A stretch of 51,624 bases of DNA from Bacillota bacterium. Lineage in GTDB: Bacteria; Bacillota; Bacilli; Alicyclobacillales; SLC66. The stretch spans positions 1 to 51,624 of the forward strand of contig JAJZEE010000013.1 of the NCBI GenBank assembly GCA_021805735.1, given 5' to 3'. Of the stretch, positions 1-51,624 are shown one piece after another. Below the pieces are notes generated by a model. The model saw nothing but the letters and a program-made list of their open reading frames with translations. It searched no databases and was not told the origin of the DNA. A program made the translations under genes and the position numbers. The stretch's first letter is position 1. Every line of letters starts with the position of its first letter.

Positions 1-1
1 G

Positions 2-1000
2 CATCGTGAGCATGAGCGAAGTCTGGGAACTGCGGTTGTGCGTGGATTTGAACTTGCCCGTGGGGAACTCATTGCAGTCATGGACTCTGACATGCAGCAT
101 CCGCCGGAACTTTTGAAGGCTATGATGGCCGCGGCGGAAATCGGTTGCGACATAGTTATCCCCAGTCGCTTTGTGCCGGGTGGTGACGACGGGGGATTAT
201 CTCCGTCTCGGAAGTTGATTTCCTGGGTCGCTCGAGTTATTGGCCAGGCGACTCTAAAGCGAGTACGCAGCGTGACAGATCCGACCAGTGGTTTCTTTCT
301 CTTGCGGCGGAGTGTCGTGGAAAACGTGCGGTTGCGGCCCATCGGGTGGAAAGTCTTAATTGAAATCCTTGTACATGGGAATTACGCTCGGATTGTGGAG
401 ATTCCGTACCGTTTTCAGCCCAGGATAGCAGGGTCGTCAAACATGTCGCTTCGGGAACAATGGAACTATCTCAAGCACATTTTCAAATTGATCGTGTCCA
501 GTTCCGAAGATCGGCGGAAGTACGTTTTTGCCGCTGTTGGAATTTCAGGCGTCCTTGTTAATATGCTGGTTTACGTTGGTCTGGTAAAACTACACATGGA
601 TTTCTGGCAGGCGGGCGTTCTGGCTGGCGCTGTTGCGATGGTGTCGAACTTCGTTTTGAATGACAGGTTGACTTGGCATGATTCCAGGTCCGCTCCGGGG
701 CTAAAACGATTCGGCAAATATGTCGCCACCTCTCTAACGGGAATTGGCATCGACGCCATGGTGCTTTCGATGCTCGCGTACGGAATGCATGTGGATTATT
801 TCATTGCGAACGGGGCAGGCATTTTTGTTGCGATGATCTGGAATTTCTACATCAATAATGTCTGGACATGGAAAGCGGAGTATAGAGAGATTGAGGTCGC
901 GCTGTCCTGTGCTTCCAGTTCCGCTGACAGTGAATCTTTACGCGCCATACGATCAAGGAGAAGCGCGTCAACAGATAGAAAGTGGGTGGTAGAAGAGTGA
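2..1000 (+). CDS. Glycosyltransferase family 2 fused to GtrA-like membrane domain (5'-partial)
   Basis: Enters the window already open: reading from base 2 gives HREHERSLGTAVVRGFELA, typical of the N-terminal third of dolichol-phosphate-mannose-synthase-like GT2 enzymes, so the start lies upstream. The acidic sugar-nucleotide/metal motif is visible as VMDSDMQHPPE. The catalytic domain runs to about residue 150. A GtrA-like domain of about four membrane segments follows, including the family-typical NFVLNDRLTWH and NFYINNVWTWK blocks. The family transfers a sugar from a nucleotide donor to polyprenyl phosphate, and GtrA domains help move the lipid-linked sugar across the membrane. The last codons overlap the start of the ManC-like gene (GTGA at 997-1000), which points to one operon for cell-surface glycan synthesis. 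The sugar specificity cannot be read from sequence. Confidence 0.88.
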   Translation, partial: HREHERSLGTAVVRGFELARGELIAVMDSDMQHPPELLKAMMAAAEIGCDIVIPSRFVPGGDDGGLSPSRKLISWVARVIGQATLKRVRSVTDPTSGFFLLRRSVVENVRLRPIGWKVLIEILVHGNYARIVEIPYRFQPRIAGSSNMSLREQWNYLKHIFKLIVSSSEDRRKYVFAAVGISGVLVNMLVYVGLVKLHMDFWQAGVLAGAVAMVSNFVLNDRLTWHDSRSAPGLKRFGKYVATSLTGIGIDAMVLSMLAYGMHVDYFIANGAGIFVAMIWNFYINNVWTWKAEYREIEVALSCASSSADSESLRAIRSRRSASTDRKWVVEE

Positions 1001-2364
1001 AACTGGTGCTTCTCTCGGGTGGATCGGGTAAACGGTTGTGGCCTCTGTCGAACGATGTGCGATCGAAACAGTTTCTGCGGGTGCTGCAGAACGAGCAGGG
1101 TGACATGGTTTCCATGTTGGAGCGAGTCTGGTCGCAACTCACGGACTTGAATGCATTGGAAGACGTTTATGTCTGCGCTTCACATGCGCAAACGGATATT
1201 ATTTATTCCCAATTGGGCGATGTGAGTGTGATCGTGGAGCCGCAGCGCATGGACACGTTTCCCGCCATCGCCTTGGCAACACTGTATCTGGCGCAGGAGA
1301 CGCCGATGGACGAAGTGGTGGCCGTGGCGCCTGTCGATCAGTATGTAGACAAGTCTTTCTTCCAAGCGATCCTGGAACTGCAAAGGACACTTGTCGACTC
1401 CGGCGCTGATCTGGCTCTTCTCGGTGTTCGCCCGGCGTGTCCGTCGAGTCAGTTTGGCTATATCCGCGTCGAACAGTCGGACAGTCAGTCTACCTATCGA
1501 CATGTCGTTTCATTTACGGAAAAGCCTGATCGTGATCGTGCAGCTCGTTTGGTTTCAGAAGGAGCGCTCTGGAATTGCGGGGTGTTCTGTTTTCGCTCGT
1601 CCTATCTGATCAACCTTCTGCGCGAACGGGGGTATCCAAGCACCTATCGGGACATGGTCGAACAGTTTGATCGGATGCCGAAGCGCAGTTTCGACTACGA
1701 AGTGCTTGAATCGAGCCGATCCATCGTGGTGACTCCTTACGATGGCGCATGGAAGGATATGGGCACCTGGCCTGTGTTGGCTCCTGAACTGAGAAATGAC
1801 TTTATAGGATACGGCGTCGCCGAACGCTGTGAAGACTCCCATGTGATTAACGAGTTGAATATTCCGGTCGTGGCGGCAGGGCTTCGCAACATGATTGTGG
1901 TGGCAAGTCCAGATGGCATCCTGGTTGCGGACAAAGAGCATGCAGGAGATATCAAGGGGCTGGTGGCGCCGTTTGCTGGACGTCCCATGTTTGAGGAGTG
2001 CCGTTGGGGCAGTTATCGCGTATTGGATCGCTGCACGCTGGCGGATGGAACAGAGGTTCTGACGCGGCATAACACTCTGCGGTCGGGGGCGAATATGAGC
2101 TATCATCAGCATCTGTTTCGCGAGGAGGTCTGGACGGTCATTCGTGGTCGGGGGCTGTTGGCGATTGATGGCGGGCTGGCGATGGTGACGGCGGGAGATG
2201 TGATTCGGATACGACCCGGTCAATGGCACGCATTTCTGGCTGAAGAAGATCTCGCGGCGATTGAAGTGCAACGGGGATCGAATCTGTCGGAAGCAGATTG
2301 CATACGGCGGTTCCAGGAGTGGGATGACATTTTAGAGTGTTGTTGTGGCGTGGTTGAGCAATAG
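997..2364 (+). CDS. manC: Mannose-1-phosphate guanylyltransferase / mannose-6-phosphate isomerase (ManC-type)
   Basis: Makes GDP-mannose from GTP and mannose-1-phosphate; the C-terminal cupin belongs to the type II mannose-6-phosphate isomerase family. The N-terminus carries the nucleotidyltransferase signature LSGGSGKRLWPLSN followed by KQFL. FTEKP and WNCGVF match the sugar-binding EKP and NxGxF blocks. From about residue 350 the cupin shows YHQHLFREEVW and IRPGQWHAF. The length (455 aa) is usual for bifunctional ManC. I chose GTG 997, which overlaps the upstream stop as GTGA; GTG 982 in the same frame is possible but would overlap more. Coupling to the GT2-GtrA gene suggests mannose-containing surface polysaccharide or glycolipid. 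Whether the isomerase half is active is unknown. Confidence 0.87.
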   Translation: MKLVLLSGGSGKRLWPLSNDVRSKQFLRVLQNEQGDMVSMLERVWSQLTDLNALEDVYVCASHAQTDIIYSQLGDVSVIVEPQRMDTFPAIALATLYLAQETPMDEVVAVAPVDQYVDKSFFQAILELQRTLVDSGADLALLGVRPACPSSQFGYIRVEQSDSQSTYRHVVSFTEKPDRDRAARLVSEGALWNCGVFCFRSSYLINLLRERGYPSTYRDMVEQFDRMPKRSFDYEVLESSRSIVVTPYDGAWKDMGTWPVLAPELRNDFIGYGVAERCEDSHVINELNIPVVAAGLRNMIVVASPDGILVADKEHAGDIKGLVAPFAGRPMFEECRWGSYRVLDRCTLADGTEVLTRHNTLRSGANMSYHQHLFREEVWTVIRGRGLLAIDGGLAMVTAGDVIRIRPGQWHAFLAEEDLAAIEVQRGSNLSEADCIRRFQEWDDILECCCGVVEQ

Positions 2365-2390
2365 TACGCAATCGTCAGGAGGTGTAGGAA

Positions 2391-3368
2391 ATGCCGAGAA
2401 TAGCGCCATGGAGCCATTTTACACGATCGTTGCGCGACAGCCTGAGTCAACTGAGCAACATCATTCCTACATCCACATTCTTTATTGTTACGATGCAGGA
2501 CGGATTCTTCACACTGGTGAGACTGTTCCACAAAGAAGACGAGAACCCCAATGATCTGACGGTGCTGCGTCTCTCAGAACTCACAGGTTTTGAACTTATG
2601 CACCAGACGCAGTCGCTGGTCATCGCAGACACCGCCAACCATGTGAAAGGCGAATCATTGGCTGCTCAACGAATCGGCGCTTATATGGGGGTGCCGATTC
2701 TACTCCAGGATGGCACGCTTTACGGAACTCTGTGCACTGCCAATGTTGAACCCTACGAGTTTAATAAAACGGAGTTGCATTCCATGCAGCTTGCGGCGGA
2801 TATGTTGGCCTATGTTGTCGAACTGGAACGCATGGCCATACACGATCCATTGACGGGCGCGCTGAATCGGTTGTTTCTGGAGCGGTATCGTGTCGGTCTG
2901 CAGAAGGAATTTGGCGACGCGTTCGCACTTATTTATATTGACCTGGATGGGTTTAAGACGGTCAACGACATGTATGGTCATGAGTGCGGCGATGCCGTTC
3001 TCCGCGTGATTGTGCAGCGACTGAAACGACGCATTCGTATGGAGGATGTTGTGGTTCGCGTCGGAGGGGATGAATTTGTCGTGATCCTGACTGACATCAT
3101 TCGCCACGGTAATGCAGTGTCAAACGTTGTCCAGCGGTTAAGCCGATCCCTTGATGTTGAGTACTCCATCGACAGTCGGCAATTTCGGGTATCGGCGAGT
3201 TTGGGGGTTAGTATCTTTCCTAAGGATGGCAAGAATTTTGAGACTTTGATTCAGGCTGCCGATAGGGCCATGTATGCAGTCAAGCATGAAGGAGGCAAGG
3301 GATTCTCCATATACTCGGAAGAAACGATTGGCAAACTTACTGGCGATGTTGAATCGTCGCTGGGATGA
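2391..3368 (+). CDS. GAF-GGDEF diguanylate cyclase
   Basis: Predicted to make cyclic di-GMP from two GTP. An N-terminal GAF-like sensor domain (about residues 15-145; GVPILLQDGTLYGTLC is characteristic) precedes a GGDEF domain (about 147-315). The active-site motif GGDEF is intact at 225-229, metal-binding IYIDLDGFK lies at 181-189, and an RMED inhibitory I-site (216-219) sits exactly five residues before GGDEF, so product inhibition is likely. There is no EAL domain, membrane segment or signal peptide, so it should be a cytosolic enzyme. An excellent ribosome site, CAGGAGGTG at 2376-2384, stands six bases before the ATG. It begins 26 nt after the ManC-like gene and may be co-transcribed, which would tie surface glycan to cyclic di-GMP (inference). 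The GAF ligand is unknown. Confidence 0.92.
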   Translation: MPRIAPWSHFTRSLRDSLSQLSNIIPTSTFFIVTMQDGFFTLVRLFHKEDENPNDLTVLRLSELTGFELMHQTQSLVIADTANHVKGESLAAQRIGAYMGVPILLQDGTLYGTLCTANVEPYEFNKTELHSMQLAADMLAYVVELERMAIHDPLTGALNRLFLERYRVGLQKEFGDAFALIYIDLDGFKTVNDMYGHECGDAVLRVIVQRLKRRIRMEDVVVRVGGDEFVVILTDIIRHGNAVSNVVQRLSRSLDVEYSIDSRQFRVSASLGVSIFPKDGKNFETLIQAADRAMYAVKHEGGKGFSIYSEETIGKLTGDVESSLG

Positions 3369-3398
3369 TGGCGGAACAGATATACTGGAACAGAAGAG

Positions 3399-3427
3399 TT
3401 GACATTGGACGGAAGGAATAATAGTCT
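3399..3427 (+). promoter_or_regulatory. Candidate sigma-A promoter for the two-component operon
   Basis: A perfect -35 TTGACA (3399-3404) is followed 17 bases later by a weak -10, TAGTCT (3422-3427). Better -10-like A/T text (TATATATAATAA) lies just downstream at 3429-3440 but at poor spacing. It sits in the 121-nt gap before the response regulator. Confidence 0.4.
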
Positions 3428-3489
3428 GTATATATAATAAGTTCATTGTATGTCTTCGTTTATCAGCGTGGGATGGTGATCCTGGCATC

Positions 3490-4191
3490 ATGAAAGATAC
3501 AGTGCTTATTGTCGAAGATGACGATGAGATTACCGAACTGGTATCTCTCTATTTGTATAGGCATGATTTTGAGGTTCTGACGGCCCATGATTGGAAAGCC
3601 ATTGATATTTTACAGGAAGGGTCCGTTGACCTGGTGCTTCTCGACATCATGTTGCCTGGTCCAAGTGGATTTGAGTTGTGTCAGGAGATAAGAAAATATA
3701 CGGATATCCCTATACTCTTTATGAGCGCGAAATCCGCCGAATCGGACAAGATCCTCGGTCTTTCCCTTGGAGGGGACGATTATTTGACGAAACCGTTCAG
3801 TCCCAGCGAATTGGTTGCCCGTGTCAAGGCGCAACTGCGCCGCTATAAGGGGCTTTCGACAAAACAGGGGCAAACGGGCTCTCTGATTCGAATTTCAGAT
3901 CTGGAGATTGATGAAGGATGTTTTATGGTATCTGCGCCTCATGCCAAGGTTACGTTATCAGCCAAGGAATTTCAGATTCTTATGTTGATGGCCCAGAATC
4001 CCGATCGGGTGTTTCGACCGGAGGATCTGTTTCATCATATCTGGAACTCGCCTGCTTTGGGTGATGCGCGCACGGTTATGGTCCACATCAGTAATTTGAG
4101 AAAAAAGATTGAACCAGACCCTTCCATTCCTAAGTATATTGTAACGATTCGCGGATCGGGCTACAAATTTAACGGTGAGGGTGCGGTGTGA
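3490..4191 (+). CDS. OmpR/PhoB-family response regulator
   Basis: Two-component DNA-binding regulator of 233 aa, the usual length. The receiver domain (1-118) has the acidic pocket EDDDE at 9-13, phospho-acceptor Asp52 in LLDIMLPG, switch residue Ser79 and Lys101 in LTKPF. The C-terminal winged helix (about 130-230) ends in the typical GSGYKF. Its stop codon lies inside the start of the giant sensor kinase gene, so the two are almost certainly co-translated and form a cognate pair. The targets are unknown; an obvious neighbouring candidate is the ManC/GGDEF operon, but nothing in the sequence proves that. Confidence 0.92.
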   Translation: MKDTVLIVEDDDEITELVSLYLYRHDFEVLTAHDWKAIDILQEGSVDLVLLDIMLPGPSGFELCQEIRKYTDIPILFMSAKSAESDKILGLSLGGDDYLTKPFSPSELVARVKAQLRRYKGLSTKQGQTGSLIRISDLEIDEGCFMVSAPHAKVTLSAKEFQILMLMAQNPDRVFRPEDLFHHIWNSPALGDARTVMVHISNLRKKIEPDPSIPKYIVTIRGSGYKFNGEGAV

Positions 4192-7100
4192 AGCGATTAT
4201 GGGGTCCGAAGAGGCCGTGAGTGGATCGAAACAATTAGAGCAGTCTACGACCCTTGTGGGGTTGCTGGAAGGCGGCGCGGTCGCAAGAGAGTTATTTATC
4301 AAGATTTCCATTGCCGTGGCGCGCGAATTGTTAAAGATCCATGATGAAGGCGGCGTTCACGGACATCTTACGCCGCAAAGTGTTCAAATCGGGCTGGAAC
4401 GGAATTCTGTAGCGATTATGCGAATCGATGAAGGAAGTGAGCAGACCGGATTTGAACCGGAACGATTGCCGTACATGGCTCCCGAACAGACCGGTCGCAT
4501 GCAGCGCAAGATCGATCATCGCACCGACATCTATTCTTTTGGAGTCTTATTGTATCAGATGATGACGGGGGAATATCCCTTTGTCGCGCACAATCGCATT
4601 GAGTGGGTGCATGCTCATATCGCATTGACGCCAAAGCCAGTCTCTGCCGCGTCCGAACTTGCGTGCGTCTCCCACATAGCCATGAAATGCATGCAGAAGT
4701 TGCCTGAAGATCGCTATCAGAGCATGTACGGTCTGGTCTCTGATCTGGAAGATTGGAGCATGTCTTTTCAGAAGGGCGAACGCGTTTTTTATCCTGGGTT
4801 ATCGGATGTGCCAAGCGCTTTGCGGATATCGCGAAAACTGTATGCCCGCGAATCCAATGAAGAGCTTCTTAACGGGCTGTGGCGAGAAACCGAATTAGGC
4901 CAGGCGCCTGTGGCAGTGATCATGGGCGATCCAGGAGCAGGCAAGACGACGTTATTGAAAAATCTCACAGAGTCCCTGGTGTCTTCAGGAGCGTTTATCG
5001 CTTACGCGCAAGTGGAACCTTCGTTGATGAGATCGGGCTATTCGCCGCTCGCCGATGCGTTGCGCATTCTCGTGCAACGCATCCTGGCAAGCGACGACGA
5101 GGAGTTAGAGAACTGGAGGGGCAAACTGCGCAGGCTGCCCTTCGCCTTTCTGCTCCCCGGCGTTATTCCGGAAATGGATATTCTGTTCGCGGGAACCGTG
5201 GGGCAGGACTCGATCAAATCTGAGAACATGAAGGAACATGTGTACGCGGCGCTGCGCTCTCTGTTGCAGGAGTTTGCCGCCGTGCGTCCGGTGCTCCTGT
5301 GTCTGGATGACCTGCACTGGGCGGACAATCATATGGTGGAATTAATGACTACTTTCATTGCGGGAGAGCGCATCCCCGGCGTGATGTTCGTACTGGCCGC
5401 AAGAAGCCACTACCCTGACTATTTGGACCCACTATTCGACGTACAGCATCGCATCGTTCTTAAGCCCCTGACCGCCGGGGACATCGTTCGCATGCTGTCT
5501 GACACGTTACAGACTACATCGACCACATCCGCGCAACTGCAGAGACTGGGGCAGATGATTCACGCGCGTACGGTTGGCAATCCTCTCTATGTTCGTCGGT
5601 TTCTCTTGGATTTGATTGCGCGTAACTGGGTGTATTTTGACTCGAAACAGGGAACATGGCAGATTCTATTCGGCGAGATTGAACAAATACCGATGAGTCG
5701 CAACATGTTGCAACTCCTGCGTGAACAGATGTTGATATTGCCAGAACACACGCGCGCCTTGCTGCAGTGGTGTTCGTGTCTCGGCTCAGACTGCACTGTC
5801 AGACGCATCGCCAGCCTCTGCAGCTTGTCCCTTGAGGAACTGCAACTTCGCATGACCCCGGCGGTGCGGTGGGGATTTGTGGCGCTGGAGGAGGAGACGG
5901 GGCCCATCCTGTTTTCTCACGATGAAGTGCGGGCGGCTTTCTACGAGTCCATCGACAGAGAACACCGCAAGGAGATGCACGATCAGATCGCCGGCCTCGT
6001 TAAAGACGGGGAGGACAATGATGCTGTACCGGTATTCCGGGTAATGTATCATCTGAGTTTTGGCAGGCGCGCAGAAGAAGACCGGGAGTTTTTTGCGCGC
6101 TCCTCCCTGAAAGCGGGATTGCTTGCCAAGGAGACTTTGCATCACGAGCAGGCTATCTCGTATTTCTCTCTCGGCATTGCCGTGTTGACACCTGATGATT
6201 GGACGGAAATGCATGATCTGATGTGGACGCTGCACTTCGAGTTGTCCCTTTGCCATTACGCGGTGCGCTGGTTTCAACTCGCCGAAGATTTTCTTGCGCA
6301 GGCTCTTGATCGAGCAAACACGGAGGAACAGTTTGTCAAGGCGATCAGAACGAAAATGTTCTGGCTCGACTATCAGGAACGGTGGCAGGACGTAGCGGAC
6401 CTGACGTTGGCGGGACTTCGCCGTCTTGGTCTGGTCATTTACGGAACTAAATCTCTGGGGTTGGCGATGTCTGTCGGGCAAATGCTGTTGCACTGGAGGG
6501 GCCGCAGCATGCGGTCGATTCTGGCGAGTCGTACACTGACGAATCATTCCGTGGAACTGCAACTGCAACTGCTTCAGGCGATGACTCCATCAGCCTTTCA
6601 TGTGGATGACCGCTTCTTCCTGACGATCGGTTTTACGATGATGCGTCTCAATTTCCAATACGGCATGAGCCCCGAATTCGCCAACAGTCTCAACAATCTG
6701 GCGATGATCTCTGCCGCCGCGCTGCGTCGGTTCAAGACAGCCCGATTTTTCGGCCTGACGGCCATCCGGATCGCGAATCGTTCCAAGATTTCCTCCATAC
6801 AGGTGGGCGCCGCGTTAACATTTGCGGCGTTTGTCAACCCGGGAAGCGGGGCTTTGCAAGCGAGCCTAAAGTATCTGAACCGAGCGGCCGTCTACGCCAA
6901 ACGCGCCGACAATCTGATGATCCATGGTCCCATCGCCGGCTTTCATTATCTTGCCGTATGGTTGCTCGGAAAACCGCTTGCAGAGGTGCTCGAAAGCATC
7001 CAAGAGTACCAACCGATCGCGAAGCGCACTGGGGACTCGTTGCTTCAGGGTCTGTATGAGGCGAACTGCCCTGTGATCGAGGTTTTGCTGGGACAGCGCC

Positions 7101-9208
7101 CGCTCGAGTACCTGCAGGGGGCTTCGCAATACCTTGTTGCGCCCACAGCCCAAGGCGCGGGCACGGTGCTTTTGCGCGCACTGTACATATTTGGATTCAT
7201 CGAGGAAGGCAATACGGCGATTTCCCAAATCCGCAAGCTGGACCCAAAGACGATGTTTACGATCTACACGACGGAATGGATCACGCTTGTCGGTCTGATA
7301 GCGGTGGCCCGCGCCAAGAATGCGCGGGGAGCGGCGCGGCGCATGGCCGAACGACGGATTCGCAGGACGGAGCGAGAACTGGGCAGTTGTATTCGCGCGG
7401 CGCGCTCCGAGGCGCAGCACAAAATCTGGTTGCTCCAGGCGGAGCGTTTCCGCTTGACCGGCGCTGCGGAGCAGTCTTTACGCATGTATGAACGAGCCGG
7501 CGAGGACGCGCGGCGGCTGGGCTGTCATCCGTTTGTCGGCATTGCCTATGAGCGCGCTGCCTCGCTGTGCATGGAAACGGGCAGGACCCTGTTGATTGAA
7601 GTCTATGCGCGACAGGCGTTGGCAGCCTATGAGTCATGGGGCTGCGCGGCAAAAGTGGAACAAATGCGATCGCTGTTTCCCGCCCTGAACTCCAACCCGC
7701 CCGAGATGGCGGCAGGAACTGCCGCAGAAGCTGCCGCAACGCTCAGCGTGGACGAGTTTATCCGTCTGATCGATATCGATCTGGTGCTTGATGTGACGCG
7801 GTCGCTTTCGGAAGAGGTGACACTCGACAAACTGCTGCGAAAACTGATTCGCAATATGGTTCTTCACACGGGCGCGGAACGTGGCGTGGTCGTGCTGGAG
7901 AGAGGCGAATCCCTTTATATGGAAGCTGAAGGGGGAGAATCTGAAGAATCGATATCGCTGTTTAGAGGAGAGACTCCACTGGAGTCCTTCTCTGAAGTGC
8001 CAAAGAGCATCGTGTACTACGTTCGTCGCACGTTGGAGCCGGTAGTGGCGCCGGATGTCAGACTTGACGCGCGCTTTGCGGGCGATGCTTCCTTCGCTAG
8101 TCGCCAGCCCATTTCTATCATGTGTGTACCGATATTGCGGCAGATGGCGCTCGTCGGTGTTGTCTATCTGGAGCACACGTCGATTCCAGACCTGTTTTCG
8201 CAGGAGCAATTGCGACTGGTTACGATGATCGGCGCACAGGCGGCCGTTTCGATCGAAAATGCGTACTTGTATGAGACGTTGGAGTCACGCATCAAGGCGC
8301 GTACCGAGGTGTTGAACACATTCAACGAGGTGTTGCGGGAGACCAATGAACGGCTCTCAAGATCGGAAGAAATACGGCGGCAGATGATCAGCGACATCTC
8401 GCACGATTTGCGCACGCCGCTCACATCCATTCAGGGGTACCTGGAGGCTGTCGTGGACGGGGTCGTACGACCTGCGGAGGTCCGCAAGTATCTGACGATC
8501 GCGCGGGACCGCACACTGCAGATCAATGCGCTCATTCAGGACCTGCTTGATCTTTCGAAGTTTGACGAGAATTACGGTCGTCTTCACAAGGATATGGTGT
8601 CAATCATTGATCTGGCGTATTCCGTTTTCCGAAAGCACGAATTCGATGTTCGGCGGAATGATTTTCAGTTTTCCCTTGTGCTGGACGAGACATTGAAGGA
8701 AATGCAGGCGCTGGACTTGGATCAATTTTCGCCGGACAACGAGATATTTGTCCATGTCGATATGCGGCGGATCGATCAGGTCTTCAACAACCTGATCAGC
8801 AATGCGGTCCACCACACGCCTTCTGGCGGAAGGATCGTGTTGCGTGTGCTGTTGTGTTCTGATGCGCAGGGAACGCCGACGGTGGAGGGCGATGTGCCAA
8901 GACACGCTCTCTTTGTCATCGAGGATACGGGGGCTGGCATCGGAGAGAAGGATTTGCCGTTCATTTTTGAGCGCTTTTACAAAGCGGATCCTTCGCGCAA
9001 TCGCAGCGCGGTCGGAGGCAGCGGCCTAGGTTTGGCGATTTGCAAGTCAATAGTGGAGGCGCACGATGGTCAGATCTGGGCCGCAAGCGATCGGGGCGAG
9101 GGTACCCGCATCAATTTCACGTTGCCCGTGGCCGCGGGAGTGTCCGCGTTTTCCGATCGCGAGGAGGAGAGCGTCCAACTGGAGTTGGGAGCGCAGGAGC
9201 ATCCATAG
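4175..9208 (+). CDS. Multidomain sensor: Ser/Thr pseudokinase - AAA ATPase - GAF - histidine kinase
   Basis: A giant signalling protein (1677 aa from GTG 4175) of the trifunctional kinase/ATPase/histidine-kinase type. Domains in order: a kinase-like C-lobe (about 40-215; APEQTGRM and RTDIYSFGVLLYQMMTGEYP are recognisable); a signalling ATPase with Walker A GDPGAGKTT (from 251) and Walker B LLCLDDLHW (about 374-382); a long helical, TPR-like middle; a GAF domain (about 1196-1366); HisKA with phospho-acceptor His1410 in DISHDLRTP; and a HATPase domain with N-box NNLISNAVHHTP and G-boxes DTGAGIG and GSGLGLAI. The kinase part lacks an N-lobe, and the catalytic HRDLKP and DFG motifs read HGHLTP and RIDEGS, so Ser/Thr kinase activity is unlikely. 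No membrane segment was seen. GTG 4175, GTG 4181 and ATG 4199 are all possible starts; the first two overlap the response regulator gene. Confidence 0.92.
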   Translation: MRVRCEAIMGSEEAVSGSKQLEQSTTLVGLLEGGAVARELFIKISIAVARELLKIHDEGGVHGHLTPQSVQIGLERNSVAIMRIDEGSEQTGFEPERLPYMAPEQTGRMQRKIDHRTDIYSFGVLLYQMMTGEYPFVAHNRIEWVHAHIALTPKPVSAASELACVSHIAMKCMQKLPEDRYQSMYGLVSDLEDWSMSFQKGERVFYPGLSDVPSALRISRKLYARESNEELLNGLWRETELGQAPVAVIMGDPGAGKTTLLKNLTESLVSSGAFIAYAQVEPSLMRSGYSPLADALRILVQRILASDDEELENWRGKLRRLPFAFLLPGVIPEMDILFAGTVGQDSIKSENMKEHVYAALRSLLQEFAAVRPVLLCLDDLHWADNHMVELMTTFIAGERIPGVMFVLAARSHYPDYLDPLFDVQHRIVLKPLTAGDIVRMLSDTLQTTSTTSAQLQRLGQMIHARTVGNPLYVRRFLLDLIARNWVYFDSKQGTWQILFGEIEQIPMSRNMLQLLREQMLILPEHTRALLQWCSCLGSDCTVRRIASLCSLSLEELQLRMTPAVRWGFVALEEETGPILFSHDEVRAAFYESIDREHRKEMHDQIAGLVKDGEDNDAVPVFRVMYHLSFGRRAEEDREFFARSSLKAGLLAKETLHHEQAISYFSLGIAVLTPDDWTEMHDLMWTLHFELSLCHYAVRWFQLAEDFLAQALDRANTEEQFVKAIRTKMFWLDYQERWQDVADLTLAGLRRLGLVIYGTKSLGLAMSVGQMLLHWRGRSMRSILASRTLTNHSVELQLQLLQAMTPSAFHVDDRFFLTIGFTMMRLNFQYGMSPEFANSLNNLAMISAAALRRFKTARFFGLTAIRIANRSKISSIQVGAALTFAAFVNPGSGALQASLKYLNRAAVYAKRADNLMIHGPIAGFHYLAVWLLGKPLAEVLESIQEYQPIAKRTGDSLLQGLYEANCPVIEVLLGQRPLEYLQGASQYLVAPTAQGAGTVLLRALYIFGFIEEGNTAISQIRKLDPKTMFTIYTTEWITLVGLIAVARAKNARGAARRMAERRIRRTERELGSCIRAARSEAQHKIWLLQAERFRLTGAAEQSLRMYERAGEDARRLGCHPFVGIAYERAASLCMETGRTLLIEVYARQALAAYESWGCAAKVEQMRSLFPALNSNPPEMAAGTAAEAAATLSVDEFIRLIDIDLVLDVTRSLSEEVTLDKLLRKLIRNMVLHTGAERGVVVLERGESLYMEAEGGESEESISLFRGETPLESFSEVPKSIVYYVRRTLEPVVAPDVRLDARFAGDASFASRQPISIMCVPILRQMALVGVVYLEHTSIPDLFSQEQLRLVTMIGAQAAVSIENAYLYETLESRIKARTEVLNTFNEVLRETNERLSRSEEIRRQMISDISHDLRTPLTSIQGYLEAVVDGVVRPAEVRKYLTIARDRTLQINALIQDLLDLSKFDENYGRLHKDMVSIIDLAYSVFRKHEFDVRRNDFQFSLVLDETLKEMQALDLDQFSPDNEIFVHVDMRRIDQVFNNLISNAVHHTPSGGRIVLRVLLCSDAQGTPTVEGDVPRHALFVIEDTGAGIGEKDLPFIFERFYKADPSRNRSAVGGSGLGLAICKSIVEAHDGQIWAASDRGEGTRINFTLPVAAGVSAFSDREEESVQLELGAQEHP

Positions 9209-9216
9209 GCGGCGGA

Positions 9217-9237
9217 GGGATCCCCAGCGGGGATCCC
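9217..9237. terminator. Hairpin between convergent genes (likely bidirectional terminator)
   Basis: Perfect 9-bp stem GGGATCCCC / GGGGATCCC with loop AGC, lying exactly between the stop codons of the sensor kinase (+) and the MerR gene (-). Only a short ATTT follows on the plus strand, so its strength is uncertain. Confidence 0.6.
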
Positions 9238-9242
9238 ATTTC

Positions 9243-9971
9243 TCACGACTCATGATCCGGATGCGTCTCAATCTGGCGCGTGAGTTCGGCGATTTGATCC
9301 TCCAGGTCCGCTCTCTGGGCCTCCAGGTGGCGCTTGGCGCTTTTCAGCGCGAGCAGATCAGTGGGATCAACTGGTGGGGTCATTGCGTTCTGCCAGTTCA
9401 TCCGTGACGCCCACGCTCCAAACATGGGCGGACGCCCCGCGCCGTTTCGCGGACCAAATCCAGGTCCGCGGCCTCCCCGGTGTTGTGGGTCATCGCAGTG
9501 ACAATGCTGTCGATGCCCGCGTCCATGCCGGTGGGCATGCTCGTGCCCGTTGCCGTCCGCCATTGCTTCTTGTTCTTGATTCATGTTGTCTGCACGCTCC
9601 TCTTCCGCTTTGTCAGGGTGGTCGCCGTAAATGCTGCGCTCCAGATCCTGCAATTCAGGCCAACTCAATTCGACGGCGGATGCTGCCGCGCCCGTGCTGA
9701 TCAGGAACTTGTCGGACAGCCCCAAATACTCTGCGATCCTCTTCAGGTTCCATGGCGACGCCAGATCCCATGTCTTTTCAGGAGGAACACTGCGCCCCAG
9801 ATGTGCGCCGAGCGCCGCAACGTCCGCGTAGGAAAAGCGTCGATGGCCAGTTTGACCCCTGCCAATCCAGTAAGTGGGAAGAAGTCCCTGCGAACAATAC
9901 CAACGGATGGTTGGGGGAGCGACTCCCAATAAGGACGCTGCTTCTTGAACGCGCAGATAATGTCCCGGCAT
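9243..9971 (-). CDS. MerR-family regulator with His-rich segment and C-terminal coiled coil
   Basis: 242 aa from ATG 9971, chosen because GGAGGTG lies six bases upstream. Residues 5-55 form a MerR-type winged helix (YLRVQEAASLLGVAPPTIRW, then HRRFSYADV). Residues 65-115 are a variable linker. Residues 143-164 are strikingly His-rich: eight His and two Cys in 22 residues. A Gly/Pro/Arg-rich stretch leads into a charged helix (about 203-237), probably the dimerisation coiled coil. The His/Cys cluster suggests metal or redox sensing, but it is not the usual CueR/ZntR metal site, so this is inference. It is divergent from the Rieske flavoprotein gene with a 125-nt gap holding A/T-rich imperfect dyads (about 9990-10018) that could be its operator. 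The natural ligand is unknown. Confidence 0.8.
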   Translation of the reverse strand: MPGHYLRVQEAASLLGVAPPTIRWYCSQGLLPTYWIGRGQTGHRRFSYADVAALGAHLGRSVPPEKTWDLASPWNLKRIAEYLGLSDKFLISTGAAASAVELSWPELQDLERSIYGDHPDKAEEERADNMNQEQEAMADGNGHEHAHRHGRGHRQHCHCDDPQHRGGRGPGFGPRNGAGRPPMFGAWASRMNWQNAMTPPVDPTDLLALKSAKRHLEAQRADLEDQIAELTRQIETHPDHES

Positions 9972-10096
9972 GCGATTCACCTCCAAAGAATATATTACTA
10001 TAGGAATTTCATATATGCAATGTGGCGATTGTATAACCTCTTCCGAGTTGGGGGAAGACAGAGTCATGATACAGATCAACAAGCGGGGGGCTGTAT

Positions 10097-11629
10097 GTGC
10101 CGAAACATCATTCTCATGTCAGGCTGCCAGAGATTCCAGAAGCGTACTGGCTTAATTCTGTCCACCTGCCGACGTTCCCTTCACTGGAGGACGATTTGCA
10201 AGTGGATGTTGTGATTGTGGGGGGCGGGATTACAGGGATAACTGCCGCGTATCTGTTGGTCCATGAGGGATTGACAGTGGCATTATTGGAAGCGGATACG
10301 CTGTTGCATGGCACAACCGGCTATACGACGGCCAAGATCACCGCGCAGCATGGTTTGATCTACGACGAATTGATCCGTCACATGGGAAAATCCAAAGCGC
10401 GTCTCTACCATGAATCCAACAGAGATGCGCTCAGTTTTATCAGGGAGACCATCCGGGAGCAACGGATCGACTGTGACTTTAGCGAAGAAGACGCCTGTAT
10501 CTATGCGACGACCGACCACGGCGCCCAGCAAGTTGAACAGGAATATGAGGCCTATCAACAATTGGGCGTCGACGGTGAGCTGAGCGACGCCATCCCGTTT
10601 CACATCCCTGTGCATAACGCATTGTCCATGAAACGGCAGGCCCAGTTCCACCCCCTTCGCTATCTGGCTCATCTCGTTCAGGTGATCACGGACAAGGGAG
10701 GACGCATATTTGAAGGCGCCGTGGCGATTGACGTTCTGGACGGCCATCAGCCTACGGTGGTGACGCGTGACGGTCATCGCGTCACCGGAGCCAAGGTGCT
10801 GGCCTGTTCGCATTTCCCCTTTTACGATGGACAGGGATTCTATTTCACACGAATGCAGGCCGACAGAAGCTACGTCATCGCCGCCCGGACGGATCTGAAG
10901 TATCCTGGCGGAATGTATATCAGCGCCGACAGTCCGACGCGTTCACTGCGATCCGTGAAGATTGACAACGAAGAGATGGTGCTGATTGGCGGTGAAAGCC
11001 ACAGGACTGGACAGGGGAATGACACCCTGGAGCATTACAAAGCTCTGGAGGTCTTTGGCCATGACGTGCTTGGTGTAAAGGAAATCCTCTATCGCTGGTC
11101 GAATCAGGATCTCATCACGCTGGATAAAGTGGCCTACATCGGGGAAATTGCAGCCCATCGCCCGAATGTGCTTGTGGCGACCGGTTACCGAAAATGGGGC
11201 ATGACCACAGGAACGGCCGCAGCGCACATTCTGCGAGACAAGGTGCTGGAGCGGGCCAATCCCTATGCGCGCTTATACACCCCGTCGCGCTTCTACGCCG
11301 ATCCCAGCCTAAGAACATTTCTCGCGCAAAACGCCAACGTCGCCGCTCATCTTATCAAAGGGAAATTCGACATGCCTTTGAAGAGTGCTGACGATTTGGC
11401 AAGGCAGGAGGGCAGTGTCGTTTCGTTCAACGGCGCCCGCGCGGGCGCGTACAGAGACGATGAAGGACATGTGCGCCTGGTGGATACCACCTGTACACAC
11501 CTGGGGTGTGAGGTGGAGTGGAACCACGGTGATCGAACCTGGGATTGTCCTTGCCATGGATCGAGATTTTCCTATAGCGGCGAGGTTGTGGAAGGCCCCG
11601 CCAACAGGCCGTTACAGCGGTTGACCTGA
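10097..11629 (+). CDS. FAD-dependent oxidoreductase (DAO fold) with C-terminal Rieske [2Fe-2S] domain
   Basis: 510 aa. The N-terminal FAD/NAD Rossmann motif is VVIVGGGITGITAAYLL (about 38-54), followed by a D-amino-acid-oxidase-like body. The C-terminal 60 residues form a Rieske domain: cluster ligands Cys466 and His468 in CTHLGC, Cys484 and His487 in CPCHGS, with Cys471 and Cys486 placed for the usual disulfide. The start is GTG 10097 after a GCGGGGGG ribosome site. No signal peptide is seen, so it is probably cytosolic. Fusions of this kind (DadA-like plus Rieske) are widespread in bacilli but their substrates are mostly unassigned. It is divergent from the His-rich MerR gene, which may control it. 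It ends convergently against the HxlR operon, about 50 nt from the half hairpin repeat at 11682. Confidence 0.88.
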   Translation: MPKHHSHVRLPEIPEAYWLNSVHLPTFPSLEDDLQVDVVIVGGGITGITAAYLLVHEGLTVALLEADTLLHGTTGYTTAKITAQHGLIYDELIRHMGKSKARLYHESNRDALSFIRETIREQRIDCDFSEEDACIYATTDHGAQQVEQEYEAYQQLGVDGELSDAIPFHIPVHNALSMKRQAQFHPLRYLAHLVQVITDKGGRIFEGAVAIDVLDGHQPTVVTRDGHRVTGAKVLACSHFPFYDGQGFYFTRMQADRSYVIAARTDLKYPGGMYISADSPTRSLRSVKIDNEEMVLIGGESHRTGQGNDTLEHYKALEVFGHDVLGVKEILYRWSNQDLITLDKVAYIGEIAAHRPNVLVATGYRKWGMTTGTAAAHILRDKVLERANPYARLYTPSRFYADPSLRTFLAQNANVAAHLIKGKFDMPLKSADDLARQEGSVVSFNGARAGAYRDDEGHVRLVDTTCTHLGCEVEWNHGDRTWDCPCHGSRFSYSGEVVEGPANRPLQRLT

Positions 11630-11681
11630 ATGGAGGGGCCCCATGTCGCTTCACAGCGCCATCAGTGGAATGAAAAGTCCT

Positions 11682-11722
11682 CTTGTTAGGATTCACATGC
11701 CCTGCCCGCCGCGACTCGTGGG
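11682..11722 (-). repeat. Half copy of hairpin repeat B, inverted
   Basis: The first 19 bases (CTTGTTAGGATTCACATGC) are exactly the reverse complement of 14763-14781, and about 32 of the first 35 bases match repeat B read on the other strand. Only one arm plus the beginning of the core is present. The HxlR stop codon (11693-11695) and its last few codons lie inside it. With repeat B it brackets the HxlR-MFS-reductase operon in inverted orientation. Confidence 0.75.
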
Positions 11723-12088
11723 AGATGTTGAGTTGAACGGCAGCAGCACTTCGTCCGCACACTGATCTGTGGCGTTTGACATCGGCATCCACCGTTCACC
11801 GAATGCCTGAAGCGCTTTCAGCACCGGAATCAGCGCCTGGCCTTTCTCAGTCAACGAATATTCCACACGAGGAGGCCGTTCCGCGTACACATGACGAACC
11901 AGGACTTCATTGTCGACCAACACCTTCAGTCGCTCCGTCAAGGTCCGGGGATTGATGCCTGACTCCGCCAAATGAGTGAAACGGAGCGGGCCTTCCATTA
12001 AGTTGCGAACAATCATAATGGTGTATACATCGGCAAACACCATCGCTGTACGTTGAATCGGACACGGGATTTCTTTCCATGATTGCAT
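11693..12088 (-). CDS. HxlR-family transcriptional regulator
   Basis: 131-aa winged-helix regulator. The family hallmark is the early Cys-Pro (IPCPIQR) followed by a helix ending in IVRNLMEGPLRFTHL, then the recognition region GINPRTLTERLKVL and the wing VEYSLTEKGQAL. HxlR proteins typically respond to electrophiles, quinones or redox stress and control nearby oxidoreductases or pumps, which fits its position as the third gene of an operon with a thioredoxin-reductase-like protein and an MFS transporter (69-nt gap to the MFS gene). The last residues (about SRGGQGM) are encoded by the half repeat at 11682-11722, so the tail may be an acquired replacement. Ligand unknown. Confidence 0.87.
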   Translation of the reverse strand: MQSWKEIPCPIQRTAMVFADVYTIMIVRNLMEGPLRFTHLAESGINPRTLTERLKVLVDNEVLVRHVYAERPPRVEYSLTEKGQALIPVLKALQAFGERWMPMSNATDQCADEVLLPFNSTSPTSRGGQGM

Positions 12089-12157
12089 GGGCTCACATCC
12101 CTACAGATCGGTTTCTTGATCGGTGCGTCGTTCTGAACGCTCTGGGTTCGCTCTTGG

Positions 12158-13426
12158 CTAGCGTCGGCCATTCGCCATGTGGCTTGCCTCCGGACGATTG
12201 CGCAGCCGCATCATGGCCACAATGCCCACAAGCGGCCCCACAGTCAGTAAAATGAAAACGTGCGACCATCCCATGACTGGTTCAGCGATCCCCACCAAGT
12301 TGATGGATGCAATCGTAATCAGAAAGCCGACGGCCATTTGAATGGTGAGAGCGCTCCCCTTTCGACTTGCCGGGGAGAGTTCCGTCACAGCCGCAGAAAA
12401 CTGAGCCGAATCGGCAATCACGCTAAATCCCCAGATCAGGGCTATCAGCAGGGGTAACCAGACGCCGTGCCGGTAGGTGAGTCCGATAACCAGAGACATG
12501 ACGCCGCTCACGATGAGCGCCGCAATGGTCGCGGCGGTGCGGCCAAAGCGATCGGCGAGCCATCCTCCCGCCAGGGCGCCAAACACACCGGTGAGTCCAA
12601 TGGTCGCGAAACTCGCCCAGCCGACCAGTCGACCGACGTCCAGATGAGGCAATGCAGACGCCCAACTGGCCAGAAGAAATCCGGGCAGCCATGTCCACAT
12701 GGCGTAGAGTTCCCACATGTGACCCCAATACCCAAGGTTGGCCAACATGACCGGGCGGTCGCGAAGAACGGCTCCCACGCTGTTCCATTGGAATACGGGT
12801 GCGGTGAAGGGAACAGGGTTTTCCGGAACCACCCACAACACCAGGGCCCAGGAAACACCCGCCAACACCGCGCTTCCCCCCATGACTCCTTGCCAATGGC
12901 GCAATAGCGGGAGACCCGTCAGCAGGTGCGGCAACGCGGATCCGACCGTGAGGCCCCCAATCAGGATGCCGACAGCCAGCCCCCGTTTCTGTGGGAACCA
13001 TGTCGACACCCACTGAACGGCAACCGGGTAAACGACAGCCAGAAACGCACCTGTCAACCCACGGAAAATGAAGGGCCATGGCCCACCATCAGGATACAGC
13101 AGAATTGCCGCAGTGGACAGTCCAGCTCCGAAAGCGCCCCATCCCATAAGCGTGCGTGGTCGAATCCGATCTGGCAACCCAAAGGTCGCGCTGGTCAGGG
13201 CGCCAACCACAAACCCCAGTTGCACTGCAGATGTTAACCACACAATGGCTGCTCCGGAGACGTGCCAGGCCTGAACCAGGGCTGGCACAACGGCCGATGC
13301 GCTGAACCATACACTCATGACCAACAATTCCGACAGAGTAATCCAAAACAACGCCGTCCATCGCGAACGCGACGTCTGTGAAACCAACGGATTTTGCATC
13401 ACTTCGGATGGTTCCCTCTGCGCCAT
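12158..13426 (-). CDS. MFS transporter
   Basis: 422 aa with about 12 hydrophobic segments and the cytoplasmic loop-2 motif region FGLPDRIRPRTLMGWGAF; a second-half equivalent GWLADRFGRTAATIAAL follows segment 8. These place it in the major facilitator superfamily, proton-coupled efflux or uptake. The substrate is not identifiable. It starts 13 nt after the stop of the reductase gene, so the two are co-transcribed. The internal Met10 is an alternative start. With an HxlR regulator and a flavin reductase in the same operon, export of a toxic or redox-active compound is a reasonable guess. Confidence 0.85.
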   Translation of the reverse strand: MAQREPSEVMQNPLVSQTSRSRWTALFWITLSELLVMSVWFSASAVVPALVQAWHVSGAAIVWLTSAVQLGFVVGALTSATFGLPDRIRPRTLMGWGAFGAGLSTAAILLYPDGGPWPFIFRGLTGAFLAVVYPVAVQWVSTWFPQKRGLAVGILIGGLTVGSALPHLLTGLPLLRHWQGVMGGSAVLAGVSWALVLWVVPENPVPFTAPVFQWNSVGAVLRDRPVMLANLGYWGHMWELYAMWTWLPGFLLASWASALPHLDVGRLVGWASFATIGLTGVFGALAGGWLADRFGRTAATIAALIVSGVMSLVIGLTYRHGVWLPLLIALIWGFSVIADSAQFSAAVTELSPASRKGSALTIQMAVGFLITIASINLVGIAEPVMGWSHVFILLTVGPLVGIVAMMRLRNRPEASHMANGRR

Positions 13427-13439
13427 GGCTCGCCCCCAT

Positions 13440-14435
13440 TCAGTCCTTTGCCGCGGCGAATTCCATCAGGCGCTTGCGCATGGGCAACAAACCTTCCTTG
13501 CGTAAACTCTTGTTGACCCAGATGGCAGCTTGAGCTCCTTCGCCCATGGCAATCATCACCTGCTGTGAATGCGCCACCACGTCCCCAACCGCCCACACGC
13601 CTTCCACCGATGTCTGTTTCGTGCGCGGGTCGACAACGATATGCCCGTTTTCCAATGTCTCTACACCAATTCTTTTGCCAAGTTCGGAGTGCACACTGTA
13701 CATTCCGAGTGCTGAGAAAACCTTGTTGCATGGGATGACCGTCTTGTCCTCCAGGATAACCTGTTCAATCCTATTCCTGTCTTTTCCCACAAATTCTTTG
13801 ATAGGTCCCGTGTAAATAGGGATGCCATGGTCCGCCATGACCATCTGAAAGTGGTCGCTGATCTCTTTTGCGGGATCAATGTTCACGACGGCGATGTCAT
13901 CAGTCCAGGACAACAGGGTATTCGCCAACCCCGGACCGCCGTTTCCGCTTCCAATGACAACAACCCGCTCGTCCGTAATCTCATACCCATCGCAGTCCGG
14001 ACAGTAATAGATGCTGAATCCTGCCCAGTGATAGACGTCGGGCACATCGGGATGCCGGTCCATGATTCCCGTTGCCAGCACGATTTTACGCGCGCGCACA
14101 ACATCAATGTTCTCATGTGACCCTTCCCGGCGCTCCTTTCGGCGCTGGGCGGTGATCGTAAACATGCCGTCTTCGTCTTTTGTGATGTTTGTGACAATTT
14201 TCATCAAGAACTCGACACCGTATTTTTTCGCCTGCTCTTTGCCTTTTGACAGCAGTTCGGCTCCAGAAATCCCATCCGGATAGCCCAGCAGATTGTGATA
14301 GATCGGGGTGTAAAATGTCCGACCTTTTCCTCGGTCAATCACTAATGTGCGCCAGTGGTAACGCCCGGAATGAATGGCGGCCTGCAACCCGCCCGCACCT
14401 CCACCGATCACAACGACGTCATACTCTTTTTCCAT
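13440..14435 (-). CDS. Thioredoxin-reductase-like NAD(P)/FAD-dependent oxidoreductase
   Basis: 331 aa. It has an FAD-binding Rossmann motif near the N-terminus (VVVIGGGAGGLQAAI), the redox pair CPDC in YYCPDCDGYEI at the place of CATC in thioredoxin reductase, a second Rossmann motif VVVIGSGNGGPG for NAD(P)H, and the C-terminal FAD block VWAVGDVV. The length matches the low-Mr thioredoxin reductase family. It first looks like TrxB, but with CPDC and association with an MFS pump it may be a dedicated disulfide reductase or a holothin-reductase-like enzyme, so no gene symbol is given. The ribosome site AGGAGG lies just before the ATG. It is the first gene of the HxlR/MFS operon. Confidence 0.85.
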   Translation of the reverse strand: MEKEYDVVVIGGGAGGLQAAIHSGRYHWRTLVIDRGKGRTFYTPIYHNLLGYPDGISGAELLSKGKEQAKKYGVEFLMKIVTNITKDEDGMFTITAQRRKERREGSHENIDVVRARKIVLATGIMDRHPDVPDVYHWAGFSIYYCPDCDGYEITDERVVVIGSGNGGPGLANTLLSWTDDIAVVNIDPAKEISDHFQMVMADHGIPIYTGPIKEFVGKDRNRIEQVILEDKTVIPCNKVFSALGMYSVHSELGKRIGVETLENGHIVVDPRTKQTSVEGVWAVGDVVAHSQQVMIAMGEGAQAAIWVNKSLRKEGLLPMRKRLMEFAAAKD

Positions 14436-14587
14436 AGCGGCCTCCTAGCAGCTTCGGCGCTCTTTCTGCGCGGATTTTCTATCGACTCATGGCCCACAAA
14501 ACCAAAGAGGGCGAACTGGTTGCCCCTCCCGACCACCCAAGCGCGATGCTGGTTAAGTTGTTGCGTAATACGACCATCCCTGCTGTG

Positions 14588-14678
14588 CCTGGACGGATCA
14601 TGCATTGCACTGCCGCTCAAACAGGTGCGGCCAAAAGGCCGCAAAACTCGCTGCAGTACAACGCATGATCCGTCCAGG
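14588..14678. repeat. Hairpin repeat A (conserved core, long outer stem)
   Basis: Outer arms CCTGGACGGATCATGC (14588-14603) and its exact reverse complement (14663-14678). The stem continues for ten more positions with two transitions that would be G-U pairs on the minus strand, so about 26 bp in all. The core (about 14614-14652) has GCTCAAACA, an inner GCGGCC-AAAA-GGCCGC hairpin and AAACTCGC. Compare repeats B and C, which share the core but not the outer arms. Confidence 0.75.
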
Positions 14679-14703
14679 TGAGGCATTTCCATCCCTGCGA
14701 GCC

Positions 14704-14781
14704 GGATTTACATGCTGTGCCCCTGCTCAGACACGGCTACGCCGAACTCGCGACGGGCATAGCATGTGAATCCTAACAAGC
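14704..14781. repeat. Hairpin repeat B (conserved core, long outer stem)
   Basis: Arms 14704-14722 and 14755-14773 form a 19-bp stem with two G-T wobbles. The core 14723-14754 has GCTCAGACA, inner stem CGGC-TA-CGCCG and AACTCGC. The right flank CTAACAAG is included because it is part of the sequence repeated in inverted orientation at 11682. It lies between the reductase operon and the DsrE gene. Confidence 0.75.
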
Positions 14782-14833
14782 GGGCTCTTCACCCTGCCGA
14801 TGGTGCTCAGCAGCAGGGGGGGTGTTCAAGCGG

Positions 14834-15172
14834 TTAAACCCCGACAATTTGATAGCCCGCTTCGACGAGCCGAACCAATGCCTCTCCTGCTGGTTCCATC
14901 TTCACGCCCTGTTCCGTAAGAACTGCCGTGACTTCATACTGGGTTGCATTGGCGGGGCATACGCCCACCGGAACTGCGTTGCTCATCAGCGCCTGCAGGG
15001 CTTCGGCGAACTGTCCCTGCGCATGTCCGGCCAGATCAACACCGGGGCCGAAAAAATACACCTCAACGTCCTGTTCGCGATTTGCTTTCAAGCGTGTTGC
15101 GAGAACAAGATTGGCCAGTGCTTTATCGACCATGGTGGGGCCGGCTGTAATCCAGAACGCCATTTTAGCCAT
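14834..15172 (-). CDS. DsrE-family protein
   Basis: 112-aa single-domain protein with the DsrE/DsrF-like alpha/beta pattern: strand MAFWITAGPTM, a helix, strand VEVYFFGPGVDLA, then the conserved small-molecule loop region VGVCPANATQYEV. The family includes sulfur-relay proteins with a reactive cysteine; here a Cys sits in VGVCPAN. The substrate and partner are unknown. The start ATG 15172 is preceded by AAGGAG 11 bases upstream. A good promoter lies 80 nt upstream, so it can be transcribed independently of the SHOCT gene behind it. The 3' end abuts a 17-nt sequence (TGTCGGGGTTTAACCGC on this strand) also seen next to the DUF2785 gene. Confidence 0.78.
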   Translation of the reverse strand: MAKMAFWITAGPTMVDKALANLVLATRLKANREQDVEVYFFGPGVDLAGHAQGQFAEALQALMSNAVPVGVCPANATQYEVTAVLTEQGVKMEPAGEALVRLVEAGYQIVGV

Positions 15173-15251
15173 CGGTCATCCAACTCCTTCAAACGCGGGA
15201 TTTTCATCGGAGGTCTCCCGTTGCTCCAGGAGCGCCGTTGAATCTCCCGTA

Positions 15252-15280
15252 ATACTATACTATTGCAAGTATTAAAGCAA
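15252..15280 (-). promoter_or_regulatory. Candidate promoter for the DsrE gene
   Basis: On the minus strand, TTGCTT (15280-15275) and TAGTAT (15257-15252) are separated by 17 bases. The spacer holds a short dyad, ATACT-TGCAAT-AGTAT, that could be an operator. Confidence 0.5.
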
Positions 15281-15302
15281 CCCTGTCTCGTTTCGCAGAA
15301 GG

Positions 15303-15542
15303 CTATTTCAGGCGATTCAATCGGCGCTCGTATTCTTCCTCGTCAATCTCGCCTCTGGCGTACCGTTCCCGCAAAATGTCAATGCTGCGACTCTCATCAT
15401 GCGAATGCGTCCGTTGTCGGCTGAAATGTACGAAACCCCAGATGATCGCGCCCAAAACCAGAAACCAGAACAACCCCATCCCTCCCATTGCCATTATCCC
15501 GTACATCGGGTTAAAGCCGGGTCCATAACCGTATCCCATCAT
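15303..15542 (-). CDS. Small membrane protein with C-terminal SHOCT domain
   Basis: 79 aa. A Gly/Met/Tyr-rich N-terminus is followed by one membrane segment (about 22-42, GLFWFLVLGAIIWGFVHF) and a charged tail ending in a SHOCT domain (ILRERYARGEIDEEEYERRL). SHOCT motifs are short oligomerisation helices found at the ends of many membrane proteins. Proteins like this are common in Bacillota, often next to metal or stress genes; no function is assigned. Its position upstream of the DsrE gene on the same strand is suggestive only. Confidence 0.8.
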   Translation of the reverse strand: MMGYGYGPGFNPMYGIMAMGGMGLFWFLVLGAIIWGFVHFSRQRTHSHDESRSIDILRERYARGEIDEEEYERRLNRLK

Positions 15543-15653
15543 GTTCGTTCACTCCCTCGTTCATTCTTGTCGCCTTACAGTTGCATTGTACCTTTACTCT
15601 GTGATGGAATTGTGATGTGTGAAAAAGGTAAACTGTATGCGAGGCGAGCGATC

Positions 15654-15878
15654 ATGAAACCGCAGTTCCCAGTTGTGCTTCTTGTCGACGATGAACCGGA
15701 CATGCGAGACCTGTTGCGGATGTACTGCGAAACTGCGGGATTACAGACGGTGGAGGCCCGGGCTAAGACCAACAGAATAATCCCTGATTGTGAGGGCAAT
15801 GTGATGTGGCCTGGGGTCGGCAACCAGAGGGCCATCTTTGACTGGAAGCTGGGTAAAGGATATCATTTTGTGTGCTAA
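15654..15878 (+). pseudogene. Response regulator remnant with internal deletion
   Basis: Translation begins as a clear receiver domain (VVLLVDDEPDMRDLLRMYC, about residues 7-25) but after about 36 residues leaves the family before the phospho-acceptor Asp. After about 30 unrelated residues it ends LGKGYHFVC, which resembles the terminal GKGYxF strand of an OmpR-type winged helix. This looks like an OmpR-type regulator gene that lost its middle; no kinase gene is next to it. A short functional protein cannot be excluded. The minus strand of the middle segment (about 15760-15850) also gave no recognisable product. Confidence 0.55.
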
Positions 15879-16018
15879 ACGCGCTGTGTGATTCGTCTTC
15901 AGCGAAACATCAGGCACACCCTGTACGATGCACATGCAAAGTGATCTCATCCGATTTGGCACTCTCTATCGTTACCCTCGCGGGAAGGGTAAGGGAACCA
16001 ATAAAATGGAGGCTCGCA

Positions 16019-16888
16019 GTGGGTAAAAAGATAGGCAATGGATGGTTATCCGCTGCTTTAACGGCGACGGCGGCACTGGTTGTTGCTGTTGTTGCGATTC
16101 ACGGCCATGTTGGTCAGGGGCAAGTATTCCATGTCAATTTTGGAGCAGCCAACACGTCGTTTACCGATACGCCGCAAACTTCCGACAGTGGGATCCCGAC
16201 AATCGCTGATCGCAAAGTGGCATTGGCCATGTTTCGTTCCTGGATGTGGGGCGCACCTGTGCGCGTGGATGTGTTTGGAGGGTCAATCGCGGCGGGATGG
16301 GTCGATACAAAGGGCGGCTATATCTCGCGTGCGCTTCGTTCGTGGGCTCATCAGTCCCAAGTGCATGTGGTACTCGAACATAGAGCCGATCCCGGAATGT
16401 CAATTATTCAAATGAGCAGGCAATTCTCTACAGTGATTAAGCAGACCCGGCCGGACTGGGTGATCCTCTCATGGGGCGGCCTGAATGATGCGGTGGACGG
16501 CACGTCCGTGAGCGCGTTTCAACAGGCGCTGCGCACTGAAATTCAGACAGCGTTGGAGGGGGGAACCCAGTTCGTATGGGTCGTCACGCCGCCGGTAACC
16601 GCTGCTGCCGCGATCAATGGGCCCAATGCCACCCCTGATCTGTATTTTCAGGCTGAACAGGCCGTGGTGGGGTCCTTGCACGACCCGCATGTCGTGATGT
16701 GTCCAGTGTACAGTCAGATGACTTCATGGCTTCAGCAGAACGGGCAAAGTTATCAGTCATATGAAGCGAATGGATGGCACCCGAATGCCAAGGGACACGC
16801 GCTGGCAGGGCAGTTGTTGCTCGAAGACATGACTTTTCTATTTCCCCCTTTACAAGTGAGGAAGGAACTGAGCATGAAGAGGGTCTGA
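16019..16888 (+). CDS. Secreted or membrane-anchored SGNH/GDSL-type hydrolase
   Basis: 289 aa from GTG 16019, chosen for the TGGAGG site six bases upstream and because it gives a classical signal sequence: VGKK followed by a hydrophobic run (LSAALTATAALVVAVVAI). The rest is an SGNH-fold esterase: block I VDVFGGSIAAGW with the Ser nucleophile, block III WGGLNDAV with the Asn, and block V GWHPNAKGHA with the catalytic His. The usual Asp two or three residues before the His is replaced by Asn (ANGWHPN). Such enzymes deacylate polysaccharides or lipids outside the membrane. It overlaps nothing. The 140 nt upstream (15879-16018), behind the regulator remnant, hold no evident gene. Confidence 0.8.
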   Translation: MGKKIGNGWLSAALTATAALVVAVVAIHGHVGQGQVFHVNFGAANTSFTDTPQTSDSGIPTIADRKVALAMFRSWMWGAPVRVDVFGGSIAAGWVDTKGGYISRALRSWAHQSQVHVVLEHRADPGMSIIQMSRQFSTVIKQTRPDWVILSWGGLNDAVDGTSVSAFQQALRTEIQTALEGGTQFVWVVTPPVTAAAAINGPNATPDLYFQAEQAVVGSLHDPHVVMCPVYSQMTSWLQQNGQSYQSYEANGWHPNAKGHALAGQLLLEDMTFLFPPLQVRKELSMKRV

Positions 16889-17077
16889 CGGGAGACGCGC
16901 GGCACACTCTCTGCTCAGGCGACGGTGTATTCAATTCTCAGTGCGCCAACAGGTGCGTGTGCCATTCTGGTTCTTCTTGACAATGATGTACCGATATCCC
17001 TTCGCTCCTGATCGAGGATCGGATGGATTCTATCCTGCCAGAGGCAGGACAGTTCACTCATGGCGGAGGGGAACGGG

Positions 17078-17947
17078 ATGAACAGGCGGTATCTGGGTAG
17101 TCTGTACCTGGGTCTTGCGGCGAGCATCTGGGGCGGGATGTACGTTGTCAGCAAGGTCGTCCTGCAGGTGATTGCGCCGCTCGAACTGGTCTGGCTGCGC
17201 TTTGTCGTAGCGCTGGTTGTACTCGCAGTTATAGGGGGCGTGACTCGTCAGTCCTGGCGCCTTCGTCGACGGGATATCGGGCTTGTGCTCGCCATTGGCG
17301 TAATCGGGTATGTGGCGTCGATCTGGGCGCAGTTTCTGGGAACACAGCTGTCATCGGCACAGATGGGCTCGCTGATCACATCGGCCACACCCGCTTTCAT
17401 GGTGGTGTTTGCAAGGCTGCTGCTCGGGGAACGGATCACGGGGAAAAAGGCGCTGTCCGTCGCTCTTGCGACTTTCGGAGTGCTGCTGATTGTCGGTCTC
17501 GGAAATGTCAGTCCGTCCTATCGTTTGGGCGGGTTGGTGCTTGCAGTGGCGGCGCTCACATGGGCGCTCATGTCGGTGCTCGTAAAACGTGTGTCTGAGG
17601 GGTGCTCGCTGATTGTCGTGACGACATACGCGATGCTGGTCGCAACGGTGATCATCAGTCCGGCTGCCTTGCCGCACATGAACACAGTGATCCTTACGGT
17701 CCTATCGCGTCCAGTGCTTTGGGCGGGTGTCCTGTATGTGGGGATCGTGTCAACGGCGGGCGCATTTTTCCTGTGGAACAAGGGGCTGCAAATGGTCGAC
17801 GCGGCGACGGGCGGTCTGTACTTTTTCTTTCAGCCGCTCGTGGGAACCCTGCTAGGCTGGCTGGTGCTTGGAGAGCAGGTGGGGCTCGCATTTTGGGCGG
17901 GCGCTGGCCTGATATTGGCAGGCGTGGTGCTTGCCATCAGAGAATGA
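17078..17947 (+). CDS. EamA/DMT-family transporter
   Basis: 289 aa, ten predicted membrane segments in two EamA repeats. The first begins YLGLAASIWGGMYVVSKVV, with the usual Pro-containing stretch VIAPLELVWLRF. The start is ATG 17078, seven bases after GGAGGG; ATG 17060 would place that site inside the coding region. The family exports or imports amino acids, nucleotide sugars or drugs; this member's substrate is not evident. The preceding 189 nt contain a small CCTGCC-AGA-GGCAGG hairpin (about 17034-17048) but no gene I can support. Confidence 0.87.
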   Translation: MNRRYLGSLYLGLAASIWGGMYVVSKVVLQVIAPLELVWLRFVVALVVLAVIGGVTRQSWRLRRRDIGLVLAIGVIGYVASIWAQFLGTQLSSAQMGSLITSATPAFMVVFARLLLGERITGKKALSVALATFGVLLIVGLGNVSPSYRLGGLVLAVAALTWALMSVLVKRVSEGCSLIVVTTYAMLVATVIISPAALPHMNTVILTVLSRPVLWAGVLYVGIVSTAGAFFLWNKGLQMVDAATGGLYFFFQPLVGTLLGWLVLGEQVGLAFWAGAGLILAGVVLAIRE

Positions 17948-17966
17948 ACACCAGAGAATAAAAACG

Positions 17967-17997
17967 TGGGAGAGCGGTTGCAACGTCTGCTCTCCCA
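17967..17997. other. 9-bp perfect hairpin between the EamA and YbaK genes
   Basis: TGGGAGAGC and GCTCTCCCA flank a 13-nt loop. Read on the minus strand it is followed by CGTTTTT, as in an intrinsic terminator facing left; read on the plus strand it stands 24 nt before the YbaK start codon. It may separate the two genes or act on the leader of the second. Confidence 0.45.
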
Positions 17998-18021
17998 AGT
18001 GATGCACTGGAGGAATGTCAG

Positions 18022-18495
18022 ATGGCATACAAAGAGAGCGCCGACCGTGTGCAGAATGCACTACGGGAGCAGGGTTTTACAAATGAAGTCGTGGAGTTGC
18101 CAGACAGTACCCGAACCGCAGCCGAAGCGGCGCAGGCAGTGGGCTGTGAGGCGGCACAGATTGCGAAGTCCCTGATCTTTCGCCTGGCAGAGAGCGGGAA
18201 ACCGCTGCTTGTCATCGCAAGTGGCGTGAATCGGGTTGACGAGAATCTCATGGCGCAATGGATCGGGGAAACGCTCGCTAAAGCGGATGCCGATTTTGTC
18301 CGCGAACATACGGGCTTTGTCATTGGCGGTGTGCCGCCCATCGGCCATCGTGAGCGAATACAGGCGGTTATCGACGAGGACCTGTTTCGCTATGAGCTGA
18401 TTTGGGCGGCGGCTGGCCATCCCAAGGCGGTGTTTCGCCTGACGCCTGCAGAACTCAAACGGATGACAGATGGAACCGTGATGTCCGTCAAATGA
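18022..18495 (+). CDS. YbaK/EbsC-family aminoacyl-tRNA deacylase
   Basis: 157 aa covering the whole YbaK fold. The conserved Lys sits in QIAKSLIF and the substrate-loop pattern in IGGVPPIGH. The family hydrolyses mischarged tRNA (for example Cys-tRNA-Pro or Ala-tRNA-Pro) as a free-standing editing enzyme; the exact mischarged tRNA cannot be told from the sequence. A GGAGGAATGTCAG leader immediately precedes ATG 18022. It stands alone on the plus strand and converges with adaA. Confidence 0.88.
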   Translation: MAYKESADRVQNALREQGFTNEVVELPDSTRTAAEAAQAVGCEAAQIAKSLIFRLAESGKPLLVIASGVNRVDENLMAQWIGETLAKADADFVREHTGFVIGGVPPIGHRERIQAVIDEDLFRYELIWAAAGHPKAVFRLTPAELKRMTDGTVMSVK

Positions 18496-18554
18496 ATTCT
18501 CACAGTGGGGGGCCTGTTCGTGTTTGAGTCCATTTCTTTGGTAGCGAAACCGCG

Positions 18555-19109
18555 CTAACGCGTGCGGGCTTGATGGGTCAGGCGATATTCACTCGGCGTA
18601 CATCCGGTTTCTTTCAGAAATACGCTCGAAAAGTGGGCGCCGCTGCGGAACCCAGCCGCCAGAGCGATGTCGGTGATAGAGTCAGAGGCGCCGAGGAGTT
18701 CTTGCCTCGCAACCTGTAGTCTCCTGGCCAACAGGGCTTTCGCTGGGGATGTGTTAGTTGCCCTTGAGAACATGCGCTGAACATGGTAGGGGCTCATGTA
18801 CAATTCTTCGCCAAACCGTGCAAGCGTCCATGGTTCCGCATATCGTCTGTCGATCAGTTCGTTGATCCGAACGGCGATCTCAGTGTCCGCGTACCACTTG
18901 GGCTCCTCAGGCTTACACCGTTTGCAGGCCCGAAAGCCCTTGTTCCGGGCTTCATCCACACTGTGAAAGAAACGTACATTCTCCTGTCGTGGATCCCTCG
19001 AACGGCAGGAGGGTTTGCAAAAAATTGTGGTCGTGACGACGCCGTAGTAAAAGACGCTGTCAAATCGCTGGTCACAGTTGACAACTGCTTGCCACCATGT
19101 TTCGTTCAT
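18555..19109 (-). CDS. adaA: AdaA-type methylphosphotriester-DNA methyltransferase and AraC-family activator
   Basis: 184 aa. The N-terminal Ada metal-binding domain has the four zinc cysteines: Cys31 and Cys35 in IFCKPSCRSR, Cys62 and Cys65 in RACKRCKPEEP. Cys31 is the expected methyl acceptor. Residues 80-180 carry the two helix-turn-helices of an AraC domain (ITDIALAAGFRSGAHFSSVFLKETG). Methylation of the first Cys by damaged phosphate backbone turns the protein into a transcription activator. The start ATG 19109 fits the domain boundary and a GAGGGTG site. The separate alkylguanine transferase is encoded 32 kb away (50831-51355), giving a split AdaA/AdaB arrangement as in Bacillus but unlinked. 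Confidence 0.88.
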   Translation of the reverse strand: MNETWWQAVVNCDQRFDSVFYYGVVTTTIFCKPSCRSRDPRQENVRFFHSVDEARNKGFRACKRCKPEEPKWYADTEIAVRINELIDRRYAEPWTLARFGEELYMSPYHVQRMFSRATNTSPAKALLARRLQVARQELLGASDSITDIALAAGFRSGAHFSSVFLKETGCTPSEYRLTHQARTR

Positions 19110-19267
19110 CTCATCACCCTCAGCCCGATTATATACGGACACGGTCGGCAGGGAAACGCCGCTTGAGGGAGGGGGCAAGAATTTGAAAGCCTCCGGCCAT
19201 GGCGCCATGGTACAACAGGTGCAGAAAATGCGCGATGCGCTTGTGCAGACGCCTGGAGGGTATAAGC

Positions 19268-20557
19268 ATGTCCAAACAATTTGAACGCTCGATTTCCGTG
19301 TGGCAGGGCATGGCGCTTTACACGGGAGCGGTGGTCGGATCGGGCATTCTCATTCTTCCCGGCATGACCGCAGGAGTGGCGGGTAACAATGCCCTTTTGT
19401 CGTGGCTCGGCATGGTTGTGCTCAGCATTCCGCTTGCGTTCACGTTTGCCATCCTGGCGCGTGAATTTCCGAGTGCGGGGGGAGTCTCGACATTTGTCGA
19501 GAAGGCGTTCGGTCGCTACATGGGGGCGCTGATCGGATGGTTTTACTTTATGGCCGCTGCCGCAGGACAGTTTATTGTTCCGCTCACCGGTGGAATCTAC
19601 GTGGCTTATGCGTATCATCTCCCTTCATGGGCCGCGTTTGTGACGGCAAGCGCTTTGCTGATGGGCGCGGTGACGAGCAACTACTTCGGGCTGCGAACCA
19701 GCGGCAAGGTGCAGGTCGCCGTCAGCGGATTGGTCATTTTTATATTGCTGTCCGTCATCATTCTGGCGATCCCGCATATTGGCGCAGTGCATCTGACGCC
19801 GAAGGAACCCTTGCGACACCTGTCTTCCATCGGCGCCGGGGCCATGATGATCTTTTGGTCATTCTTTGGCTGGGAGGCCATCACGAGTCTGGCTCCCGAG
19901 TTCAAAAACCCGGAGCGGGATATTGTCCGTTCCACCATTGGCGCCCTCGTTATCGTAGGCGTTCTGTATCTCGGGATTGCTGGTGCGGTTGTCGGTACAC
20001 ACGCCTATTCATCAGGCGTTACGACGTTGGGCAAGGCGATGAACAGCGCTTCTCTGGCGCAGGTGATGAGCCAGTTCGTCGGCAGCAGTGGTGGGAAATT
20101 CACAGCCATCCTGGCACTTCTCATTTGCCTTGGCACAACCAATGCATTTGTCGCGAGCATCAGCCGTCTGGCGTACTCACTGTCGCATGAACGGCTGGCT
20201 CCTTCGTGGCTTGACTCCATCGACGAACACAGGGCCACGCCCCAACGCGCGGTGTTGTTGGTTGGCGCACTGGCCGGCGCGGGACTCGCCTTGACAGGAG
20301 TACTCCATCTCGGCATGAACCAGTTGGTGTACATTCCAAACTCACTTGGCATCGCCACCTATGTCATGGGAACGGCGGCGGGAGTGAAGCTGCTCACATC
20401 TTGGACAGGGAAAGCAGCCTCAGGGATTGCCTGTGTGCTGTGCATATCCGCATATCCTTTTGTTGGGGCGGCCATTTGGATTCCAGTCACGGTCGGCGCC
20501 GCGTGTGCTCTGTATGTCTCCTTACGGGGGCAACACGAGCGCAGATCCCTGCACTGA
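19268..20557 (+). CDS. APC-superfamily amino acid permease
   Basis: 429 aa, 12 predicted membrane segments. The first helix carries the substrate- and ion-binding unwound motif, GAVVGSGILILPG. ATG 19268 has GGAGG eight bases upstream; longer in-frame starts (19199) overlap the divergent adaA leader. It probably takes up an amino acid or polyamine in symport with protons or by exchange. A T-rich terminator begins at the stop codon, so it is a single-gene unit. Substrate not identifiable. Confidence 0.87.
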   Translation: MSKQFERSISVWQGMALYTGAVVGSGILILPGMTAGVAGNNALLSWLGMVVLSIPLAFTFAILAREFPSAGGVSTFVEKAFGRYMGALIGWFYFMAAAAGQFIVPLTGGIYVAYAYHLPSWAAFVTASALLMGAVTSNYFGLRTSGKVQVAVSGLVIFILLSVIILAIPHIGAVHLTPKEPLRHLSSIGAGAMMIFWSFFGWEAITSLAPEFKNPERDIVRSTIGALVIVGVLYLGIAGAVVGTHAYSSGVTTLGKAMNSASLAQVMSQFVGSSGGKFTAILALLICLGTTNAFVASISRLAYSLSHERLAPSWLDSIDEHRATPQRAVLLVGALAGAGLALTGVLHLGMNQLVYIPNSLGIATYVMGTAAGVKLLTSWTGKAASGIACVLCISAYPFVGAAIWIPVTVGAACALYVSLRGQHERRSLH

Positions 20558-20588
20558 CTCTGGGAGCAGAAACAGAGAGGTCTTTTTT
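20556..20588 (+). terminator. Intrinsic terminator after the APC permease gene
   Basis: Imperfect stem GACTCTG / CAGAGAGGTC followed by a run of six T (20583-20588). The stem starts within the permease stop codon. Confidence 0.55.
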
Positions 20589-21337
20589 ACAGACACCAGG
20601 GGTTTGATCGTTCTGCCTATCGTTGAAGCGGAAGGTCAACGGGAAGGTCGTCATTCAGGACAATGCCACCTTCATCTGTGACGGATCGATCGAATTTCAC
20701 GCATCCCTTGGTGGATGAACGGCGTGAAGCCCGTGTTACGTTCATGGCCGAAGAGGCCGACTTGGGCCGGGGGCTGCGCCTACAGACAACAGTTCCCGAA
20801 TGCTAAGGCCTCTTCTGCGCAAACAGGTAGATAGGCTCTCTGGTACGTGCCTTGCCTATGAATCCCCCATGGACAAGCGTCCCGTGAATCCATGCGGAAG
20901 ATGAGCTTGACTCGGCTTGTGCGCCATACAATCCCTCCCTCTTCACTGTATAGTTCTTCTCGGGTTCCGACAAGAAGATGTTGACAGATTGAATAAAACC
21001 GCGCAAACGCAGATAGCCATGTGAGGCGGATGCTCAAGACCTTGCGACGTGGAAATTTCAATTGGATCGAGATGTCGCTCATGCAGCGATTGTCAAGTTG
21101 GAGCTTGTTTTTTTGATCCTCGATTCGTTAACGGCAACGCTTAAGTACTGACGGACAGGGATAAGGAGCGTTGCGTTCACAGTTTCAGAATGCCATGGCA
21201 CTTCTCCCCTGCGTTATGAATGCTACGGATATGGAAAGAATACAAATATAGAGTAAGTCATGAAACGAGCGTCTTACCAACGCATGAAGGGAAGTGTTAT
21301 AATGACAGACAAGAAGGAAGTGGGGGAGGAAGATTCA
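20589..21337. other. Long intergenic stretch with decayed coding fragments
   Basis: No intact gene is supported here. Plus-strand text at about 20700-20805 reads in one frame as VDERREARVTFMAEEADLGRG and then stops, with no plausible start. 20780-21082 on the minus strand carries a frameshifted ORF described separately. The last 150 nt should hold the promoter of the antitoxin gene. It looks like gene decay. Confidence 0.4.
20780..21082 (-). pseudogene. Possible frameshifted small gene, unrecognised
   Basis: The minus-strand frame from ATG 21082 reads MSDISIQLKFPRRKVLSIRL and onwards for 100 codons, but its second half looks unnatural. Switching frame at the T-run near 20998 gives a more protein-like continuation, IQSVNIFLSEPEKNYTVKRE and on to REPIYLFAQKRP with a stop at about 20803. 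The combined product would be about 91 residues. No family is recognised. It may be a degraded gene, or neither frame may be real. Confidence 0.25.
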
Positions 21338-21739
21338 ATGACCACGGCGCCAGATACGATCAAGAAGGGAAACATGAAGCGAAAAGATCGCCGCATGGCT
21401 CCGCTGCGGGTTCGCCGGAACACATCCGGTCGGCTGGTGTCGGCAGCAAAGGCAGGCGGAGCGCGGGCTTCCAGCGTTCTTTCCAGTCGTGGACAGATTG
21501 TCATTCCAATCGAAATCCGGAATGTGCTGAAAGCAGAAAAAGGAGATCGCGTTGTCTTCCGCGCACTTGACGATCATACGATGGTCGTGCGAATTGAAAA
21601 AAAACCAACGTCTGACGATCTCTTCGGGATCCTGAAGGCGAAAGTTCAGCCAGCAATGCGCAATCGCGACTGGGATGAAATCCGTCAGATCGCTCAAAAT
21701 CGCAAAGCAGAAGAATATCCGGCAAGGGGACATGAGTAA
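21338..21739 (+). CDS. AbrB/MazE-type antitoxin of a PIN toxin-antitoxin pair
   Basis: A SpoVT/AbrB swapped-hairpin DNA-binding domain (SSRGQIVIPIEIRNVLKAEK then GDRVVF) preceded by a basic N-terminal extension and followed by an acidic/basic tail that probably wraps the toxin. I prefer ATG 21338 (133 aa) because GGGGGAGG lies eight bases upstream; ATG 21302 and ATG 21260 are alternatives. Its TAA stop is followed directly by the GTG start of the PIN gene, so expression is coupled. Antitoxins of this kind neutralise the nuclease and, with it, repress their own promoter. The extension is longer than in most AbrB antitoxins. Confidence 0.82.
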   Translation: MTTAPDTIKKGNMKRKDRRMAPLRVRRNTSGRLVSAAKAGGARASSVLSSRGQIVIPIEIRNVLKAEKGDRVVFRALDDHTMVVRIEKKPTSDDLFGILKAKVQPAMRNRDWDEIRQIAQNRKAEEYPARGHE

Positions 21740-22174
21740 GTGACGACGGCTGCAGCGCCCGTTGTGTGGCTTGATACCAATGTGATATTTCGATACCTGT
21801 TGAATGACCATGACGATCACTCCCCCAAGTCGGCGGCCCTGGTGAAAAAGGCAGAGCGCGGACAAATCAAACTCAGGCTGTCCATGGTTATCGCCATGGA
21901 ATGCTGTGACACCATGCGCCATGCGATGAGCATTGACAAGCAGGACATTTCTAAAGCCATGCTCAAATTCATGGACCTCGACGGCGTCGAAACCGAGGAA
22001 AAGACAGTCATGGTTGAGGCTTTTACTCGATTCGGCCAGGAGAGGCAAGTTGACTTTGTCGATGCGTACCTCGCTGCGTATGCAAAGACCAAGAAGCCGG
22101 CGCACATCGTCACTTTTAATGCAAAGGATTTCCGCGTGGACAAGTTGACAGTGAGTCGACCTGACGAACTGTGA
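21740..22174 (+). CDS. PIN-domain ribonuclease toxin
   Basis: 144 aa. The acidic active-site residues are visible: the first Asp in VWLDTNVIFRYLL, a middle Glu in AMECCDTM, and the C-terminal Asp pair in VDFVDAYLAAYA; HIVTFNAKDF is the usual final strand. The length is normal for VapC-like toxins. These Mg-dependent RNases cut tRNA or other RNA and halt growth when the antitoxin is lost. It starts at GTG 21740, immediately after the antitoxin stop. A fragment of an unrelated nuclease gene (Uma2) lies just downstream. Confidence 0.86.
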   Translation: MTTAAAPVVWLDTNVIFRYLLNDHDDHSPKSAALVKKAERGQIKLRLSMVIAMECCDTMRHAMSIDKQDISKAMLKFMDLDGVETEEKTVMVEAFTRFGQERQVDFVDAYLAAYAKTKKPAHIVTFNAKDFRVDKLTVSRPDEL

Positions 22175-22206
22175 TCTGAATGTGATGCGGAAGAGAACGG
22201 AAGATA

Positions 22207-22338
22207 ATGGATGGCAAAGACATGCCGAAGGCCGGAGCCGGAGAACTCTTTGAACGCTATGAAGTGATTGACGACATTATCTACGACATGTCGCCGCCGC
22301 CTGTTCGAAAAATATCGAACATGATATATTTGATATAA
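22207..22338 (+). pseudogene. Uma2-family endonuclease, N-terminal fragment
   Basis: A 43-codon frame from ATG 22207 contains RYEVIDDIIYDMSPPPVRK, which closely matches the N-terminal substrate strand of Uma2/DUF820 PD-(D/E)XK nucleases (usual form YEVIDGVIYDMSP). It then ends at an early TAA in A/T-rich DNA. Full-length members are about 180-200 aa, so only the first quarter is left. It probably marks a deletion or insertion scar between the PIN toxin and the ArsR gene. Confidence 0.6.
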
Positions 22339-22400
22339 AGTTCATGAGATACATTTTGGAGACAAAGCTGCTGAGAACAAGATCTGGAGGAGTGATTTGC

Positions 22401-23468
22401 ATGCCTGCGGTGAACTTGACAGCGCAACAGGATACATACGAAATCGTGGTCACATGCTCTCCCGTCTATGAATGCGCGTTAGGCGTTGCGGCTTACACCT
22501 GGCCGGCGATGGTGGATAAACTGGAGAGAAATCCGGAACAGTGGCAAGCGATGATTGCCACTGCGTCATCACAGACCAGAGCGGAGGTCAATCTCGCAGG
22601 CAAGGTCCATACCTGGCGCAGTTTGCTGTTTCTGGCCCATCGGTGCCCTGATTTGTCCACTATTTCGCTAACCGCTCACGTTTCCTATTTCAGTGAGTGG
22701 ATGTCCACGTTGGGAACGGCTATTTCCGCACTGGCTGCGCCGTACTTGGGGGAACGGAACGAGGAGAGACTTGAAGCGGCTTTGGCAGGCGACGAGAAAG
22801 TACGAACGGAGCTATTGCGAGACTTCCGGGAAGATCCATTGGTTCTTCCCAACTTGCAATATCTGCTTGCCACTTCGCCCGAGCAAATCGGGCTGCATCT
22901 TCGCCGACTCTTGCTCGGGTGGTATGAAGCAATGCCACACAAGGAAGCAGTGCTGGAGGCCCTGGAGTCCGATCGAGAAGCTGTAGAACAACTTGTCGCC
23001 ACAATGTCTCCCACCGAACTTGTGCGACGCGCCACAAACGGGACCGAACTGCAACCAGAACCGATGATCAGGCGGATATGGCTGGCGCCGCAGATCTCCT
23101 ATCGACCGTTTACCATTTTCAATCGAATGCCGGAGACCGGCATCTATTACTATCCTGTCGCCGACGAACGGATGCCCGGTCAACGCGAGCATCAGTCAGC
23201 GCTTCAGGTGGCTAATCTTCACAAGGCGGTCGGGGATGTGCATCGGGTGAGGATTCTTCAGTTGCTCCACCGCTCGCCGCGGTCAGTGACGGAACTCGGT
23301 CAGTTGCTCGATTTGGCGAAATCGACCGCCCATCACCATTTGTTGCTGCTTCGCAGCGCTGGATTGGTGCGGACGGAGAATGGTGTATACAAGTTGGAAG
23401 CAAAGAACGTCGGGCGATTGGGACCGCGTTTGGCGGAGTATGTCGGGCTGGAAGGTGAATGGTCATGA
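22401..23468 (+). CDS. ArsR-type winged-helix regulator with large N-terminal domain
   Basis: 355 aa, much longer than classical ArsR (about 100 aa). The last 90 residues are the winged helix: LHKAVGDVHRVRILQLL, then SVTELGQLLDLAKSTAHHHL and LLLRSAGLVR. The first 250 residues are an alpha-helical domain of the kind fused to ArsR in Bacillota; its ligand is unknown and no metal-binding Cys cluster is seen. ATG 22401 has GGAGGAG eight bases upstream. Its stop overlaps the start of the MFS gene (ATGA), so it probably controls that transporter. An A/T-rich dyad at about 22311-22336 (TATCGAACA and TTTGATATA) is a candidate operator. Confidence 0.83.
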   Translation: MPAVNLTAQQDTYEIVVTCSPVYECALGVAAYTWPAMVDKLERNPEQWQAMIATASSQTRAEVNLAGKVHTWRSLLFLAHRCPDLSTISLTAHVSYFSEWMSTLGTAISALAAPYLGERNEERLEAALAGDEKVRTELLRDFREDPLVLPNLQYLLATSPEQIGLHLRRLLLGWYEAMPHKEAVLEALESDREAVEQLVATMSPTELVRRATNGTELQPEPMIRRIWLAPQISYRPFTIFNRMPETGIYYYPVADERMPGQREHQSALQVANLHKAVGDVHRVRILQLLHRSPRSVTELGQLLDLAKSTAHHHLLLLRSAGLVRTENGVYKLEAKNVGRLGPRLAEYVGLEGEWS

Positions 23469-24772
23469 TATCCGGGGTAGCTCCGTATCGAAGAAAACTC
23501 CTCCTGTCATATCCGGAGTTTTGGCTTTGGTTCATCGGCGAAACCGTGTCGTCCTTGGGAACCAATGTATCCGTGATTGCGATCCCGTGGTTGGTTCTCG
23601 TGATCACGCACTCAGCCCTGCAATCCAGCCTGACCATCGCCCTCGAATTTGTGCCGTATCTATTCTTTTCTGTCATAGCGGGAGCGATGGCTGACAGATG
23701 GAACAGAAAAAGTCTGCTGATCTGGACAAATGTGCTTCGCGCCCTGATTTTGTTCAGTCTGCCTTTGTTGTACGAGGCACGCCACTTGAGCATGATGGAT
23801 ATTTACGCCGCATCATTTTTGAACGCCGCGATTTCTGTCTGGTTCAACGCCGCGAAATCGTCGGTTCTTCCGAGGGTGCTGCCGTCCGATGCCATTCACC
23901 AGGGTAACAGCCTCATGCAATGGGGAAACGCCGTTGCAGCGATGGTCGGTCCCACGCTCGGTGGAGCGCTGATGGCCGTGATGCCCGTGGCATGGGCGTT
24001 GTCGTTCGACGCACTATCGTATCTGATCGCGGGGCTGCTTGTCTGGTTTATCAAGACACCGCTGCAGGCGGCTCGCAGCAGCCGTGATACGCGGCCTGAT
24101 CGCTCGTTGGTTGGCTTGCGTTTTCTTCTTTGCGATCCCATGCTTCGCAGCAGTACGTTCATCATGTCGATTTCGAACTTCGCCAATTTTGCTTCATTTT
24201 CGATTCTCGTTTTTTACAGTCGAGACGTGCTTCATTTATCTGCAGGGTGGACGGCCGTCATTCTGGGGGCGTTCGGGGCGGGACTGTTTGTTGGCTCTGT
24301 AGGCAGTTCCATGGTGAGTGACCGGTTCCGAAGCGGAAGCGTGATGCTGACGAGCCGCTTTTTGTCCCTTGTGCCTTCGCTTCTGTTCGCGACCGTTGCC
24401 TCGCCATACGGTCTTGTCATCGCAGCGGCCTTGAATGGCGTTTGGATGGTGCTGTGGAATGTGCAATCGGCGTCTTTTCGCCAGTTGCATGTGCCAGATG
24501 TTATCCGGGGTCGGGTAACCAGTGTCCATTCGATGCTGGCGTGGATCATGATTCCCGTTGGATCGACGGTCGGCGGGTTCCTGGCGCAGCGTTTCGGATG
24601 CATTGTTGTGTTTGGCATGGCTGTCAGTTTGCAGGGATTGAATTTGATCCTGATGTGGCGCAGCCCTTTAAGGAAATTGGGCGTCAAGGCGACCCTGCCC
24701 GAAGGGTATCGACTTGTGCATGTGAATGGTGAGCCGCGGGAAGCGTCGGGTAAAGCAGTCAAGGAGATTTGA
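23465..24772 (+). CDS. MFS drug-efflux-like transporter
   Basis: 435 aa, about 12 membrane segments. The motif A region after segment 2 reads GAMADRWNRKSLLIW, and ETVSSLGTNVSVIAIPWLVL opens the protein, as in MFS3/MDR-like exporters of Bacillota. The start is ATG 23465, overlapping the ArsR stop by four bases; ATG 23459 is in frame but leaves too little room after GGAAGG. Co-translation with the regulator suggests substrate-induced efflux. The substrate is unknown. It converges with the ABC-2 operon. Confidence 0.87.
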   Translation: MISGVAPYRRKLLLSYPEFWLWFIGETVSSLGTNVSVIAIPWLVLVITHSALQSSLTIALEFVPYLFFSVIAGAMADRWNRKSLLIWTNVLRALILFSLPLLYEARHLSMMDIYAASFLNAAISVWFNAAKSSVLPRVLPSDAIHQGNSLMQWGNAVAAMVGPTLGGALMAVMPVAWALSFDALSYLIAGLLVWFIKTPLQAARSSRDTRPDRSLVGLRFLLCDPMLRSSTFIMSISNFANFASFSILVFYSRDVLHLSAGWTAVILGAFGAGLFVGSVGSSMVSDRFRSGSVMLTSRFLSLVPSLLFATVASPYGLVIAAALNGVWMVLWNVQSASFRQLHVPDVIRGRVTSVHSMLAWIMIPVGSTVGGFLAQRFGCIVVFGMAVSLQGLNLILMWRSPLRKLGVKATLPEGYRLVHVNGEPREASGKAVKEI

Positions 24773-24836
24773 CGGCTAATCCTCCAAGCCCTCTGCGCGG
24801 TGGAAACCGTTTTGGCGCCTGCGGTCGCACAACATG

Positions 24837-25637
24837 CTACTGCTTCCCCCACAGCGCTCCGCGATTGACGGCCCGCAATGTCACGTTGGCCACAGCGGCC
24901 GATATGATCCAGAGCATCACTACACATAGCGTTCCCTGCCATAATAGAGACGCCCGGAAAGCGCCGAATGAAAACGCATCCTTCATAAGCGTGACAGGGT
25001 AATAGATCGGATCCAGCAACCCGATCGCCTGCATGAGAGGAGGCAACGAGGAAACACGGTACCACGGGGCCGAGAAAAAGGTCAACAACGCAGAAATCAC
25101 AAACGTGTAGTCTGTGCGTTTGGAGACGAGCGACAGGGCTGCAAAGATCATGGACAGACCATAACTGATGACAATGCCAAACGCGAACGCCAGTACAAAG
25201 TAGTTCAAATGAATGGGCGCGAAACGAAGGTATGCATAGATCAGGATGAATGTGAGAAGGTACTTGACGCTCTCCTCCATCGTGGCAAAGAGGGGTCGCG
25301 AGATGAAGATGATCCACCGTTTTACAGGTGTCAGAAACAACGCCTGCAGCGTCAGTTGACGGATTTCCCCGACAATCTCGAACGTGGACGCAACCGAGAT
25401 GTTGGCGCACCACAAGGCGACCGGCAGAGCGACCAAGATCAGTGACGAGCCGCTATTCCCCAGCCCGTTCGGGTACAGTTTGGAGAGTAGCCAAAACGGC
25501 AGCGTTTCAATGATCGGCTGCAAAACAGACACGAACGTGTTGAGCGGATAGCGAAACAGCTCATGCCATATGCGCCACACAAACGCACGAATAACCGCCA
25601 TGGACTCCCTGATTTCAATACTTGGATATTTGAGCAT
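24837..25637 (-). CDS. ABC-2 type transporter permease (second subunit)
   Basis: About 266 aa with six predicted membrane segments. An amphipathic N-terminus (RAFVWRIWHELFRYP) precedes segment 1, and the conserved mid-protein region (VGEIRQLTLQALFLTPVKRW) is the coupling segment seen in ABC-2 permeases of the NodJ/DrrB type. ATG 25637 overlaps the end of the first permease by 23 bases; ATG 25601, 14 nt after that stop, is an alternative. It is the third gene of the ATPase-permease-permease unit. The cargo is unknown. Confidence 0.8.
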   Translation of the reverse strand: MLKYPSIEIRESMAVIRAFVWRIWHELFRYPLNTFVSVLQPIIETLPFWLLSKLYPNGLGNSGSSLILVALPVALWCANISVASTFEIVGEIRQLTLQALFLTPVKRWIIFISRPLFATMEESVKYLLTFILIYAYLRFAPIHLNYFVLAFAFGIVISYGLSMIFAALSLVSKRTDYTFVISALLTFFSAPWYRVSSLPPLMQAIGLLDPIYYPVTLMKDAFSFGAFRASLLWQGTLCVVMLWIISAAVANVTLRAVNRGALWGKQ

Positions 25638-26466
25638 GCACACGGGATCTCCTGTCCAGGAATCGATACCACAACACGCTTCCGATCGGCAGACCGAAGG
25701 CAAAAAACAGGAGCCATCCGTACAGGGCGACATCGAAACCGTAATGCGAAGTCATGGACAGACGCTCCAGGGACGCTACGGTAACAAAAATGGGGAACAG
25801 GTAGAGAAGCCAGCGAAACGTTGTGGAAATCTGGTTGATCTGATACGTTGCCCCGGAAAATGAAAATAGCGTGTCCGTCAGGACAACCATGATCTGCAAC
25901 ACATCGCGAAAGCGCAGCGCGATCGCCGCCATGACCAATGAAGATGACCAGATGATCACGAATCCGCCCGCGACGGACAGAACATATAGAGGCGAGAAAT
26001 AGGTGTGAATATGAAAGAGGAAGGCCAACAGGACAAAGGTCAGAGACGCCGCAAGGAAATGGATGCACGTGATGACACATGTGGCTCCTCCAGCCCATGC
26101 CAGGGGGGTGTACGGCGATAGGTAAATAGAGAGCATCGTCTTTCTGATTTTCTCTGTTCTAATAAGCAGATAGGAATCCCAAACGACGTTATAAAACCAC
26201 ATCCAGGTCAACCCGCCCAGGGCGATGTAGGCGGAAAACGGCGTATATACGAGCTGCTTCCCTCTGCCGCCAAGGCTGAGCGACAACAGCAGGACAGGCA
26301 GAATAACTTGAACTGGCCCGAAGATGAAAATTTTCAGCCAGGTTCCGCGGTATCGGCGAATTTCAAGAGCATAGCGAACGGCGGACGCCATAAATACTCT
26401 CGCGATCTGAACATGGTCTGACGCGGCATGTTTCTGCGACGGGAACACCGCCTGTTTCACCCTCAT
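25615..26466 (-). CDS. ABC-2 type transporter permease (first subunit)
   Basis: 283 aa, six predicted membrane segments after a cytosolic N-terminus. It is only distantly like the second permease, so the transporter is probably a heterodimer. RTEKIRKTMLSIYLSPYTPL is the cytoplasmic coupling region between segments 2 and 3. It lies 49 nt after the ATPase gene and overlaps the next permease. ABC-2 permeases of this layout usually export polysaccharides, antibiotics or peptides. Confidence 0.82.
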   Translation of the reverse strand: MRVKQAVFPSQKHAASDHVQIARVFMASAVRYALEIRRYRGTWLKIFIFGPVQVILPVLLLSLSLGGRGKQLVYTPFSAYIALGGLTWMWFYNVVWDSYLLIRTEKIRKTMLSIYLSPYTPLAWAGGATCVITCIHFLAASLTFVLLAFLFHIHTYFSPLYVLSVAGGFVIIWSSSLVMAAIALRFRDVLQIMVVLTDTLFSFSGATYQINQISTTFRWLLYLFPIFVTVASLERLSMTSHYGFDVALYGWLLFFAFGLPIGSVLWYRFLDRRSRVHAQISKY

Positions 26467-26515
26467 TCTCAGACTCTTCCCATTCCCGGGTCTCTTCGCC
26501 TTCTCGATCCTCTGC

Positions 26516-27511
26516 TCATCCGTTGATCAGCCCAAAATACATATCCTCCAGTGTCGTTTCATGCTTGACGACATCGATGATCTGCTTCTCATCAACGATC
26601 GTGCGCATTTCGGCCAGAACGTCCTGGAACGGCAGATCGCCCCGAAAGGTGAACCGCACGGTTTCGTCGTCGACTCTTGTCAAGTGGCCGCCCATGCCGC
26701 CGCGCGCCGCGGGCGGTCGCGGCCCGGCAGAGACATGTTCAGGGTCGGCGTCCGTCGTTTTCCCGAACTGAGTTCCTCCCCCTTTGACATACACATAAGT
26801 GGAATTCAATTGAATCGATTGCAATTCATTCGCCATCACTTCCCGAATGAGACGCCCCTCCTTCACAAACAGCATCCGTGTGCATAGCTCCTGTGCTTCT
26901 CGCAAGTCATGAGTGCACAGAATCACGGTCTTTCCGCTGTGGTGGATTTCACGCACAATCTCGCGAAAGCTCGCCATCGCATTTTGATCCATGCCTGTGG
27001 TTGGCTCGTCAAGGATCAAAATGCCTGGGTCATGGCAGAGGACGGAGGCCAAGGCAAGCCTCTGCTGCAAGCTGGTTGACAGGTTTTCGACATACTCGTG
27101 CTTGCGCTCCAGGAGGCCAAGCCGCGCCAGCCAGTAGTCGATGGTTTCATGCAATTTTCTTTTTGGAACGCCGTACAGAGTGGCAAAAAACTTGATGCTG
27201 TTCCATACGGTGAGCTTCTGATAGATGGGGCGGCTCTCAACGAGTAAAAAACCCGCCTGCGATCTCAGGCTGCGGGACGCTTCCGGATATTTTCTCCCCC
27301 GGAACGTGACGTCGCCCGCGGTCGGCGTGATCAAACCGCCGATGATCTTGATCAGCGTCGTCTTGCCGGCGCCGTTGGGACCAAGCAACCCGACGCATTC
27401 GCCCTTCCGGATCGACAGGGAAACATTTCTCAATGCTTGCACAACGCCATCTTTTGTCGCATAATCGCGCGACACCGAAGCAAACTCCAGGATCGTATCG
27501 TCAGGCGGCAC
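26516..27511 (-). CDS. ABC transporter ATP-binding protein
   Basis: About 331 aa. Walker A LLGPNGAGKTTL, Q-loop region VESRPIYQKLTVW, Walker B ILILDEPTTGMD and switch His in CTHDLREAQ are all present. The signature is unusual: LSTSLQQRLALA instead of LSGGQ, as seen in several ABC-2 ATPases. The C-terminal about 110 residues form the accessory domain of the DrrA type. GTG 27511 is preceded by AAGGGAG at nine bases; ATG 27541 in the same frame has no ribosome site. If 27541 were used, the gap to hutI would be only 21 nt. Either way the gene follows hutI on the same strand and may be co-transcribed with the histidine pathway. Confidence 0.87.
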   Translation of the reverse strand: MPPDDTILEFASVSRDYATKDGVVQALRNVSLSIRKGECVGLLGPNGAGKTTLIKIIGGLITPTAGDVTFRGRKYPEASRSLRSQAGFLLVESRPIYQKLTVWNSIKFFATLYGVPKRKLHETIDYWLARLGLLERKHEYVENLSTSLQQRLALASVLCHDPGILILDEPTTGMDQNAMASFREIVREIHHSGKTVILCTHDLREAQELCTRMLFVKEGRLIREVMANELQSIQLNSTYVYVKGGGTQFGKTTDADPEHVSAGPRPPAARGGMGGHLTRVDDETVRFTFRGDLPFQDVLAEMRTIVDEKQIIDVVKHETTLEDMYFGLING

Positions 27512-27562
27512 TCGCCAATTCTCCCTTCGATTGAGCCACATCGCAGTACATGACTCACCGAG

Positions 27563-28831
27563 TCACCCATACACCCGCTGACCCTTCACGTATACACTGC
27601 GGACGTGGGACACACCATAATGAGTCAATACATACGCCGGACTCGGGGCGTCGAAGATCACGAGATCCGCCCGGCGGCCTGCACGCAACACGCCAAGTTC
27701 CCCGGCGCGATCAATGGCCGCTGCGGCATTGCGCGTGGCGGCCACAAAGACTTCTTCAGGTGACATCCCCAGAGTTAGCAGCGCAAGTGTCATCGTCAGT
27801 CCGAAATTCTCGGAAGGCGACGACCCTGGATTGTAATCGCTGGCCACAGCCACGGCCAGACCCGCCTCGTCCATCATGAAGCGGGCGCGCGCGGGGCGTT
27901 TTTGCAGGTAGAACGACGTGCCCGGAAGGCACACGGCAACAACGCCCGCCTGAGCCATTTTCCAGAGCCCTTCATCTGATGCGGTCAGCAGGTGGTCAGC
28001 TGAGACTGCGCCCAATTCAGCGGCCAGTTCTGCGCCGCCGCAGGACGCCATTTCATCGGCGTGAAGTTTGAGCTTCATACCGGTCCGTTTGGCCGCCTGC
28101 AATATGTACCGCCCTTCCGCAGTCGTGAATACACCCTCTTCTACAAATACGTCTGCGAATTCTGCTCCCTCACTGTGCAGCACTGGCAACATGTGAACGA
28201 TCTCTTCTATAAACTGATCGCGATCCGCCAGACGCGCGGAAGGAATCGCGTGAGCTGGCAGAGCTGTCTGCACAAACGTAAACGGCAGTGTTCTGGCGAG
28301 GGAATTCGCGACGGCAAGCTGCTTGCGCTCAGCCTCCAGTTCTAATCCATACCCTGTTTTTGCTTCGACCGCTGTAACGCCAAAGCTTTGCATCCTGCGC
28401 AGACTTGCGCTTGCCTTCGCCAATAGGGTGGCGTGATCGCTGGCGCGAGTATCGTGAACGGTCTTCATAATCCCTCCGCCCGCCCGCAGGATGTCGAGAT
28501 ACCCCGCTCCTGCCAGACGCAGCGGCAGTTCTTTCTCACGCGATCCGCCGTGCACGAGGTGCGTGTGGGGATCGACAAAACCGGGGCATACAAAGGCGCC
28601 CTGCACATCGACTGTGTGCGTGTCCGCATCCGCCATTGCGCGAATTTCCCGTGTCTTACCAATCGCCGCAATGTACCCGTCCCCGTCCACGGCAATCGCG
28701 GCGTTCTCCAGGGCGCCCACCTGCCGCATCGCTTCCCGACCGGCAAACGCTGCGGCGTCCTGCTGTTCACTGCCTGTGCTCATCGTCCATAATAGACCGA
28801 TATTATCAATCAACGTGGCGATCCGCTTCAT
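27563..28831 (-). CDS. hutI: Imidazolonepropionase
   Basis: Third step of histidine degradation: opens 4-imidazolone-5-propionate to N-formimidoyl-glutamate. 422 aa, the family size. Metal ligands are seen in VDPHTHLVHGG (HxH), later in the KLHADEM region and GAVSADHLL, and Asp in ASDYNPGSSPSEN. VEAKTGYGLE is a further family signature. The start ATG 28831 matches the usual N-terminus and has AAGGAGG upstream (12 bases). The same frame stays open to 29008, but that extension crosses hairpin repeat C and is not protein-like. hutU lies 243 nt upstream on the same strand, separated by two hairpins. Confidence 0.93.
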   Translation of the reverse strand: MKRIATLIDNIGLLWTMSTGSEQQDAAAFAGREAMRQVGALENAAIAVDGDGYIAAIGKTREIRAMADADTHTVDVQGAFVCPGFVDPHTHLVHGGSREKELPLRLAGAGYLDILRAGGGIMKTVHDTRASDHATLLAKASASLRRMQSFGVTAVEAKTGYGLELEAERKQLAVANSLARTLPFTFVQTALPAHAIPSARLADRDQFIEEIVHMLPVLHSEGAEFADVFVEEGVFTTAEGRYILQAAKRTGMKLKLHADEMASCGGAELAAELGAVSADHLLTASDEGLWKMAQAGVVAVCLPGTSFYLQKRPARARFMMDEAGLAVAVASDYNPGSSPSENFGLTMTLALLTLGMSPEEVFVAATRNAAAAIDRAGELGVLRAGRRADLVIFDAPSPAYVLTHYGVSHVRSVYVKGQRVYG

Positions 28832-28856
28832 CGACTTTTGCGACCTCCTTGACCAC

Positions 28857-28895
28857 AGCATGCCCTGGCGTACAGGATCACCGCCAGGGCATGCT
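28857..28895. other. Perfect 14-bp hairpin in the hutU-hutI gap
   Basis: AGCATGCCCTGGCG (28857-28870) and CGCCAGGGCATGCT (28882-28895) flank an 11-nt loop. There is no T-run on either side. It sits just upstream of the hutI ribosome site, so it could protect a processed mRNA end or modulate hutI expression. Confidence 0.5.
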
Positions 28896-28938
28896 TGCTC
28901 ATCGCTGTCACCATCAACATGTGCCTGTTCTGCCGCTG

Positions 28939-29021
28939 CTCTGCCGAGATCGTATACTGTGCCGCTGTTCAGACACGGCTGCGCCGAACTCGCCCCGGCA
29001 CAGCACACGATCCCGGCAGAG
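28939..29021. repeat. Hairpin repeat C (conserved core, long outer stem)
   Basis: Arms 28939-28964 and 28996-29021 pair over 26 bp; the three non-Watson-Crick positions are all A-C on the plus strand and so G-U on the minus strand. The core has TTCAGACA, inner stem CGGC-TG-CGCCG and AACTCGC, nearly identical to repeat B. It starts 53 nt after the hutU stop. Confidence 0.75.
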
Positions 29022-29074
29022 CGAGTTTTCCTCTCTGTTGGCGAAGGCGCGAAGCAACATAAAAACCATCACGA

Positions 29075-30736
29075 CTATTCTTGCATGGGCACGCGGACGT
29101 TTCGTTCATGCGCTATCCGCTGTGCTTTCTCGTACCCTGCGTCGACATGGCGAATGACGCCCATCCCCGGATCCGTGGTGAGGACACGGCCCAGTTTGCG
29201 CTCGGCCCGTTCCGTTCCGTCGGCTACCACGACCATCCCCGCGTGTATCGAATAGCCCATCCCGACCCCTCCGCCGTGATGGACGGAAATCCAGGATCCT
29301 CCTGCCGCGGTGTTCAGAAGCGCATTCAAAATCGGCCAGTCTGCAACTGCGTCGCTGCCATCTTTCATGCTCTCTGTCTCGCGATTCGGGGAAGCGACAG
29401 AACCAGCGTCCAGATGGTCGCGCCCGATCACGATCGGCCCTTTGAGTTCCCCTTTGCGCACCAGTTCATTCATGGCCAGACCGAAACGCGCCCGTTCCCC
29501 GTAGCCAAGCCAGCAAATACGCGCCGGAAGCCCCTGAAACTGCACCTGGCGCTGCGCCTTTTCAATCCATGTCCGCAGATGCGCATCCTTCGGAAACAGT
29601 TCGAGCGCCAATTGATCCGTCCGTTTGATGTCCTCCGGATCACCCGAAAGAGCGGCCCACCGAAAAGGCCCCTTCCCTTCGCAAAAGAGGGGTCGGATGT
29701 ACGCGGGAACAAAACCGGGAAAGGAAAAGGCGTCCGCCACTCCTTCGTCAAACGCCACCTGCCGGATGTTGTTCCCATAGTCGAAGACCACGGCGCCCTG
29801 CTCTTTCATGGCCAACATCATACGGACATGCTCAGCCATCGATCGCTTTGCGCGCGCGATATAGCCAGCGGGGTCGCTCTGACGCAAATGGGCTCCCTCT
29901 GCCAGCGACAGTCCCTGTGGCAGATACCCATGCAAAGGATCATGGGCCGATGTCTGGTCGGTCACGAACTGTGGAATTTCCTTCCGGGCAAGAAGCTCCC
30001 GGTAGACATCGACGGCGTTCATTTCCACCGCCACCGACAGTGGTCTGCCCTCAGCGACGGCCGCCTTGACGAGAACAAGCGCTTCGTCAAGATCGCGGGC
30101 CGCTGCGTCCAGGTACTTCGTATCCAGTCGCCTGCGGATCCGCTCACCGTCAACTTCCGCGATGAGCGCGACGCCGCCATTCATCGTGACGGCCAGCGGC
30201 TGGGCGCCGCCCATCCCGCCGAGACCTGCCGTGAGCGTCCACGTTCCTGTCAGGGTACCGCCCGCATGCTGACGGGCAGCTTCCGCAAACGTTTCGTAGG
30301 TTCCCTGTAAAATGCCCTGTGATCCAATGTATATCCAGCTTCCCGCCGTCATCTGCCCAAACATGATCAGGCCTTTGCGGTCCAACTCCTCGAAATGTTC
30401 CCAGTTCGCCCACGCCGGCACCAGCATGGAATTCGCCAACAATACGCGCGGCGCGTCTTCGTGTGTGCGAAACACTCCCACGGGTTTCCCCGACTGAATG
30501 AGCAGCGTCTCGTCGTTTTCCAGTTTGCGCAGCGCGCGCACGATCGCATCAAACGCTTCCCAGTTGCGGGCCGCCTTTCCGCGTCCGCCGTACACAACCA
30601 AATCCGCAGGTCGCTCCGCCACGTCGGGATCCAGATTGTTCATCAGCATCCGCAGCGCCGCTTCCTGTTCCCAACCTTTGCAGGATAACTGCGCGCCGCG
30701 TGGGGCGCGAATCGTTTCACGAATCAATGTCGACAT
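29075..30736 (-). CDS. hutU: Urocanate hydratase
   Basis: Second step of histidine degradation: NAD-dependent hydration of urocanate to imidazolonepropionate. 553 aa, the usual full length. Recognisable family blocks include the N-terminal [33 protein letters not shown], the NAD-binding [20 protein letters not shown], the active-site region [11 protein letters not shown], and the C-terminal [20 protein letters not shown]. It reads left from a promoter at 30773-30801, divergent from the RpiR-type regulator. hutI follows after two hairpins. No hutH (histidine ammonia-lyase) is in the window, so entry from histidine must be encoded elsewhere, or urocanate is the imported substrate. Confidence 0.96.
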
Positions 30737-30772
30737 CCCAACACATCCCTCCTGTGCTGTTGCTTTGCGATT

Positions 30773-30801
30773 ATCGTAGCACAGAAATATTTATCTTGCA
30801 A
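30773..30801 (-). promoter_or_regulatory. Candidate hutU promoter
   Basis: Minus strand: TTGCAA (30801-30796), 17-nt spacer, TACGAT (30778-30773). It overlaps the GCAATTG repeat pair on its upstream side. Confidence 0.55.
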
Positions 30802-30813
30802 TTGCGGCAATTG
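30798..30813. promoter_or_regulatory. Candidate operator between hutU and the RpiR-type regulator
   Basis: Two GCAATTG units separated by CG. The sequence is also nearly palindromic (CAATTG at both ends). It covers the -35 of hutU and lies between the divergent genes, a natural site for the RpiR-family protein. Confidence 0.4.
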
Positions 30814-30877
30814 AATAGTAGCATTTAATTATGGACTGTAATGTGAATGTCATCATGCGTATTTAGGAGCGCTGTCC

Positions 30878-31738
30878 GTGAATGAGGAACAATCCGCGAG
30901 CCAAATACTTGCGGCATGGTGGCGCACGGGCAGACGGGGTTCCGACGCCAATCGTCTGATCGTCCGCTATCTGGAAGAGCATTATCGCCAGGCCGCGTTT
31001 ATGACATCGGCAGAACTTGCGGCGGCAGTCGGCGTCAGCCAGGCCTCCGTCTCTCGCTTCGCGTCTTCGCTTGGCTGCTCTGGCTACGCCGAATGGAACA
31101 AGCAGATGCAACAGATCATCCGTCGCGAACTCTCCGCCGCGGAACGTCTCTGGTTTGCGGCCAACCCGGCGAGCGAAGAGGGAGACCGCGTGTTGCAAAG
31201 CGAACTGCGCAACCTCGAACAGCTTGATCGCGTGGTGCGCTCGGATGCCTTCAACCAATTTGCGCGACTGATCGCCAAAGCAGAAAGAGTCCTGTTCGTC
31301 AGTTCGTGCGCCTCGGCCACACTGATGCCCTACGCCCAGTATTTCCTCAGCAAGGTGCGTCCGCATGTACACAGTGCGAGCCCAGGCAGCGGTTTATGGG
31401 ATCAACTGTTATGCGAAGACAGCGACTCAGTTCTGATCGTGGCGATCGCCTTTCCGCGTTATCCCAGAGCCTTGCTGGATCTTCTCAGACAACTCAGCGA
31501 ACGGCGGTTCACCATAGCCGCCCTGACGGACCAACCGGCTTCGCCTGTCACTGCCTATGCGCAGCATACGCTTGTGGCGCCGGTGACGACAGCCTCGCTG
31601 TTTGACTCGTATGCGGCGCCCATCACGTTGCTCAACCTGCTGATTCGCGAAGTGGCCAAACTCTCGCCAGAACGGAGCGAAGAACGCCTGCAGATGCTTG
31701 AACAGAACGACCAGACCACAGGCGCCTATTATTCCTGA
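30878..31738 (+). CDS. RpiR/MurR-family regulator with SIS domain
   Basis: 286 aa. The N-terminal helix-turn-helix (about 25-100; TSAELAAAVGVSQASVSRFA) is followed by a SIS domain (about 120-265; VLFVSSCASATLMPYAQYFL). SIS domains usually bind phosphosugars, yet RpiR-type proteins also control hut genes in other bacteria, so here the ligand is more likely a histidine-pathway intermediate (inference). GTG 30878 has AGGAG eight bases upstream. It is the first gene of the rightward half of the histidine island and divergent from hutU. Confidence 0.85.
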   Translation: MNEEQSASQILAAWWRTGRRGSDANRLIVRYLEEHYRQAAFMTSAELAAAVGVSQASVSRFASSLGCSGYAEWNKQMQQIIRRELSAAERLWFAANPASEEGDRVLQSELRNLEQLDRVVRSDAFNQFARLIAKAERVLFVSSCASATLMPYAQYFLSKVRPHVHSASPGSGLWDQLLCEDSDSVLIVAIAFPRYPRALLDLLRQLSERRFTIAALTDQPASPVTAYAQHTLVAPVTTASLFDSYAAPITLLNLLIREVAKLSPERSEERLQMLEQNDQTTGAYYS

Positions 31739-31762
31739 CTGAACTGGAGGTCATAGCTATCT

Positions 31763-33097
31763 ATGCCAGAATCCCGAACGATTCAATGCGATATAAAACG
31801 GTTCATGTCTCACTTTACCGATGTATCGCAGATCGGGTCCACCGCCGACGGGGGGGTCAACCGCCCCTTCGGAAGTGAAGCAGATCTGCAGTTGCGCGCC
31901 TGGCTGATACAGCGGATCGGCGACGCAGGATTACAGGTCAAGGTGGATGCGATCGGCAATATATGGGGAGTGATGGCGGGATCTGATCCCCTGCCGGCAA
32001 TCATCCTTGGTTCACATCACGATTCGGTGCCATTTGGCGGACGATTTGATGGTCCAGTGGGTGTGCTGGCCGCTCTTGAAGTTGTCCAGACACTCCAGGA
32101 AGCTGGCTATCGCAATCGCCGCCCGCTCGGTATTGTGTCATTCACCGCAGAAGAACCGAACCCGTTCGACATTTCCACGATGGGCAGTCGCACAGTGGCA
32201 GGTCGACTCACTGCGCAGCAACTGCTGGCGGCGCGTGATGGGAACGACCGCTCTCTGGAGCTTGCGATCGCACAGGCCGGCGGCGATCTGCGCAAACTGT
32301 CTGGCATACGCAAGACAGACCAGGATCTGTTCGCCTTTCTTGAACTGCACATTGAGCAGGGGCGAAGGCTCGAATCCGCGGGTGTGGCGGTGGGTGTCGT
32401 GACAGGTATCTGTGGCATCTATCGCGAGCTGGTGTCCGTCACGGGCGAGGCAAACCATGCTGGCACAACGCGTCTCACAGATCGCCGCGACGCCCTGTTG
32501 GCAGGCTCAGAACTGACGCTCGGCGTGGAGCGGCTGTTGCTTGATAGACTCTCATGGCGCTCACGCGCCGCCAACAACCGGGAAGAAAATGCGCCTGCGG
32601 CTATTTCCCGGGACAGCCCTGAAGAAGAGTTGATCGCCACTGTGGGACGTTTTACGATCGCGCCGAACGCCCCCAATATCATCCCTGGCCAGTGTGATTT
32701 CACGGTCGAGATCAGGGGTGCGTCCAGTAGCGCCATACACAGCTTCGCGGCAGAGTTTGGCACCCTTGCAAAACGGATCGGAGCAGCGCGCGGCGTTCAG
32801 ATTTCGCGACGAGTGATCCTTGATCAGGCGCCAGAAGCCATGGATGGCACAGTGACGGACACGTTGCGGGCGGCGGCTGCAGCGATGCACATCCCCTGCT
32901 GCGATCTGTTTAGCATGGCGGGACACGACGCCACTCACATCGCCAGTTTCACAAAGGCGGGCATGCTGTTTGTACCCAGTATCGGCGGAAAGAGCCACTG
33001 CAAGGAAGAAGAGACGCGCATGGACGACATCGCGAGCGCGCTTGCGATCCTGCTTGAAACAACACTCCGACTGGACGGTTTGGACATTGACGCCTGA
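31763..33097 (+). CDS. M20-family Zn-dependent amidase (allantoate amidohydrolase-like)
   Basis: 444 aa of the hydantoinase/carbamoylase group. Metal ligands: His and Asp in LGSHHDSVPFGGRFDGPVGV, Glu in FTAEEPNPF, His in LELHIEQG and the C-terminal His in AGHDATHIA. Annotated relatives cleave allantoate, N-carbamoyl amino acids or ureidopropionate. Between hutU/hutI and a HutF-like gene, a likely job is removal of the formyl group from N-formyl-glutamate, standing in for HutG; from memory, Streptomyces hut loci have the same amidase beside hutU. Residues about 261-283 are encoded by an interspersed repeat (32543-32608) and look like an insertion between the helix ending ERLLL and the strand ATVGRF. 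Without it the protein would have the usual length of about 415-420. Confidence 0.85.
   Translation: MPESRTIQCDIKRFMSHFTDVSQIGSTADGGVNRPFGSEADLQLRAWLIQRIGDAGLQVKVDAIGNIWGVMAGSDPLPAIILGSHHDSVPFGGRFDGPVGVLAALEVVQTLQEAGYRNRRPLGIVSFTAEEPNPFDISTMGSRTVAGRLTAQQLLAARDGNDRSLELAIAQAGGDLRKLSGIRKTDQDLFAFLELHIEQGRRLESAGVAVGVVTGICGIYRELVSVTGEANHAGTTRLTDRRDALLAGSELTLGVERLLLDRLSWRSRAANNREENAPAAISRDSPEEELIATVGRFTIAPNAPNIIPGQCDFTVEIRGASSSAIHSFAAEFGTLAKRIGAARGVQISRRVILDQAPEAMDGTVTDTLRAAAAAMHIPCCDLFSMAGHDATHIASFTKAGMLFVPSIGGKSHCKEEETRMDDIASALAILLETTLRLDGLDIDA
32543..32608 (+). repeat. Interspersed repeat R, copy 1, in frame inside the M20 amidase gene
   Basis: Aligns with 48454-48519: GATAGACT, CATGGCGCT, CGCGCC, a 20-nt identical block CCAACAACCGGGAAGAAAAT, and CGCCTGCGG are shared, with about seven differences and one 1-nt gap. 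It starts exactly on a codon and is read as DRLSWRSRAANNREENAP and a few more residues. Confidence 0.75.
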
Positions 33098-33118
33098 GTT
33101 TTGCGAAGCAAAATCTCA
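33095..33118. other. Hairpin at the stop codon of the M20 amidase gene
   Basis: TGAG-TTTTGC-GAA-GCAAAA-T-CTCA forms a 10-bp stem with one bulged T, starting at the stop codon. The GAA loop closed by GC pairs resembles the apex of the first hairpin of repeat R. The 58 nt beyond it, up to the HutF-like start, are G/C-rich and contain AATTTTCATG dyads. Confidence 0.4.
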
Positions 33119-33175
33119 CGGCGCCGCCGGCAGAGGCGATGAATTTTCATGACGTGAAAGGACGGAGCGACAATC

Positions 33176-34516
33176 ATGGCAGTGGCATTGTATGAGCCAG
33201 ACTTGACGGTGATCGACGACGTGTTCGAACCGGGTCTTGCCGTTGCGGTGGAGGACGGCGGCATTATCGCCGTGGGTCCGCGCGCCGACATGAAGCGGCG
33301 CTTTTTCAACGCCGCAGCGGTGGACTGGTCCGGCATGGCGCTGTTGCCCGGTACGGTGAACGCCCACAACCACTCGTTTCAAAGTCTCCTGCGCGGCATC
33401 GCGGCCGATGAACCATTTCTCGTCTGGCGAGACGAAGCGCTCTACCGTTACACCCCACTGCTCGACGCGGATACGCTCTACGCGGGGGCGTTGCTCGCGT
33501 TTGGCGAGATGCTGCGGTACGGCGTGACGACCGTCGCCGATTTCTTTTACGTGCACGGCGACGGCACAGAATACGATGAGGCGGTGATCAGGGCCGCGAA
33601 CGATCTTGGGATCCGGTTTGTGTTCGCCCGCACCCTATATGACTGGACCGGCGCACCGCCCGCCTACATAGAATCGGTGGCAGACGCTGTGGCGCGCACG
33701 CGGGAACTCGCCATCCGCTATCAGGGGCGCCCCATGATCAGCGTTCATCCAGCCCCGCACAGTCCGCACGCGGCGTCTCCGGACATGATCAAGGCCGGTC
33801 ACAGACTGGCGCGGGAACTCGAAACACCCTACCACATCCACGTTGCCGAAGAGATGTTTGAAGTCGAAGACATCCTCAAACAATACGGCGTGCGCCCCGT
33901 TCACTATCTGGATCGTCTGGGCGTGCTGGACGAATCCATGATCGCCGTTCATCTCGTGTGGTTGGAAGAGGACGAAATCGCACTGCTCGGCGCTCGCGGC
34001 GCGGGACTCGCGTACTGCCCGTCGAGCAACATGTTTCTCGCGGACGGCGTCACCAGGCTGCCGGATCTTCTGCAGGCGGGCGTGCGCATCGGGCTCGGAA
34101 CGGACGGCGGCTGCAGCAACAATCGCACCAGCGTATTCGAAGAAATGCGGATGGCGTCCCTCTTGCAAAAAGTCCACCGCCTGGATGCGACAGCCATTCG
34201 CGCCAAAGACACGTGGCGCATGGGCACGTCCGCAGGCGGCGAACTGCTGCGCATCCCTGTGGGTCGGATTGCTTCCGGCTACAAAGCGGATTTCGTGGGC
34301 GTAAGTCTCGGCGACCTGTCGCTGCAACCGTCGTCACCCGATATCATGCTGGCCCATGTGGTGTACGCCATGCAGCCCACCGCGCTGGCGCGGGTCGTCG
34401 TAAACGGCAGGGAGGTGATGAGAGACGGCGTTCTCCTGACTGTACCGCAGACGCGCATACGCACGCTGGTTGACGCGGCGCAGGAGCGGTTCTTGCAGGC
34501 CTTTTCGCGCCAGTAA
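33176..34516 (+). CDS. hutF: Amidohydrolase, probable formimidoylglutamate deiminase
   Basis: 446-aa metal-dependent deaminase of the ATZ/TRZ/HutF group. Metal-binding HxH in VNAHNHSFQSLLRG, His in YHIHVAEE, His in IAVHLVW and Asp in GLGTDGGCSNN are all in place. The lid region VWRDEALYRYTP resembles the HutF pattern FWxWRxxMYR. In the pathway HutF converts N-formimidoyl-glutamate to N-formyl-glutamate and ammonia. Context (hutU, hutI and the M20 amidase within 6 kb) supports this over other amidohydrolase functions, but sequence alone would also allow a guanine, SAH or triazine-type deaminase. It starts at ATG 33176, 78 nt after the amidase. Confidence 0.66.
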   Translation: MAVALYEPDLTVIDDVFEPGLAVAVEDGGIIAVGPRADMKRRFFNAAAVDWSGMALLPGTVNAHNHSFQSLLRGIAADEPFLVWRDEALYRYTPLLDADTLYAGALLAFGEMLRYGVTTVADFFYVHGDGTEYDEAVIRAANDLGIRFVFARTLYDWTGAPPAYIESVADAVARTRELAIRYQGRPMISVHPAPHSPHAASPDMIKAGHRLARELETPYHIHVAEEMFEVEDILKQYGVRPVHYLDRLGVLDESMIAVHLVWLEEDEIALLGARGAGLAYCPSSNMFLADGVTRLPDLLQAGVRIGLGTDGGCSNNRTSVFEEMRMASLLQKVHRLDATAIRAKDTWRMGTSAGGELLRIPVGRIASGYKADFVGVSLGDLSLQPSSPDIMLAHVVYAMQPTALARVVVNGREVMRDGVLLTVPQTRIRTLVDAAQERFLQAFSRQ

Positions 34517-34596
34517 CTGTGTAACGCGAGATTGCAGGAACGGGGCGCATAGGGTATGCTCTTGATCTCAGACTCAGCACGAGGTGGGTGCAGACC

Positions 34597-35883
34597 GTGA
34601 TTGATATTATTGAGAAAACAAGGGACAAAGCAGAACTGACTCAAAAGGACGTGGAACGTCTGGTTTCTGGCATCGTCGACGGTACTTGGCCGGATTATCA
34701 GGTGGTTGCCTGGCTGATGGCCGCGTACTGCCAGGGACTGCGTGACGAAGAGGTGTTCTGGTTGACGGATGCCGTGGCCAGGTCGGGAAGTCAAACGGCT
34801 GACCCCCTGGGGCTTGCGGACAAGCATTCCACCGGAGGCGTGGGAGACAAAACAACATTGATTGTCGCTCCTCTGGTGGCGAGCCTGGGCGTTCCCATCG
34901 CCAAAATGTCCGGCCGCGGGTTGGGGCATACGGGAGGCACCCTCGACAAACTGGAGAGTATTCCTGGGTTTCGAGTGACGCTTTCGCGAGCGGACATCAC
35001 GAAGCAGGTGGAACGCGTCGGCTTGGCCGTCGTAGCGCAGTCGGGGGAACTGGCTCCGGCCGACAGAAAAATGTACGCGTTGCGGGATGTGACCGCAACG
35101 GTGGACAGCATTCCACTAATCGCCGTCTCCATCATGTCCAAGAAGCTTGCGGGAGGCTCTCCCAATATCGTTCTCGATGTGAAAGTCGGCAACGGCGCTT
35201 TCATGCAGTCCCTGGACCGCGCCAGAGAGTTGGCCCAACTGATGGTGCGCATCGGCGCCTATCATGGCCGCAACGTACGGGCGCTCCTGACCGGCATGGA
35301 CTGTCCCCTTGGTTTTGCCGTCGGAAACGCCATTGAAATCAATGAGGCTCTGAGCTGTTTACGGGGAAACGGGCCAAAGGATCTGAGAGAAGAAGTCATT
35401 GCCCTTGCGACTCACATGGTTTCCATGACGCGCGGGATTGCCGCAGAGGACGCCATGAGTCAGGTGACGCGCGCATTGGACCAAGGACTTGGGTTGGCGA
35501 AGTTTGAAGAATGGATAGAGGCCCAAGGCGGCGATGTGTCAACCCTACGACAGGATCTTCCGCTGGCTCCCTATCGTGAAGAATGGGTCGCAGATCGGAT
35601 GCTGACGGTTCAACGCATCGACACGCATGCTGTCGGTCGAGTCGCCCTGGAGCTTGGCGCAGGTCGTCAACGGCTGCAAGACCCGGTGGATCATGAGGTG
35701 GGACTGCTGTGTTACGCCAAGCCTGGAAAGACGTTCAAGGTCGGCGAAGTCATTGCGACGGTGTACGCAAGAACCGAGGGCGATGCGACCGCTGGCCTAC
35801 GCGGACTGCAAAGGGCCGTCGAGTTTGGGGGGTCTGCGTCGTCTGAGGACGATAAAATCGTGATCGAAGTGATCGGAGCATAG
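34597..35883 (+). CDS. pdp: Pyrimidine-nucleoside phosphorylase
   Basis: 428 aa of the thymidine/pyrimidine phosphorylase family: phosphorolysis of uridine and thymidine to the base plus (deoxy)ribose-1-phosphate. The phosphate-binding signature is clear in DKHSTGGVGDKTTL; SGRGLGHTGGTLDKLE and LDVKVGNGAFM are further family blocks, and the C-terminal domain ends normally. I chose GTG 34597, giving the standard VIDIIEKTRD start, about nine bases after GAGGTGGG; GTG 34588 is also in frame. The length fits the Bacillus-type enzyme that accepts both uridine and thymidine. It follows the HutF-like gene after 80 nt and is probably a separate unit. Confidence 0.92.
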   Translation: MIDIIEKTRDKAELTQKDVERLVSGIVDGTWPDYQVVAWLMAAYCQGLRDEEVFWLTDAVARSGSQTADPLGLADKHSTGGVGDKTTLIVAPLVASLGVPIAKMSGRGLGHTGGTLDKLESIPGFRVTLSRADITKQVERVGLAVVAQSGELAPADRKMYALRDVTATVDSIPLIAVSIMSKKLAGGSPNIVLDVKVGNGAFMQSLDRARELAQLMVRIGAYHGRNVRALLTGMDCPLGFAVGNAIEINEALSCLRGNGPKDLREEVIALATHMVSMTRGIAAEDAMSQVTRALDQGLGLAKFEEWIEAQGGDVSTLRQDLPLAPYREEWVADRMLTVQRIDTHAVGRVALELGAGRQRLQDPVDHEVGLLCYAKPGKTFKVGEVIATVYARTEGDATAGLRGLQRAVEFGGSASSEDDKIVIEVIGA

Positions 35884-36195
35884 TGAAAGGTGTATACTGA
35901 GCATGACTTCAGTGTGAACACGGAAAGGTGGTATCCCGTCGACGCCATGGATATTTCGTTTGGATTCTGAGCGCCTGTAACAAAGAGGACGCAGAATGCA
36001 GATGCCGCTGCAACGGCGGCGGGCTCGCGCAGCTATCGCTTGCGCGTGCCTGAAAGCACCCATGGAAAGACGGGGCCGCCTTATTTGACGTCGAGATGTA
36101 CTGTCAAAGCGGTTGCGTGTCTGTCGTGGGGCGTCTGCTCCATGGCCTTTTTGTTGCGGGCGAATCTTGATTCGCATGCCAGGGAGGCGATGTCC
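35884..36195 (+). promoter_or_regulatory. 312-nt leader of the ABC-F gene with short ORFs and hairpins
   Basis: GTATACT (35891-35897) could be a -10. Short ORFs with possible ribosome sites follow: MTSV (35903-35917), MDISFGF (35947-35970) and a 30-codon Arg/Ala/Cys-rich ORF (35996-36088) six bases after AGAGGA. GGGGC-GTCT-GCTCC near 36128-36141 is followed by CCTTTTT (36146-36152), a weak terminator-like arrangement. A perfect hairpin GCGAATC-TT-GATTCGC (36160-36175) stands just before the GGGAGG ribosome site. This layout is typical of ribosome-mediated attenuation upstream of ABC-F resistance genes (inference). Confidence 0.45.
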
Positions 36196-37926
36196 ATGAC
36201 GGTGTTGATCGCGCAAGACATCAGCAAATCGTATGGAGACAGGATGATCCTCGATCGAGGATCATTTACGCTCGGTCGTGGGGAACGCGCAGGGCTTGTC
36301 GGCGCAAATGGAGCGGGGAAATCCACCTTGCTGAAAATCCTGACAGGGATGATTCAGGCCGATTCGGGCTCTGTCACGATGGCCAGGGGTTGCGAATGGG
36401 GCTATCTGCCGCAGACGCTTGCACCCATTGGCGAGCAGACGGTTCACTCGTTCCTCGACGACGCGCAGCATGATCTGTTGACGATGGCGACACAGTTGAA
36501 AGACTTGGCGGCGCTCATGGGAATGGTTCCGGCAGAATCGCTGGACCGCGTCATGAAAGACTACGGGGAACTCGCTGTGCGTTTTGAACAACGCGGCGGT
36601 TATGAGTTGGAATACCGGAGAGAGACTGTGCTGGCCGGACTTGGACTCGCGGATATTGATGCGATGCGTCCTGTGTCGTCGTTGTCGGGTGGCGAGAAGA
36701 CCCGGCTGGGGCTTGCGGCGCTCCTGGTGGGTGCGCCTGATCTCCTGCTGTTGGACGAACCTACGAATCATCTGGATGGGGCTATGCTGGATTGGCTGGA
36801 GGGCTATCTGCGCGCATTTTCGGGCGCCCTTCTTGTCGTATCGCATGATCGGCAGTTTCTCAACCAGACGGTGAGCGCCATCCTGGAGATTGATGAATAT
36901 GATCATCGTCTGCGCGCCTATGCCGGCAACTACGATGACTATCTTACGCGAAAACGGATCGAGCGACGGCAGTGGGACGCGCGTTTCGCGGAGCAGCAGG
37001 AGGAGATCCACGCACTGCGGCGACGCATCCATGAGCAGGCGCATCCGGCGGGTCACCATCGGCCACCGAGAGATCACAACAAGATGGCGTACAATCGTCA
37101 CGGAGCAAAAGTCCAGGCGGTGGTCTCGCGCAATATCCGATCCGCAGAGGTCCTGTTAGACAGAATACTGGCTGATCCAGTGCCGAGACCGCCCGACCCG
37201 CTTCGATTTGCAGCGGATTTCTCCAGGGAACGCATTCATAGTTCGCTGGCGCTGGCGGTGTCCGGAGTGTCTGTTGCGGGGAACGGCGATCGGCGCATCT
37301 TGCGGCGGGTGACGTTCACGCTCGGGCGCAAGGATCGCGTGTTGATCACCGGACTCAATGGAGCTGGGAAGACGACGCTGCTGAATGTCATTGCGGGGAT
37401 TGCGCACCTCGCGGAAGGGGCAGTACACATTCCCTCACACGTGCGGATTGGATATCTCCGTCAGGAATGGGAGTTTCCTGATCCGCGCGTCACTGTGTTG
37501 GATCAGTTCCGCGCGGAACTTCCGGGCGCCAGGGAGGAACATATTGCGATTCTGCTATCCTATCAACTGTTTCGCTTTGACGAATTCAACGTGTCTGTCG
37601 GCAGTCTGAGTCCTGGTCAGGCCCGCAAATTGATGATCGCGCGCCTGCTGGCCGAGCGACCCAACCTGCTCTTGCTTGATGAGCCCACCAACCATGTCAG
37701 TTTTTCAGTAATGGAAGAGTTTGAGCGCGCGGTGAACGAATTTCCCGGACCGATCATCGCGGTGTCGCATGACCGCTGGTTCATCCGTCAATTTCGCGGC
37801 GCTGTCTGGACGTTGCTGGACGGCGTTCTGACGCCGCCGACGACGACGGATGTGACGCAGGAGGACGTCACGCGCATGCGCGCGGAGATCGCTGAACTCG
37901 GTCAGTATTCGCCGTCCGACGCATGA
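36196..37926 (+). CDS. ABC-F family ribosome-protection/translation ATPase
   Basis: 576 aa, two ABC domains in one soluble chain without membrane segments. Domain 1: Walker A GANGAGKST, signature SLSGGEKTRLGLA, Walker B LLLLDEPTNHLD. Domain 2: Walker A GLNGAGKTT, signature SLSPGQARKLMIA, Walker B LLLLDEPTNH. A basic interdomain linker (about 245-320) corresponds to the P-site-tRNA interaction motif. ABC-F proteins bind the ribosomal E-site and either protect from peptidyl-transferase antibiotics or rescue stalled ribosomes. ATG 36196 is eight bases after GGGAGG; ATG 36190 is too close and the longer frame from 36040 runs through the leader. The regulated-looking leader argues for an antibiotic-responsive member, but the drug is not predictable. 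Confidence 0.9.
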   Translation: MTVLIAQDISKSYGDRMILDRGSFTLGRGERAGLVGANGAGKSTLLKILTGMIQADSGSVTMARGCEWGYLPQTLAPIGEQTVHSFLDDAQHDLLTMATQLKDLAALMGMVPAESLDRVMKDYGELAVRFEQRGGYELEYRRETVLAGLGLADIDAMRPVSSLSGGEKTRLGLAALLVGAPDLLLLDEPTNHLDGAMLDWLEGYLRAFSGALLVVSHDRQFLNQTVSAILEIDEYDHRLRAYAGNYDDYLTRKRIERRQWDARFAEQQEEIHALRRRIHEQAHPAGHHRPPRDHNKMAYNRHGAKVQAVVSRNIRSAEVLLDRILADPVPRPPDPLRFAADFSRERIHSSLALAVSGVSVAGNGDRRILRRVTFTLGRKDRVLITGLNGAGKTTLLNVIAGIAHLAEGAVHIPSHVRIGYLRQEWEFPDPRVTVLDQFRAELPGAREEHIAILLSYQLFRFDEFNVSVGSLSPGQARKLMIARLLAERPNLLLLDEPTNHVSFSVMEEFERAVNEFPGPIIAVSHDRWFIRQFRGAVWTLLDGVLTPPTTTDVTQEDVTRMRAEIAELGQYSPSDA

Positions 37927-37949
37927 TACGGCAGGGGCGATCGGCATGA

Positions 37950-37972
37950 GTTCGCGAGCGGGGATCGCGAAC
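37950..37972. terminator. Hairpin between convergent genes
   Basis: GTTCGCGA (37950-37957) and TCGCGAAC (37965-37972) form an 8-bp perfect stem between the stops of the ABC-F and DUF2785 genes. No T-run, so assignment as a terminator is tentative. Confidence 0.35.
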
Positions 37973-38046
37973 GGCAGAGGGATGCCGGGCGGTGCAGGTG
38001 GATGGTGGGTTGGCGACTGGAACATGGGCGGTTGAACCCCGACACA

Positions 38047-38892
38047 TTAACCGGACCCGTGAATCTGAAATACATCAAATCTTGTAACTGCAAACTCGAT
38101 TTTCGGGAGCCAGCCGCTGCTGCGATCCGCATGGAGAAATCTGAAATACAGGCTGCGCAGAAAGTGTTCGGCATTGGCCCCGCTCAGTGTCGCATCCTGG
38201 CCCCGTAAATCCAGCAACTGAAACGCGTCCAGCCATCTGTCCGCAACTGACTCATGGACTCCCCTTTTCTGGATGATGGAGAAGGCGGCCATCGCGAGTC
38301 GATCATCCTCCAGATAACCGAGAGGCGAGGGCAGCATCGCAAGCTGGCGAATGGACTCCAGAATTCGTTTTACCTGTTCCCCGGCGGTTGCGGGATGCAG
38401 CGCGCAGGCGCCGAGAGCGTCCGCCGTGTGCGTGACCGCATGAGCCCAACCTTTGCCGGGAATGTATCCCCGCCAATCGCGTTCTGATGATGCGTAGTGC
38501 AGGACGCTCTCGGTGACTGACTGAACCAGATCCTGTGGCAATGAGGCGGACTGGTCCGCCCTGTCGATCACAAGCGGAACAAGCAGGACAGAAAATGAGC
38601 GCATGAACACGGAATCGCTGTCTGTCTCGCCGATTCTAAAGAATAGATGCGCCTCATCCGTGGCGATCCTGAGTAGCTCTTCGTACTGATCACCCGCGAG
38701 ACCGTTCCTTAGAATCAGTTGTGCGACCAGACTATAAGACAGTTCGTCGCGCAAATGCGCGTCGGAAGAAGCGAAATTTTCGATGAGCGACAGCATGAGC
38801 GGCCACGCGGATACAGTACGAGGCAACAGGCCGTCTTCGTTGACCATTTTTCGCAAGAATTCGACATCCACCTCCAATTCGGCTTCCCGCAT
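38047..38892 (-). CDS. DUF2785 domain-containing protein
   Basis: 281 aa, largely alpha-helical and soluble. The DUF2785 signature is clear: RDWRGYIPGKGWAHAVTHTADAL around residues 137-160, and LEDDRLAMAAFSII later. The repeated helical hairpins suggest a HEAT-like scaffold. The function is unknown for the family. It is a single minus-strand gene, convergent with the ABC-F gene; its 3' flank shares a 17-nt sequence with that of the DsrE gene. The 127 nt upstream of its start show no other gene. Confidence 0.85.
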   Translation of the reverse strand: MREAELEVDVEFLRKMVNEDGLLPRTVSAWPLMLSLIENFASSDAHLRDELSYSLVAQLILRNGLAGDQYEELLRIATDEAHLFFRIGETDSDSVFMRSFSVLLVPLVIDRADQSASLPQDLVQSVTESVLHYASSERDWRGYIPGKGWAHAVTHTADALGACALHPATAGEQVKRILESIRQLAMLPSPLGYLEDDRLAMAAFSIIQKRGVHESVADRWLDAFQLLDLRGQDATLSGANAEHFLRSLYFRFLHADRSSGWLPKIEFAVTRFDVFQIHGSG

Positions 38893-39019
38893 CTATCATT
38901 CACCCGTTTCTTTCATGGTGTGCGGCAGTCACAGCCGTACGAAAGTGCTTTGCTTTGTCGTCTGTCAGCCTTGCACACGTTGCTACGACCAGTATACCGA
39001 TGATTGGTGACAAGTTCCG

Positions 39020-39967
39020 TCATGAATTTTCGTATTGATGAAACAAAGCGGTTAGACGAACACGAATCGCGGCAAGCAGTTCGGGTGGGGATTGCACAAT
39101 CGCATCGGTGCCCACGCGAATAAAGAGGCGCGCGTAGAAATCGACGTCCGATGTCCGGATCATCATGTCAATGACTCCTGTGCCATCCTCCAACCGCTGC
39201 AGATAATCGCCGAAGGCGCTCCAGTCAGCATAGCGCATCCCTTCGGCGGTGACATGGACGCGCAGTGGCAGCGCGTCTTTTGCAGATCGGTCATCGGCAG
39301 ACATCCATTCTCGCAGTGACAGTTGCGCGGGAATGGGCATATTGTCGGCGCGATCTACAATGCCGATCACACGGTCTGCTCGCAATGATATATGGGCGCT
39401 GCGTCTGTAGTCATAACATGCGCAATACCACATTTCATTGGCGGCAAACAAACCATAGGGGAAAATGGTCCGTTCAGACAACCCTGATCGGGAGTCGTAA
39501 CGAATGCGCAGATGTATCTTGGCTATCGCTGCGTCAAGGAGTTCGCGAAGATAGGGAGCTTGGTATGATTTGCGTGATTCAGGCATCGCCAGATGAGCCC
39601 GCACGGCGTCGAGTTTCTGCAACACTTTCATTGGCAGGGCTCCTTGAATTTTGGCCATAGCCGCTGACTTGTCAAAATCAAACGGGGAATCTGCATATTG
39701 CTGTAAAGACTCATAAGATACTATAAGGGCAATCGCCTCATCTGCCGTGAGCATCAGTGGGGGCATTTGCTGTTCCCTGATGAGTCGGTACCCGCCGTGT
39801 GGCCCCGATATGGCGGCAAGCGGAACACCGAGTTCCGAGAGGGACTGAAGGTCTCGAAGCATGGTTCGTCTGGACACGCCAAACTCGTCGGCCAATGCCT
39901 GAACCGTGAATTGGCGCAAGGTCTGCAGTCGTATCAGGAGTTCAAGTAATCGTACCGTTCGCGACAA
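39020..39967 (-). CDS. YafY-type HTH and WYL-domain transcriptional regulator
   Basis: 315 aa from TTG 39967, chosen because AAGGAGG lies nine bases upstream and because it gives the standard start LSRTVRLLELLIRLQ; an ATG at 39997 would put this ribosome site inside the gene. The N-terminal HTH (FTVQALADEFGVSRRTMLRD) is followed by a WYL domain; the eponymous motif reads MWYCACYDYRR here. WYL proteins sense ligands or nucleic-acid signals and repress nearby genes. It is divergent from the beta-lactamase-like gene with a 91-nt A/T-rich gap, so that gene is the likely target. Confidence 0.88.
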   Translation of the reverse strand: MSRTVRLLELLIRLQTLRQFTVQALADEFGVSRRTMLRDLQSLSELGVPLAAISGPHGGYRLIREQQMPPLMLTADEAIALIVSYESLQQYADSPFDFDKSAAMAKIQGALPMKVLQKLDAVRAHLAMPESRKSYQAPYLRELLDAAIAKIHLRIRYDSRSGLSERTIFPYGLFAANEMWYCACYDYRRSAHISLRADRVIGIVDRADNMPIPAQLSLREWMSADDRSAKDALPLRVHVTAEGMRYADWSAFGDYLQRLEDGTGVIDMMIRTSDVDFYARLFIRVGTDAIVQSPPELLAAIRVRLTALFHQYENS

Positions 39968-40058
39968 GAATGTTGACCTCCTTATAATTAGTGACACAGA
40001 ATGACATGATTATACGATACTATATCGCTGTGTAGTTTTGGGAGGGATAGAGACGGAA

Positions 40059-40823
40059 ATGGGAGTAGATGGGGTGCTGGCGAGACTCCGGTCATTGCCG
40101 GGATTTGTCGGATGGATCGTGCTGGACGCCGACGGTCGTGAACAGGGTGAGTGGAACGCCGGTGAACAGTTCCCGCTTGCTTGCGCTGCGAAACTGGCGA
40201 TTGGTGCAGCAATAGCAGCGAAGGTGGAGACTCGCGAATTGACCTGGGATGAACGGATCTCCGACCTTGTCTTCGATCCCCGGGAGGATAGTCACGTCTT
40301 GTACCCGCACTTGCAGGGTCAGCGTCAATACACGCTGCGGCGCACGGTTGAAGTCATGATTGCCTGCCATGACCAGTCCTGCGCGAACGCGATCGCGAAT
40401 CGGGTCGGGGGATGGCGTGACCTGAGTCATTCGATATTGCTCCTGTATCCGGCTATTCATGTGGATTCTGAACCAAGAAACGAGAGTCGCAACAGTGGTC
40501 GGCTCGATGCTATGGTTGGGTTGGTGCAGAGAGCGATCACAGGATTTCAGACAAACTCCGAACTGTGGGAACCGGTTGTTGCGGGGTTGGTGCGGCAGGC
40601 GGACAAGACGGCGGGCATTCCGTCGTATCGGCAGTGGAATATGACAGGCGGGTTGCCGCACGCCTTGATTGATGTGGGTCTCATTGGAGACATCGCGTCA
40701 GGAGAGTATCTCTTGTATGGGATGGCGGCAAAGGATCTGCCAGACCGGACCGCATCAGCAGTCACTGATCAGTCGCTGGCCGATGTACTCCGTGAACTGT
40801 ATCGCTGTCTTGGCCGGGATTGA
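40059..40823 (+). CDS. Degenerate class-A beta-lactamase-like protein
   Basis: 254 aa with the order and spacing of class-A serine beta-lactamases but altered catalytic motifs. The SxxK site is CAAK (Cys42-Lys45, in FPLACAAKLAIG), the SDN motif is HDQ (104-106, in CHDQSCANAIANR), and KTG reads MTG (in WNMTGGLPHALIDVG). No signal peptide is seen, unlike true secreted beta-lactamases. It could be a cysteine-dependent hydrolase or a binding protein that lost beta-lactamase chemistry. ATG 40059 follows GGAGGG by 12 bases; TTG 40038 is possible. It is divergent from the WYL regulator, which probably controls it. Resistance activity should not be assumed. Confidence 0.72.
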   Translation: MGVDGVLARLRSLPGFVGWIVLDADGREQGEWNAGEQFPLACAAKLAIGAAIAAKVETRELTWDERISDLVFDPREDSHVLYPHLQGQRQYTLRRTVEVMIACHDQSCANAIANRVGGWRDLSHSILLLYPAIHVDSEPRNESRNSGRLDAMVGLVQRAITGFQTNSELWEPVVAGLVRQADKTAGIPSYRQWNMTGGLPHALIDVGLIGDIASGEYLLYGMAAKDLPDRTASAVTDQSLADVLRELYRCLGRD

Positions 40824-40925
40824 TCGGCGTGGTGTTGCAGACTGCCAATAAGCGTGTGTACCAGTATGGTTCTTCCGCAGGGTGATTGCGTACTTGCATT
40901 TCTCATCTCATACTTATAGGATGAT

Positions 40926-40945
40926 ATCTGAGATCTGTTTATCTG
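40926..40945 (+). promoter_or_regulatory. Direct repeats upstream of the AbrB-RelE pair
   Basis: Three ATCTG units at 40926, 40933 and 40941 (7- and 8-nt period) lie about 100 nt before the antitoxin start. They are candidate binding sites for the toxin-antitoxin complex. Confidence 0.3.
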
Positions 40946-41042
40946 AAATCCAGAATAAATGAATTGCTGAATAATGGTCAGGATGGTGGCGCATAAGATG
41001 ACACAAGCGACGAATTTCAGTGCACAAGGGGATCAGTCGGCG

Positions 41043-41327
41043 ATGAAAATTCGATTGAATAAGCGTTCGCAGATCACTCTTCCCAAGTCAATCATGGAAC
41101 GACTGCATCTGGAAGAGGGAGACCCCCTGTTCATTGAACTTGATGAACAAGGTCGTATTATCATTGAGCCGATGATTTCAATTCCGCGTTCGCAAGCATG
41201 GTTTTGGACGGAATCATGGCAAGCGATGGAGAAAGAAGCGGAAGAAGATTATCGCGCCGGACGGTTTCAGACGATTGGTTCGCAAGAGGAATTGGAGGAC
41301 TATTTTTCCAAGTTGAGCGAGGATTGA
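41043..41327 (+). CDS. AbrB-type antitoxin
   Basis: About 94 aa from ATG 41043. The SpoVT/AbrB fold is at the N-terminus (MKIRLNKRSQITLPKSIMER then LEEGDPLFIEL), and an acidic, Trp-containing C-terminal tail (AWFWTESWQAMEKEAEEDY) should bind the toxin. The start is uncertain: AAGGGG precedes 41043 by 11 bases, while ATG 40974 would add 23 residues without a good ribosome site. It ends three bases before the toxin ATG, so the pair is translationally linked. A second, unrelated AbrB antitoxin is 20 kb away with a PIN toxin, so cross-talk is possible. Confidence 0.82.
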   Translation: MKIRLNKRSQITLPKSIMERLHLEEGDPLFIELDEQGRIIIEPMISIPRSQAWFWTESWQAMEKEAEEDYRAGRFQTIGSQEELEDYFSKLSED

Positions 41328-41330
41328 ACC

Positions 41331-41594
41331 ATGGAACTGTATCTTACGGATCGATTTATAAAGAGTTTTCGAAAGTTGGATCCCCATTCACGCAAGGCAA
41401 TCCAAAAGACGCTCGAACGGCTGACTGTCAACCCGCTACATCCCTCATTACGCACGAGAAAAATGGAAGGATACGGGCGTGTGTTTGAGGCGACTGCCAC
41501 AATGAACATCCGGATGACCTTCCATTATGAAGGGCCGGATATTCTTGTTGTTCGCAATTGCGGTCACCATGATGATACGCTCGGCAATCCGTGA
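41331..41594 (+). CDS. RelE/ParE-superfamily toxin
   Basis: 87 aa. The N-terminal strand-helix (YLTDRFIKSFRKLDPHSRKAI), the basic mid-strand (RTRKMEGYGRVFEA) and the C-terminal GPDILVVRNCGHHDDTL match the compact RelE fold; the end reads GxHDxx as in RelE/YafQ-like mRNA interferases. If active it would cut mRNA on the ribosome. It is paired with the AbrB antitoxin directly upstream; an AbrB antitoxin with a RelE-type toxin is less usual than RelB or HTH partners. Confidence 0.83.
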   Translation: MELYLTDRFIKSFRKLDPHSRKAIQKTLERLTVNPLHPSLRTRKMEGYGRVFEATATMNIRMTFHYEGPDILVVRNCGHHDDTLGNP

Positions 41595-41698
41595 CGTACG
41601 CGAGACACATGGCACAGAGTTCGCCCAAGACGATAAGCCGCCTTCTGTGTTCCGTCCTTCCTTGTCGCGGGCTGAAATGAAACAAGGGGAGACTGGGT

Positions 41699-42640
41699 GT
41701 GGAGCAGGCTGACATAAGGGTTCTGACCGGGAGTCAGTTGTCTGCCAATAACGGACGAATGAAAGGCATTCTTATGGTGCTCAGCGGGGCTGTCTTGTGG
41801 GGACTGTCTGGAACGGCCGCGCAGGTTCTGTTTCAATATGATGGATTTAGTCCTGCGTGGCTTGTGACGATTCGGATGATTGCCTCGGGCTTGTTGCTGT
41901 TGCTTCTCGTTATATCCCGCTCCAGTTTCACCCACATCATTGCCGTGTGGAGGAATTGGAGGGATGCAGTTCGCGTGGTCCTGTTTGGCGTCTTTGGTCT
42001 GCTCGGCGTTCAATACACATATTTTGCGTCGATAGCGGACGGAAATGCGGCGACGGCAACGCTGCTCCAGTATTTGGGGCCGGTGCTGATCACGGTCTAT
42101 CTGGCGATGAAGCGGCGCCGTATGCCGAATGTGTGGGAGTTCGCGGCCGTTTTCCTGGCGCTGCTCGGCACGTTTCTGCTGGTGACTGACGGTCAGTGGC
42201 GGGGATTTTCAGTTCCAGCAGTGTCAGTGGCATGGGGATTGCTCTCGGCTCTTGCTCTCGCGTTCTATACGCTGTACCCAAATGGTTTGTTGCAAAGGCA
42301 TGGCCCCGCAACAATCGTCGGATGGTCTATGCTGGTTGGAGGGTTCGCTATGGCCTGCAAGAGCCAGCCCTGGCATTTTGTCGGGCACGGATCATCGGAT
42401 GCGTGGTGGTTAGTGGGATTTGTAGTCGTATTCGGAACCCTATTGGCCTTTTATCTGTATATCTCCAGCCTCAAATACATATCGCCGTCAGAAACCAGTC
42501 TTCTGGCCTGCGCAGAACCTCTCTCCTCAGCGGTGGTTGCCATGGTGTTTCTAAACGTGCGCCTAGGAATGCCGGCGTTGTTTGGAGGACTCTGTATTCT
42601 GGTTACTGTGGCGCTTTTGGCGTTAAAGAGGTCCGCGTGA
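41699..42640 (+). CDS. EamA/DMT-family transporter
   Basis: 313 aa with ten membrane segments in two EamA repeats (GILMVLSGAVLWGLSGTAAQ begins the first). It closely resembles the RhaT/YicL-like DMT group. GTG 41699 is preceded by AAGGGGAG at about nine bases; ATG 41759 would remove the 20 hydrophilic N-terminal residues and is an alternative. It is one of three EamA transporters in the window. Substrate unknown. Confidence 0.86.
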   Translation: MEQADIRVLTGSQLSANNGRMKGILMVLSGAVLWGLSGTAAQVLFQYDGFSPAWLVTIRMIASGLLLLLLVISRSSFTHIIAVWRNWRDAVRVVLFGVFGLLGVQYTYFASIADGNAATATLLQYLGPVLITVYLAMKRRRMPNVWEFAAVFLALLGTFLLVTDGQWRGFSVPAVSVAWGLLSALALAFYTLYPNGLLQRHGPATIVGWSMLVGGFAMACKSQPWHFVGHGSSDAWWLVGFVVVFGTLLAFYLYISSLKYISPSETSLLACAEPLSSAVVAMVFLNVRLGMPALFGGLCILVTVALLALKRSA

Positions 42641-42672
42641 ATGATCGGTTCTTATCCTGAATGCTATAAAGA

Positions 42673-43302
42673 GTGCGGGTGATCCGTCTTATAGACAGAG
42701 GGGAGGGAAAGAGACTGGAAAAGGCGATTGGAGACGTCAGGCGACTGACAGAGAGTGAATGGCATCGACTCTATGACAGCGAGTTTGAGAGTCTTGTGCG
42801 ATTGGCCGTGCGAATCGTTGGCAACTGGTCTGCCGCGGAAGATGTCGTGCAAGAGGCGTTCTTGCGCGGGTTATCAGATGGTGACCGCGTGGTCCGGGCA
42901 GCGCCTTGGCTGCGGACCGTCGTGGTTCGAATTTGCTACGATCGACTGCGTTCGCAAACGGCGGGAGAGCGAAGGAACCGCCGACTGAGGGTGCAGCCTT
43001 ATGTGGGCGCCGCGCCCTCAGCGGAGCAGGAATGGGAGACTCGCGCGAACCAGGAACGTCTGCGCAGGGCCCTTGGCCATCTTCCTGAGCGGGATCGGCG
43101 CGCGCTCGAATTGCGTTATGCCGGATACTCTTACCGGGAACTCGCACAGGTGCTCCATGTGGATGACGCGATGGTGGGAACTCTCTTGTTGCGCGCGATG
43201 AAAAAACTCAAACGAGAGTATGAGCGAGAGGAGGACGAGGTCGATGAACACGGCGTGTTACACGGAGGATCAGTGGTTGCGCTTCTTGGATCGGGAGACT
43301 GA
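42673..43302 (+). CDS. ECF-type RNA polymerase sigma factor
   Basis: 209 aa from GTG 42673. Region 2 (about 30-100) has LVRLAVRIVGNWSAAEDVVQ and the core-binding AFLRGLSDGDR; region 4 (about 135-190) has LPERDRRALELRYAGYSYRE with helix-turn-helix VLHVDDAMVGTLLLRAMKKL. The start is unsure: TATAAA at 42665-42670 would be a -10 almost on top of GTG 42673, whereas GGGAGGG at 42701-42707 points to a start near 42715, where only a CTG is in frame. The anti-sigma gene overlaps its 3' end, and an ABC-2 exporter follows, so the unit probably senses envelope stress or an antimicrobial. Confidence 0.86.
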   Translation: MRVIRLIDRGEGKRLEKAIGDVRRLTESEWHRLYDSEFESLVRLAVRIVGNWSAAEDVVQEAFLRGLSDGDRVVRAAPWLRTVVVRICYDRLRSQTAGERRNRRLRVQPYVGAAPSAEQEWETRANQERLRRALGHLPERDRRALELRYAGYSYRELAQVLHVDDAMVGTLLLRAMKKLKREYEREEDEVDEHGVLHGGSVVALLGSGD

Positions 43303-44503
43303 CGATTCGCTTTACAGTGAGATGGACGCGCATCTGGAAGGCTGTATCGAGTGCGGGAAAACCCTTGTCGAGGTAGCGGCGCTTGTGGGAATCAGTGCAA
43401 AAGCCGTCGACGCAGCGGGTGGCGCGAGCGTGGCGAGAGTAAGCGGGGCGCGAGCGGCTGGCGGTTGGGGCGACGCGACCGCCGCTGTTCCGGGCGGCGT
43501 GCGAGAGGCTCTCGGAAAGGGCGCCGCTGGCATCGGAGACCGTCTGGCGCGAGCGGGCTGGCAAAGGCGAACGCGCCGTCCAGTTTTGGCTTGGGTTTAC
43601 GCGTCTACAGCGGCGGTCGCCGTGATTGGCATTTTGGCCGCCACCCCGGCGAGAGGGGTGCTTGCCGCGTTTTTGCACACGTTTCGCGTGCAAAACCTGC
43701 AGGCCGTGCAATTGACGCCAAATGACATTTCCCGCTTGAAACAGGTGCTCACTCAGAAGGGTAAGCTGAACATCAGCCAATTGGGATCCTTTGACACAGT
43801 CCAGTCGAGTCAAGACACGTCCAGTCCGAGCGTTGCCCAAGCGGCAACGGCCAGTGGACTGCCGGATCTGTGGCCGACATCAATCCCGGTTTCGCAGGGT
43901 TCCATAAGCGCGGTGTCACCTGGCGAGACGGTGATCCGCCTGAACGTTAACAATATCAATGCTTCCATACAGGCCTACGGGGGCACGGAACTGTTTCCGG
44001 AGAGTGTTAACGGGGTTCCGATTCAGGTGCAGGTTCCGGCGAGCTTTTCCGCTTCCGGCTTTGGCGGGTCCAATGGCCCGACATCGAGCACGACACCCGG
44101 CACGACGTCCGGCACGACATCGGGCACGACATCCGGCGTATCGTACAACCTCGTCGAATTGCACACCCCCGTCGTAACCGTGCAAAGCGGTGTGAACATG
44201 GCACAGATCAAGAACGCCATTCTGGCGATGCCGATGATACCTTCTACCCTGAAAGAGGCGATTGCCGGCGCCAGCAGTTGGAGCGACACGCTCTTTTTGC
44301 CGACTGTTTCAGGCCAGACGCAGTCTCTGACCTTTCACGGCATGCCAGCCGTGCTGGGAACAGACGTCACGCAGCCAAACAGTTTTACTCTGATCTGGTT
44401 GGATCACGGAGTGATCTGCGCGTGGACCGCGTCCTACTATGGGACGACGACCGGACAGACGTCGGCCGCGTTTCTGGCGCAGGCGAAAGGACTGTTTCCG
44501 TGA
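43244..44503 (+). CDS. Membrane-anchored zinc-finger anti-sigma factor
   Basis: 419 aa from ATG 43244 (GAGGAGG upstream), overlapping the sigma gene by 59 nt. The N-terminal anti-sigma zinc finger is seen as His and two Cys in HLEGCIECG. One membrane segment lies at about 118-140 (VLAWVYASTAAVAVIGIL). The large outer part includes a low-complexity Thr/Ser/Gly stretch made by four 12-nt DNA repeats (TTSG units, about 44092-44139) and ends in a DUF4367-like region (GVICAWTASYYG). It should hold the sigma factor until an external signal arrives; the ligand is unknown. Confidence 0.83.
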   Translation: MNTACYTEDQWLRFLDRETDDSLYSEMDAHLEGCIECGKTLVEVAALVGISAKAVDAAGGASVARVSGARAAGGWGDATAAVPGGVREALGKGAAGIGDRLARAGWQRRTRRPVLAWVYASTAAVAVIGILAATPARGVLAAFLHTFRVQNLQAVQLTPNDISRLKQVLTQKGKLNISQLGSFDTVQSSQDTSSPSVAQAATASGLPDLWPTSIPVSQGSISAVSPGETVIRLNVNNINASIQAYGGTELFPESVNGVPIQVQVPASFSASGFGGSNGPTSSTTPGTTSGTTSGTTSGVSYNLVELHTPVVTVQSGVNMAQIKNAILAMPMIPSTLKEAIAGASSWSDTLFLPTVSGQTQSLTFHGMPAVLGTDVTQPNSFTLIWLDHGVICAWTASYYGTTTGQTSAAFLAQAKGLFP

Positions 44504-45459
44504 TCCAGGAGTCAGGGTTGCCTTTCGAATACGCGATTCAAACGCTGGCTCTCACGAAACGGTACGGTAAAACGGTAGCGTGCGACAGCGTCAGTCTGGT
44601 GGTCAGGCCCGGGGAAATCTTTGGTTTCCTCGGGCCTAACGGGGCGGGAAAGAGCACATTTGTCAAAATGATCCTCGGGCTGGTCCACCCCACGGAAGGG
44701 CTCGTCCGGCTGTTCGGCCGCCCGCACACGGAACTCGCGCCTCGCCGCAGGGTGGGGTACGTGCCGGAGTTGTTTCGGTATCAGGAGTGGCTGACCGCGG
44801 AAGAAGTGGTGCGGCTGCACGCTCGCTTGGCGAAGCGGACAGAGGTGGATCGGACGGAGATCCTGCGTGTGCTTGCCATAGTCGGGTTGGAATCGCGCGC
44901 GCGCCACCGGGTACGCGCGTTTAGCAAAGGCATGCAACAGCGCCTCGGTTTGGCGGCAGCGCTCGTAGGCGAGCCAGATCTGCTTGTTCTGGATGAACCC
45001 ACATCGGCCATGGACCCGGTTGGACGACGGGAAGTCACGGACCTCCTGCGGCGCCTGCGCGCGGAGGGGAAGACGGTCTTTTTGAACAGCCATTTGCTGT
45101 CTGACTTGCAGGGGTTGTGCGATCGAGTCGCCCTGATTGGCAAGGGGAGAATTCATTATGTCGGCGATATGGCGGACATTCTTGGCGCCAAGCCGCGGTA
45201 CCGGATTGTCGTGGGCGCGATGAATGCCGAGGCGGTCGCGGCCCTGTCTGAGTTGGAAGGCTTGACTGTCGCGGACGCGTCGCGTCAATCGGGAGTTCTT
45301 CATCTGGACGGCGACCGGGAGCGGTTGCCTGTCATTCACCGGGCGCTCGCGAAATATGGAGTGGATGTTTACGAAGTGGAATCCGTGCTCCAGTCTTTGG
45401 AGGACTGGTTTATTGACACCTTGCGCGAGAGTGGGGAGCCCGATGTGGACCATCGTTAG
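44500..45459 (+). CDS. ABC transporter ATP-binding protein
   Basis: 319 aa from GTG 44500, whose last bases overlap the anti-sigma stop (GTGA). Walker A FLGPNGAGKST, signature FSKGMQQRLGLA (LSGGQ variant common in exporter ATPases), Walker B LLVLDEPTSAMD and switch region FLNSHLLSDLQ. The C-terminal about 90 residues are the DrrA/BcrA-type accessory domain. It is co-translated with the anti-sigma factor and the permease, so the exporter is very probably part of the sigma regulon. Confidence 0.9.
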   Translation: MIQESGLPFEYAIQTLALTKRYGKTVACDSVSLVVRPGEIFGFLGPNGAGKSTFVKMILGLVHPTEGLVRLFGRPHTELAPRRRVGYVPELFRYQEWLTAEEVVRLHARLAKRTEVDRTEILRVLAIVGLESRARHRVRAFSKGMQQRLGLAAALVGEPDLLVLDEPTSAMDPVGRREVTDLLRRLRAEGKTVFLNSHLLSDLQGLCDRVALIGKGRIHYVGDMADILGAKPRYRIVVGAMNAEAVAALSELEGLTVADASRQSGVLHLDGDRERLPVIHRALAKYGVDVYEVESVLQSLEDWFIDTLRESGEPDVDHR

Positions 45460-46294
45460 ACTGACGGTGCTTGAAACGTGGCGCAGACGCCTGTTGTCGG
45501 CGACGGTGGTGATGACGGCGGCATTTTTCGCGCTCTTTTGGTTCCTGCTGCGGCAGATGCATGAAGCGATTCCCCCTTCCTATGTTCAGTCAGCAACGAC
45601 CGCCCTTTTTGCAGAAGGAATGGCTGCGCAGTATTTGGGTTTGTTTTTTGTCTATTTTCTAATCGCTTTCTTTTCGATCTTTTCCATGATTGGGGCCGTC
45701 TCCGGGGAAGTGGAGCAAGGGCTGCTTGCGGCAATCATCCCGCGGCCGATCCGGCGCTACGAGGTGATCCTCGGCAAATGGGCCGGGTTCGCTTTTGTGC
45801 AACTCCTGTTTGTGACGACGGTGATGTTTGGCTTGATGGCGGAAGTTCATTATTGGTTTTCCAACGTGCCGATCGTAACCGCAAGCTCCGTGCAGGGGTG
45901 GATGCTCTTCGTGCTGGAGGCCTGGGTGGTTTCGGCCGTCACACTCTGCGGCTCGACATTCCTGCCGGCGGTGGCCAACGGCGTGGTGGTGGCGATTCTT
46001 TTTGGCGCGGCGTTTCTCGCCGGCTCCGCGGAGCAGCTTGTCACTTTCGCGCCGCAACACGGGGCAGGGTTCTTATACGCTGGAGTGGTGACCAACCTGA
46101 TCCTGCCGAGCGATGGGCTCTACCGGCGTGCACTGCATGTCATTGGCGGGCCTCTTGCCGCAGCCTTCGGCGGATTTGCGGGCCCGTTTGGCGCATCGCA
46201 ACCGCCGAGTTCGGCACTCGTCGTTTACGCCGTGTTTTACCTTGCGGCCGTACTGGCTCTCGCGGTGTGGCGTTTTGCGCGGCGCGACTTGTGA
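45443..46294 (+). CDS. ABC-2 type transporter permease
   Basis: 283 aa, six predicted membrane segments; a short basic N-terminus (MWTIVRLTVLETWRRRLL) precedes segment 1, and VEQGLLAAIIPRPIRRYEVI is the cytoplasmic coupling segment after segment 2. ATG 45443 overlaps the ATPase gene by 17 bases with GGGGAG just before it. It forms a probable homodimeric exporter with the ATPase. The stop codon runs straight into a heptanucleotide tandem repeat. Confidence 0.86.
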   Translation: MWTIVRLTVLETWRRRLLSATVVMTAAFFALFWFLLRQMHEAIPPSYVQSATTALFAEGMAAQYLGLFFVYFLIAFFSIFSMIGAVSGEVEQGLLAAIIPRPIRRYEVILGKWAGFAFVQLLFVTTVMFGLMAEVHYWFSNVPIVTASSVQGWMLFVLEAWVVSAVTLCGSTFLPAVANGVVVAILFGAAFLAGSAEQLVTFAPQHGAGFLYAGVVTNLILPSDGLYRRALHVIGGPLAAAFGGFAGPFGASQPPSSALVVYAVFYLAAVLALAVWRFARRDL

Positions 46295-46322
46295 CCTGCG
46301 ACCTGCGACCTGCGACTTGCCG
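46295..46322 (+). repeat. Heptanucleotide tandem repeat after the permease stop
   Basis: CCTGCGA three times, then CTTGCCG, beginning on the base after the TGA. Length changes here would not alter the protein. Confidence 0.7.
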
Positions 46323-46423
46323 TGTTGACGTCTCGTGGTCTGAAAAAAAGATGGCGATTCTCAGCGAATGCTCTGTTATAATGAAGGAAAAATCATACAG
46401 GGCATTGTGGCCGGAGGGGTGTC

Positions 46424-47845
46424 ATGGAAGATCGCGCACTTGTCAACACTGTCGACAGCACATTTGACGCTGGCGAGATTCATCGATTGGGAGCAGCGGG
46501 GTTCGGTCGCAACATCGGGTTCGGCGCGAACAAGGTATTCACAGGGGCCATGCTGGCGACCCTGCAGGTGCAACCTCAGGTCATAGGGATCGTTCTGGGA
46601 CTAGAAGGTCTGTTTGGGTTGTTGTTTCTCCCCCTCACCGGGTGGCTGAGCGATCGAACGAAGCGACCGGGGTGGCGGCGCAAGGCCTATCTGTGGGTTG
46701 CTTTTCCGGGTTCCGCCTTGAGCTGGATGGCGTTTTATTATGCGGGTTCTGCGACGGCGGCTATCTGGATTCTCGTCGCGTTTTATTTCTTTCAACAACT
46801 ATCAGTGAGTCCCTACTTGGCCTGGATGCCGGATTTGGTAGGCGAATCCAGGCGGGGAATGGCTTCGGGATATTTGAATCTGTGGTGGGAGGTCGGGAAT
46901 CTCGTTTCGTTCCTGGTGATCCCGATGATGTGGGAGTACTTGGGGCACCCGTTTGCGTTTGGCTTCGCATCCTTTCTGATTCTGTCAGGAGGGTTGCTCA
47001 CTGTGTTGACGGTTCGCGAGCCGACTGTCGAGCAGTTGGAACTCGATTGGCAAAAGGCGCGTACATCGCGCGCTGGAATTGGCATCGGCGGCGTCGCTGC
47101 TACGGAGGCTGGGGAAACGGCGGAGGGTGCGCAAACCATGGCCGGTTCGGCAGTGAGAGGCGCCGCAGCGGCAACCGGTGGGGGCGGAGTCGGCGCGTCG
47201 TGGGCGCTGCTCTTGCGCGGAGACCTCGCCAAATTCTACATTGTGGAGGCGCTGTCCTGGGTTGCGTTTGAGGCGATCGCTTCTTTCTTTACATTATTTA
47301 TCGTCCACGGGGTGGGAGGAACGGTGTTTGATTCCGCGATCGGAATGTCGATCTTCACGATCACGGGCGTGATCACCGCCTTGTGGTTCGGCCGTCTGTA
47401 TTCGCGATTTTCGCCCCGCGACTCAATGGGCGTGATGTTAGGACTGTTTGCCTTGGTGTCTCTCGCTGCTGTGCCGACGAAATCACTGATCATTCTCTAC
47501 ATTCTGCTCGCGATCGGGGGAGTTCTTTGGGGCGGCATTCAAATCATTTCGTACGCGCTGGCGGCGGATCTCCTGGAGAGGCAAGTGGCTGACGCGGCAG
47601 TCGGCGCCGCCGGAGCGCAGGAACTGCACGGGCGACTATACGCCATATTTGGGATTGCTCAGGCTGTCGGGTTGTTGGTGGCGGCGCCTCTGGCCGGATT
47701 TTTCATCCACGCGTCGGGCGGCCGCTATGGGAGCATGTTTTGGGCGAGTTTCCTGACTGGAATGATCTCGATGGCGGTCACATTTATGATCAAGCAGACG
47801 CCGCCGTCGGCCTTTGGTTCGGGCGCAGCGCGCGCGAGTCAGTGA
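46424..47845 (+). CDS. MFS transporter of the SLC45/GPH-like type
   Basis: 473 aa, 12 predicted segments. After segment 2 the loop reads GWLSDRTKRPGWRRKAYL, and SPYLAWMPDLVGESRRG in segment 4/5 resembles the sugar-transporting SLC45 and GPH groups (NALLPDxVPxxxRG). A hydrophilic, Gly/Ala-rich linker of about 45 residues (210-255) joins the halves and looks low-complexity. ATG 46424 has GGAGGGG five bases upstream, and TATAAT at 46377-46382 is a good -10, so it may have its own promoter. Sugar or glycoside uptake is plausible but unproven. Confidence 0.84.
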   Translation: MEDRALVNTVDSTFDAGEIHRLGAAGFGRNIGFGANKVFTGAMLATLQVQPQVIGIVLGLEGLFGLLFLPLTGWLSDRTKRPGWRRKAYLWVAFPGSALSWMAFYYAGSATAAIWILVAFYFFQQLSVSPYLAWMPDLVGESRRGMASGYLNLWWEVGNLVSFLVIPMMWEYLGHPFAFGFASFLILSGGLLTVLTVREPTVEQLELDWQKARTSRAGIGIGGVAATEAGETAEGAQTMAGSAVRGAAAATGGGGVGASWALLLRGDLAKFYIVEALSWVAFEAIASFFTLFIVHGVGGTVFDSAIGMSIFTITGVITALWFGRLYSRFSPRDSMGVMLGLFALVSLAAVPTKSLIILYILLAIGGVLWGGIQIISYALAADLLERQVADAAVGAAGAQELHGRLYAIFGIAQAVGLLVAAPLAGFFIHASGGRYGSMFWASFLTGMISMAVTFMIKQTPPSAFGSGAARASQ

Positions 47846-47904
47846 AACGGCGTTTGGGAACTGTCTGTCGGGCGGTCGCAGAATCTCCATCCTAGTTCGG
47901 GAGG

Positions 47905-47946
47905 ATTGCCAACCGATTTCGCCGGATCGCCAGCCGATTTCGGCGA
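47905..47946 (+). repeat. Two tandem 21-nt units
   Basis: ATTGCCAACCGATTTCGCCGG followed directly by a unit matching it at 17 of 21 positions, with GATTTCGGCGAAATC palindromic at the right edge. It lies between convergent MFS and MarR genes. Confidence 0.55.
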
Positions 47947-48003
47947 AATCTCCGTTCGATGCAGGGAGACTCAGTTTCTCCTGATCGTAGTCCGGGGAAC
48001 CGG

Positions 48004-48420
48004 CTACGGCTTATATACCTTGGTCAGAAGTTGTTTCAGGGTTTGAATTTCATCCAGAGACAGTCCTTGCAATGTCCTCTCGTTCACAAATTCCACCGTG
48101 CCGGACAGGCTTTCCTGAAGCGCTTTTCCCGGTTCCGTGAGAAAAATGCAGTTTACACGGCGATCTGCCGGATCAGGCATTCGACGGATGAGGGTTTTCT
48201 GTTCCAGACGATCCAGCATCCCGGTCAACGTGGCGGCGTCAATGTGCAGTCGGGAAGACAGATCGGAAGCTGACACCCCGTCTTTTTCCCACAGTACATG
48301 CAACACCGTGTATTGGGGAGGGGTGATGTCGAACGGTGTCAACAGGGACTTTGAAATCTGGTTCGCCTTTTGCAGCGATCGGCTCAACAGAAACTCGATA
48401 CAATCGGTGATATTCTGCAC
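48004..48420 (-). CDS. MarR-family transcriptional regulator
   Basis: 138 aa. Helical dimer arms flank a winged helix: ITPPQYTVLHVLWEKDGVSA, recognition region SRLHIDAATLTGMLDRLEQK and wing MPDPADRRVNCIFLTEPG. MarR proteins usually repress a divergent or adjacent gene and release DNA on binding phenols, drugs or peroxide. Here the divergent DUF2000-EamA pair is the obvious target; the A/T-rich gap has CGTATACG and GTATAC-like half sites near 48556-48576. Repeat R copy 2 lies in its 5' flank. Confidence 0.88.
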   Translation of the reverse strand: MQNITDCIEFLLSRSLQKANQISKSLLTPFDITPPQYTVLHVLWEKDGVSASDLSSRLHIDAATLTGMLDRLEQKTLIRRMPDPADRRVNCIFLTEPGKALQESLSGTVEFVNERTLQGLSLDEIQTLKQLLTKVYKP

Positions 48421-48453
48421 GGATGCCGCCTCATTTCATCGTTTCCACTTGAA

Positions 48454-48519
48454 GATAGACTTCCATGGCGCTTCGCGCCACCAACAACCGGGAAGAAAAT
48501 ACGCCTGCGGCGATTTTCA
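48454..48519 (+). repeat. Interspersed repeat R, copy 2 (intergenic)
   Basis: Two hairpins in a row: TGGCGC-TTC-GCGCCA, then GAAAAT-A-CGCC-TGC-GGCG-ATTTTC, joined by CCAACAACCGGGAA. Both stems are perfect here but partly broken in the coding copy at 32543-32608. It lies in the 5' region of the marR gene. Confidence 0.75.
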
Positions 48520-48569
48520 GGATAACATCCGTTTGGTCATATGTAAAATGTAATTCGTATACGTACTAT

Positions 48570-48597
48570 TTGCATACAAAATAAATTGTGTTATGAT
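48570..48597 (+). promoter_or_regulatory. Candidate promoter for the DUF2000-EamA pair
   Basis: TTGCAT (48570-48575), 16-nt spacer, TATGAT (48592-48597), with the ribosome site AAGGAG 17 nt further on. Putative MarR half sites overlap the -35. Confidence 0.55.
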
Positions 48598-48629
48598 TCT
48601 GCTCATCAGAATGAAGGAGACGTGATGTT

Positions 48630-49043
48630 TTGGAGAAGCAGTGCGTCATCGTCCTGGACGAATGGTCGTCGGCAGGGCTGGCGGCCAACACCGCCGCCAT
48701 TTTGGGTGTAGCCATGGGAAACAAGACGACCGGTCTTGTGGGTGAGGATGTCCTGGATGCATCAGATCTTCTGCATGTCGGCATTGTCCGAGCGCCAGTT
48801 CCCATTCTGAAAGGATCCCGGGAACTTTTGCGTGAACTGCGCGACAAGACCACGCAACCCGAATTTGCGGATTTGCTGGTGATCGCCTTCACGACCACCG
48901 CGCAAATGCACAAGTCGTATGAGGCCTACGTTGATCACATGGAAAAGATCACCTCTCGGGAACTGGAATACCTCGGGCTAGGACTGTACGGACCCGTCAA
49001 AATGGTGCGCAGGCTGACGGGCAGTCTGCCGCTTTTCCGATGA
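48630..49043 (+). CDS. DUF2000 family protein
   Basis: 137 aa. The start CVIVLDEWSSAGLAANTAAI matches the DUF2000 N-terminal signature (VIVLDxxLPxGLAANTAA), and the domain fills the whole protein. DUF2000 has a peptidyl-tRNA-hydrolase-like fold; no activity is established as far as I know. The TTG start 48630 is ten bases after AAGGAG; no ATG is in frame nearby. It forms an operon with the EamA transporter (19-nt gap) and is divergent from marR, an association common for DUF2000 genes. Confidence 0.85.
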   Translation: MEKQCVIVLDEWSSAGLAANTAAILGVAMGNKTTGLVGEDVLDASDLLHVGIVRAPVPILKGSRELLRELRDKTTQPEFADLLVIAFTTTAQMHKSYEAYVDHMEKITSRELEYLGLGLYGPVKMVRRLTGSLPLFR

Positions 49044-49062
49044 TGCCAGGGAGGAATCCGCA

Positions 49063-49974
49063 TTGAAGTGGAAAGTTTTCAGCGCAATCCTTGCCGCCCT
49101 GCTTCTCTGGTCCTCCTCGTTTGCCGGCATTCGCGCAGGACTGCTCGGAGGGTACTCACCGGGTCACCTTGTCCTCCTGCGCTTCCTTTTCGCGTCATGC
49201 GTCTTCGCCGTTCTCGCAGGTTTGGGGAAAGTCCGCTTGGCTCATCCCCTTGACATGGCCAAGCTCGCGTTCCTTGGATTGATCGGTGTGTTTATGTATC
49301 AGATCACGCTCGCATTCGGTGAACAAGTCGTACCCGCAGGCACCGCAGGTCTTATTCAGGGAACCGTTCCCACCTTTACCGCGATCATCGCCGTCTTAGC
49401 TCTTCGAGAACGACTCTCCGTTCTCGGATGGTTGGGAATTGCCATTGGGATGTTCGGCATTTCTCTCATCACCTTTCAATCTGGACAACCGCAGGGATTC
49501 ACCATAGGCGCAGTGCTCATCCTTCTCCCCACCTTGTTCGCCTCCGCCTTCTTCGTATGGCAGAAACCGTTGTTGTCACGGTACAGCGCGATTGAATTGA
49601 TGGCCTATTGTACGTGGTTCGGCACAATCCCCATGCTGTTTTTCTTACCGGGACTTGTTCCGGCGGTCTACCACGCGACGGCGGAAGCCACCGGCGCTGT
49701 ATTGTATATCGGCGTCTTTCCGGCAGTTGTAGCCTACGTGTGTTGGTCGTTCGCCCTGTCCCGGGCCAAGGCGAGCATCGTCAGCAGTTCCCTGTACCTG
49801 AACCCGGTGCTCTCGATTGCGTTCGCCTGGCTTTGGATCGGTGAAATCCCCAGCCTGATGGCTGTCATTGGCGGAGCAACGGCGCTGTTTGGTGTGGTCA
49901 TGGTCTCTCTGTGGGGGAGCAGTTGTGGGGTACGCACCGGATCGACGGAAGAAACGTTCGGCAGTCAGGTGTAA
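49063..49974 (+). CDS. EamA/DMT-family transporter
   Basis: 303 aa, ten predicted segments in two EamA repeats, starting ILAALLLWSSSFAGIRAGL and with the typical YSPGHLVLLRF block. TTG 49063 is about seven bases after GGGAGG. It is the second gene of the MarR-controlled pair with the DUF2000 protein, so it is probably induced by the ligand of MarR. The substrate could be an amino-acid derivative or drug; the sequence does not tell. Confidence 0.87.
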   Translation: MKWKVFSAILAALLLWSSSFAGIRAGLLGGYSPGHLVLLRFLFASCVFAVLAGLGKVRLAHPLDMAKLAFLGLIGVFMYQITLAFGEQVVPAGTAGLIQGTVPTFTAIIAVLALRERLSVLGWLGIAIGMFGISLITFQSGQPQGFTIGAVLILLPTLFASAFFVWQKPLLSRYSAIELMAYCTWFGTIPMLFFLPGLVPAVYHATAEATGAVLYIGVFPAVVAYVCWSFALSRAKASIVSSSLYLNPVLSIAFAWLWIGEIPSLMAVIGGATALFGVVMVSLWGSSCGVRTGSTEETFGSQV

Positions 49975-50026
49975 AGCACGATGGCAGCAGTCTCATGCGG
50001 CAGGGGAAATGTGGGGGAGTATTCTA

Positions 50027-50058
50027 TTGGAAATAATGCTGGGCATTTGTGGTACAAT
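50027..50058 (+). promoter_or_regulatory. Weak candidate promoter for the methyltransferase gene
   Basis: TACAAT at 50053-50058 is a good -10 about 30 nt before the ATG. TTGGAA at 50027-50032 is the only -35-like hexamer but sits 20 bases away. Confidence 0.35.
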
Positions 50059-50088
50059 AGAATCAATCTCTTGAATGGAGCATCGCGA

Positions 50089-50787
50089 ATGAGATTTACC
50101 TTGAGATATGGGATCGACGCTCCCTTTTGGGTGGCAATCTTCATTGGAATAGGCGCCGGATTTTCCATCGTTAGCCTGTTCGCGTTGCCCCACAGTCTAT
50201 TTGGACTGGTTTTTGGTCTGTACCTCTTTGCCATTGGATTATGGATGTTGTTGTATTCTGCGGTGATTAAAATCAGCCATCGGTACGTGATTCTTGGTCT
50301 GGCGAACGTACAGGCGGGCGACGTACTGCTTGACGTGGGCGCCGGGCGCGGACTGTTGGCCATTGCCGCAGCAAGGCAGGGATGCAAGGTAACGGCGATT
50401 GACAGGTGGTCTCAGTGGGATCTTGGAGGAAACGGTCGACGCGCTTTGGAGAGAAATGCAGAGACTGAGGGAGTTCCCGGCATCGAGATTTTGGACGGAG
50501 ACGTGCGCAAATTGCCCTTTGAGACCGAAACGTTCAGCGTTGTCGTTTCAAATTTTGTTCTGCACAATATCAAGGGCGATGATAACAGGGCTCTGGCTAT
50601 TCGAGAGATGTGGCGTGTACTGCGGTTGAACGGTCGCCTTGTTATTTCAGATATCCTGCCAACGCAGACATATATCGAGACGTTGGCGCTGCTGACGGAT
50701 CGCATTCAAACGAAACGATACTTGTATACATTCCCTTTCTCCAGAGTCATCGTTGCTTACAAAAACGATGGATCACAACAGTCATAG
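50089..50787 (+). CDS. Membrane-anchored class I SAM-dependent methyltransferase
   Basis: 232 aa from ATG 50089 (TGGAG eight bases upstream). Two membrane segments come first (FWVAIFIGIGAGFSIVSLFA and LVFGLYLFAIGLWMLLY), then a Rossmann methyltransferase: motif I VLLDVGAGRGLLAIAAA, the acidic ribose-binding TAIDRW, motif IV VVVSNFVLHNI and motif VI LRLNGRLVISDI. The methyltransferase part resembles the UbiE/MenG group but lacks its signatures. The anchor suggests a lipid or membrane substrate. It stands alone and converges with adaB. Confidence 0.83.
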   Translation: MRFTLRYGIDAPFWVAIFIGIGAGFSIVSLFALPHSLFGLVFGLYLFAIGLWMLLYSAVIKISHRYVILGLANVQAGDVLLDVGAGRGLLAIAAARQGCKVTAIDRWSQWDLGGNGRRALERNAETEGVPGIEILDGDVRKLPFETETFSVVVSNFVLHNIKGDDNRALAIREMWRVLRLNGRLVISDILPTQTYIETLALLTDRIQTKRYLYTFPFSRVIVAYKNDGSQQS

Positions 50788-50830
50788 CACCGTCTGCGCA
50801 GAATGAACCAGAACAAATTGACGATATCAC

Positions 50831-51355
50831 TTATACCACCGATTGAATGCCCTCCAAGCGCAGCAGTTCTGCCTTGACATCGAGTCCGCCGCGGTATCCA
50901 GTGAGTGTTCCGTTTTTTCCGATCACCCGATGGCAGGGGATCACAAATGGTATAGGATTGGCGCCATTGGCGGCGCCAACAGCCCTGACTGCAGTGGCAC
51001 GCCCGATGGTCGTTGCAATGTCGGAATAACTCCTGGTTTCGCCATACGGAATCTGAAGAAGCGCCTGCCATACCGCTATCTGAAACGGTGTGCCTCTTAG
51101 ATCGAGCGGGAAAGCAAATTCCCGACGGGTTCCAGCAAAATACTCCACGAGTTGCTGTTGATATGGCAAGAGTTTGGACTCGTCATGAATCAGGCGACTA
51201 TGTGGAAAGTGTTTTGTCATCCAGTGTTCGAACGTATCCAGGGTCTCACTGGGCAGGGTGATACAACAGAGTCCGCTGTCTGTCGCCGCCAGATGCAACG
51301 TCCAGTTCTTGTCTTCGAATATGCTCCAGTAGATGTCTGTAAGCGTGACGCTCAT
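50831..51355 (-). CDS. adaB: Methylated-DNA-[protein]-cysteine S-methyltransferase (AdaB/Ogt)
   Basis: 174 aa. It transfers the alkyl group from O6-alkylguanine in DNA irreversibly to Cys141 of the PCHR motif (VIPCHRVIGKNG). The upstream Arg-finger helix (TTIGRATAVRAVGAANGANP) and the C-terminal YRGGLDVKAELLRLEG are standard. ATG 51355 overlaps the stop of a 57-codon ORF as TAATG, suggesting translational coupling. It complements AdaA at 18555-19109, although the two are far apart. The symbol is used for the stand-alone methyltransferase; ogt would be equally valid. Confidence 0.92.
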   Translation of the reverse strand: MSVTLTDIYWSIFEDKNWTLHLAATDSGLCCITLPSETLDTFEHWMTKHFPHSRLIHDESKLLPYQQQLVEYFAGTRREFAFPLDLRGTPFQIAVWQALLQIPYGETRSYSDIATTIGRATAVRAVGAANGANPIPFVIPCHRVIGKNGTLTGYRGGLDVKAELLRLEGIQSVV

Positions 51356-51528
51356 TAATAAACCTGGTTCGAAAAACCTGCTAAACTCTCCAGTAGGCTT
51401 TCCCGACTCTTTCGAGCCCGCGGTCTTGCAGGATTCATCCGCTTGGAGGCTGCTCTCGCACCACCGAAGATGAGCCGGACCAGAGAGCGGAAAAGTCGCC
51501 CTTTCCTATGTCTGATTCGTGTTGCCAT
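51355..51528 (-). CDS. Small basic hypothetical protein upstream of adaB
   Basis: 57 aa, beginning MATRIRHRKGRLFRSLVRLI and ending SLAGFSNQVY. About a quarter of residues are Arg or Lys, with a RARKSRESLLESL helix near the end. No family is recognised. Support for it being real: its TAA overlaps the adaB ATG (TAATG) and GGGAAG stands just before its ATG. It may be a leader peptide, a nucleic-acid-binding helper or chance. The remaining 96 nt of the window (51529-51624) are G/C-rich with the dyad CCGGGTGTTACCCGG (51533-51547) and no gene. Confidence 0.4.
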   Translation of the reverse strand: MATRIRHRKGRLFRSLVRLIFGGARAASKRMNPARPRARKSRESLLESLAGFSNQVY

Positions 51529-51624
51529 CTTCCCGGGTGTTACCCGGTCCCGATAAGATTTCCCGCCGCGCCTTTCTCCACGTGTACACGGCAGGAGCCT
51601 TTCGTTACCCTTGGAGCAGTTCCT

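Follow-up and report, generated by a model that had tools for sequence, protein, structure and literature searches.

A 69-nt palindromic repeat of Bacillota and its apparent in-frame insertion into an M20-family amidase gene and other protein genes

We analysed a 51,624-nt stretch of Bacillota DNA (the window), in which the gene for an M20-family amidase has hutU and a gene for a HutF/TRZ-like amidohydrolase as its neighbours. An earlier note, made from the letters of the window alone, had described the M20 gene as that of a histidine-pathway enzyme carrying an in-frame palindromic repeat. The pathway assignment draws on the gene context only; the protein's own family hit is to TIGR01879, a hydantoinase/carbamoylase subfamily, with 305.6 bits against a cut-off of 204, and this was the sole family to pass among the 18 that matched the M20 protein. 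The features considered here are as follows.

29075-30736: hutU (962.6 bits, over the cut-off)
31763-33097, plus strand: M20-family amidase gene, hydantoinase/carbamoylase family, 444 aa (open reading frame; TIGR01879; PF01546 over residues 81-433)
32543-32611, plus strand: 69-nt repeat unit, 23 codons, residues 261-283 (repeat family; 23-residue gap relative to homologues; unit length)
32543-32547, plus strand: left pentamer, GATAG as at most left boundaries (108 of 138 complete copies) and apparently the favoured target
32555-32570, plus strand: hairpin A, TGGCGC, 4-nt loop, GCGCCG (consensus structure and pair counts)
32578-32611, plus strand: hairpin B, CCGGGAAGAAAATGCGCC, TGC loop, GGCTATTTCCCGG, partly eroded in the M20 copy (consensus structure and pair counts)
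32612-32616, plus strand: right pentamer GACAG, a diverged copy of the left one, resembling a target duplication (flank listing and pentamer-matching tests)
33083-33128, plus strand: related but different repeat module overlapping the M20 gene at its 3' end, stop codon included (87-91% over 47 nt relative to copies in L173, L098 and L065)
33176-34516: HutF/TRZ-like amidohydrolase gene (below the cut-off of the families shown)
48004-48420, minus strand: 138-aa open reading frame near the second repeat copy
48454-48520, plus strand: second repeat copy, intergenic (91.5 bits), upstream of the minus-strand open reading frame at 48004-48420 by about 34 nt

The insert in the M20 gene starts at codon 261 and thus on a codon boundary, as had been proposed. 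The segment shared within the window, estimated earlier at about 65 nt, measures 69 nt (32543-32611) with the right pentamer at 32612-32616 in addition, and the protein is indeed longer than its family, by exactly 23 residues and not by about 25. The gap is of 23 residues relative to most homologue rows and of 24 or 25 relative to the others. The additional residues lie between ERLLL and DSPEEELIATVGRF, and on their removal the protein reads, by eye, ERLLLDSPEEELIATVG, which has the same length as EKMLLDQQQDELVGTIG of the homologue L037. Matches to solved relatives break at the insert too, with residues 256-291 of the query set against residues 249-259 of 3n5f, and the insert falls outside the motifs GSHHDSV, FDGP, AEEPNPF, LELHIEQG and GHDATH. 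The helix and the strand on either side of it are as labelled in the earlier note; structure prediction from an alignment of five sequences gave a mean pLDDT of 45 and was set aside.

All three species of the genus that we examined carry the extra 23 residues, namely the window genome (G000) and the congeners G002 and G001, whose M20 proteins are 96% and 87% identical to that of the window, respectively. The presence of the same insert in three separate genomes rules out an artefact of one assembly. The residues are found in none of the 17 other M20 homologue rows (15 from other genera and two paralogues within the genus; 14 distinct genes once three duplicates are removed), and an M20 match was absent from 7 of the 18 family genomes searched. 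The insert probably predates the divergence of the three species. At the start of a second contig of G002 (L060, G002:C78:1-105), the last 35 M20 residues are encoded again with 100% identity to the window, in addition to the full gene on C138, and we regard this second M20 end as a strain variant or a duplication. The module over the 3' end of the M20 gene had 41, 41 and 44 matches in the three genus genomes, and the last residues of the protein may derive from it.

The sharing between the M20 gene and the intergenic region at 48454 is real. In a direct-repeat search of the window, 32564-32611 paired with 48474-48521 at 90%, and a covariance model seeded with 33 aligned copies, including both window copies, scored the two at 94.4 and 91.5 bits; these were the only strong copies in the window, the next best match reaching 11.7 bits. 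Further copies, for which the earlier note had suggested a search, occur genome-wide. A 91-nt BLAST query around the coding copy had 45 matches in G000 (170 contigs, 3.76 Mb), many of which span query base 14 to about 87, corresponding to 32543-32616 of the window, and found at least 47 copies in G001 and at least 41 in G002. The covariance model found at least 82, 147 and 87 copies in G000, G001 and G002, respectively. These copy numbers are lower bounds, since 40 candidates per genome were scored for the query search and 150 for the model. Genome-wide matches and the covariance-model scores within the window rule out a chance repeat. The copy at 48454 is 67 nt long up to the right pentamer GATAA by eye and 68 nt by the model ends, and nearly the same flanks surround a copy at G002:C28:2397. 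The window also holds another repeat pair, 14712-14756 and 28954-28998 (87%). Letters similar to this pair form part of a large palindrome that directly adjoins the left side of the 69-nt unit in several copies on other contigs, so that mosaics result.

Extraction of 120 stretches around copies, together with the earlier loci, yielded 204 copies, and the 138 complete ones were listed with their flanks. Unit length, counted between the first bases of the left and right pentamers (the ends of partial hits being nominal), was 68 nt in 91 of 202 copies and 69 nt in 78, or 169 of 202 together, and longer units of 90-94 nt accounted for seven. GATAG, the left pentamer in 108 of the 138 complete copies, is the right pentamer in 71. 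For a test of pentamer matching, loci with identical right flanks were merged, which kept 121 of the 138. A left pentamer other than GATAG was accompanied by an identical right one at 9 of 27 loci, where 0.57 were expected and the maximum in 5000 shuffles was 4. At the remaining 18 of the 27 loci the two pentamers were unlike, and simple target duplication is therefore not the whole story; the pattern would result from duplicated targets that changed afterwards, and also from recombination with a donor that carries GATAG. Within arrays, adjacent full copies have the pentamer in common and are spaced by 65-70 nt in G000, G001 and G002. Two places in G013, from another genus, hold three units in tandem with a period of exactly 69 nt (G013:C140:31352-31565 and G013:C178:10003-10216).

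Comparison of the three species revealed filled and empty sites that differ by exactly 69 nt in three genes. An acyl-CoA ligase gene is filled in G000:C128 and empty in G002:C58; a LegB/GalE-like sugar-nucleotide epimerase gene is filled in G002:C80 and empty in G000:C98, and the epimerase gene in G001:C32 is also devoid of the element, but aligned with other gaps; an RlmI-like 23S rRNA methyltransferase gene is filled in G001:C76 and empty in both G002:C79 and G000:C45. A non-genic copy, G000:C158, is missing from G002:C108, where one GATAG remains, and each of these empty sites, genic and non-genic, has a single pentamer. By the criterion of empty sites, the repeat is mobile. The element is read forward in the M20 and ligase genes and in reverse in the epimerase and RlmI-like genes.

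Family profiles point to insertion in two more genes. In a LolD-like ABC ATPase gene (G002:C149), positions 1-79 of ABC_tran are matched before a 90-nt copy and positions 85-136 after it; no orthologue of this gene was matched at E 1e-20 in the two congeners, and it is therefore without an empty site. In G000:C167 and G001:C195, an EamA match precedes the copy and another EamA match, from position 30, follows directly after it. Judged from sequence comparison, in-frame insertion is thus well supported at six gene loci (M20, ligase, epimerase, RlmI-like, LolD-like and EamA). Copies in NuoC/D-like, PucR-like, kinase-like, permease, QueG and APH-like genes, which are probable cases or lie near gene ends, were excluded from this count because no clear continuation of the family profile was seen on both sides of the copy; for example, the part before the element in G001:C208 (NuoC/NuoD-like) had no Pfam family match. 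At the same place in this NuoC/NuoD-like gene, G002:C62 (L153) has one unit and G001:C208 (L155) has two in tandem, as if the insert grew by whole units.

The lengths of open-frame copies within genes (69 nt in 14 of 16) would be circular as evidence for frame preservation, because such copies are in frame by choice, and they were replaced by a test on excised sequences. Every copy with enough flank and a near-full model match was excised (157 of the 204); open reading frames that cross the junction and have 300 aa or more were sought first, the unit length modulo three was taken afterwards, and stops were not scored. The length was divisible by three in 18 of 23 copies lying across long open reading frames, compared with 42 of 134 elsewhere (Fisher p=3.0e-5). 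When orthologues and a tandem pair were merged, 13 of 18 were divisible by three (p=0.0011). Fisher tests were run at thresholds of 200, 250, 300 and 350 aa, and those at 200, 250 and 350 aa gave p between 9e-5 and 7e-4. Open reading frames stand in for genes here, and domain support is lacking for some of the 23 (for example G001:C274:5154, G000:C158 and G002:C105). The five copies that do not fit are G001:C29, G001:C302, G002:C86, G002:C117 and G002:C142, one of them near the end of an APH-like gene.

We consider it probable (roughly 0.85) that the repeat is a mobile palindromic element, non-autonomous and selective for its target, and that those of its insertions which keep the frame survive because they are tolerated. 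In such a scheme, an enzyme recognising the folded hairpins would mobilise the element in trans and join it to GATAG-like pentamer sites, so that the element ends up between direct copies of the pentamer. Selection would then remove most insertions into genes, and 69-nt insertions at tolerant positions would persist, aided by the four of six frames that are open.

The mobilising enzyme was sought among the Y1 transposases of the three genus genomes, and none was identified at the loci examined. There were 8, 13 and 6 Y1 transposase matches (27), a repeat copy lay near one of the 12 loci examined, and the ends, clearly readable at three of the 12 (one group), were TTGAC...GATCAA, unlike those of the repeat. 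IS200/IS605-type mobilisation was considered, and these three loci gave no match to it.

The fixed GATAG boundary, the head-to-tail arrays (65-70 nt in G000, G001 and G002; 69 nt in G013) and the unequal pentamers at many loci could also indicate that the repeat spreads without a transposase, through recombination, either site-specific or homologous, in which small circles or arrays take part at GATAG sequences, as has been suggested for the TTTAT-linked bcr repeats. This is possible but rather doubtful, as the matching non-consensus pentamers at nine loci speak for target duplication.

The consensus repeat has four open frames, two in each direction; the remaining forward frame meets stops in the flanking TAGs only, and the remaining reverse frame contains one TGA. 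At least one frame is fully open in all 174 copies of 56 nt or more. It may be asked whether the element has been shaped to cross genes, its 69 nt, equal to 23 codons, and its four open frames being selected to stay so. We think this unlikely; if true, a gene-crossing element would repeatedly supply a free-living bacterial lineage with in-frame protein inserts, whatever its orientation.

The retention of the M20 insert in three species raises the further question of whether it has been co-opted as a functional part of the enzyme, such as a new loop or regulatory segment, its presence there being adaptive. The dN/dS of the insert was 1.06 (G000-G002) and 0.72 (G000-G001), on 18 synonymous sites only, compared with 0.17 and 0.18 in the rest of the gene for the same pairs, so that, within the few sites available, no constraint at the protein level is visible. 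Nucleotide divergence within the insert is low, with 3 changes in 69 positions between G000 and G001 as against 159 in 1263 in the rest of the gene, which could be taken in favour of co-option; however, the slow divergence reaches into the flanks, where the adjoining 69-nt windows show 4 and 5 changes. A neutral passenger would also be expected to show more synonymous change than was seen, though the flanks are slow too: G001 differs from the others by 0 to 1 synonymous changes on the 18 sites of the insert, where we estimate that about five would be expected, the dS in the rest of the gene being 0.38. Gene conversion, constraint on the DNA or RNA, or a short recombined tract could all account for the low divergence. 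Co-option is in our judgement quite unlikely, and the M20 insert is most likely, as far as the sequences indicate, a tolerated passenger and not a functional domain.

A consensus structure derived from 33 close copies predicted two hairpins. The erosion of the stems described earlier for the coding copy holds in that two positions of hairpin B differ from the consensus; hairpin A pairs throughout, with an outer T-G wobble. Relatives of the repeat scoring 23 to 72 bits were present in six other genomes of the family, from four other genera. An order-wide scan with the model matched 23 of 59 genomes, many of them with single and weak matches. Two genomes of another family in the same order, G057 and G023, had 79 and 24 weak matches (best E 2.1e-7 and 4.8e-7), which are possibly distant relatives of the repeat. 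In an alignment of 22 sequences from five genera, picked by hand, compensatory double changes were observed at 8 of 16 pairs, in both hairpins. Paired cells amounted to 95.7%, compared with 83.6% on shuffling and at most 54.8% when partners were slid by 1-3 columns, although the structure is favoured over the slid versions because it was derived from the same alignment. The covariation score exceeded that of all 500 shuffles and all six slid controls. Of five structure measures, four beat nearly all shuffles, the exception being the number of further pair types (13 versus 13.0). No Rfam family matched the window at gathering score or any of 10 repeat loci at E 0.5, and a known Rfam RNA family was ruled out for these sequences.

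Two stable hairpins with compensatory changes would suit a transcription terminator or a stabiliser of mRNA 3' ends, the genic copies being accidents. Such a role is very unlikely for several reasons. The copies show no bias to gene ends (23 in convergent, 22 in divergent and 54 in co-directional gaps, with 50 further copies inside a proxy reading frame and two at an edge, in a rough test with proxy frames of at least 120 aa), hairpin B is followed by GATAG and not by a T-run (by eye), and neither the window nor the 10 loci matched Rfam.

The M20 gene reads open through its one copy in all three examined congeners, as it might if it were the source of the repeat, having always encoded these residues with the intergenic copies as derived fragments, but this can be dismissed with near certainty, as the other 17 homologue rows lack the residues, M20 flanks surround only three (the M20 ones) of 138 complete copies, other genes have clean empty sites, and the repeat is also present in other genera, where its sequence has diverged but its structure is kept. 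The earlier note had treated the gene as target, open to challenge by homologues of repeat-free species with the same residues; the absence of the residues from all 17 rows upholds that assignment, and not every comparison genus is repeat-free, because some have relatives of the repeat elsewhere in the genome.

The elements closest in behaviour to the present repeat are the Rickettsia palindromic elements (RPE) and Wolbachia palindromic elements (WPE), which the available parts of the literature describe as small palindromic repeats lying between genes and in frame within conserved protein genes, with orthologues carrying the insert at the same place (PMC10969869, PMC3767692, PMC4224334, PMC2229807). 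The repeat resembles them in that it inserts in frame and keeps the frame at the M20, acyl-CoA ligase, epimerase, RlmI-like, LolD-like and EamA loci, and the comparison with RPE made in the earlier note is apt in this respect. Its remark that such an element would be unusual here holds only in part, given the other in-frame copies in these genomes and the in-frame small repeats published for Rickettsia, Wolbachia, Neisseria and enterobacteria. The length of RPE is about 100-150 bp, and they form a long stem-loop and occur in Rickettsia, whereas the present unit is usually 68-69 nt long, forms two separate hairpins, is bounded by GATAG and occurs in Bacillota. It is thus set apart from RPE by description (size, fold and host), in addition to its lack of an Rfam match.

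The bcr1-bcr18 repeats of the Bacillus cereus group come from the same phylum, and the present repeat resembles them in its type of boundary. They are described in the accessible part of the source as intergenic, 100-400 bp long and linked to a TTTAT motif, with 11 to 130 copies of bcr1 per genome (PMC6542083). The motif is GATAG in the present case, and that part of the source does not mention in-frame insertion of bcr elements into genes (PMC6542083). ERIC/RU-1 of enterobacteria and NEMIS of Neisseria are MITE-like; according to excerpts of two papers they are small, non-autonomous, and have open frames by which they become fused in frame to genes (PMC2229807, PMC2759123), and the present repeat is similar in these respects. 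Most such repeats are stated in one of these excerpts to end in inverted repeats and a TA dinucleotide (PMC2229807). The present element is, by eye, without either; in the alignment of copies, its ends, ACTnnCATGG and ATTTTCCGG, are not complementary. REP sequences, as outlined in the accessible text, are 20-40 bp long and mostly carry GTAG or CGTC tags (PMC3733652). REP, BIME and REPIN elements share with the present repeat short palindromes, many copies and mosaics. REP sequences are not known to have pentamer duplications.

A literature search, conducted mostly outside subscription journals, turned up, among the matches listed, no publication that describes an element like this from the group. 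We call the family new because none was found among those matches, its behaviour being already known from RPE and WPE; the repeat is a new family of a known kind of in-frame palindromic repeats, distinguished from RPE by description. Base-exact empty and filled sites in three genes of sister species make the question of how a repeat becomes a protein segment directly testable, and a natural series of enzymes with and without the 23-residue insert is now available. Documentation of in-frame palindromic repeats is fullest for Rickettsia and Wolbachia; enterobacteria and Neisseria have yielded fewer cases, and the present repeat represents a different family with the same behaviour in Bacillota genomes of about 3.8 Mb.
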